In this document: one piece after another, positions 1 through 35,848 of the stretch
Layout: each line of letters starts with the position of its first letter
Position numbering within the stretch: the first letter of the stretch is position 1
Assembly (NCBI GenBank): GCA_001784435.1
Contig: MFQZ01000002.1
Span: 76,502-112,349, forward strand
Direction: 5' to 3'
From: Candidatus Magasanikbacteria bacterium RIFOXYC2_FULL_42_28
GTDB taxonomy: Bacteria > Patescibacteriota > Patescibacteriia > Magasanikbacterales > GWA2-37-8
Length of the DNA: 35,848 nt
Program-made: the position numbers and the translations under genes
Notes under the pieces: model-generated
What the model saw: only the letters and a program-made list of their open reading frames with translations
Told to the model about the DNA's origin: nothing
Database searches by the model: none

Positions 1-715
1 TAATGTAACAAAGCGAGGTGCGGAATGACTCATCACCATAAACCACTAAATTTTTACCGGAAATGGCATCTAAAATAAAATCCGGTATCATCAGTCCCTG
101 GCGCAACATCATTTTGGGGCCATAAGTGGTAAACACGCGCGCGATTTTCGCGTCAATCCCCTGGGTTTGCCGATAGGTGGCCACGCAGGTTTCGCCAAAT
201 CGCTTGCCCTCGTCATAACAGGCGCGCGGTGATAATTGATTAACCTGGCCCAAATGAGATTCGTTAAATAGTTGACTTTCACTAGTCGTATCACCATATA
301 CTACCGCAGACGAAGCATAAACATATTTGGCATGATGGCGTTCGGCCAAATCTAAAGTATTTAACATCGCCAAAGAATTGGCGTGCAATGATTTCATTTT
401 TAAATTTTCAAAATCCTTGGGACTGGTGGGACAAGCCAGATGATAAATTTCCTGCACGCCCTGAAATTTTACTTGAAATTTATCCAATTCCGGCAATTTT
501 TCCAAATCCAACGGTGTGTTGATATCGTGGCGAACAAATTCAAAATCCGGATATTGCAGAAGGTGTTTAATATTGTCGGGATGTGAATTAGAAAAATCAT
601 CCACGCAAATCACATTGGCTTCTTTTAAAAGCCGTTCACACAGATGCGAGCCGATAAAACCGGCGCCACCGGTAACCAGTACGTTTTTTTTGCTAAAAAT
701 TTGTTTAGTGGACAT
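1..715 (-). CDS. NAD-dependent epimerase/dehydratase (UDP-glucuronate decarboxylase/dTDP-glucose dehydratase-like), C-terminus cut by window edge
   Basis: Manual minus-strand translation from ATG at 715: MSTKQIFSKKNVLVTGGAGFIGSHLCERLLKEANVICVDDFSNSHPDNI...; Rossmann GGAGFIGSHL motif; open to window start; absent from the ORF track because it is truncated. Confidence 0.9.
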   Translation of the reverse strand, partial: MSTKQIFSKKNVLVTGGAGFIGSHLCERLLKEANVICVDDFSNSHPDNIKHLLQYPDFEFVRHDINTPLDLEKLPELDKFQVKFQGVQEIYHLACPTSPKDFENLKMKSLHANSLAMLNTLDLAERHHAKYVYASSAVVYGDTTSESQLFNESHLGQVNQLSPRACYDEGKRFGETCVATYRQTQGIDAKIARVFTTYGPKMMLRQGLMIPDFILDAISGKNLVVYGDESFRTSLCYI

Positions 716-768
716 AAAATTATATCAATAGTCACAATACTATTATTATACACCAAAAACGATATCAA

Positions 769-2679
769 TCAAAACTTCCCTTCGAACAATAGCCCGGCGT
801 GACCGTCATAAAAACGATAAGTGCCGGCTCCGGTAGCATAAACAAAAAATGCCGGTCGGTCGCGATATAATCCGGGGACAGTGATATAGGCAGACGAATC
901 AGTCGGCAAAATTTGTATATCGGACCGGATAGAAGCCGTATCAATGATTTTCCACTCATTTACCTTGCCTTTTTTTAACACTGCCGATATTTGTGGATCA
1001 ACTTCTCCCCAAAAATACCCCAGACGCAAATCGACTAAACTATCATAGCCGTTCCAAACACCGGTTTTTATTTTTTGATTGGCGTTATCGTACAACTGCC
1101 ATTCTAATTTTGATTTTCCGATTGAAATCGCGGTCGCTAAATATCCATCTTTGGTTTCAGCGTCAAAATTCACTAAATTTTTGATTTCCAATTCACGAAT
1201 TTTTTCTCCGGATAAATTATAATCAACCAAATATGATGTTTTTGTTTTAGAATTTAAATATTCCACGGTCAAATTGGACGCGCGCCAAACGATTTTTTTG
1301 GCAACGGCTACGGGATCGGAAATTGATGATAGCGCTATTTCTTTTAATTTTCGGCCTTCGCCGTCAAAAAATCGGACATAATTATATTTGTCGCGCCCGA
1401 GTAGCAAAGCCAGATACTCACGCCCGCCCGGACGATTTCCCAGTCGAGCCATATCTAATATCCGCGCGTCCCAAATATTCCCCAAAATCCGGCTTTTACC
1501 GTCGCTTAGATCAAATCGTCCTAATTCATTTTTATCTTCGCCAAAAATAAAAAACAGACGCGACAAATCAACACCGCGATAAGAAACTTCTTTGACGGCA
1601 CGCGCCATTGCCGCCCCAATATTAACGCGTCCGGCGCCAAGCATGCCGCCATAAGTCGGATTATTACTGTCAACATTATCAGCCGTGGATTTTAAAATAG
1701 AAATAATTTTATCCGGCCTCCACTCGGGGTGCGCAGATTTTAACAAAGCGGCCGCGCCGGCCACAATCGGCGCCGCAAAAGAAGTGCCATCCCACGGCCC
1801 GCCAAAACTATTGGCATAACCATAAGAAGGGGCATAACGCTCGGTGCTGTAAACTCCACTCCCCGGAGCAAGCAAATCAACACAGGCCCCGTAATCACTA
1901 AAACTCGCCAATTTATCGGGGGTACTGCTTGATAATCCACCCACGCCCAAAATCCAACTTTTGGCATCATTTAAATCATAACAAACCGGATAGTTGGGAT
2001 TTTTTCCTAAATCAATATGCCGATTACCGGCCGAAGCCACTATCACCACTCCTTGCTCATAAGCCAAACGCAAGGCCCGCTGTAATCCAACATCCGAATA
2101 CGCGCTCACCATACTCATACTAATAACATCCGCGCCGTTGTTGACAGCGTATAAAATCGCTTCGGCCACATCAGACATTAAACCATACCCGTCGCTACGC
2201 ACGGCGCGCAGTGGCATAATTGACACTTGCCAATTAACACCCGCGCCATCGCGATTATTATTCCCCACCGCCCCGATTAAACCGGCGGCCACAGTGCCAT
2301 GACGCACCGCCTCCGGTTCGTCGTCGGCATTAAACACCGAAGTGCGCGCGTCATTGTTATTTTCAATAAAATTCCAGCCATTGATATCATCAACATAACC
2401 ATTGCGATCATCATCAGCGTTATTGCCGGGGACTTCAAATTGATTTATCCAAATATTACCGGCTAAATCCGGATGCCAGCTGTCCACACCGGTATCAATT
2501 ATCGCCACTACCGCCGTTTTACTACCGGTAGTAATATCCCAAGCCATCGGCGCGTTAACGCTCGCCCACATATTTTCTTGTTGGCTATACTGACTATCGT
2601 TAGGGATTATGGCCGAAACCGGAAAAACCGAACCAAACAAAAAAATAGCCACGGTTACCGTCAATATTGATTTTTTCAT
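769..2679 (-). CDS. Secreted S8 family (subtilisin-like) serine peptidase with C-terminal extension
   Basis: 636 aa; signal peptide; catalytic motifs AIIDTGVDSWHPDL (Asp), HGTVAAGLIGA (His), GTSFAAPIVAGAAALL (Ser). Confidence 0.93.
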   Translation of the reverse strand: MKKSILTVTVAIFLFGSVFPVSAIIPNDSQYSQQENMWASVNAPMAWDITTGSKTAVVAIIDTGVDSWHPDLAGNIWINQFEVPGNNADDDRNGYVDDINGWNFIENNNDARTSVFNADDEPEAVRHGTVAAGLIGAVGNNNRDGAGVNWQVSIMPLRAVRSDGYGLMSDVAEAILYAVNNGADVISMSMVSAYSDVGLQRALRLAYEQGVVIVASAGNRHIDLGKNPNYPVCYDLNDAKSWILGVGGLSSSTPDKLASFSDYGACVDLLAPGSGVYSTERYAPSYGYANSFGGPWDGTSFAAPIVAGAAALLKSAHPEWRPDKIISILKSTADNVDSNNPTYGGMLGAGRVNIGAAMARAVKEVSYRGVDLSRLFFIFGEDKNELGRFDLSDGKSRILGNIWDARILDMARLGNRPGGREYLALLLGRDKYNYVRFFDGEGRKLKEIALSSISDPVAVAKKIVWRASNLTVEYLNSKTKTSYLVDYNLSGEKIRELEIKNLVNFDAETKDGYLATAISIGKSKLEWQLYDNANQKIKTGVWNGYDSLVDLRLGYFWGEVDPQISAVLKKGKVNEWKIIDTASIRSDIQILPTDSSAYITVPGLYRDRPAFFVYATGAGTYRFYDGHAGLLFEGKF

Positions 2680-2685
2680 GACAAA

Positions 2686-4092
2686 GTGATAGGATTAAAG
2701 TATAGAATCATTATAGCAAAATTAATGTATAGATTCAAGCAGTTAACTTTAATCGGTGGTGATTTGGTCTGTTTATATACCGGCCTGCTTTTGGCGCTCA
2801 TAATCAGAGGCGGTTCAAATTTCGTTAGCAACCAAGCGGCCGGTTTAATTAGCCCCATGACCGCGCTATTTTTAGTAGCGCTTGTGATAATGTTTATTAC
2901 CGGTCTTTATGATCTCACCCGTTTAAAACCAAGAAAAACACTTTATCAAAAAATGATAATTGCGGGAGGGGTGTGGGCAATAATAGCGGTTTTAACATTT
3001 TATTTATTTGCCGATAAGGTAGCCGGCACGCCTAAAACAATTTTGGCTTTAACTACCATAATCAGTTTTGGTTTGGCAACCGCTTGGCGCGTTTTATACG
3101 ATACCCTGCTGTCAGCCACGCTTTGGCAATCTACCATTATTTTCGCCGGCATCACCGCGGAAACATTGGAATTATGCCGACTATTAAATAGCCGTCCGGA
3201 AATCGGCTATCGCGTTAGCGGTATTATTGATAAAAATATTTTACCCTCGGAGTTAGCGCAGATAAAACAATACCCCAACAGCGCGGATTTGCCGGATAAA
3301 TTAGCCAACACCGTGGTAGTGTCGCCCCAATTTGAAAATGACACGGAATTAACAAAAAAATTATACCATAATTTATCTTCGCATTTACAAGTGGAACGAT
3401 TGGATAATTTTTATGAAAAAACCATGAAACGGGTGCCACCGTTTGCTTTATCAGAAACCTGGTTTTTAACAAATTTAACTGAACAGAATAAAAAGGTCTA
3501 TGATCGCGGACGATTGCTGTTTGATTATCTGGGGGCAATTTTAATGGCCTTAATTTTTATAGCCACCTTTCCCGTGGTGGCCATTATGACAAAATTAACC
3601 TCAACCGGACCGATATTTTTTAAACAAATTAGAACCGGACGAAACGGACATGAATTTGAAGTAATAAAATACCGCACGATGAAAGTGTTGGGGGCAAACG
3701 GTAGCGCCGAAGTGGGCGGACCGCAATTTGCGAGCGTTAAAGACGAACGCATTACCGGTTTTGGTAAATTTTTGCGTCGCACGCGTTTGGACGAACTGCC
3801 CCAATTTTGGAATATTTTAAAAAACGAAATGGCTTTTATCGGGCCTCGCCCCGAACGGCCGGAATTTGTTAAACAATTAACGGAAAAAATGCCCTACTAC
3901 GCCGTCCGGCATTTAATCAAACCCGGGCTGACCGGCTGGGCGCAATTACAACACAATTACTACGGCACTTTGGACGAAAACTTGCGCAAATTAGAATACG
4001 ATTTATATTATATAAAAAATCGCGGGGCGTTACTTGACCTCGCGATTGTGTTGCGAACGGTGAATGTTATTTTGGGGATGCGGGGGCGATAA
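2686..4092 (+). CDS. Exopolysaccharide biosynthesis polyprenyl glycosylphosphotransferase (bacterial sugar transferase)
   Basis: 468 aa; N-terminal TM helices and C-terminal sugar transferase domain: GPIFFKQIRTGRNGHEFEVIKYRTM, RRTRLDELPQFWNILKNEMAFIGPRPERPEF, KPGLTGWAQL. Confidence 0.92.
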   Translation: MIGLKYRIIIAKLMYRFKQLTLIGGDLVCLYTGLLLALIIRGGSNFVSNQAAGLISPMTALFLVALVIMFITGLYDLTRLKPRKTLYQKMIIAGGVWAIIAVLTFYLFADKVAGTPKTILALTTIISFGLATAWRVLYDTLLSATLWQSTIIFAGITAETLELCRLLNSRPEIGYRVSGIIDKNILPSELAQIKQYPNSADLPDKLANTVVVSPQFENDTELTKKLYHNLSSHLQVERLDNFYEKTMKRVPPFALSETWFLTNLTEQNKKVYDRGRLLFDYLGAILMALIFIATFPVVAIMTKLTSTGPIFFKQIRTGRNGHEFEVIKYRTMKVLGANGSAEVGGPQFASVKDERITGFGKFLRRTRLDELPQFWNILKNEMAFIGPRPERPEFVKQLTEKMPYYAVRHLIKPGLTGWAQLQHNYYGTLDENLRKLEYDLYYIKNRGALLDLAIVLRTVNVILGMRGR

Positions 4093-5707
4093 GGCCGGCT
4101 TTCACCAACCCCAAAAACAACGGGTGCGGACGCGTCGGACGCGACTTAAATTCCGGGTGAAATTGGACGCCGACAAAAAACGGATGGTCTTGTAATTCCA
4201 CAATTTCCACCAAATTGGTCTCTTTGTTTATACCCACACATTCGAGCCCGGCCAGTTCAATTTGGGAACGATAGTCATTGTTAAATTCATAACGATGGCG
4301 ATGGCGTTCGCTAATTTTTTTCGCGCCATATAATTTGGCCATCTTACTCCCCTCTTTTAAATTGCAATCATACGCCCCCAAACGCATTGTGCCACCATAA
4401 CGATTTTTACTGACATTTTTGGCTTGCGTTGGGTTGATGTGGATAATGGGATCGGTGGTTTTGGCATTACATTCAACCGTATGCGCGTCAGCCAAATTCA
4501 AAACATTTCTGGCAAATTCCACGGTGGCGAGTTGCATGCCGTAACATAACCCCAAATACGGCAGGTTATTTTCCCGCGCGTATTTAATCGCCAGAATTAT
4601 CCCCTCAATGCCCCGCGTGCCAAATCCGCCCGGGACGATTAAAGCGTCATAATTTTTTAATTTTTTAATTTGGTTGGTATCTTTTTCAAAATCTTCCGAA
4701 TCAAGCCAAGTCATCTCGGCTTCGGCCCCCTGCCACCAAGCGGCGTGTTTAACCGCCTGAATAACGGAGATATAGGAATCGGATAAAGTGTAAGCGCCGG
4801 TCGCGAAATATTTACCAACGACCGCGATTTTAACCGGTTTTTTATTTGCCTTGGCTTTATTTAAAAATTTATCCCACTCATTGTTTTTTTTGACCGCGCC
4901 TAATTTAAATTTCAACTTCTGCGCGAGCAACTGGCCAAAATTTTGTTTTTCCAAAACTACCGGAATGGTATAGATACTTTCCACGTCCGGCGCGGAAATG
5001 ATATCTTCGGGCTTCATCCAACAAAATAACGCTAATTTTTCTTTACGCGGTTTGTCCAATTCATATTTACCGCGCGCCACGATAAAATCGGCCTGCAAAC
5101 CGGAATTATTAAGCGTGCGCGCCGCGTGTTGAGTGGGCTTGGTTTTCATTTCCCCCAAATGCGACGGCACCGGCATATAACCGACGAGTACGATAGCAAC
5201 ATCATCGGGGTTATCTAATTTCATCATCCGTGCCGCTTCCAAATATAAAATATTTTCGTATTCACCAACTGTGCCACCTACTTCCACCACCATAATTTCG
5301 GCCTTGGTATTTTCGGCCGCCTTTTTAATCCGGTCAATTACTTCAAACGGAATGTGTGGCACCACTTGCACGCATTTACCTTTGTAGCCCATAGAGCGTT
5401 CTCTTTCAATCACACTCAAATACACTCGGCCGGTAGTCATGTAATTGCTGGAATATAAATCCGTATCTAAAAATCTTTCATAGTTGCCCATATCCTGATC
5501 GGTCTCGTCGCCGTCTTCGGTAACAAATACTTCACCGTGCTCTAATGGGTTCATCGTGCCAGCGTCCACATTGATGTATGGGTCAATTTTTATGGCCGAA
5601 ACCTTATAGCCATAGTTTTTAAAAATTCGGCCGATGCTAGCTGTCGTAACGCCTTTACCAACGCCAGACAGTACACCGCCGATTACGAAAATATATTTTG
5701 TATTCAT
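4067..5707 (-). CDS. pyrG: CTP synthase
   Basis: 546 aa; MNTKYIFVIGGVLSGVGKGVTTASIG, DPYINVDAGTMNPLEHGEVFVTEDGDETDQDMGNYERF, GATase motif GLCYGMQLATVEFARN, VGVQFHPEFKSRP. Confidence 0.97.
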   Translation of the reverse strand: MNTKYIFVIGGVLSGVGKGVTTASIGRIFKNYGYKVSAIKIDPYINVDAGTMNPLEHGEVFVTEDGDETDQDMGNYERFLDTDLYSSNYMTTGRVYLSVIERERSMGYKGKCVQVVPHIPFEVIDRIKKAAENTKAEIMVVEVGGTVGEYENILYLEAARMMKLDNPDDVAIVLVGYMPVPSHLGEMKTKPTQHAARTLNNSGLQADFIVARGKYELDKPRKEKLALFCWMKPEDIISAPDVESIYTIPVVLEKQNFGQLLAQKLKFKLGAVKKNNEWDKFLNKAKANKKPVKIAVVGKYFATGAYTLSDSYISVIQAVKHAAWWQGAEAEMTWLDSEDFEKDTNQIKKLKNYDALIVPGGFGTRGIEGIILAIKYARENNLPYLGLCYGMQLATVEFARNVLNLADAHTVECNAKTTDPIIHINPTQAKNVSKNRYGGTMRLGAYDCNLKEGSKMAKLYGAKKISERHRHRYEFNNDYRSQIELAGLECVGINKETNLVEIVELQDHPFFVGVQFHPEFKSRPTRPHPLFLGLVKAGLIAPASPK

Positions 5708-5793
5708 AGAACCACGAATTTTATTTCACCCTGCGGGTGACCACCCGAAGGGGCGGCGCAAATCCACACGAATGTGAGTGTTGATTAATTAAA

Positions 5794-5832
5794 AATAAAA
5801 AATCCGTCCCGACTCAATCGGGACGGGCTTGA
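5794..5832 (-). terminator. Rho-independent-like terminator downstream of rplI
   Basis: CCGTCCCGA-ctcaa-TCGGGACGG stem flanked by A-rich (minus-strand T) tract. Confidence 0.75.
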
Positions 5833-5835
5833 TTT

Positions 5836-6273
5836 TTAGGTAGAGACGATTACAGTAACCGTTGCTTCCAGCCCATGGCTCAACTTAATTTTGACGACAT
5901 ACTCCCCCGCTTCTTTAATTGGTGGGACTTTAATTTGTTCACGCAGAATCGTATAGCCCAATCTTTTCAGCTCACTGATAATTTTGGTGGCGCTAACCGC
6001 GGCATACAACTGCCCTTTCTCGCTCGCTTTTTCTTTTAATTCTAAAACCAAACCATCTAACCTTTCCGCTAAATTTTGAGCGGTCTGTAATTCGCGCTCG
6101 GCGTCTTTGGTCTGTTTTTTCTTATGCGCGGTCAAATCAGCCAAACTGGCCTGGGTCGCTTGTACGGCCAAATGACGGGGAAACAAAAAATTGCGAGCAT
6201 AACCATCGGCCACGTCTTTAACTTGGTCAATATCACCCACTCCCGGAATTTTTTGTAATAAAATGACTTTCAT
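5836..6273 (-). CDS. rplI: 50S ribosomal protein L9
   Basis: 145 aa; MKVILLQKIPGVGDIDQVKDVADGYARNFLFPRHLAVQAT; AGGG SD-like upstream. Confidence 0.95.
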   Translation of the reverse strand: MKVILLQKIPGVGDIDQVKDVADGYARNFLFPRHLAVQATQASLADLTAHKKKQTKDAERELQTAQNLAERLDGLVLELKEKASEKGQLYAAVSATKIISELKRLGYTILREQIKVPPIKEAGEYVVKIKLSHGLEATVTVIVST

Positions 6274-6280
6274 AACACCC

Positions 6281-6309
6281 TTGATTTATACTGAATTCTA
6301 TGCTATAAT
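6281..6309 (+). promoter_or_regulatory. Predicted sigma70-type promoter of era
   Basis: TTGATT-N17-TATAAT 38 nt upstream of the ATG. Confidence 0.6.
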
Positions 6310-6346
6310 TATACCATAATTTACTGAAAAGTGGCAAGTCCATATT

Positions 6347-7225
6347 ATGACCGAAGAAAAAACAACAACTAAAGAATTTAAAAGCGGATTTGTCACCCTT
6401 GTCGGCCGTTCCAACACCGGCAAATCCACTTTATTAAATTCTTTAATTGGGACCAAAGTCGCAGCGGTATCACACCGCCCCCAAACCACCCGCCATATTA
6501 TTCATGGCGTGCTTAATTATCCCGAAGCCCAGGCCGTGTTTGTGGATACCCCGGGAGTTTTACGCGACCACCACAACAACCTGTCCGGTAAATTAGAAGA
6601 AAAAGTAAAAGAAGCGATTGCCGACATTGACATCATTGTCTATGTGGTTGACCCGGTTAAAGCCATCGGCGCCGAAGAAAGATACATTCAATCAATTTTG
6701 CGCAAGTTGGATATTCCTAAAATTTTAGTAATTAACAAAAGCGATTTACCGACAGAGGAAAAAGAATTTTTGGATGATTATAAAAATTTAGGTGAGGAAT
6801 TTACGGCAGTGTTTGAATTGTCCGCTATCTTTAATCGTCATGTGGAACCGTTACGTCAAAAGGTCTTGGAATTATTACCCGCCGGCGAGGCAATTTATCC
6901 ACCTGACCAAATCACGAATATCAACCGCGAATTTTGGATAGCCGAAGTGGTACGTGAAAAAATATTTTTGGCTCTACGCCAAGAAGTGCCATATTCCACC
7001 CATGTGGAAACAACGGAAATTGAAGAAAAGCCGGAGATGTGGGTGATAAAATCCACAGTGTTTACCTCGGACTCACGTTACAAAAAAATGATTATCGGCG
7101 CTGGTGGCCGAGCGATCAAAGAAATCGGCATTGCCGCGCGCAAAGAACTAGAAGGCGCGTTAAATAAAAAAGTGTTTTTGGAATTGGAAGTGGAGACGGA
7201 TAGAAGGTGGGAGGAGAGGATTTGA
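6347..7225 (+). CDS. era: GTPase Era
   Basis: 292 aa; GRSNTGKSTLLNSL, DTPGV, NKSD, C-terminal KH domain with IIGAGGRAIKEIGIAARKELE. Confidence 0.95.
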   Translation: MTEEKTTTKEFKSGFVTLVGRSNTGKSTLLNSLIGTKVAAVSHRPQTTRHIIHGVLNYPEAQAVFVDTPGVLRDHHNNLSGKLEEKVKEAIADIDIIVYVVDPVKAIGAEERYIQSILRKLDIPKILVINKSDLPTEEKEFLDDYKNLGEEFTAVFELSAIFNRHVEPLRQKVLELLPAGEAIYPPDQITNINREFWIAEVVREKIFLALRQEVPYSTHVETTEIEEKPEMWVIKSTVFTSDSRYKKMIIGAGGRAIKEIGIAARKELEGALNKKVFLELEVETDRRWEERI

Positions 7226-7234
7226 GCGAAATGT

Positions 7235-7312
7235 CAAATTTCCAATTTCCAATTTCAAATTTTAATATTTGAATTTTGGATTTGATTTGACATTGGAAAT
7301 TTGAATTTTGTA
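7235..7312. repeat. Intergenic AT-rich period-7 repeat with opposing half
   Basis: AATTTCC AATTTCC AATTTCA AATTTTA ATATTTG AATTTTG GATTTGA followed by opposite-oriented GGAAATT... Confidence 0.75.
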
Positions 7313-7319
7313 ATTAAAT

Positions 7320-7350
7320 ATAAAAACATCCGCGACAACGGATGTTTTAA
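7320..7350 (-). terminator. Terminator of S41 peptidase gene
   Basis: AAAACATCCG-cgacaa-CGGATGTTTT. Confidence 0.7.
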
Positions 7351-7361
7351 AATATTTAAAA

Positions 7362-8597
7362 TTACTTCAGCAGCTCCATCGCCTTATTTAACATCACATC
7401 CTCGCCAATCTTTTCCTTATCATATTCTTCTATTACTTCCACTTCCGGCAATATCCCCTGTTCGTTAATATTTTTGCCTTTGGGCGTGTACCACTCAGCC
7501 ACGGTTAATTTCAGGGCGGAATTGTCCGAAAACACTTCAAAATCCTGCACCGAACCTTTACCATAAGTTTTCTCGCCCATAATAGTCGCCAAGCCATAAT
7601 CTTGTAACGCGCCGGCGACAATTTCGGAAGCTGAAGCCGATCCGCCGTTCACGAGTACCACGGTTTTTAATCCGTTCAAACGATGCGCCCCTTCGGAATA
7701 ATGAATATTTTCTCGGCCATCACTGAATTTTTCACTAACTACCGCGCCGTCCGCCACCCATTCGCTCGCCATTTCAATGGCCGCGTCCAAATACCCGCCC
7801 GGATTATTGCGCAAGTCCAAAATAACTTTTTTTAAGCCGTCTTTTTGAATTTTTTTAATTGATTGATTAAGTTGCGAGGTGGTATCTTCGTCAAATTGCA
7901 TCACGCGCAAATACGCGACATCATTCTTTTTCTCATAAAGTATCGCCGGAACATTTATAGTCGCACGGATAATTTTTATTTCCTCGGCTTTTTTAAAGCC
8001 ATTGTGCGCAATCAAGAGCATCACCTCGGTACCGGCTTCACCACGAATTTTCATCACGGCCGTAAATGTATCCATCCCATAGGTATCAACATTATCAATG
8101 CCTAAAATTTTATCACCGGCGCGCAGTCCCGCTAATTCAGCCGGCGAACCGGGCAAAGGTGCCACTACCACGAGCTGCTCTTCTTTAACCCCGATTTCCG
8201 CCCCAATACCAGAAAATTCGCCGGTCAAACTTTTGGCAAATTCACCGGCCATTTGTGGAGGCATATATATTGAATAGGGATCGCCCAAGGATGCTACCAT
8301 ACCGGTGATGGCGCCATAAAACATATTGGTTTCATCAGCCGGCTGTTTGACATATTTTTGTTTTACTTTGTCCCAAACATTCCAAAATTCATTAAAATCA
8401 ACACTATCGGACTTGTTTAAAGCGCGATTTAAATTTATAACTTTGGCAATATCAATATTGCCGTCAGCGCTCACGGTCTGTTTTTTAATTAAGGCATTTT
8501 GACCAACTACATAACCAACACCAAAAATAATCAAGCCGATAATAATAGAAGCGAAAAATCCCACCCGATGTTTTTTTTGAGGTTCATCAATGCTCAT
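7362..8597 (-). CDS. S41 family C-terminal processing peptidase (CtpA-like), PDZ domain
   Basis: 411 aa; N-terminal TM, PDZ (LPGSPAELAGLRAGDKILGIDN), catalytic GGSASASEIVAGALQDYGLATIMGEKTYGKGSVQ. Confidence 0.94.
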   Translation of the reverse strand: MSIDEPQKKHRVGFFASIIIGLIIFGVGYVVGQNALIKKQTVSADGNIDIAKVINLNRALNKSDSVDFNEFWNVWDKVKQKYVKQPADETNMFYGAITGMVASLGDPYSIYMPPQMAGEFAKSLTGEFSGIGAEIGVKEEQLVVVAPLPGSPAELAGLRAGDKILGIDNVDTYGMDTFTAVMKIRGEAGTEVMLLIAHNGFKKAEEIKIIRATINVPAILYEKKNDVAYLRVMQFDEDTTSQLNQSIKKIQKDGLKKVILDLRNNPGGYLDAAIEMASEWVADGAVVSEKFSDGRENIHYSEGAHRLNGLKTVVLVNGGSASASEIVAGALQDYGLATIMGEKTYGKGSVQDFEVFSDNSALKLTVAEWYTPKGKNINEQGILPEVEVIEEYDKEKIGEDVMLNKAMELLK

Positions 8598-8602
8598 AAA
8601 AA

Positions 8603-9901
8603 TTATTTTGCTATTTTTATGTCAGCGCCGACCGAATTCAACACCGCGTACAAATTTTCATAACCGCGGTCAATTTCATAAATATTGCGCAAAATTGATT
8701 GGCCCTTGGCGCCGAGCATACAAATCAAAACATTCACGGCCGGTCGGAGCGCCGGTGGAGCGATAATTTCATTCGGTCGGAATTCACTTGGCCCTTCCAC
8801 CCAAATGCGATGCGGATCAAGCAAAGTAACATTAACGCCTAATTTTTGTAGTTCCAACACATACACCGCCCGATTTTCATAGGCCCAATCATGCACGAGC
8901 GTTCGCCCTTCGGCTCGCGCCAAAATCGGCACAAACAACGGCAAATTGTCAATATTTAATCCCGGAAACGGTCGGCCTTCAATTTTATCAGGCAACGCTA
9001 TTAATTTGCTCGGAAAAATTTCAATATCTCCTAATTTAAAAAATCCATTAGCGCTGGTCCGCTCATTTTTTATTTTAAATTTTTGCCCCATTACTTCTAG
9101 TTTACACAATTCCAGTTCCAGATATTCTAACGGACAATTTTTGATAGTTAAACGCGAGCCGGTAACAATCGCCGCTGACATTAAAGTCATGGACGCGATC
9201 GGGTCTGGCATAATGGCATATTCCACCGTGCTTTTAAGGGGCTTACTACCATTAATATATAATGTAGTTGTGCCGACGCCGATAATATCTGCGCCCGCTG
9301 ATTTTAAAAAACCACACAAATCCGCGACCATATAATTGGCCGAAGCCATTTTGATAACTGTTTTGCCTTTGGCCGCTACCGCCGCCATAATGGCATTTTC
9401 GGTGGGTGTGTCACCAGATTCGTACATTATCACCTTACCGCCAACGAGCTTAGACGCGTCCACCTCGTAATATTCTGGTCGCGATTCAATTTTCAATCCT
9501 AATTTTTCCAGAGCAAAAATATGGGGCCGCACCGTGCGATTGCCTAATTTACAACCGCCGGATTTTGGCAAATGGTATTTTTTCAATCGTCCGGCCAAAG
9601 CACCGAGCAAAAGCAAGGATGAACGCGTTTTGTTAACGGCATTTTTATCTATTTTAGATAATTGAATTGGTCCGGACGCGTCCACAATTAATTGCCTACC
9701 ACTACCGGAAAATTTCACGCCAATGCTTTTTAATAATTCTACGATCCGATTTACTTCTTCAATTTGGGGCACATCGTTCAAAACAACTTTCCCTTTAACC
9801 AAAAGCGTGGCGCATAAAATCGCCACTGCTGAATTCTTAGCGGTTTGAGTTACCACTTCGCCTGATAATTTTTTCCCGCCATTAATAATCAAATAAGACA
9901 T
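8603..9901 (-). CDS. murA: UDP-N-acetylglucosamine 1-carboxyvinyltransferase
   Basis: MSYLIINGGKKLSGEVVTQTAKNSAVAILCATLL; start probably internal Met at 9901 (ORF opens at 9919). Confidence 0.93.
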   Translation of the reverse strand: MSYLIINGGKKLSGEVVTQTAKNSAVAILCATLLVKGKVVLNDVPQIEEVNRIVELLKSIGVKFSGSGRQLIVDASGPIQLSKIDKNAVNKTRSSLLLLGALAGRLKKYHLPKSGGCKLGNRTVRPHIFALEKLGLKIESRPEYYEVDASKLVGGKVIMYESGDTPTENAIMAAVAAKGKTVIKMASANYMVADLCGFLKSAGADIIGVGTTTLYINGSKPLKSTVEYAIMPDPIASMTLMSAAIVTGSRLTIKNCPLEYLELELCKLEVMGQKFKIKNERTSANGFFKLGDIEIFPSKLIALPDKIEGRPFPGLNIDNLPLFVPILARAEGRTLVHDWAYENRAVYVLELQKLGVNVTLLDPHRIWVEGPSEFRPNEIIAPPALRPAVNVLICMLGAKGQSILRNIYEIDRGYENLYAVLNSVGADIKIAK

Positions 9902-9961
9902 ATCTTTACTAATAATCAAATTTAGTATAATATATCACTAAATTGCCAATAAGTCAAAAAC

Positions 9962-11305
9962 ATGGAATACCCCGGCAGTTGGTTTACAAAAATTTATCGA
10001 CGGACATTTTTTGCCTTATTTTTGGTGTTATTTTTTGTGCTATCCCCGCTTATTATAATGTATGCCTTGGGTTATCGCTATGACGTCCAAAATGGACTCT
10101 TGCGCGAAACCTCGGCAATTAGCGTGGACATTGAGCCGGAAAACACCACGACTTACTTGAACGAACTGGAAGTAGACAATGTGATGCCGGTACGTTTAAA
10201 AAATATCACTCCGGGCAAATACCATTTACGTTTGTCAGCATCCGGATATTATAATTTTGACAAAGAAATTAACGCGCGCAGTAAACAAACGGTTTATATC
10301 AAAGAAATTTCTTTGCTCCAAAAAAATGAACCGACCAAAATTTCCTCCGAACAAGTGCTGGTAATGTCAATCTCTCCCAACGGCGCCTATTTGGTTTACG
10401 CTCGACCCGAAAACGATTCTTACCAAATATCTCTTTTAACAATAGCCGACAATACCGTCCAAAAATTATCCGTGCCAATTTCGGGAACACCACAAATTTC
10501 CTGGTCGGAAAATAGCGCTTATTTTTTAATAAACGCCAAAGAAGCACCGTTTGAATCCCTTTGGGTATTGGCTACAAGCGACCCGCAAGCTCCTTGGCTC
10601 GTCCAACCAAAAAATGGCCCAATTGCCAAAGCCATCTGGCAGAACGGATCAGAACCGGAAATTATTTTAGGAACGGAGACAGAAATTTTGAACGCCAGAC
10701 CAATACAAAAAACTATCACCGTAATCGCGCGGAATAATTTTATTGATTGGTACGCGGAAAATCAAAAAATTTGGACAATTGAAAAACAGACAACGGATAA
10801 TAAAATTTATTTAATTAAAGACGCGCTCGGTTTTTCGGAAAAATTTGCGGAAATTAAAATTGAATCCGGACAAAAAAGCGAAGAACTGAAAATTTTACAA
10901 ACTAAAAATGACGTCGCGCTCCTCCAAAATAAACCCGGGCAAATATTAATTGTTGCTAACGCCAAGCAATCAACTGTTAACGCTGATAATTTTATGGTAT
11001 CGCCCTTTAATAATTGGTGGCTGTTTTGGACGCCATGGGAATTAACCACTTACAGCGCCGGCGAAGAGCCATACTTGCAAACCCGTTCGGGCGAAGGCCT
11101 GCGCGCTGTCTGGCCGTTGGATAATTTCAATACTTTAGGTTTGGTTTGGGGCGGGCGGGTAGAAGCGCTTTTCCCCTACTATTCCGTCGGCCATAATTTA
11201 CTAAATTCCGCTACTGACATAACCGCGGTTGACAGTCAAAATAAAATTTTATATTTTAGCGGAAAAATCAATGACGCCAGTGGCATTTGGAAATTAAAAT
11301 ATTAA
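9962..11305 (+). CDS. PEGA domain-containing membrane-anchored protein
   Basis: N-terminal TM helix then PEGA-like VDIEPENTTTYLNELEVDNVMPVRLKNITPGKYHLRLSASGY; propeller-like remainder. Confidence 0.8.
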   Translation: MEYPGSWFTKIYRRTFFALFLVLFFVLSPLIIMYALGYRYDVQNGLLRETSAISVDIEPENTTTYLNELEVDNVMPVRLKNITPGKYHLRLSASGYYNFDKEINARSKQTVYIKEISLLQKNEPTKISSEQVLVMSISPNGAYLVYARPENDSYQISLLTIADNTVQKLSVPISGTPQISWSENSAYFLINAKEAPFESLWVLATSDPQAPWLVQPKNGPIAKAIWQNGSEPEIILGTETEILNARPIQKTITVIARNNFIDWYAENQKIWTIEKQTTDNKIYLIKDALGFSEKFAEIKIESGQKSEELKILQTKNDVALLQNKPGQILIVANAKQSTVNADNFMVSPFNNWWLFWTPWELTTYSAGEEPYLQTRSGEGLRAVWPLDNFNTLGLVWGGRVEALFPYYSVGHNLLNSATDITAVDSQNKILYFSGKINDASGIWKLKY

Positions 11306-11316
11306 AATACTGCTCA

Positions 11317-11391
11317 CCACATAATCATCATTAAAAAACACGCTCTTGGCCGCTCGGCCATGCTTACGGTTTTTTAGTGATGATTATGTGG
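11317..11391. repeat. Long near-perfect inverted repeat (23-bp arms, one mismatch)
   Basis: CCACATAATCATCATTAAAAAAC (11317-11339) and GTTTTTTAGTGATGATTATGTGG (11369-11391); interior has GGCC-gctc-GGCC hairpin. Confidence 0.9.
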
Positions 11392-11413
11392 CTCGCTTAA
11401 ATAATTATCTATT

Positions 11414-11815
11414 ATGAAATTAATAATTTATACCGACGGTGGCGCGCGCGGTAATCCGGGGCCAGCGGCGGCTGGTGTCGTAATCAAAGATACGACTGGA
11501 AAAATTTTAGCCGCTTATGGCGAATACTTGGGCAAACAAACCAACAATTTCGCCGAGTACTCGGCTTTAATTTCCGGATTAAAAAAAGCCGCCACGCTTG
11601 GCGCGATGGAAGTTGACTGTATTTTAGACAGCGAATTAATTGTTAAACAAATGAAACGCGAATACAAAGTGAAAGAGCCAACTTTGCAAAAATTATTTAT
11701 TCAAGCGTATAACGCGACCACGCTTTTTAAAAAAGTAACTTTCCGTCATGTGCCACGCGCGCAAAATAAGGAGGCGGACAAAATGGTGAACGAGGCGTTG
11801 GATGGAAATATATAA
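11414..11815 (+). CDS. RNase HI family protein
   Basis: 133 aa; MKLIIYTDGGARGNPGPAAAGVVI, NNFAEYSALISGL, DSELIVKQM, HVPRAQNKEADKMVNEAL. Confidence 0.92.
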   Translation: MKLIIYTDGGARGNPGPAAAGVVIKDTTGKILAAYGEYLGKQTNNFAEYSALISGLKKAATLGAMEVDCILDSELIVKQMKREYKVKEPTLQKLFIQAYNATTLFKKVTFRHVPRAQNKEADKMVNEALDGNI

Positions 11816-11817
11816 AC

Positions 11818-11848
11818 TAAAAAACCGGCTCAATCGCCGGTTTTTTGT
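11818..11848. terminator. Bidirectional terminator-like hairpin between convergent genes
   Basis: AAAAACCGGC-tcaatc-GCCGGTTTTTT; overlaps last codons of the GNAT gene. Confidence 0.75.
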
Positions 11849-12609
11849 TGCTTCACGTCTTCTTTATTTTCCATAATCAACACCCAATTTTTGGGATCAT
11901 TATCATCCGCCGCTCCCAAATTCTTAATATCTACCCCAACCCACTTTGGCTTCTGACTTAACCAAAATTTAATTGCTTCAATATTGTCCAACTCAATTTC
12001 ATGCCACTGCGGTTTAGGGCTATCTGTTTTTATTTTTTTACGATCATTGTCGGCATCACTATGATCATCAATATTTCTAGACAATTCAAATAAATTATTT
12101 TTTTGCTCGTCCTGCGCCACCCCATTTAAAATAAAACCGCCATTAAATTTACTAACTAATCCAATTGGATTTTTTGCTTCATTATCAACTGTAATAACCT
12201 GACAACCAAACTGCCGCGCCTTTTCCACACGCGCGTCAATTAAAATTTGTGCCAACCCTTTACCACGCCATTCCGGAGCGACATTAGTGGAATATAAGTG
12301 CGCCTCCGGCGCGTGGCCATCATACCAGGCCGCGACCGCCAAAACGCCACCGGCAACTATCTTCCCACCGCGCCTAATCCCAAAAAAACTAGTACGACCT
12401 TCAGTCATTTTAATCTCGCGTAATGCCTTACGAGCCGAATCTTCAGCAATAATATCGTTCAAGAGCGCGTTGCGGTCATTAAGTTTAAAATTTTTATATT
12501 CTAACAATTTTAACTCCTTTAACTCTTCTAAGCCACTCAATTCTACAGCTATGAATTTTTCTTCTTCTGCTCCACCCTCACGGCTACTAAAAATATCTTG
12601 CTTGGTCAT
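11830..12609 (-). CDS. GNAT family N-acetyltransferase
   Basis: 259 aa; APEAHLYSTNVAPEWRGKGLAQILIDARVEKARQFGCQVITVDNEAKNPIGLVSKFNGGF. Confidence 0.85.
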   Translation of the reverse strand: MTKQDIFSSREGGAEEEKFIAVELSGLEELKELKLLEYKNFKLNDRNALLNDIIAEDSARKALREIKMTEGRTSFFGIRRGGKIVAGGVLAVAAWYDGHAPEAHLYSTNVAPEWRGKGLAQILIDARVEKARQFGCQVITVDNEAKNPIGLVSKFNGGFILNGVAQDEQKNNLFELSRNIDDHSDADNDRKKIKTDSPKPQWHEIELDNIEAIKFWLSQKPKWVGVDIKNLGAADDNDPKNWVLIMENKEDVKQQKTGD

Positions 12610-13640
12610 ATCGCCGCTTTAATTATTACATCTAACATTTTCATAAAATTAATCCCCGCCTTTCCGGCCGCTTCTGGAAATAACGAAGTTGGGGTCATGC
12701 CGGGAATGGTATTTGTTTCCAAAACATACAACTTACCATCATCCCCTACCATAATATCGGTGCGCGACATGCCGGCACAGCCAAGCGCGATGTGGGCTTG
12801 CACTGCTAAGGTTTGAATTTGCTCATTAATATGTTCTTCAAAATTGGCTGGGCAAATATGCGTGGAACCACCTTTGGAATATTTGGATTTATAATCATAA
12901 AATTCTCCGGCATTGGCAATAATTTCGGTCGGTGGCAACGGAAATGGCGAACCGGATTGTTCCAACACCCCGCAAGTGGCTTCCCGGCCTTTGATAAATT
13001 TCTGGACCATAAGCCAAGGAAATTTTTTAATTGTTTTTAAAATTGCTTTGGCTAATTCCGGCTCGGTTTTTACAATACTCACCCCGACCGCCGAACCCTG
13101 ATCAACCGGTTTTAACACGCACGGATAACCAATTTTATTTTTCACTTCCGCCAAAATTTTCGCTTTATCATTTTTCCAACCGGACTTTTTGAAATTAATA
13201 AATTCCGGAAAAGGCAGGCCATTGGCAAAATATATTTGGCTAGAAAATACTTTGTTCATCGCGAGTGCGCTCGCCAAAACACCCGAACCGGTATATTTTA
13301 CTCCTAAACTTTCTAAAATTGATTGGATTTTGCCGTCTTCGCCATAGGTACCGTGCAATGCCAAAAACACAACATCAATTTTATCTTTGCCTAAATCATT
13401 GCTTTTTACCGGTACAAGCGCGGCTATTTTTTTGCCGGTAGATTTATGGCCGGGCGCGTTTAACTGTTTATAATAATTATTATCTAAAAAAAACTTTTTA
13501 TCCTTGGACATTTCCAATGGTATTACATCGTACTTTTTTTTATCCAAATTTTCGCAAATTGCTTTGCCGGTGATAAGAGAAATTGCCCGCTCGGCCGATG
13601 GCCCGCCATAGATTACTCCCACACGAATTTTTTTGCTCAT
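12606..13640 (-). CDS. ddl: D-alanine--D-alanine ligase
   Basis: 344 aa; VGVIYGGPSAERAISLITGKAI, GTYGEDGKIQSILESLGVKYTGSGVLASALAMNK, VLETNTIPGMTPTSLFPEAA. Confidence 0.94.
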   Translation of the reverse strand: MSKKIRVGVIYGGPSAERAISLITGKAICENLDKKKYDVIPLEMSKDKKFFLDNNYYKQLNAPGHKSTGKKIAALVPVKSNDLGKDKIDVVFLALHGTYGEDGKIQSILESLGVKYTGSGVLASALAMNKVFSSQIYFANGLPFPEFINFKKSGWKNDKAKILAEVKNKIGYPCVLKPVDQGSAVGVSIVKTEPELAKAILKTIKKFPWLMVQKFIKGREATCGVLEQSGSPFPLPPTEIIANAGEFYDYKSKYSKGGSTHICPANFEEHINEQIQTLAVQAHIALGCAGMSRTDIMVGDDGKLYVLETNTIPGMTPTSLFPEAAGKAGINFMKMLDVIIKAAI

Positions 13641-13684
13641 ATTTCTGAAATCTAAAATATAAATCTAATTGACATTTGAAACGA

Positions 13685-13744
13685 AATATATATTTAAATA
13701 TATATTCCCGTATATACTTGAATATATACGCGCGTGTAATACGC
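13685..13744. repeat. Cluster of AT-rich palindromes / 24-nt imperfect tandem duplication
   Basis: Perfect 22-bp palindrome AATATATATTTAAATATATATT (13685-13706), CGTATATA-cttgaa-TATATACG (13709-13730), GCGT-gtaat-ACGC (13732-13744). Confidence 0.85.
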
Positions 13745-13750
13745 AAAATA

Positions 13751-14980
13751 TTACTGTATCAAATACCCGAGCGGATCCACCGGAATCCCATTTTTACGTA
13801 CTTCAAAATGCAAATGCGGGCCGGTAACAAACGGCCCGGCACCGGCTGTGCCCGGGGTGCCTCCGGAATAACCAATAATATCGCCCCGCTCCACAAATTG
13901 ATCAGCGCTAACGGCGATACTGCTCATATGTCCGTAAACCGTGGAAATATCCGTGGTGTGGATAAGTAAAACATAACTATAACACGACGCAAGCGTGCAC
14001 CGTCTGGCCATACCGACATAGCCCGGGGCCGTTGCTTTAATCGGTGTGCCTTGGCTGGCGCGAATATCAACGGCGTTATGTTCGAACACGCGTCGATACG
14101 GATATTCCGGGTCGTGAAAATAGGCGGTGATATAACGGCTGGGCACCGGCCAAGATAATAATAATTCTCCGCCCGAACTTTGAATTTTGTCCTGCGCTTC
14201 TAATTTTTTTCGCACTTTGTCCTCAAAGGTTCGCACTTCGCTTTCTACCAATTGATACTGTTGGCGTAAACTAACAAGCAAAGTTTGATATCTGGCCTCG
14301 GACGCTTTGGTCTGACCAAGTAAAGTAATTTTTAAACCCACGCGCTCGTTCAAATCTTTACGCTGATCTTCCAAATCAATTTTTAAATTTTCATAATTTT
14401 GACGTTTCGCGTCCACCTGAACTTTTTGATTTGTTAAATCCTCTTTGGCTAAACGCACATTTTTCACCGACCGTCCCAAATCAACATAAACATTTTCCAA
14501 ATATTTGGCCTGATTATAAAAATCCGCGAAGCTGTCGTTCGTCAGCATTATTTCCAAAAAATTCTTCTGATCGTTAGCGAGTAGCCCTTGAATAATTTGA
14601 GTAATAACCACCTTCTGTCGTTTTATCACCGCTTCTTTATCGGCAATAGACAAATCCAACGCCGTGATGGACAATTCCGCTTCTTTAATTTTTTCTTTGG
14701 TCAAATCAATGCTCGTTTCCACCTGAGCGACCTGCGCCTCAATGATACTGACTTGATTTTTTAAAGACACCGCCTCCAACTGTTTTTGATTGATATTGCT
14801 TTTATATTTCGCGATGGTTTCTTCCAATTGTTTAATGGTGTCTTTGCGTTTGGTAATTTCCGTATTTAAAGCATTGATTTCATCTTGATTGCCACCGGCT
14901 TCTTGCGCCCGCGCCAAAATAGGCGTAAGCAAAATTAAACCGGTAAAAAAAATAATTAAAAGTGAAAAATATTTTTTCAT
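13751..14980 (-). CDS. Murein hydrolase activator EnvC-like / M23 family peptidase with coiled coil
   Basis: 409 aa; signal peptide, long coiled coil, M23-like ITAYFHDPEYPYRRVFEHNAVDIRASQGTPIKATAPGYV...VYGHMSSIAVSADQFVERGDIIGYSGGTPGTAGAGPFVTGPHLHFEVRKNG. Confidence 0.92.
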   Translation of the reverse strand: MKKYFSLLIIFFTGLILLTPILARAQEAGGNQDEINALNTEITKRKDTIKQLEETIAKYKSNINQKQLEAVSLKNQVSIIEAQVAQVETSIDLTKEKIKEAELSITALDLSIADKEAVIKRQKVVITQIIQGLLANDQKNFLEIMLTNDSFADFYNQAKYLENVYVDLGRSVKNVRLAKEDLTNQKVQVDAKRQNYENLKIDLEDQRKDLNERVGLKITLLGQTKASEARYQTLLVSLRQQYQLVESEVRTFEDKVRKKLEAQDKIQSSGGELLLSWPVPSRYITAYFHDPEYPYRRVFEHNAVDIRASQGTPIKATAPGYVGMARRCTLASCYSYVLLIHTTDISTVYGHMSSIAVSADQFVERGDIIGYSGGTPGTAGAGPFVTGPHLHFEVRKNGIPVDPLGYLIQ

Positions 14981-14992
14981 TTCTCTATTATA

Positions 14993-16456
14993 TCACACTT
15001 TCGCTAATGCCACCTGTATTCGCCTCAAAACTTCATCTTTATCAAGCACCACCGCGATTTCAAACGGCCCGGGCGATTTGTCTTGGCCAGACAAAGCCAC
15101 ACGCAAAGGCCACAAGACCGCGCCATTGGTGTAACCATTATCTTTTATCCACTGTATTACCTGCTTTTCTAAATCATTTTTATCTTTCAAATCAATTTTC
15201 TCTAACCAAACTAACAATTCTCCTAAAACTTTTTTTGCTTCCTCGGTCGTGCTTTTTTTAAATACCAACATCTCCGCCGGATAATCTGGCAATTCAAAAA
15301 TAAAATTAACCGCCCCCGGCAATTCCGCTAAAGTCGTCACTCGCTCTTTCTCCAATCCAATCACATTCGCGAAATCTTCAATCTTCAATCTTAAATCTTT
15401 AATCTTGTTGCCAAAAAACGGCAAAGCCAATTCAGCAACCTGCTCATTAGAAAGTTGCCGTAAATAATACTTATTATACCAATCCAATTTTTCCAAATTA
15501 AATACCGCGCCGGATTTATTAACTTTTTCTAAAGAAAATTCTTTGGCTAATTCCGCCAGTGAAAAAATCTCACGGTCATCGCCCGGATTCCATCCTAAAA
15601 ATGCCACGAAATTTATTAACGCTTCCGGTAGATATCCTTTTTTAACATAATCCCCGACCGCCACATCGCCCTGACGCTTACTTAATTTGGATTTATTGGC
15701 ATTAAGTAATAACGGCAAATGCGCGAACATCGGTTTTTCCCAACCAAAGCATTCATACAAATAAATATGTTTAGGCGTGCTGGGAAGCCATTCATCGCCA
15801 CGAATAACATGCGTTATGGCCATCAGATGGTCGTCAACCACTACCGCCAAGTGATAAGTGGGAAAGCCGTCGGTTTTAAGCAAAACTTGGTCATCCACCA
15901 ATTCGTTTTTAAAACTAACCTTGCCTTTGATTAAATCATTAAACTCCGTCATGCCGGTTTTGGGCATTTTTAAACGCACGGTGTACGGCGCGCCCGCGGT
16001 CAAATTCTTTTTTATTTCGGCCACATCCATTTCTCGACAATGACCATCATACCCCATCGGCCTATTAGCCGCGCTTTGTTTGGCCCGACATTCTTCCAAG
16101 CGCTCGGCCGTACAAAAACAATAATAAGCAAAACCCTTTTCCAACAAAATATTCGCGTGCTGTTCGTAAATTTTTAATCGTTTGGATTGTAAATATGGTC
16201 CATACTCGCCTTTTTCTATCACATCATTATTTTCAAATTCAACCACACCCTCGTCCGGTGCTATGTCCGCCCAATTTAAAGATTCTAAAATTGCCGGAAT
16301 TGCGCCTTCCACCGAACGCTTTTGGTCGGTGTCTTCCACGCGTAAAATAAACTTGCCGTTATTTTGTTTGGCGACTAAATAAGCATACAATGCCGTGCGC
16401 AAACCGCCGACATGTAAAAATCCGGTTGGTGAGGGGGCGAAGCGAGTACGAATCAT
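14993..16456 (-). CDS. gltX: Glutamate--tRNA ligase
   Basis: 487 aa; MIRTRFAPSPTGFLHVGGLRTALYAYL, KLSKRQGDVAVGDYVKKGYLPEALINFVAFLGWNPG. Confidence 0.95.
   Translation of the reverse strand: MIRTRFAPSPTGFLHVGGLRTALYAYLVAKQNNGKFILRVEDTDQKRSVEGAIPAILESLNWADIAPDEGVVEFENNDVIEKGEYGPYLQSKRLKIYEQHANILLEKGFAYYCFCTAERLEECRAKQSAANRPMGYDGHCREMDVAEIKKNLTAGAPYTVRLKMPKTGMTEFNDLIKGKVSFKNELVDDQVLLKTDGFPTYHLAVVVDDHLMAITHVIRGDEWLPSTPKHIYLYECFGWEKPMFAHLPLLLNANKSKLSKRQGDVAVGDYVKKGYLPEALINFVAFLGWNPGDDREIFSLAELAKEFSLEKVNKSGAVFNLEKLDWYNKYYLRQLSNEQVAELALPFFGNKIKDLRLKIEDFANVIGLEKERVTTLAELPGAVNFIFELPDYPAEMLVFKKSTTEEAKKVLGELLVWLEKIDLKDKNDLEKQVIQWIKDNGYTNGAVLWPLRVALSGQDKSPGPFEIAVVLDKDEVLRRIQVALAKV
15373..15407. repeat. 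Heptanucleotide tandem repeat (AATCTTN)x5 inside gltX
   Basis: AATCTTC AATCTTC AATCTTA AATCTTT AATCTTG; encodes ...NKIKDLRLKIEDF... Confidence 0.93.
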
Positions 16457-16460
16457 AAAT

Positions 16461-17027
16461 TTATGGTTTTTTAAATTCTAATTTTATTGGAACATTCCTT
16501 TTTCTGGACTGATACGCCTCGACGACAGTATTTTCACCAACCAATTTTAAACCGCTAAAATGCTCAACTACACGGACAAAATTTTTCGGCAACCAATCGG
16601 GTGTATATGTTTCCGCTATTGTTAATTTACCACCATTTTTTAAAACGCGATAAATTTCTCGCAAAATTTCTTCCATTTGTTCCGTGGCAATAGTGAAAAC
16701 ATTCCTAGCAACAACCTCGTCAATCGAGCTGTCGGCAAATGGCATTTTTTTAGCATCAAACGCGGCTAAATGAATTTTTTCGGCACGCTTATCTTTACGC
16801 GCCAATTTTTCCAAATTTTCAGTGGCAAGCAAAGACAAAGTATCAGCGTGTCTATCACCGGCTATATATAAATCAAACGGCGCTGACGGCCATTCGCCTT
16901 TAACCGGAGCCGGCACGGCGCCAGCACCAATTTCTAACACAATCCTTTTCTGTTTTTCTGATTCCAACTTTTCTGCCGGCTGGCTCGGCTCTCGTGGTGC
17001 TAAATCAATCCGTCTTCTCTCTGGCAT
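16461..17027 (-). CDS. Class I SAM-dependent methyltransferase
   Basis: MPERRRIDLAPREPSQPAEK...; IVLEIGAGAVPAP, DAKKMPFADSSIDEVVARNVF, EEILREIYRVLKNGGKLTIAETY; start chosen at internal Met (ORF opens at 17069). Confidence 0.85.
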   Translation of the reverse strand: MPERRRIDLAPREPSQPAEKLESEKQKRIVLEIGAGAVPAPVKGEWPSAPFDLYIAGDRHADTLSLLATENLEKLARKDKRAEKIHLAAFDAKKMPFADSSIDEVVARNVFTIATEQMEEILREIYRVLKNGGKLTIAETYTPDWLPKNFVRVVEHFSGLKLVGENTVVEAYQSRKRNVPIKLEFKKP

Positions 17028-17802
17028 AAAAATACAAAAACTTAACCGTGGCATTAAAAATGCGACCAAAACGCTTGGGTTCGCACGCCAATCGATATAC
17101 CCATTCTAACCCAATTTGACGAAAAAATAAAGGGGCGCGAGAAACATGGCCGGAAATGTAGTCCAAACTCCCGCCGACGCCCATAGCAATTTTTACCGAC
17201 GGTAATTTTGGCAAAAATTCGTTTATCCATTTTTCTTGTTTTACTTGGCCAAAGGCGACGAAGAGAATGTCGGGTTTAGCTACATCAATCTCATCAATTA
17301 CCATCTGATTTTCTAAAATATTCAACGAAGATTGAAGATTGAAGATCGAAGATTGTGAGACGTGATTTAATCTTAAATCTTTATTCTTCATTCTTAAATC
17401 AATTTTCGGCCCAACATTTGATCCAACTATTTTTAAACTCGGAAATTTTGTTTGCAAATTTATTTCTGCCAAATTCAAAACCGCGCGATCGCCCGTCCCC
17501 AACAAAAACACACTCTTCCCCAACACCTCGGCCAACCCACACAACTCCAAAACAAAATCTACGCCGGTCAAACGCTTAATTTTAAAACCACTTACTAATT
17601 GTATGCCAAACCCATCACACAAATTCAAATCCCCACTATTCAAAATATTTTTAAATTCCACGTCTTTTTGCGCGAACACGAGCATTTCGGGATTGGGAGT
17701 AAAAATTTTCTTTGGTAAATTACCAAATAAAAAACTCTCGGCCAGTTGTCTGGCTTCGGTTTTGGTGACGCTGTCAATTTTTACGCCTAAAATTTTTGGC
17801 AT
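17005..17802 (-). CDS. WecG/TagA/CpsF family glycosyltransferase
   Basis: 265 aa; FTPNPEMLVFAQKDVEFKNILNSGDLNLCDGFGIQL, PDILFVAFGQVKQEKWINEFLPKLPSVKIAMGVGGSLDYISGHVSRAPLFFRQIGLEWVYRLACEPKR. Confidence 0.93.
   Translation of the reverse strand: MPKILGVKIDSVTKTEARQLAESFLFGNLPKKIFTPNPEMLVFAQKDVEFKNILNSGDLNLCDGFGIQLVSGFKIKRLTGVDFVLELCGLAEVLGKSVFLLGTGDRAVLNLAEINLQTKFPSLKIVGSNVGPKIDLRMKNKDLRLNHVSQSSIFNLQSSLNILENQMVIDEIDVAKPDILFVAFGQVKQEKWINEFLPKLPSVKIAMGVGGSLDYISGHVSRAPLFFRQIGLEWVYRLACEPKRFGRIFNATVKFLYFYAREKTD
17327..17400. repeat. Palindromic heptanucleotide element inside the wecG-like CDS
   Basis: GAAGATT GAAGATT GAAGATC GAAGATT (17327-17354), short spacer, AATCTTA AATCTTT ATTCTTC ATTCTTA AATC (17369-17400): head-to-head arrays of the same 7-mer. 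Confidence 0.92.
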
Positions 17803-17811
17803 AATTTTTCA

Positions 17812-17916
17812 TTGTCATCCCGAGCGTAGCCGAGGGATCCCTTAAAGTAATCATTTTACTAATGCCAGCGTTAAGGGATTCCTCCGCTCCTTGCGACAGT
17901 CGGTCGGAATGACAAA
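17812..17916. repeat. Large imperfect inverted repeat of the TGTCATYCCGAGC...GAGGRATC family
   Basis: TTGTCATCCCGAGCG...GAGGGATCCCTTAA ... TTAAGGGATTCCTCCGCTC...CGGTCGGAATGACAAA. Confidence 0.85.
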
Positions 17917-17917
17917 G

Positions 17918-18340
17918 TTATTTTAAACTAATAATAATCGCCCCGCCAACCATCAGTAACGCCCCCAACGCCACTCGCCAACTCAACGCCTCACCCAAAA
18001 ACACGGCCGCGAGCAAAACAACAAACACCAAACTTAAGCGATCAATCACAACCACGCGCGTTGCCAAACCAACTTTCAGCGCCATAAAATAAAACAACCA
18101 CGACAGCGCTCCGGAAATACCTGCCAAAAAAATAAACCACCATTCGCGAGCAGACAAAGAATGAAAGTTTGTGCTATTGAATTTTCCCAAAAACAAACTC
18201 GTCAAAACCAAAAATCCGGCCATAATAAGCGAGCGCACAGTCGTGGCAAAAGTGGAATCAATATTTTTCAAACCCATTTTCGCGAAGATCGCGACGCCGG
18301 CGGCGGTGATGGCGGATAAGAAGGCGAGGATTAGCCACAT
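17918..18340 (-). CDS. EamA/DMT-family transporter, single-repeat (4-TM) size
   Basis: 140 aa; MWLILAFLSAITAAGVAIFAKMGLKNIDSTFATTVRSLIMA...RVALGALLMVGGAIIISLK. Confidence 0.85.
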   Translation of the reverse strand: MWLILAFLSAITAAGVAIFAKMGLKNIDSTFATTVRSLIMAGFLVLTSLFLGKFNSTNFHSLSAREWWFIFLAGISGALSWLFYFMALKVGLATRVVVIDRLSLVFVVLLAAVFLGEALSWRVALGALLMVGGAIIISLK

Positions 18341-18343
18341 ATT

Positions 18344-18364
18344 GAAGATTAAAGATTGAAGATC
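18344..18364. repeat. Heptanucleotide repeat GAAGATT AAAGATT GAAGATC in the EamA 5' region
   Basis: Same 7-mer family as in gltX and wecG-like; 3 copies 3 nt from the EamA start codon. Confidence 0.85.
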
Positions 18365-18375
18365 CGCAAGTATTT

Positions 18376-18393
18376 ATGGTATAATTATACCAT
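18376..18393. promoter_or_regulatory. Perfect 18-bp palindrome with -10-like hexamers on both strands
   Basis: ATGGTATAATTATACCAT; a minus-strand TATAAT with TTGTAA 18 nt upstream could drive EamA. Confidence 0.55.
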
Positions 18394-18396
18394 GAT

Positions 18397-18424
18397 TTGA
18401 CAAGAAATTACAATATGTTATACT
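18397..18424 (+). promoter_or_regulatory. Strong sigma70-type promoter upstream of clpB
   Basis: TTGACA (18397-18402)-N16-TATACT (18419-18424). Confidence 0.7.
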
Positions 18425-18425
18425 A

Positions 18426-18452
18426 TTATCACTCTACTGGTGAGAGTGATAA
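18426..18452 (+). promoter_or_regulatory. CIRCE-like operator (HrcA binding site)
   Basis: TTATCACTC-N9-GAGTGATAA, the CIRCE architecture TTAGCACTC-N9-GAGTGCTAA with one symmetrical change, overlapping the expected start of transcription. Confidence 0.8.
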
Positions 18453-18455
18453 GAT

Positions 18456-18501
18456 TTAAAAATAGAAGCCCCCGGACATCGCATATTAGCGAGCCGGGGG
18501 C
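18456..18501 (-). terminator. Minus-strand terminator-like hairpin
   Basis: GCCCCCGG...CCGGGGGC stem (18468-18501) followed on minus strand by TTCTATTTTT. Confidence 0.65.
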
Positions 18502-18616
18502 AGACCTCCTTTTGATGCACCCTGAGGCGCATCGACAGCTTTGGCCACCGTGCGTCCGAGGACGTGGGGTGGCACGTTGAGGAAAACCCGATCTCAGTGA
18601 CCGAACAGCCGAAGGG

Positions 18617-18688
18617 TCACATGAGGAAGGGGAGAATCTTGGCCAAGAAGATCGTGGTCATCTTGAACCCGAAGATCAAGATCTGCAT
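18617..18688 (-). CDS. Candidate 23-aa hydrophobic small protein
   Basis: Minus-strand AAAGGAGG, 5-nt spacer, ATG; MQILIFGFKMTTIFLAKILPFLM*; absent from the ORF track because of length. Confidence 0.4.
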   Translation of the reverse strand: MQILIFGFKMTTIFLAKILPFLM

Positions 18689-18716
18689 TTCGGCCTCCTT
18701 TCAATAATAAAATAAC

Positions 18717-18755
<39 letters not shown>

Positions 18756-18790
18756 GCGCAAGACACGAGCGCACTCCCACTCCCTCTTAT

Positions 18791-18813
18791 TCTCCCTCTC
18801 GGGCAGAGGGAGA
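18791..18813. repeat. Hairpin in clpB upstream region
   Basis: TCTCCCTCT-cgggc-AGAGGGAGA perfect 9-bp stem. Confidence 0.75.
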
Positions 18814-18875
18814 CAACGAACGACACGACACTCACCCTAATCAACTATTAAACCAATAAACTAATCACCCACACT

Positions 18876-21518
18876 ATGGCTCCTCAAAACTTCACCAACA
18901 AATCTCAAGAAATGATCCAGCGCGCGGCTGGGATTGCCGGCAAAAATAATTTTCCGCAGGTGGAACCGCCCCATCTTTTTTTCGCTTTTTTGGAAGACGA
19001 AGAAAATATTGTGGTTTCAATTTTGCGCAAACTTAATGTTAATTTAATTGCTTTGCGCGCCGATATCCAGTCCCTCATTGACAAACTCCCCCGCCCGTCC
19101 GGCCAAGTTCAGCAAGGCGGTGTTGGTCAAATTTTACTTGGGCCCGCGATGATGTATATTTTCCAAACGGCCGGCCAAGAAGCGCAAAAAATGAAAGACG
19201 AATATATCAGCGTGGAACATTTATTGCTCGCTTTTTTGGTTAGTAAAAATCCGGTGAGTGAACTGTTGGAAAAAAATGGAATTAGTTATGACAAAACATT
19301 ACAAGCGCTCGTAGCCGTGCGTGGTAATCAACGGGTGGACTCGCCCGAACCGGAAACTAAATACAATGCTTTAGAAAAATACGGAAAAAATTTAACTGAT
19401 CTCGCGCGCAAAGAAAAAATTGATCCGGTAATCGGACGCGATGATGAAATTCGGCGCGTGATGCAAATTTTATCGCGCCGAACAAAAAATAATCCGGTAT
19501 TAATCGGCGAACCGGGCACGGGCAAAACCGCCATTGCCGAAGGACTGGCGCAACGGATTGTTAATAACGATGTCCCCGACTCTCTGCGTGACAAAGAAAT
19601 TTTCGCGTTAGATATTGGCTCGCTTGTGGCCGGCACCAAATTCCGCGGTGAATTTGAAGAACGGTTAAAGGCGGTTTTAAAAGAAATCAACGCCTCGGCC
19701 GGAAAATATATTTTGTTTATTGACGAACTGCACACCATTGTTGGCGCGGGATCAAGTGAGGGTTCGGTGGACGCGGCCAATCTCTTGAAACCAATGCTCG
19801 CGCGCGGAGAATTACATTGTATTGGCGCGACCACTTTAAAAGAATATCAAAAATACGTGGAAAAAGACGCGGCTTTGGAACGCCGTTTCCAACCGGTAAT
19901 GGTAGCCGAGCCATCCGTGGACGATGCCATCGCGATTTTGCGCGGAATTAAAGAAAAATACGAAGTTCATCACGGTGTACGCATCACGGACGCGTCAATT
20001 TTGGCAGCGGTTAATTTATCTTCTCGCTATTTATCGGATCGATTTTTACCGGACAAAGCGATTGATTTAATGGACGAAGCGGCCTCGGCCTTACGACTGG
20101 AAATAAATTCTATGCCCGAGGATTTGGATAAAATGAAACGCGCGATGATAAAATTAGAAATTGAAAAACGCGCTTTGAAAAAAGAAAAAGACGAGGACTC
20201 GCGCGAACGGTTGAATAAATTAGAAAAAGAATTAGCGGAATTAAAAGCCAATAGCGCCGAATTGGAAGCCAAATGGCAAAATGAAAAAACCATCATCAGT
20301 AAAATTCACGAAAACAAACGTCAAATTGACCAATTGAAACAGCAGGCCGATATTGAGGAACGCAAAGGCGATTTACAAAAAGTGGCCGAGGTGCGTTATG
20401 GAAAAATTCCATTGCTGGAAGGTGAAATTCGCCAGGATGAAAAAAAATTAGCGGACTTGCAAAAAAGCCACGGGATTTTAAAAGAAGAAGTTACGGACGA
20501 AGACATCGCCGGCGTCGTCGCGCGCTGGACCGGAATTCCGATTGTGAAAATGTTACAAACCGAATCCGAACGCCTGATTAAAATGGAGGATGAATTAGGC
20601 AAACGCGTCATTGGCCAAAGTGAAGCCGTTAAAGCGGTATCCAACGCCATCCGCCGTTCACGCGCGGGCATTGCCGAACCCAATCGCCCCATTGGCTCCT
20701 TTATCTTTTTGGGCCCGACCGGTGTAGGCAAAACCGAACTCTCCAAAGCGCTCGCCGAATTTATGTTTGACTCCGCCGACGCTCTCGTGCGCGTGGATAT
20801 GAGTGAATATATGGAAAAGCACGCCACCAGCAAACTCGTCGGCTCCCCGCCCGGCTATGTGGGCTATGAAGAAGGCGGACAACTCACCGAAATCGTCCGC
20901 CGCCGACCGTATTGCGTAATATTATTGGACGAAGTGGAAAAAGCGCATCCGGATGTGTTTAATATCTTATTGCAAATTTTAGATGAAGGCCATGTTACCG
21001 ATGCCAAAGGCCGAACGGTAAATTTCAAAAACACGGTGATAATTATGACCTCCAACATCGGAAGCCAAATGATTTTGGACACCAACCGCAAAGGCGAATT
21101 TGGTTTTGAAGATTCTCACGGCAAACGCGGTAAAAAAACCGAAGATTCCGTGCGCGCCAAAATTATGGATTTGCTCAAAGATCATTTCCGCCCAGAATTT
21201 TTGAATCGCATTGATGAGACCATAATTTTTGAAGCATTAGGCGAAGAAGAAATTCAAAAAATTGTGGAATTGCAACTCACGGAATTAGCCAAACGATTAA
21301 CTGATAAAAAAATCACGCTAAAAATTGATCCGGCGGTGAAAAAATATCTGGCCAAGGAAGGATATAATCCGGATTATGGCGCGCGGCCGTTGAAGCGGAT
21401 AATTCAGACGGAGTTGTTGGATAAATTGGCGTTTGCGCTAATTACGGGGGATGTTGCGGAAGGACAGGTGGTGGAGATTGGGGTGGAGAAGGGTAAAATT
21501 ATATTGTCATCCAAATAA
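18876..21518 (+). CDS. clpB: ATP-dependent disaggregase ClpB
   Basis: 880 aa; Clp N domain, Walker [19 protein letters not shown], middle coiled coil, second [35 protein letters not shown]. Confidence 0.96.
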
Positions 21519-21520
21519 TT

Positions 21521-21640
21521 GTCATTCCCGTGAAAACGGGAATCCAGTCGCCGTTTGTCATTCCGAGCGAGGCCTCGCGGCCGACGAGGAATCTCTGTCT
21601 CACTTTCTGTCATCCCGAACTTGATTCGGGATCTCTGTCC
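21521..21640. repeat. Cluster of three different TGTCATYCC-type palindromic repeats
   Basis: ATTCCCGtgaaaaCGGGAAT (21524-21543); TGTCATTCCGAGCGAGGCCTCGCGGCCGACGAGGAATCTC (~21556-21595); ATCCCGAA-cttga-TTCGGGAT (21612-21632). Confidence 0.9.
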
Positions 21641-21806
21641 GATTGGATTGGAATTGACTGATGGGTGGATTTGGAGTAAAGTTATTTTAACTACTATCGT
21701 ATTTATGATCACACAGCACGTCGAATTCAATAGATACAAAAACAAGCAAAATCGTGTGAGCGTGATTATAAGCAATAAATTAAAATTTATTATCTAATTT
21801 ATATAT

Positions 21807-22040
21807 ATGCAACCACAAGACAAAAGAAAAACAAGCAACTTAAAAGAGCGTTTAAAAACAACGCTGGTGGTTACAATAATTGTTGTAATTTTATTTTACT
21901 TCGGAATCAAAACTGATTACTTAATTATCGGTTTAATTATTTTTATGTCGGGAGTTTTTACTTATTTTACACTTGACTATGATAACGATATAGATGACAT
22001 TAAAAAAGACATCGAAGAAATAAAAAATAAAATTAAATAA
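21807..22040 (+). CDS. Hypothetical small membrane protein, two predicted TM helices
   Basis: 77 aa; TLVVTIIVVILFYFGIKTDYLIIGLIIFMSGVFTYFTL then acidic tail. Confidence 0.65.
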   Translation: MQPQDKRKTSNLKERLKTTLVVTIIVVILFYFGIKTDYLIIGLIIFMSGVFTYFTLDYDNDIDDIKKDIEEIKNKIK

Positions 22041-22063
22041 TTCACCAAAAAATACTATAAAAT

Positions 22064-22441
22064 ATGAAATCCGAGATATTAATACTCATTGGTTCGTTAG
22101 GAGGTGTATTTATAGGTGCATTTTTTTCAATGATTGCCACAATAATTTCCAAATATTATGATAATAAGATTGATCTAAGAAAATCATACATCAATGCCGC
22201 AATAACTGACTGGAAGCAAGCATACGAAACCGCAAAAGAGCGCAATCTTAAAGTTCTTCCGTTTGCGGCTTATTTGATTAGTCATGTAAAAATATTTGAT
22301 GCTATCACAAACAATAAAATATCCACGGACGAATTGAAAGAAATGCTTGATGAAGGAAGTGCAATGTGGAATATGTGGTTAGAAAGAGACAAAAAAACTA
22401 AGCAAGAAATAAAAAATACTTTAGACAATAACAACGCATGA
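22064..22441 (+). CDS. Hypothetical protein, N-terminal TM helix and cytoplasmic helical domain
   Basis: 125 aa; MKSEILILIGSLGGVFIGAFFSMIATIISKYYDNK... Confidence 0.7.
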   Translation: MKSEILILIGSLGGVFIGAFFSMIATIISKYYDNKIDLRKSYINAAITDWKQAYETAKERNLKVLPFAAYLISHVKIFDAITNNKISTDELKEMLDEGSAMWNMWLERDKKTKQEIKNTLDNNNA

Positions 22442-22484
22442 CACGGAACATCTGACTCACGAACGAAACAGAACTATTTTTTTT

Positions 22485-22745
22485 ATGGTCAATATTAAAA
22501 AATATCTTACAATTGAAAATCTTGGCTTGTTTTTTGGTATGATTGGCTCAGTCACAATTGCGCTTGCTTTGGGCGAATTACCATGTGGGGGAAAAGATGG
22601 CGGTGGTGTAAGTGGCTGTTTTAAGGCGACTGGCACACTAACAGAATATCCAATAGTGTATTTTTTGAGTAAAACAAAGTTCTATACAGGTATTTTTCTT
22701 TTATTTTTAGCTTTTGTATTACAAATCAAACCCATAAAAAAATAA
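22485..22745 (+). CDS. Hypothetical two-TM membrane protein
   Basis: 86 aa; ENLGLFFGMIGSVTIALALGEL...TGIFLLFLAFVLQIKP. Confidence 0.65.
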   Translation: MVNIKKYLTIENLGLFFGMIGSVTIALALGELPCGGKDGGGVSGCFKATGTLTEYPIVYFLSKTKFYTGIFLLFLAFVLQIKPIKK

Positions 22746-22768
22746 TTTTAATTAATAATTTATTCACT

Positions 22769-22924
22769 ATGAAAAATACCGTCAAAATAATCTTTTTAAT
22801 AGGGTGGGCTTTATACGGAATATACGAACTTCTGATCAAGAAGGAAAAAGAAATAAAATTAACAAGACTAGAATTTTTTGGTCTATGGTTTATAGCGCTG
22901 ATAGTGTTAATTGGCGAAAATTAA
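22769..22924 (+). CDS. Hypothetical 51-aa membrane protein
   Basis: Manual translation MKNTVKIIFLIGWALYGIYELLIKKEKEIKLTRLEFFGLWFIALIVLIGEN*; below the track's length cut-off. Confidence 0.55.
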   Translation: MKNTVKIIFLIGWALYGIYELLIKKEKEIKLTRLEFFGLWFIALIVLIGEN

Positions 22925-22983
22925 ACACATCACCTAAAACGAGATACCCGACAGCGCTTTTAAAAAATATTAAAAATTAATTT

Positions 22984-23226
22984 ATGAAACAACTTAAAAT
23001 GTATTTAACATGGCCAATTATTTTCATAGCGTGTTGGTATTTTTTTAATTTCACAGTGGCCGCCGTTGTCGGACTTCTTTATTTACATGTCATGATGCTT
23101 TTGTTGGCCAATTTACTTGATAAATATAAAGAGGCACTGGCCAAGATTGCTGAACATATTACTAAAAAAGAAGGTTTTCATAATGAAACTTTAAAAAACT
23201 TATTTACTGGCGAGGATCTTGTTTGA
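22984..23226 (+). CDS. Hypothetical membrane protein
   Basis: 80 aa; MYLTWPIIFIACWYFFNFTVAAVVGLLYLHVMMLLLANLL. Confidence 0.65.
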   Translation: MKQLKMYLTWPIIFIACWYFFNFTVAAVVGLLYLHVMMLLLANLLDKYKEALAKIAEHITKKEGFHNETLKNLFTGEDLV

Positions 23227-23258
23227 TAAAAAAAATTTTACATCGTCTAACAACGAAT

Positions 23259-23846
23259 ATGCCCGCCATAAAAATCCTAATCGAAGGATATGCGAAAAAA
23301 ATTAACAAAGATTGGGTGGCGAGCTCTACCACCTGCTTGATTACTTCGGGCACTAAAAAAATCATCACCGACCCGGGTTGTAATCGCCAAAAACTATTAA
23401 ACGCGCTCGCGCGAGAAAATTTGGCGACCGGCGATATTGACTATGTTTTTTTGTCGCACTGCCATCCTGACCATATTTTGCTGGCCGGAATTTTTGAAAA
23501 CGCCAAATGTATCACCTATGATTCCAACCTAATTTACGACAATGATTCCCTATTTGAATTTAATAAACACAGCTTGGGTGATGATATTGAAATTGTGGAA
23601 ACGCCCGGCCATGTGCTGGAACATTTGTCGCTCGTGGTTGATACGGCCGAAGGCAAAGTGGCCATCGCCGGTGATGCTATTTGGTGGCTTGATGATGAAA
23701 AACAAATTTTTGATGTAAATCAAACCGACCATTCGCAGGCCAAAGGCATGAATATGGCGACGCTAATTGAAAGCAGAAAAAAATTGATAAGTATGGCGGA
23801 TTATATAATTCCCGGGCATGGGAAGATGTTTAAGGTGGAGAAATAA
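23259..23846 (+). CDS. MBL-fold metallo-hydrolase
   Basis: HCHPDH motif (LSHCHPDHILLAGIF), GDAIWW, IPGHGKM; start set at MPAIKILIEGYAKK. Confidence 0.88.
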   Translation: MPAIKILIEGYAKKINKDWVASSTTCLITSGTKKIITDPGCNRQKLLNALARENLATGDIDYVFLSHCHPDHILLAGIFENAKCITYDSNLIYDNDSLFEFNKHSLGDDIEIVETPGHVLEHLSLVVDTAEGKVAIAGDAIWWLDDEKQIFDVNQTDHSQAKGMNMATLIESRKKLISMADYIIPGHGKMFKVEK

Positions 23847-23859
23847 AAAAACTTATAAC

Positions 23860-23892
23860 TAAAAAACCGCCCTCGTAGGCGGTTTAATTTTT
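23860..23892. terminator. Bidirectional terminator between convergent genes
   Basis: AAAAAACCGCC-ctcgta-GGCGGTTTAATTTTT. Confidence 0.75.
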
Positions 23893-23898
23893 TTAATT

Positions 23899-24912
23899 TT
23901 AATTTTTTTTAGATTTTAGTATTTTTTTCACCGCGCGGTCAAAATCAGAAATATAATTTTTATCTTGTTCTTTGCGATATTTTTCATATTCGCCCAAAGC
24001 CAACGCTTCGGCGACCTCGTGGCTAATTTTTCCCGCGTTCATCAAAATTTCATATTCGCTAAATTTAAGAAAAGCATTAAGTTTTTCCACCCACTCTTTC
24101 ATAGTCATCGCTTTACCTCTCGCCGCTTGCATTTCGGCATAATCTAAATACATATTGCCAATACGGTTCAAATGTTCCAGCTCTTTTCCTTGCAAATAAT
24201 TTTTGGCGATTACAGTGTCGCTCGGCATAATTTTTCCGTGTGGCGAACGCCGCCAAGAAGTCAATCCCATTTTTTCTTTTTTACTGCTCACCCGCTCGGT
24301 AATAATTTCTGCCGCAGTTTTACCTGTTATAGCAAAGTGAAGTTTGTTTTGTACGGTAGCAAAAAATTCTTTGCTCTCATACGCTTTTGGTGAATAATCA
24401 ATTGCGGTGGCGTAAATGTCAGTAATTTTTTGATAAATCCTTCGTTCACTGGTGCGAATATCTTTAATCTCCTCATAAAGATCTTCAAAATATCTCGCGC
24501 TAAAACGAGAGCCATATTTCATTCGATTACTATCCAAAGCGTATCCCTTATGAATATAATTCTTTAAAACTCCGGTAGCCCACTTACGAAATTGAGTGCC
24601 ACGTTCAGAGTTTACGCGGTAACCGATCGCAATAATTGCTTCCAAAGAATACATTTTTGAATTTCTTTCGATGTCTCGCCCACCCTCATTTTGAACTTGT
24701 AAGAAATCCTTACAGGTTGCCTTTTGGTCAGCTTCGCCCTCGGCATAAATGTTTTTGAGATGCTGGGTTATATTTTGAGGCGTTGTATCAAAAAGCTCCG
24801 ACATTTTTTTCTGGGAAAGCCAAATATTTTCCTCCGCGAACAAAACTTCAATATTCACTGAACCATCAAAAGATTGATAAAATGCTATTTGGTTATCTGG
24901 TATTTTTTTCAT
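23899..24912 (-). CDS. RhuM family protein
   Basis: MKKIPDNQIAFYQSFDGSVNIEVLFAEENIWLSQKKMSELFDTTPQNITQHLKNIYAEGE...NSKMYSLEAIIAIGYRVNSERGTQFRKWATGVLKNYIHKGYALD; ORF may start at 24933. Confidence 0.88.
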   Translation of the reverse strand: MKKIPDNQIAFYQSFDGSVNIEVLFAEENIWLSQKKMSELFDTTPQNITQHLKNIYAEGEADQKATCKDFLQVQNEGGRDIERNSKMYSLEAIIAIGYRVNSERGTQFRKWATGVLKNYIHKGYALDSNRMKYGSRFSARYFEDLYEEIKDIRTSERRIYQKITDIYATAIDYSPKAYESKEFFATVQNKLHFAITGKTAAEIITERVSSKKEKMGLTSWRRSPHGKIMPSDTVIAKNYLQGKELEHLNRIGNMYLDYAEMQAARGKAMTMKEWVEKLNAFLKFSEYEILMNAGKISHEVAEALALGEYEKYRKEQDKNYISDFDRAVKKILKSKKN

Positions 24913-24952
24913 ATTAATAAAAAGTAACCGCATCTAATTTAACTTTGTTTAA

Positions 24953-24981
24953 ATTATATCATATTTTACGATAGAATACAA
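24953..24981 (-). promoter_or_regulatory. Predicted promoter of RhuM-like gene
   Basis: minus strand TTGTAT-N17-TATAAT. Confidence 0.6.
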
Positions 24982-25013
24982 AAACAACAACATAATTAAA
25001 ACAAAAAAGAACT

Positions 25014-25055
25014 TTCGACCAATTTGTGGCAATAACCACGGCCGAAAGCCTTTTT
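25014..25055. terminator. Orphan bidirectional terminator-like hairpin between divergent genes
   Basis: CTTTCG...GTGG-caataa-CCAC...CGAAAG with T-tracts on both strands. Confidence 0.55.
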
Positions 25056-25056
25056 C

Positions 25057-25085
25057 TTGATTATATTGTGCTATAACTGTATAAT
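25057..25085 (+). promoter_or_regulatory. Near-consensus promoter of histidine phosphatase gene
   Basis: TTGATT-N17-TATAAT; ATG only 13 nt after the -10. Confidence 0.7.
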
Positions 25086-25098
25086 ATTGTCAAGCAAT

Positions 25099-25638
25099 AT
25101 GATCACAATCACCTACTTCGTCCACGGCACCACGACCGACAACGAAAAAAATATTTCTTCCGGTTGGTTTGATGTTGAACTTTCCGAATTGGGCGTGCGA
25201 CAAGCCACTGAATTAAAAACTCTGGTCAAAGATAAACATTTTGATGTTGTTTTTTGTTCGGACTTAAAACGAGCTGTACATTCGGCCAAGCTGGCTTTTA
25301 CTGACACGGAAATTATTCAAGACAAAAGATTGCGCGAATGTAATTATGGCGAATATAATGCCACGCCCACCACAGTGGTGGAACCAATGTTGGAAAAAAA
25401 TATCACTAAAAAATTTCCCGACGGTGAAAGTTGCGAGGATGTCAAAGCGAGAATAAATGATTTTCTTGATTACTTGAAAAAAAATTACGACGGCAAATCG
25501 GTCGCCATTGTCGCTCACAAAGCCACACAGTTGGCGTTAGATGTTTTGCTCAGTGGCAAAACCTGGGAACAGGCCTTTGCCGATGACTGGCGTAAACGCA
25601 AGGCCTGGCAGGCGGGGTGGGAGTATGTGGTGAGGTAA
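25099..25638 (+). CDS. Divergent histidine phosphatase (phosphoglycerate mutase-like)
   Basis: MITITYFVHGTTTDNEKNISSGWFDVELSELGVRQATELKTLVKDKHFDVVFCSDLKRAVHSAKLAF...SVAIVAHKATQLAL; Met chosen by promoter position. Confidence 0.85.
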   Translation: MITITYFVHGTTTDNEKNISSGWFDVELSELGVRQATELKTLVKDKHFDVVFCSDLKRAVHSAKLAFTDTEIIQDKRLRECNYGEYNATPTTVVEPMLEKNITKKFPDGESCEDVKARINDFLDYLKKNYDGKSVAIVAHKATQLALDVLLSGKTWEQAFADDWRKRKAWQAGWEYVVR

Positions 25639-25645
25639 AAAATTA

Positions 25646-25680
25646 TATCAAAAAACCGCCTACCACAGGCGGTTTTGATT
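25646..25680. terminator. Terminator between convergent genes
   Basis: AAAAACCGCC-taccaca-GGCGGTTTTGATTTTTT. Confidence 0.75.
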
Positions 25681-25687
25681 TTTTATT

Positions 25688-26107
25688 TTAAGCAATTCCC
25701 AGTAGTGGCTTCATCGCTTTAATATCTTTATCGTGCACCTCTACTTTATCCTCTACATTTCTTAATCCACGTGCCAAAAACGGTAATTCTTGGTCTTTGT
25801 TTTCGTATAATTTAACAATTTTGTCTAAACTATTCATCACTCTGGAAATATCATCCTTGGTGGCGGTCTGCTCTAATTTTTCGTCAATATGATCCAATCG
25901 CCCATCGTGTTCTAACATTTTTCTCGCCAAAAAATCAATCTGACCATCAATTTGATCAAAGCGTTTGTCTACAGCTTCAAAACGTTTATCAACAGCGTCG
26001 AAACGTTTATCAATTTTAACAAATTGCTGATCGTGTTCAGCTAACTTTTTACTGTGCTCGATGAGCGTCTGATCAATTTCTGCTAATTTTTGTAATACTT
26101 GCTGCAT
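25688..26107 (-). CDS. Coiled-coil hypothetical protein
   Basis: 139 aa; repeated KRFDAVDKRFEAVDKRFDQID heptads encoded by ~21-nt tandem repeats. Confidence 0.75.
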   Translation of the reverse strand: MQQVLQKLAEIDQTLIEHSKKLAEHDQQFVKIDKRFDAVDKRFEAVDKRFDQIDGQIDFLARKMLEHDGRLDHIDEKLEQTATKDDISRVMNSLDKIVKLYENKDQELPFLARGLRNVEDKVEVHDKDIKAMKPLLGIA

Positions 26108-26182
26108 AATGGTTTAATTATACCGCACCGAGATATTGTCTGTCAAGAACACAAAACATACTACACAACGTGCTGTTTGCTT

Positions 26183-26211
26183 GTGACATAACCCCAAATT
26201 TATGCTATACT
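26183..26211 (+). promoter_or_regulatory. Predicted promoter of the sensory operon
   Basis: GTGACA-N17-TATACT. Confidence 0.5.
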
Positions 26212-26253
26212 TATATAAAGGTCAAATACAACTTAATTACTAATAATCAAAAT

Positions 26254-26520
26254 ATGCCAAATCAAACAGATTACGTTTCGCTTATCAACGAAATTATTGC
26301 CAAACAGGCGGTAATTTTGGGGCCAGATATCGCATTATTAAAAGCCAAAAATGTTCAAGGCTTAAAACTATCCGACGGCAAGGTAGTCGAAATTGTTGGT
26401 GATGCGGAAAAAGCCATCGAAAGTTTGGTGGACGAATATGTCAATTTATCTGGGCTTATTGTTAAAAACGCTTTGAGTTCAATCTTCGCAAAATATCCAG
26501 AAATAAATAAGTCAAAATAA
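26254..26520 (+). CDS. Hypothetical protein
   Basis: MPNQTDYVSLINEIIAKQAVILGPDIALLKAKNVQGLKLSDGKVVEIVGDAEKAIESLVDEYVNLSG...; precedes TM protein and kinase on the same strand. Confidence 0.7.
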   Translation: MPNQTDYVSLINEIIAKQAVILGPDIALLKAKNVQGLKLSDGKVVEIVGDAEKAIESLVDEYVNLSGLIVKNALSSIFAKYPEINKSK

Positions 26521-26533
26521 TTAATTGTATTAT

Positions 26534-26860
26534 ATGGAAATTATGATTAGAAACATTGTTTTAATAATAGGCTGGCCAGTACTAGTTGTGGGAAGTATTT
26601 ATTTAATTGTTAAGGGTGGCGCAGTTTATAAATTAGTAAGAGGATCGCTAGTTGGTAAAGTGACTAAGGTTTTGGTGATTAGTATGCTTGTTGGTATGTA
26701 CAGTCTTGGGATTGTTGCCACGGCTCTCATGTATGCCGATGAAAACACTGGTGTATGGGTGGTCTTACCAATATTTTTTGCGTGGTTTATTACTTTTATT
26801 TGGAGTTTGAAGGTTTTAGTTAAAGCCGGAAACGAAGCAAAAAAACTTTCAGAAAACTAA
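26534..26860 (+). CDS. Hypothetical multi-TM membrane protein
   Basis: MEIMIRNIVLIIGWPVLVVGSIYLIV...VLPIFFAWFITFIWSLKVLVKAGNEAKKL. Confidence 0.7.
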   Translation: MEIMIRNIVLIIGWPVLVVGSIYLIVKGGAVYKLVRGSLVGKVTKVLVISMLVGMYSLGIVATALMYADENTGVWVVLPIFFAWFITFIWSLKVLVKAGNEAKKLSEN

Positions 26861-26879
26861 GAATTTAGTTAATAATTAA

Positions 26880-28625
26880 ATGGATATTTTAGTTATTATA
26901 ATTTCGTTAGTAGCGATTCTAGCTTTTGGCGCTGGATTATTTTTGTTTATACAAACAAAACAGCTCAAAAAGACGTTTACTAAAAAAGAGCAAGAAATGG
27001 GGCGAAGAATGTATGAGTTGGCAATTTTGAAAGAATTAGGCGACCGTATTGGGTATTCTTTAAATGTCCAAAACATCGTTGATATTATCACCGGCTCACT
27101 TCACCAATTTATTGAATACGATGTGGTATCGTATATGTTACTGCAACCGGAAAAAATTATTTTTAAAGTTCAATTGGAAGAATCGGTGTCGCGGAAATTT
27201 ATTGATGATGTAAAAAATCGGATGATGAATTCTTTGTCCGCGCTATTAAATCAAGAATTTAAAAATAATCAGATTGACGAAGTGCTGGTTGGGGCGATTG
27301 TAGTGGACGAAGTTGAAGAACCGGTACGTTCTTTTTTTAATATCCCACTCGTTATTGCCGGCAATGTTGTCGGCGTGTTAACTGTCGCGGACACCAAAGT
27401 TGGCTTATATAAGGAAGAAGAAACCACGATTTTGTACAAAATCACTCAACAGGCGTCGCAAGCGGTCACCCGTTTGCAAGAAGTTATCAAAACCGAGCAA
27501 GGCAAATTAAACGCGATGGTAGAAAGCATGACCGAGGGCGTGGTGATGACGGACAAAGATTATCGTGTGGTCGTGGCGAATCCGGCAATACGAAAAACAA
27601 TCGGGATTGATAATAAAAAAGATATTACGATCTTTGATTTTATTGATCACTTAGAGGGTAAATTTGACATCCGCGGTAAATTAGAAGAGAGTGTGAAATT
27701 AGATAAAATGCTCGTCACGGAAGAAGTACAACTGCGTGAACGATATTATCAAATTTTTGTTTCACCAGTCAAAAGCAGTTTGAGAATTAAAGGTGAAGAA
27801 ATTATCGGCGCGGTGGTAATTTTTCACGACATCACGCATGAAAAAGAATTGACCCAGATGAGAGAAAATTTTACCTCAATGATGGTGCATGAATTACGCT
27901 CCCCTCTTGATGGTATTAAAAAAATGGTGACTGTTTTGGAAAAAGGCGATGTTGTAAAAGACAAAAAAACTCAAAAAGAATATTTTGAATTAATCCACCA
28001 AAATTCTTCCAACATGCTGACTCTGGTTAATGATTTACTTGACGTGGCTAAATTAGAAGCGGGAAAATTTGAAGTTCGTGCAATACCAAACGATATTAGA
28101 AAAATAATTGAAGAAACAGAAAAATTTTTTAAATCCAGCGCAAAGTCAGCGAAAATTTCACTTGATTCTGTAGTTGACAAACAAATCCCCGCCGAAGTAA
28201 ATTTTGATTATGGAAGAATTGGGCAGGTTTTAAATAATTTAATTTCCAACGCGCTTAAATTTACTTCTCCGGGCGGCAAAACAACCGTGGGCGCTTTTTT
28301 ACATAAAAAAGGCGGGATTTTCAAAAAAGAAGCCGACGACGCCAACATTATTTGGACAACAGAAAAAATTATTGACTTAGAAAATTTACCTGATTCTATA
28401 ATTATCTCTATTACTGACAGCGGTCGTGGAATTGCAACTGAAAAAATTTCGCAATTATTTAATAAATTTTATCAAATTGATAATTTACCAGAATCAGTGG
28501 AAATTAAAGGCACTGGTTTGGGCCTAGTTATCGCGAAAGGAATTGTTGAGTCGCACCACGGTATAATTGGGGTATTTTCGGAAGAAGGCGTGGGCAGTAC
28601 ATTTTATTTCACCTTACCAATTTAA
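26880..28625 (+). CDS. Membrane-anchored sensor histidine kinase (TM-GAF-PAS-HisKA-HATPase)
   Basis: H-box MVHELRSPLDGIKKMV; N-box NLISNALKFTSPGGK; ITDSGRGIA; GTGLGLVIAKGIVESHHG. Confidence 0.93.
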   Translation: MDILVIIISLVAILAFGAGLFLFIQTKQLKKTFTKKEQEMGRRMYELAILKELGDRIGYSLNVQNIVDIITGSLHQFIEYDVVSYMLLQPEKIIFKVQLEESVSRKFIDDVKNRMMNSLSALLNQEFKNNQIDEVLVGAIVVDEVEEPVRSFFNIPLVIAGNVVGVLTVADTKVGLYKEEETTILYKITQQASQAVTRLQEVIKTEQGKLNAMVESMTEGVVMTDKDYRVVVANPAIRKTIGIDNKKDITIFDFIDHLEGKFDIRGKLEESVKLDKMLVTEEVQLRERYYQIFVSPVKSSLRIKGEEIIGAVVIFHDITHEKELTQMRENFTSMMVHELRSPLDGIKKMVTVLEKGDVVKDKKTQKEYFELIHQNSSNMLTLVNDLLDVAKLEAGKFEVRAIPNDIRKIIEETEKFFKSSAKSAKISLDSVVDKQIPAEVNFDYGRIGQVLNNLISNALKFTSPGGKTTVGAFLHKKGGIFKKEADDANIIWTTEKIIDLENLPDSIIISITDSGRGIATEKISQLFNKFYQIDNLPESVEIKGTGLGLVIAKGIVESHHGIIGVFSEEGVGSTFYFTLPI

Positions 28626-28651
28626 CAAAATTTATTAATTAACCGAACAAT

Positions 28652-29035
28652 ATGGAAAAAACAAAAAAGAAAATTTTAATTGCCGAAGACGAACCTGCAA
28701 CAATGCGAGCCATGGCCGACTCAATTAAGTCTGCCGGATTTGAAGTAATTAAAGCCACGGACGGCGAACAAGCGGTGGAATTTGCCTTGCGTGATCATCC
28801 TGATTGTATTTTAATGGATATCCGCATGCCAAAAATGGATGGACTAACCGCGCTAAAAAGAATTCGAAAAAATGAATGGGGTAAAGATGTTTGCATCACA
28901 ATTCTTACTAATATTAGTGACTCCGCTAAGGTAGACGAGGCACTAAAAGACGGCGCGTTTGAATATTTGATAAAAGCTGATTGGGATATTGATAAAATTG
29001 TAAAAAAATTGAAGACGCGGTTAGGAGTTGAATAA
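28652..29035 (+). CDS. Stand-alone response regulator receiver protein
   Basis: ILIAEDEPATMRAM, CILMDIRMPKMDGLTALKRIR, no output domain (127 aa). Confidence 0.93.
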   Translation: MEKTKKKILIAEDEPATMRAMADSIKSAGFEVIKATDGEQAVEFALRDHPDCILMDIRMPKMDGLTALKRIRKNEWGKDVCITILTNISDSAKVDEALKDGAFEYLIKADWDIDKIVKKLKTRLGVE

Positions 29036-29090
29036 TAATTTTTTTGTCAAATTTTACACATACCGTCTTAAAATTGGGCAGCATTTTAAT

Positions 29091-29119
29091 TTGACTAGTG
29101 CTGTTTTGTAGGATAAAAT
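29091..29119 (+). promoter_or_regulatory. Predicted promoter upstream of 29159 ORF
   Basis: TTGACT-N17-TAAAAT. Confidence 0.5.
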
Positions 29120-29158
29120 ATAGGTGTTAGTAATAATTATTTATTATAAATTAATTTT

Positions 29159-29509
29159 ATGGATGAATTACCTTCACAAAAACAAGATACGATAGGTCTC
29201 ATGTCTATACTTTATAGAATTGGCGAAGTCACAACGGAAGACATTGAATCATTACAAAGAATAATTATGCCGAGGGGCCTTAAAATTTTTGAAGGCCTGC
29301 CAGAAAATAAAAAAATGGTTTGGACTCTTTTATACAAGATTTCAGAAGATGAGTTGTTGAGGCTAGCAAAACTATCCACAGGAACAAAACATATAGGGGG
29401 CATGCATGATTTAGGGGGAGACCTGACGTCGCTTTATTGGTGCACAAATGAAGAAAAATTCAAAAAGGCACTCGATATTTTGAGCCCAGATAAATCCGAC
29501 ACAGCTTGA
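29159..29509 (+). CDS. Hypothetical protein
   Basis: 116 aa ORF with upstream promoter. Confidence 0.65.
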   Translation: MDELPSQKQDTIGLMSILYRIGEVTTEDIESLQRIIMPRGLKIFEGLPENKKMVWTLLYKISEDELLRLAKLSTGTKHIGGMHDLGGDLTSLYWCTNEEKFKKALDILSPDKSDTA

Positions 29510-29521
29510 CACCAACCTTAT

Positions 29522-29866
29522 ATGCATGAAATAAAAATACAAGAATTAGAACCAGAAAGAGACACGGCTTACGACCTGCTTCTTCAAAAATATGAGCGAT
29601 ACGGATTAAAACTCGAACCGATAGATTCTGCTAGATTAAGAAGAATTCTAAAAGAATGCAGAAATGACAAAAAAATAATCATAAACTTAGATGAAAATGA
29701 ATTTGAGATCATATCAGAAGCAGAATCTCGTTTTTTCCAAGAAGCATTCGGAATAGATATTAAAAGTTATGTAGCCGGTGTCAGTGGACAAGAATACAAA
29801 AAACGTATGCGGGAGCTTTTAGAGCATGTCAGAATAAAAATTAGAAAAGATTTAACAATGTTATAA
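29522..29866 (+). CDS. Hypothetical protein
   Basis: 114 aa charged ORF, 12 nt after the preceding stop. Confidence 0.65.
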   Translation: MHEIKIQELEPERDTAYDLLLQKYERYGLKLEPIDSARLRRILKECRNDKKIIINLDENEFEIISEAESRFFQEAFGIDIKSYVAGVSGQEYKKRMRELLEHVRIKIRKDLTML

Positions 29867-29892
29867 TAAATTTTAAATACAGACCTTTCACC

Positions 29893-30177
29893 ATGCTCCA
29901 ATACTACCACAACTTATCAAAGAAAAATAAAACAATTTTTTTAATTGTGACGATTCTTTTGTCTATCCCCGCTGGCGCGATTATTGGGTTAATAGTTGGA
30001 CTGATATCAACAACCTTTATTCCGATGTGCTGTAATGATAATGGCTGTCATAATTGTTTTGTGCTTGGTGAAAAGGTGGGTTACGAAGCTACCGGCTTTA
30101 TTGGTTTTTGGATTGGGTTGTTTTTGGTGCCCATTACATATATATCATTAATTATATATTTAGAATTAAAAAAATAA
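29893..30177 (+). CDS. Hypothetical two-TM membrane protein with Cys-rich loop
   Basis: 94 aa; PMCCNDNGCHNCFVLG between TM segments. Confidence 0.65.
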   Translation: MLQYYHNLSKKNKTIFLIVTILLSIPAGAIIGLIVGLISTTFIPMCCNDNGCHNCFVLGEKVGYEATGFIGFWIGLFLVPITYISLIIYLELKK

Positions 30178-30230
30178 CGGCTCAACCGTTGTTTTTTATT
30201 TTGTGTTTAATTGTTGTAGTGTTTGCTTGT

Positions 30231-31430
30231 TTATTGCTTTGAATACCCCAATTCCTCCGCCAAATTCACGCGCGCTTTTTCCTTCCAAACCAGCTCTCCC
30301 CTATTTTCCATTTCCAAAATATAATCAGCTATCACGGCCTCGCGTTCTTTTTTGTCAGACAATGATTGTAAATGAGAATTTAACAAATCATACTGCACCG
30401 ACAAACGCATTTCATCATTTTCTATTTGCAACCACAAATTATTTTGCCAAGCCCACGCTGTAAATTCAGCGTTATTTTTATTTTTTTCAATTACCGCCAA
30501 TAAATTGGCTTGCACAGATTCACCCGACAGGCCGGTGAAACTATTTTTGGAAAGTAAATGTCTTATCGGGCCAAGCGTAGCATCCAAATATTCGGTGATA
30601 TGCTCGGGATCATAAACAATATCTGCCACATAAAAAAACGGCTTCATCGTGAGTTTAATTTTTTCCGGATGATTACTAATATCCATTGCTGCCACCGCGT
30701 CTAAAAGTTTTTGGGCTTGCGCGAAAGACAGGTCGGTTTTAATTACTTTAAAAACAATATATTGCAAGGCGGCATCTATTTTAGACATTTTGGCTGACAC
30801 AAATTTGACCAACATTTGTTTAATAAAAGTGGAGTGATTACGCGCCCGTTGCGGTTCACCGATAGTATAACCATGACGATTGCGGAGCCATTGCAAGGTC
30901 TCGGTCGTGGGCAAACGCAAAAGTCGTAAAATCCCGAGCGTCTCCGAAAAATTCACGGTTACCAAATAATCGGCCTTCACTCCCAAAATTTTTTCAATCT
31001 GTTTAATACCATATTCCAATCCACCCAAGCCACAGGAATTAGAGACGTAATAATCAGACGAAGTGACGCCCATACCGGGCGGTAAAGATGAGTAAGTCCC
31101 CCGCGGCACGGCGGTGATGGTAATGGTGTCAGTATTTTTGTCCAGAGTAATAAGCTGAATAGCATCACAATGACCATTTTTCTGGCCGATGCGGTTGTCC
31201 AAACCAATTAATAACACCCGCGCAATTTTGTCTTCGCCAAACAGATCATCTGTCTCCTCTTTTGGGGCTTCAACCCGACGAGAATTAATGATATTGGCGA
31301 TTGTCTCATTTTGCGTTTTAATTATTTTACGTTCAGCCGCTTGCGCTTTGTACCAAAAAATACCTTTGACGGAAAACCAACCAAAAATTCCCACGAGGAT
31401 TATCACTAAAATAATTATTTTATTTTTCAC
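30231..31430 (-). CDS. LCP (LytR-CpsA-Psr) family protein
   Basis: N-terminal TM; ARVLLIGLDNRIGQKNGHCDAIQLITLDKNTDTITITAVPRGTY; LGGLEYGIKQIEKILGVKADYLVTVNF. Confidence 0.87.
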   Translation of the reverse strand: MKNKIIILVIILVGIFGWFSVKGIFWYKAQAAERKIIKTQNETIANIINSRRVEAPKEETDDLFGEDKIARVLLIGLDNRIGQKNGHCDAIQLITLDKNTDTITITAVPRGTYSSLPPGMGVTSSDYYVSNSCGLGGLEYGIKQIEKILGVKADYLVTVNFSETLGILRLLRLPTTETLQWLRNRHGYTIGEPQRARNHSTFIKQMLVKFVSAKMSKIDAALQYIVFKVIKTDLSFAQAQKLLDAVAAMDISNHPEKIKLTMKPFFYVADIVYDPEHITEYLDATLGPIRHLLSKNSFTGLSGESVQANLLAVIEKNKNNAEFTAWAWQNNLWLQIENDEMRLSVQYDLLNSHLQSLSDKKEREAVIADYILEMENRGELVWKEKARVNLAEELGYSKQ

Positions 31431-31437
31431 AAGATTA

Positions 31438-32694
31438 TTATTTACCGACGATTGTTTTTACATCAACTGTGCGTTTATCCGGCTGGTCCCCTATATATCT
31501 TACCGCCCAAATCCGATATTTACCAGACTCCAATCTAGATTTGAATCGGCTTTCACCGGCCGTCAGGTCACATTCGCCGCTACCAGCGCTTCCACCCGGA
31601 GTTGTGCCGAGCAAAACTGTGGGTGAATTGGTTTCGTCTTTAACAATAAAAAAATCAATTTTAGAATATTTTAGAGTGGCGCCACTTTTATCACCATAAG
31701 TATCACAGCCGAATGCATAAATTGGGAAAACCGACATAACGACGTCTCCCAAATTTGTGCCATTACCAATATTATTAATTTTAAAATTTTTATCAATTGG
31801 CACTAGGGCGGCCGTAACGCTCGGCGCATAACCAAACTCCACGCGATTTATTTCCGGAAATTGTAGGAGTGTTTTTTCCACGAGCGGATGAATAATGGCG
31901 ATGCTAACCGACACGCCGGCCCAGCCGTCTAAATCAATATCAAGTAATACATAGGCCGTGGTGTCTTGAATTTTTAAATATGCAATTTGAGTTTTGTCCG
32001 GACCGCCACCACCACCATGTGGAATTTCCTCTGCGGCCGCTTGTACGCTCGCGTTGATAATATCGGTTGAATATGGAACAGTCATTTCTTTTTTGATAAA
32101 TACTGTCGTCTCAAGCGGATCTGGTCCCCCGACTTGCGCAAATTCAGTCATTTGTTTCTGATACAGCTTTTCATTTTCCGGAACCATAATTGTCACCGCC
32201 ATTGTTTTTTCAAACATCACCGGAATCCGAATTTCATCATCATTTTCCGGCAGTCCGGATGGATTGTCGTTGTGTAAAATTAATGTGCCACGCTCGGTCG
32301 TGGGAGTAGAAAAAGTCAAAGTCGCGTGAAATGGTACGAATTCTCTAGTCATCCATTCACCCTCCGCTTCGCCATAATGGGTTCCTAAAAATTTGCCGTT
32401 AGCGTCAATGATACTAATCGGAAATGACGCTTCAAAAAACCAAGTGCCGCGCGCTCTGCCTTCAATTAAAAGTGAGCTGGTAACAACGGTATTAGGCATT
32501 GGAGTGGTGACGACAATAATATCGGCGTGCGTGGTGTCAACCGCTGTCTCCGTGCCGGCTTGGGCGGTATTTTGCGCCAAAGCAGTGCGACCGGCCTGAA
32601 TTTTCATATACCAATAAACCGCGCCGGTAATTAAAATCGCGCTAACGCCGGCGGCCACGATAATCGGCCATACTTTTGGTTTGATGTTTTCCAT
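31438..32694 (-). CDS. Gmad2 immunoglobulin-like and GerMN-like domain surface protein
   Basis: N-terminal TM; ITVTTPMPNTVVTSSLLIEGRARGTWFFEASFPISIIDANG-type Gmad2 segment; GerMN-like VFIKKE...LQFPEINRVEF. Confidence 0.8.
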   Translation of the reverse strand: MENIKPKVWPIIVAAGVSAILITGAVYWYMKIQAGRTALAQNTAQAGTETAVDTTHADIIVVTTPMPNTVVTSSLLIEGRARGTWFFEASFPISIIDANGKFLGTHYGEAEGEWMTREFVPFHATLTFSTPTTERGTLILHNDNPSGLPENDDEIRIPVMFEKTMAVTIMVPENEKLYQKQMTEFAQVGGPDPLETTVFIKKEMTVPYSTDIINASVQAAAEEIPHGGGGGPDKTQIAYLKIQDTTAYVLLDIDLDGWAGVSVSIAIIHPLVEKTLLQFPEINRVEFGYAPSVTAALVPIDKNFKINNIGNGTNLGDVVMSVFPIYAFGCDTYGDKSGATLKYSKIDFFIVKDETNSPTVLLGTTPGGSAGSGECDLTAGESRFKSRLESGKYRIWAVRYIGDQPDKRTVDVKTIVGK

Positions 32695-32743
32695 ATAGTT
32701 TTATTGATTAGTTTCCACCAAAGGCGGACCCGCCTGTGGCGGG
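32692..32743 (-). promoter_or_regulatory. Leader hairpin copy A, abutting the Gmad2/GerMN start codon
   Basis: catatagttttattgattagtttccaccaaaggcggacccgcctgtggcgg, matching copy B at 34375-34426. Confidence 0.8.
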
Positions 32744-32893
32744 ATTAAATAAAATATTTTCACTGATTTGAAAACATAATTAAAAATTCTGTTTTCAAAT
32801 GGGTGGGCGTTGGTAGAGAGATTCCTAGTCTTTCTGCTAACGCACCCCGTTTGCAATCGTCTTGACGCGGAATGCGTCGCGACGAATCAGCTT

Positions 32894-33541
32894 CTACTCC
32901 TCCACCTCGCAGTAGCACCGTCCGAGCAAACAGACGGAGACGGGGTACTCTTCGTCTGCACAAACGCCAGCGCACTGCTCGACCGCAGTGCAAACCACGC
33001 AGTCACTCGCCTGCACATGATTGCACAGACCACCGCCACACCGGTCGATGGAACAGGCGTTGTCGTCTTCACAGAGCCAATACCCGTCCTCGTCGATCAC
33101 GCCGTCGCAGTTGTTGTCCACGCCGTCGCAGACTTCTTCCGCGTAGGGGTAGATGGTGGCATCGGCATCGTTGCAATCCACAGCATAAGGTTGATCACAT
33201 GCCCCACAGTCCTCGCCGAAGACACCGTCGTTGTCGTTGTCAACATAATAGTCGGGCGCGTCGCACATTGCGGGGTCTTCGTCTACGATGTTGTCACAGT
33301 TGTTATCCACCCCGTCGCAGACCTCGGTGGCACCGGGGTAGATTGTGAGGTCGGAGTCGTTGCAGTCCTCGCCCTTGATGCGAGGCCATTCACACCCCAC
33401 ACCGTCGGAGCAGAAGAATCCGTCGCCATCACTGTCCACACCGTTGTCGGTCGGGACCGTCACATCACCCGAAATGACGAACGGACACCCCGTAACACAT
33501 ACCGCGAGCACAGCCAAAGCCATCAAAAAGATTGGTCGCAT
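32894..33541 (-). CDS. MopE-like lipoprotein with putative metal-binding repeats
   Basis: MRPIFLMALAVLAVCVTGC lipobox; two copies of DCND(S/A)D-TIYP-A-EVCDGVDNNCD--(V/I)DE; GGAGG SD upstream of 33541. Confidence 0.88.
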   Translation of the reverse strand: MRPIFLMALAVLAVCVTGCPFVISGDVTVPTDNGVDSDGDGFFCSDGVGCEWPRIKGEDCNDSDLTIYPGATEVCDGVDNNCDNIVDEDPAMCDAPDYYVDNDNDGVFGEDCGACDQPYAVDCNDADATIYPYAEEVCDGVDNNCDGVIDEDGYWLCEDDNACSIDRCGGGLCNHVQASDCVVCTAVEQCAGVCADEEYPVSVCLLGRCYCEVEE

Positions 33542-33615
33542 GATAACCTCCGTATCATTGCGCTTGCCTACGCTGACCACTATTCGGGAGAACCCCCAAA
33601 CATGGCCAAACTCGA

Positions 33616-33655
33616 CGCAGAAAGGAAAAATATTTAAATACTTTCCCTTTCCGCG
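33616..33655. repeat. 40-bp imperfect palindrome
   Basis: CGCaGAAAGGaAAAaTATTTAAATAcTTTcCCTTTCcGCG. Confidence 0.8.
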
Positions 33656-33731
33656 CCAAGTTTAAGTTTAGATTGTAAAGAACGAACCATTTTATTAACC
33701 TTAAAATATGCAATGTTTGACAGCGGTATAA

Positions 33732-34016
33732 TTATTTACCCCAGAACGGGATGTATTCTGTGACGTAATCACAATATCCTGCTCTTGCGCCAAATGGTGC
33801 CCAGTGTGCGCTAACACCATCGCAACAACCATCACCCACGATTCCATTTCCGCAAGCATACAGTTTGGTGGCTGCATCCGCTTCTGTTCTTTGTTCAGCA
33901 GTCATGTTACGAGAAAATATTTCGGCGGCATTTTCTCCGCCTTTTAAATTCAGCCATGGCGACCAAAATAGCAGAGCTACGATAGCGATAATTGCGATAA
34001 TGATTCCTATTTTCAT
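33732..34016 (-). CDS. Small N-terminally anchored/secreted Cys-containing hypothetical protein
   Basis: 94 aa; MKIGIIIAIIAIVALLFW anchor, CGNGIVGDGCCDGVSAHWAPFGARAGYC. Confidence 0.7.
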   Translation of the reverse strand: MKIGIIIAIIAIVALLFWSPWLNLKGGENAAEIFSRNMTAEQRTEADAATKLYACGNGIVGDGCCDGVSAHWAPFGARAGYCDYVTEYIPFWGK

Positions 34017-34035
34017 ATATATATATTAAGGTTAA

Positions 34036-34377
34036 TTATTTCCCCTTTTCAATTTTTTTCTCTTCCTCTAAATACGCTTCTTCCATTTCTTGCCACTTAT
34101 CTTGGAGCGCGGTCACTAATTTATCTTTGGCATCGCCAATTAATTCTTTATTTTTCGCGTACTCTTCCACGACGCCGGCCACTAATTCGTCGTAGCGTTC
34201 TTTGGTAACATCTTCTAACTCGTGTAGATTACTTTTAAGATGTTTGGCGAGCGTTTTTAGATCTTTTTGCAAATCTTCCGTCAAATCTTGACCTTCTTTG
34301 CTCATCACGAATTTAGCCGCTGCCCCGACTGCTAATAATCCGCCCAAGATAAGTCCTTTTTTGAATTTGTTTTTCAT
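34036..34377 (-). CDS. YtxH-like hypothetical protein
   Basis: MKNKFKKGLILGGLLAVGAAAKFVMSKEGQDLTEDLQKDLKTLAKHLK...; start at 34377 rather than 34404, which lies in the leader repeat. Confidence 0.75.
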   Translation of the reverse strand: MKNKFKKGLILGGLLAVGAAAKFVMSKEGQDLTEDLQKDLKTLAKHLKSNLHELEDVTKERYDELVAGVVEEYAKNKELIGDAKDKLVTALQDKWQEMEEAYLEEEKKIEKGK

Positions 34378-34426
34378 ATATTTATATTGATTAATTTCCG
34401 CCAAAGGCGGACCCGCCTATGGCGAG
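34375..34426 (-). promoter_or_regulatory. Leader hairpin copy B, abutting the YtxH-like start codon
   Basis: catatatttatattgattaatttccgccaaaggcggacccgcctatggcga, matching copy A. Confidence 0.8.
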
Positions 34427-34433
34427 AGTTAAT

Positions 34434-35306
34434 TTAAATTTTTTCCGCTTTAACACCGCAATTGGCCGGAAGATCGGTTAAAGGTGGCATTTCTGTCGAC
34501 TGTATAATCCCGGTCATAAACAACACCATATTGTTGTCTAAATTCAGAATTATGCGCGGAGAACCTGGCAGTTCTTTGGATGATTCCACAATCTTATCGA
34601 ACTCAACTTGAGACGCCAATTGGTAATTTAACCAAACGCCACCCTTCTGCTTAGCCAATGGTAAAGTTACTTCAACAGACCGCACCACATCACCGCCCGT
34701 CATAGTACCACCCACGTAAGAATTTGTCGCTTTTAAATATTTTTCGCAACCTTTGTTCGTTACAATATTAAATCCATAATCTTTGTTGGAATATAGAACG
34801 GTTTTAATATTTTCTTTAAGTTTAAATGTTTTAAGAATGTCCTTAATTTCATTCACTTGCGTTTTAATTGTGTCACTGGGGGCATCTTGAGCGAGCGCAT
34901 ATCCAAATATATACTGACTATTCTCCCCCAAGTAATTCGGCACTTCTCCAAGATTTAATTGAACCTCTTGCCATTGATCTTTGGTGAACATGCTAATATT
35001 AAACAAAGAATCTTGAACTACGAAACCAAAATCAACAGAATCAGTAGTACCAAATTTTCGCCAATCCAAAGTTCTTTCTTTGGTGGTATATCCTTCCCAA
35101 GTTTTCGGAAAATCTAAACTAAAACCATATTTGGAATTTTCATATTTACCATTGAATCCCGCGACAACTGGGTCTGATGGCCCCGGAGCGCCATTATATG
35201 GCAGGATAAAAGTGTCTCCAGATGTTGTCGGCTTATTCGCGCAACCGGCCCCCATTGTTAAAATGGTAGTGGCGATGGCGAGTAGGAGTAAGGTTTTTTT
35301 GTTCAT
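34434..35306 (-). CDS. Hypothetical lipoprotein
   Basis: MNKKTLLLLAIATTILTMGAGCANK signal peptide and lipobox. Confidence 0.8.
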   Translation of the reverse strand: MNKKTLLLLAIATTILTMGAGCANKPTTSGDTFILPYNGAPGPSDPVVAGFNGKYENSKYGFSLDFPKTWEGYTTKERTLDWRKFGTTDSVDFGFVVQDSLFNISMFTKDQWQEVQLNLGEVPNYLGENSQYIFGYALAQDAPSDTIKTQVNEIKDILKTFKLKENIKTVLYSNKDYGFNIVTNKGCEKYLKATNSYVGGTMTGGDVVRSVEVTLPLAKQKGGVWLNYQLASQVEFDKIVESSKELPGSPRIILNLDNNMVLFMTGIIQSTEMPPLTDLPANCGVKAEKI

Positions 35307-35336
35307 ATAATTTAATATATTTTAACTTTAAATAAT

Positions 35337-35726
35337 TTACTGTTGAAGATCATTAAAATTAATCACCAGCTGACTAGCATTACCTTGTAAATCAACCAAA
35401 GTGGCCGAAATAGTATTGTTATCAATCCAATTAACATTAGCCCAATAAGGAAGCGGGCTACCAGATACATCAGTTGGATTACTTGTTTCGGCTGATGCTT
35501 TTTCGGTTGTTAATGATCTGACAGCATCGGTGCCTGGACCGTTCCCTACAGCGTAGCCATGAATTACATCATTGGTAGCGCCTGCCCCCGCTGAATTATT
35601 TGGCATGATAAATGCCTTCGTGCCAGCATTATTCCAAACGCCACCAGTCGGAAAATTATTTAAGGTGTAAAAATAACTGGTTTTTAAATCATAAGCAATC
35701 GCCGATACTGTTCTGCCTTGACCCAC
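35337..35726 (-). CDS. Hypothetical protein, N-terminus uncertain
   Basis: Open frame continues past the GTG at 35726 (...QHECACATTNNCGVGQGRTV) to a TAG at 35784-35786 without an ATG. Confidence 0.55.
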   Translation of the reverse strand: MGQGRTVSAIAYDLKTSYFYTLNNFPTGGVWNNAGTKAFIMPNNSAGAGATNDVIHGYAVGNGPGTDAVRSLTTEKASAETSNPTDVSGSPLPYWANVNWIDNNTISATLVDLQGNASQLVINFNDLQQ

Positions 35727-35767
35727 ACCACAATTATTCGTCGTAGCACAAGCGCACTCGTGTTGCG

Positions 35768-35848
35768 TTAAAACTCCGCTAATCTAAGCTGTTTTTGTTC
35801 GCCGATTTCTGAACTTTGCAATTTGGTGTTGGAAATTAGGCTATGTAG
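35768..35848 (-). CDS. Possible C-terminus of a gene entering from beyond the window
   Basis: Minus-strand frame open from window end: LHSLISNTKLQSSEIGEQKQLRLAEF*. Confidence 0.25.
   Translation of the reverse strand, partial: LHSLISNTKLQSSEIGEQKQLRLAEF

Follow-up and report, generated by a model that had tools for sequence, protein, structure and literature searches.

An in-frame heptamer palindrome in a wecG gene

The stretch of DNA analysed here (the window) spans 35,848 nucleotides of Candidatus Magasanikbacteria bacterium RIFOXYC2_FULL_42_28 (contig MFQZ01000002.1, positions 76,502 to 112,349). It carries a WecG-type glycosyltransferase gene whose reading frame runs through a palindrome of seven-nucleotide units at 17327-17400. 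The relevant features, in window coordinates, are:

7229-7315, no strand assigned: second heptamer palindrome, AATTTCC/AATTTTG with inverted TTTGGATTTGATTTGACATTGGAAATTTG (AATTTCC / TTGGAAA type), between era and an S41-peptidase-like gene
15373-15406, minus strand: single five-unit arm, in frame in the glutamyl-tRNA synthetase gene gltX (14993-16456); with an identical counterpart at this position in the sister species
17005-17802, minus strand: WecG/TagA/CpsF glycosyltransferase gene, 265 amino acids, with the element in frame (open reading frame; Pfam Glyco_tran_WecG, PF03808, E 3e-43)
17327-17354, plus strand: left arm, units GAAGATT, GAAGATT, GAAGATC and GAAGATT; the minus-strand coding reads ..QSSIFNLQSS
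17355-17368, no strand assigned: 14-nt spacer GTGAGACGTGATTT, unlike the spacers of other copies (sequence reading and spacer comparison)
17369-17396, minus strand: right arm, units AATCTTA, AATCTTT, ATTCTTC and ATTCTTA (two of the four being ATTCTTN); coding strand DLRMKNKDLRL
17813-17915, no strand assigned: TGTCAT-tagged REP-type palindrome TGTCATCCCGAG..GGATCC / GGGATTCC..GGAATGACA, just upstream of wecG; repeats of this type and the heptamer element replace each other between the two species
18341-18364, plus strand: single three-unit arm, intergenic, adjoining an EamA-like open reading frame (17918-18340)

Tandem Repeats Finder gave a period of 7 for both arms of the wecG element, an inverted-repeat search recovered the two arms as a pair, and direct reading shows a partial unit, AATC, following the right arm and ending at 17400. 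The minus-strand translation of the element, KIDLRMKNKDLRLNHVSQSSIFNLQSSLNILEN, lies within the 265-residue frame. The original prediction of four tandem GAAGATT-type 7-mers facing four AATCTTN 7-mers over a short spacer, inside the reading frame of a WecG-type gene, agrees with the sequence, the reading frame and the Pfam assignment. An Rfam search of 17000-17900 returned only sub-threshold microRNA models.

We next compared the protein with its relatives, of which 7MPK, 5WB4 and 5WFG have solved structures. The distance from the PNPE motif to the KQE motif is 146 residues in the window's WecG and about 124-136 in most relatives, and a 14-position gap of the solved TagA 7MPK against the family profile coincides with the loop that holds the element. 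It had been expected that relatives would run directly from KIVG..xG to PDILxV and that the element would form an extra block. Instead, a native loop, variable in all relatives, occupies this place. The net excess of the loop with the heptamer pair is therefore about 13-18 residues over most relatives, not the whole segment; none of the relatives carries the same peptide in heptamer-free form. In the structure model (mean pLDDT 87.4), residues 138-159 are the only segment below 50 and are flanked by a strand (124-129) and a helix (162-175). The element maps to this low-pLDDT loop, as a surface-loop position had been proposed as a check, so that on the model the element encodes a predicted disordered loop, for which LQSSLNILENQMVIDEIDVAK is an example of the repeat-derived peptide (predicted translation).

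The arrays are dispersed through one genus

To a search with the 14-mer GAAGATTGAAGATT at up to three mismatches, the window gave 19 matches, against a shuffle mean of 6.1 and a maximum of 13; none of 100 shuffles reached 19. Genome-wide, the exact pattern AAGATTNAAGATTNAAGATT occurs 16 times in the window's genome (G000) and its reversed control not once. Counting loci as stretches around matches, a procedure that may overlook copies in which several units are degraded, heptamer arrays occur at about 20 places in this 1.15-Mb genome and at more than 20 in its nearest relative among the genomes compared, a sister species of the same genus (G001, a Ca. Magasanikbacteria MAG). The genome search for head-to-head arrays that had been set as a test of the element therefore turned up the further copies it called for. 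In both species the copies occupy short intergenic gaps or in-frame positions in genes.

The word at up to one mismatch is present in only six of 57 relatives, with counts of 41 and 41 within the genus and 0-4 elsewhere, so that other genera nearly lack it. An exact match occurs in 17 of 380 sampled Patescibacteria genomes; its distribution there is sporadic, and a few genomes (G334, G406) are rich in it. G334 carries long homogeneous arrays of 14 GAAGATT units (C14:31906-32002 and C28:137509-137605) that reach or nearly reach the end of a contig and are probably longer arrays cut by the assembly. A literature search, conducted over papers outside subscription, found no published description of heptamer repeats in Patescibacteria.

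Units and arms behave like independent draws

Close pairs in the two species have the form 5'-(AAGAWTR)3-6, a spacer of 9-36 nt and the reverse complement. All 21 such pairs, 18 of them non-orthologous, share one polarity, and their spacers are mutually unrelated. Arms contain three (19) or four (19) units in 38 of 42 cases, with few other sizes. Among 110 units, positions 1, 2 and 4 are invariant, position 3 is G in 85% and position 6 is T in 95%, while T, A or C can stand at position 5 and A or G at position 7. This positional conservation was not imposed by the search, because detection weighted all positions alike. In the outer 14-nt flanks of 38 arms an ATAATTR-like unit is often present; apart from A-richness and a purine at the N position, the inner side lacks a clear consensus.

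We then asked how the units relate to one another. Adjacent units are no more alike than shuffled ones (core P=0.21, position 5 P=0.72), the likeness of paired arms does not exceed that of arms from different loci (0.83 vs 0.84, P=0.91), and identical three-unit arms are shared between loci in 10 pairs, against 12.6 expected from independent draws. Slippage, mirror duplication and whole-copy transposition each predict one of these three excesses, and the absence of all three argues against them. Units, paired arms and arms of different loci behave like random draws from one degenerate heptamer. Slippage and mirror duplication are rejected as the main source by the neighbouring-unit and paired-arm tests, and whole-arm copying is likewise unsupported by the count of identical arms. 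Slippage does contribute locally, as indicated by four consecutive AAGAATA units at C5:1770 of G001; unit expansion is seen at some shared sites.

In-gene copies fill loops of unrelated proteins

In the window's genome, in-gene copies lie in wecG (a pair), gltX, prmC (two), ligA (two) and leuS (two arms about 130 bp apart); in the sister species they lie in gltX, prmC (two), polA, purL, ruvX, truB and an O-antigen-ligase-like gene. The reading frames give KIEDLRLKIED-type peptides on one strand or QSSIFNLQSS on the other. The in-frame part of the proposal that the repeat is tolerated inside proteins is thereby borne out, the arrays being part of the open reading frame in several unrelated genes. 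With the single arms of prmC and gltX, protein length shifts by only about 0-5 residues relative to homologues, which indicates that single arms replace native loop sequence rather than simply insert.

Variable PrmC loops of other genera (G005, G010, G009 and G007; loci L240, L243, L239 and L242) read CHPEQSEGSS, PSPIRGGVRGG, PLPWGEGHGVRA, LPTGRQV and LAGRQAADD. To judge by sequence, these repeat-derived-looking peptides suggest that repeat-filled loops may be common in the family. Separately, the 1,039-residue leuS frame (L050:5929-9045, contig C10 of G000) has a Pfam serine-hydrolase / alpha-beta hydrolase match at residues about 486-660, between the editing and anticodon domains, possibly an inserted hydrolase domain.

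Other palindromic repeats occupy the same sites

The sites themselves proved to be shared with other repeats. Among 11 comparable in-gene heptamer sites, three are common to both species (gltX, prmC site B and the degraded leuS arm 2), seven are occupied in the other species by a different palindromic repeat (wecG, prmC sites A and C, leuS arm 1, polA, truB and the O-antigen-ligase-like gene) and one, in ruvX, is empty there. These figures describe two species of one genus and eight in-gene heptamer copies that only one of them has, with ligA, purL, purA and a few others set aside as having no comparable sequence in the other species. The WecG loop of G001 contains a REP dimer, TGTCATTCCCGCGAAAGCGGGAATCCAG..CTGGATCCCCGTTTTCACGGGGATGACA, that resembles the published CGTC class except in the first tag base, and the WecG loops of two other genera (G005 and G023) contain TGTCATTCTGA-type, TGTCAT-tagged repeats. 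In truB, the window's genome has a TGTCATTCCGA repeat bracketed by inverted arrays of a third heptamer, NNATATT.

Exchange also occurs at intergenic sites (e.g., at C10:37155, C1:254809 and C10:135352), and at two others, C25:19241 and C22:61574, one species has a copy where the other apparently has none. Filled/empty pairs show no target duplication, but the flanks of the two species have diverged. Once single motif matches had been discarded by eye, clusters of the TGTCAT type came to roughly 3 in 76 kb for G000 and 5 in 40 kb for G001, a density so low that their coincidence with heptamers inside genes is too frequent for chance. The site sharing admits two readings: either a few places that tolerate extra DNA collect all repeats, or palindromes attract new insertions. 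Elsewhere in the window, a TGTCAT-tagged palindromic repeat cluster lies at 21504-21610, after a ClpB-like gene. At the end of trxB, a member of the AATTTCC / TTGGAAA family stands in G000 and an AAGATTN pair in G001.

Comparison with known repeat systems

REPs carry an unpaired GTAG or CGTC tag at the end of a short hairpin, and the GTAG class goes with a RAYT transposase. Rickettsia palindromic elements (RPEs) insert in frame in unrelated protein genes and form a family that can be aligned over its full length, and MITEs are recognised by a target-site duplication at the insertion. Like RPEs, the AAGAWTR arrays lie in frame in unrelated genes (wecG, gltX, prmC, ligA, leuS, polA, truB, ruvX and purL), yet their spacers are unrelated and the order of units is random between loci, so that no alignable full-length family emerges. 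A GTAG or CGTC tag is absent from the 14-nt outer flanks of all 38 arms. The transposase domain Y1_Tnp (PF01797) is missing from G000, which is 97% complete, and the single Y1_Tnp of G001 is flanked by AAAAGGGTCAG repeats, not heptamers. The arms are heptamer arrays, with neither the hairpin with a 4-5-nt loop nor the CCA tail of these elements. The arrays do resemble RPEs and in-gene REPs as small palindromes in frame in the same kinds of genes: in-gene REPs are listed for DNA ligase, DNA polymerase I, tRNA synthetases and TruB, and two Xanthomonas recB genes hold different REPs at about the same site (PMC3733652).

By anatomy, the closest published match appears to be the GGGAATC, or (GGGANTN)n, repeats of Xanthomonas, in which positions 1-4 and 6 are conserved, 5 and 7 vary, and arrays mostly have four units (PMC4692102). 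About 70 convergent inverted pairs per genome are dispersed there, mostly between genes with a minority inside them; length and sequence differ between related species, and Nostoc has a counterpart, GGGGA(T/C)T (PMC4692102). The heptamer period, the pattern of conserved positions, the convergent pairs and the modal four units (tied with three in AAGAWTR, 19 arms each) are all shared. In contrast, the AAGAWTR arrays have no quadruplex G-tracts (one G per unit, or two with G at position 7), belong to another phylum, lie in frame in essential genes and swap with REPs at the same codon; homology between the two cannot be shown. The original prediction was right that the anatomy departs from that of RPEs, but head-to-head heptamers are not unique, given that the Xanthomonas repeats have the same layout. 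Convergent heptamer arrays, discussed in Xanthomonas as quadruplex-forming, occur in a distant phylum without G-tracts, and quadruplex formation therefore cannot be the common cause of this anatomy.

TAACTGA heptamers of Beggiatoaceae, cyanobacteria and Bacteroidetes offer a second comparison: these are direct repeats mostly upstream of start codons, with one inverted case (PMC4679880). They too are lineage-patchy arrays (2-6 units), a few of them within open reading frames (PMC4679880). The AAGAWTR arrays differ in that convergent pairs dominate, copies lie in genes and start codons are not favoured.

Origin and persistence of the arrays

What has been observed is that the arrays are dispersed, keep one polarity, code in frame, sit in loops, are restricted to a lineage and swap with REPs. 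We favour the reading that these genus-specific, dispersed, convergent AAGAWTR arrays are probably tolerated patches of DNA that survive in gaps and protein loops. The element would consist of an unconserved spacer between two convergent arrays of about three to four units each, to which an ATAATTR-like unit is often added on the outside. Such copies would arise at many sites and persist only where they do little harm, namely in short intergenic gaps and in disordered or variable protein loops. Those in loops would stay in frame and yield low-complexity linker peptides (KIEDLRLKIED or QSSIFNLQSS); the WecG copy would fill the loop between β-strand and helix and leave the catalytic motifs undisturbed. 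Other palindromes, mainly TGTCAT-tagged REPs, would use the same landing places, leaving different repeats at the same codon in sister species. The patches would have no role in the host protein, and the arrays may be built up one unit at a time where DNA is exposed or broken, not by copying of the whole element.

A different explanation is that of a small non-autonomous mobile palindrome (a REP, RPE or MITE) copied whole by a transposase such as RAYT/Y1. It would account for the dispersal, the presence and absence between species, the in-frame insertion in genes and the landing sites held in common with REPs, and the two intergenic sites at which one species apparently lacks a copy also speak for it. 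We nevertheless consider it unlikely, since spacers are unrelated, arms vary in length and are not copied between loci, target duplications were not seen, and single arms in genes replace sequence instead of adding it. The missing Y1_Tnp domain also counts against it, and RAYT/Y1 is rejected as the carrier in G000. Accordingly, of the initial suggestion of a mobile or amplifying repeat, dispersal and amplification hold (about 20 places per species), while mobility of the transposon type finds no support: no target-site duplication, fixed core or dedicated transposase came to light.

The arrays might alternatively be selected nucleic-acid sites, either DNA or RNA sites of a protein that recognises AAGAWTR or mRNA hairpins and terminators. 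The invariance of positions 1, 2 and 4 across the 110 units, together with the rarely varying position 6, could reflect binding-site selection instead of neutral patches. Some spacers contain an A-run or a terminator-like hairpin (C1:254829-254864), and the folding of the WecG copy is slightly more favourable than that of shuffled sequences (z -2.2). Opposed to this are the sharing of only about 7 sites between two species of one genus, the rest being replaced or empty, the lack of covariation between arms, and the occurrence of coding-region copies and single arms at no consistent regulatory position. Selected sites thus seem rather improbable as the explanation.

Returning to the tolerated patches, one speculative way for them to form resembles telomere addition: a templated, lineage-specific heptamer would be added to both 3' ends at a break or nick before joining, as a filler. 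Extension of both 3' ends would produce convergent polarity, unrelated spacers, independence of units and arms, positional degeneracy and replacement without target duplication; we hold it to be a long shot. The reverse-transcriptase domain RVT_1 is present in G000, G001 and G148 and absent from G009, G334, G406, G084, G345 and G395. Reverse transcriptase is excluded as a universal factor, as the heptamer-rich G084, G334 and G406 have no RVT_1. In G000, one RVT_1 frame lies at C3:52133-52747 (L230) and a second is split over two frames at C6:5034-5673.

Local birth, by slippage on a chance heptamer and then template switching at a fork to make the inverted arm, is still harder to credit. In many bacterial genomes no long simple repeat is more abundant than the heptamer, for which slippage has been proposed (PMC4692102, PMC4679880), and the expansion at C5:1770 in G001 fits; yet a single heptamer recurs at about 20 unrelated loci, adjacent units are unlike and the two arms do not mirror each other. 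Ordinary protein evolution or chance low-complexity loop sequence, for which the variability of the WecG loop in all relatives could speak, can be dismissed in view of exact heptamer arrays at many sites, zero matches of the reversed control and the fixed polarity.

The element is real, dispersed, in frame and lineage-specific, and what interests us most is its sharing of sites with REPs and the independence of its units. Variable protein loops in these reduced genomes are landing places common to unrelated palindromic repeats, and essential enzymes consequently owe some of their loop sequence to repeats. How short palindromes spread into coding sequence is an old question that can be tested by comparing closely related Magasanikbacteria genomes.

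Other heptamer words

TTAGAAN, the word used as the reversed control, itself forms genuine arrays in eight lineages among other Patescibacteria; its arms hold 4-6 units and stand in inverted pairs that all have the same polarity. Compared with AAGAWTR, the order of purine-rich and pyrimidine-rich arms is opposite, and the spacers are longer and contain further heptamers (AATATTN). The occurrence of such arrays elsewhere indicates that what is general is the convergent array of heptamers, the word itself being lineage-specific. At L182, L190, L192, L199 and other loci, TTAGAAN arms enclose AATATTN and TTTGAAA words, making concentric palindromes. In random 20-kb stretches of 14 genomes the heptamer was the commonest period, in numbers too small to weigh. 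A different simple repeat, an AAT trinucleotide microsatellite of about 18 copies, lies in the window at 18703-18755, upstream of the ClpB-like gene.
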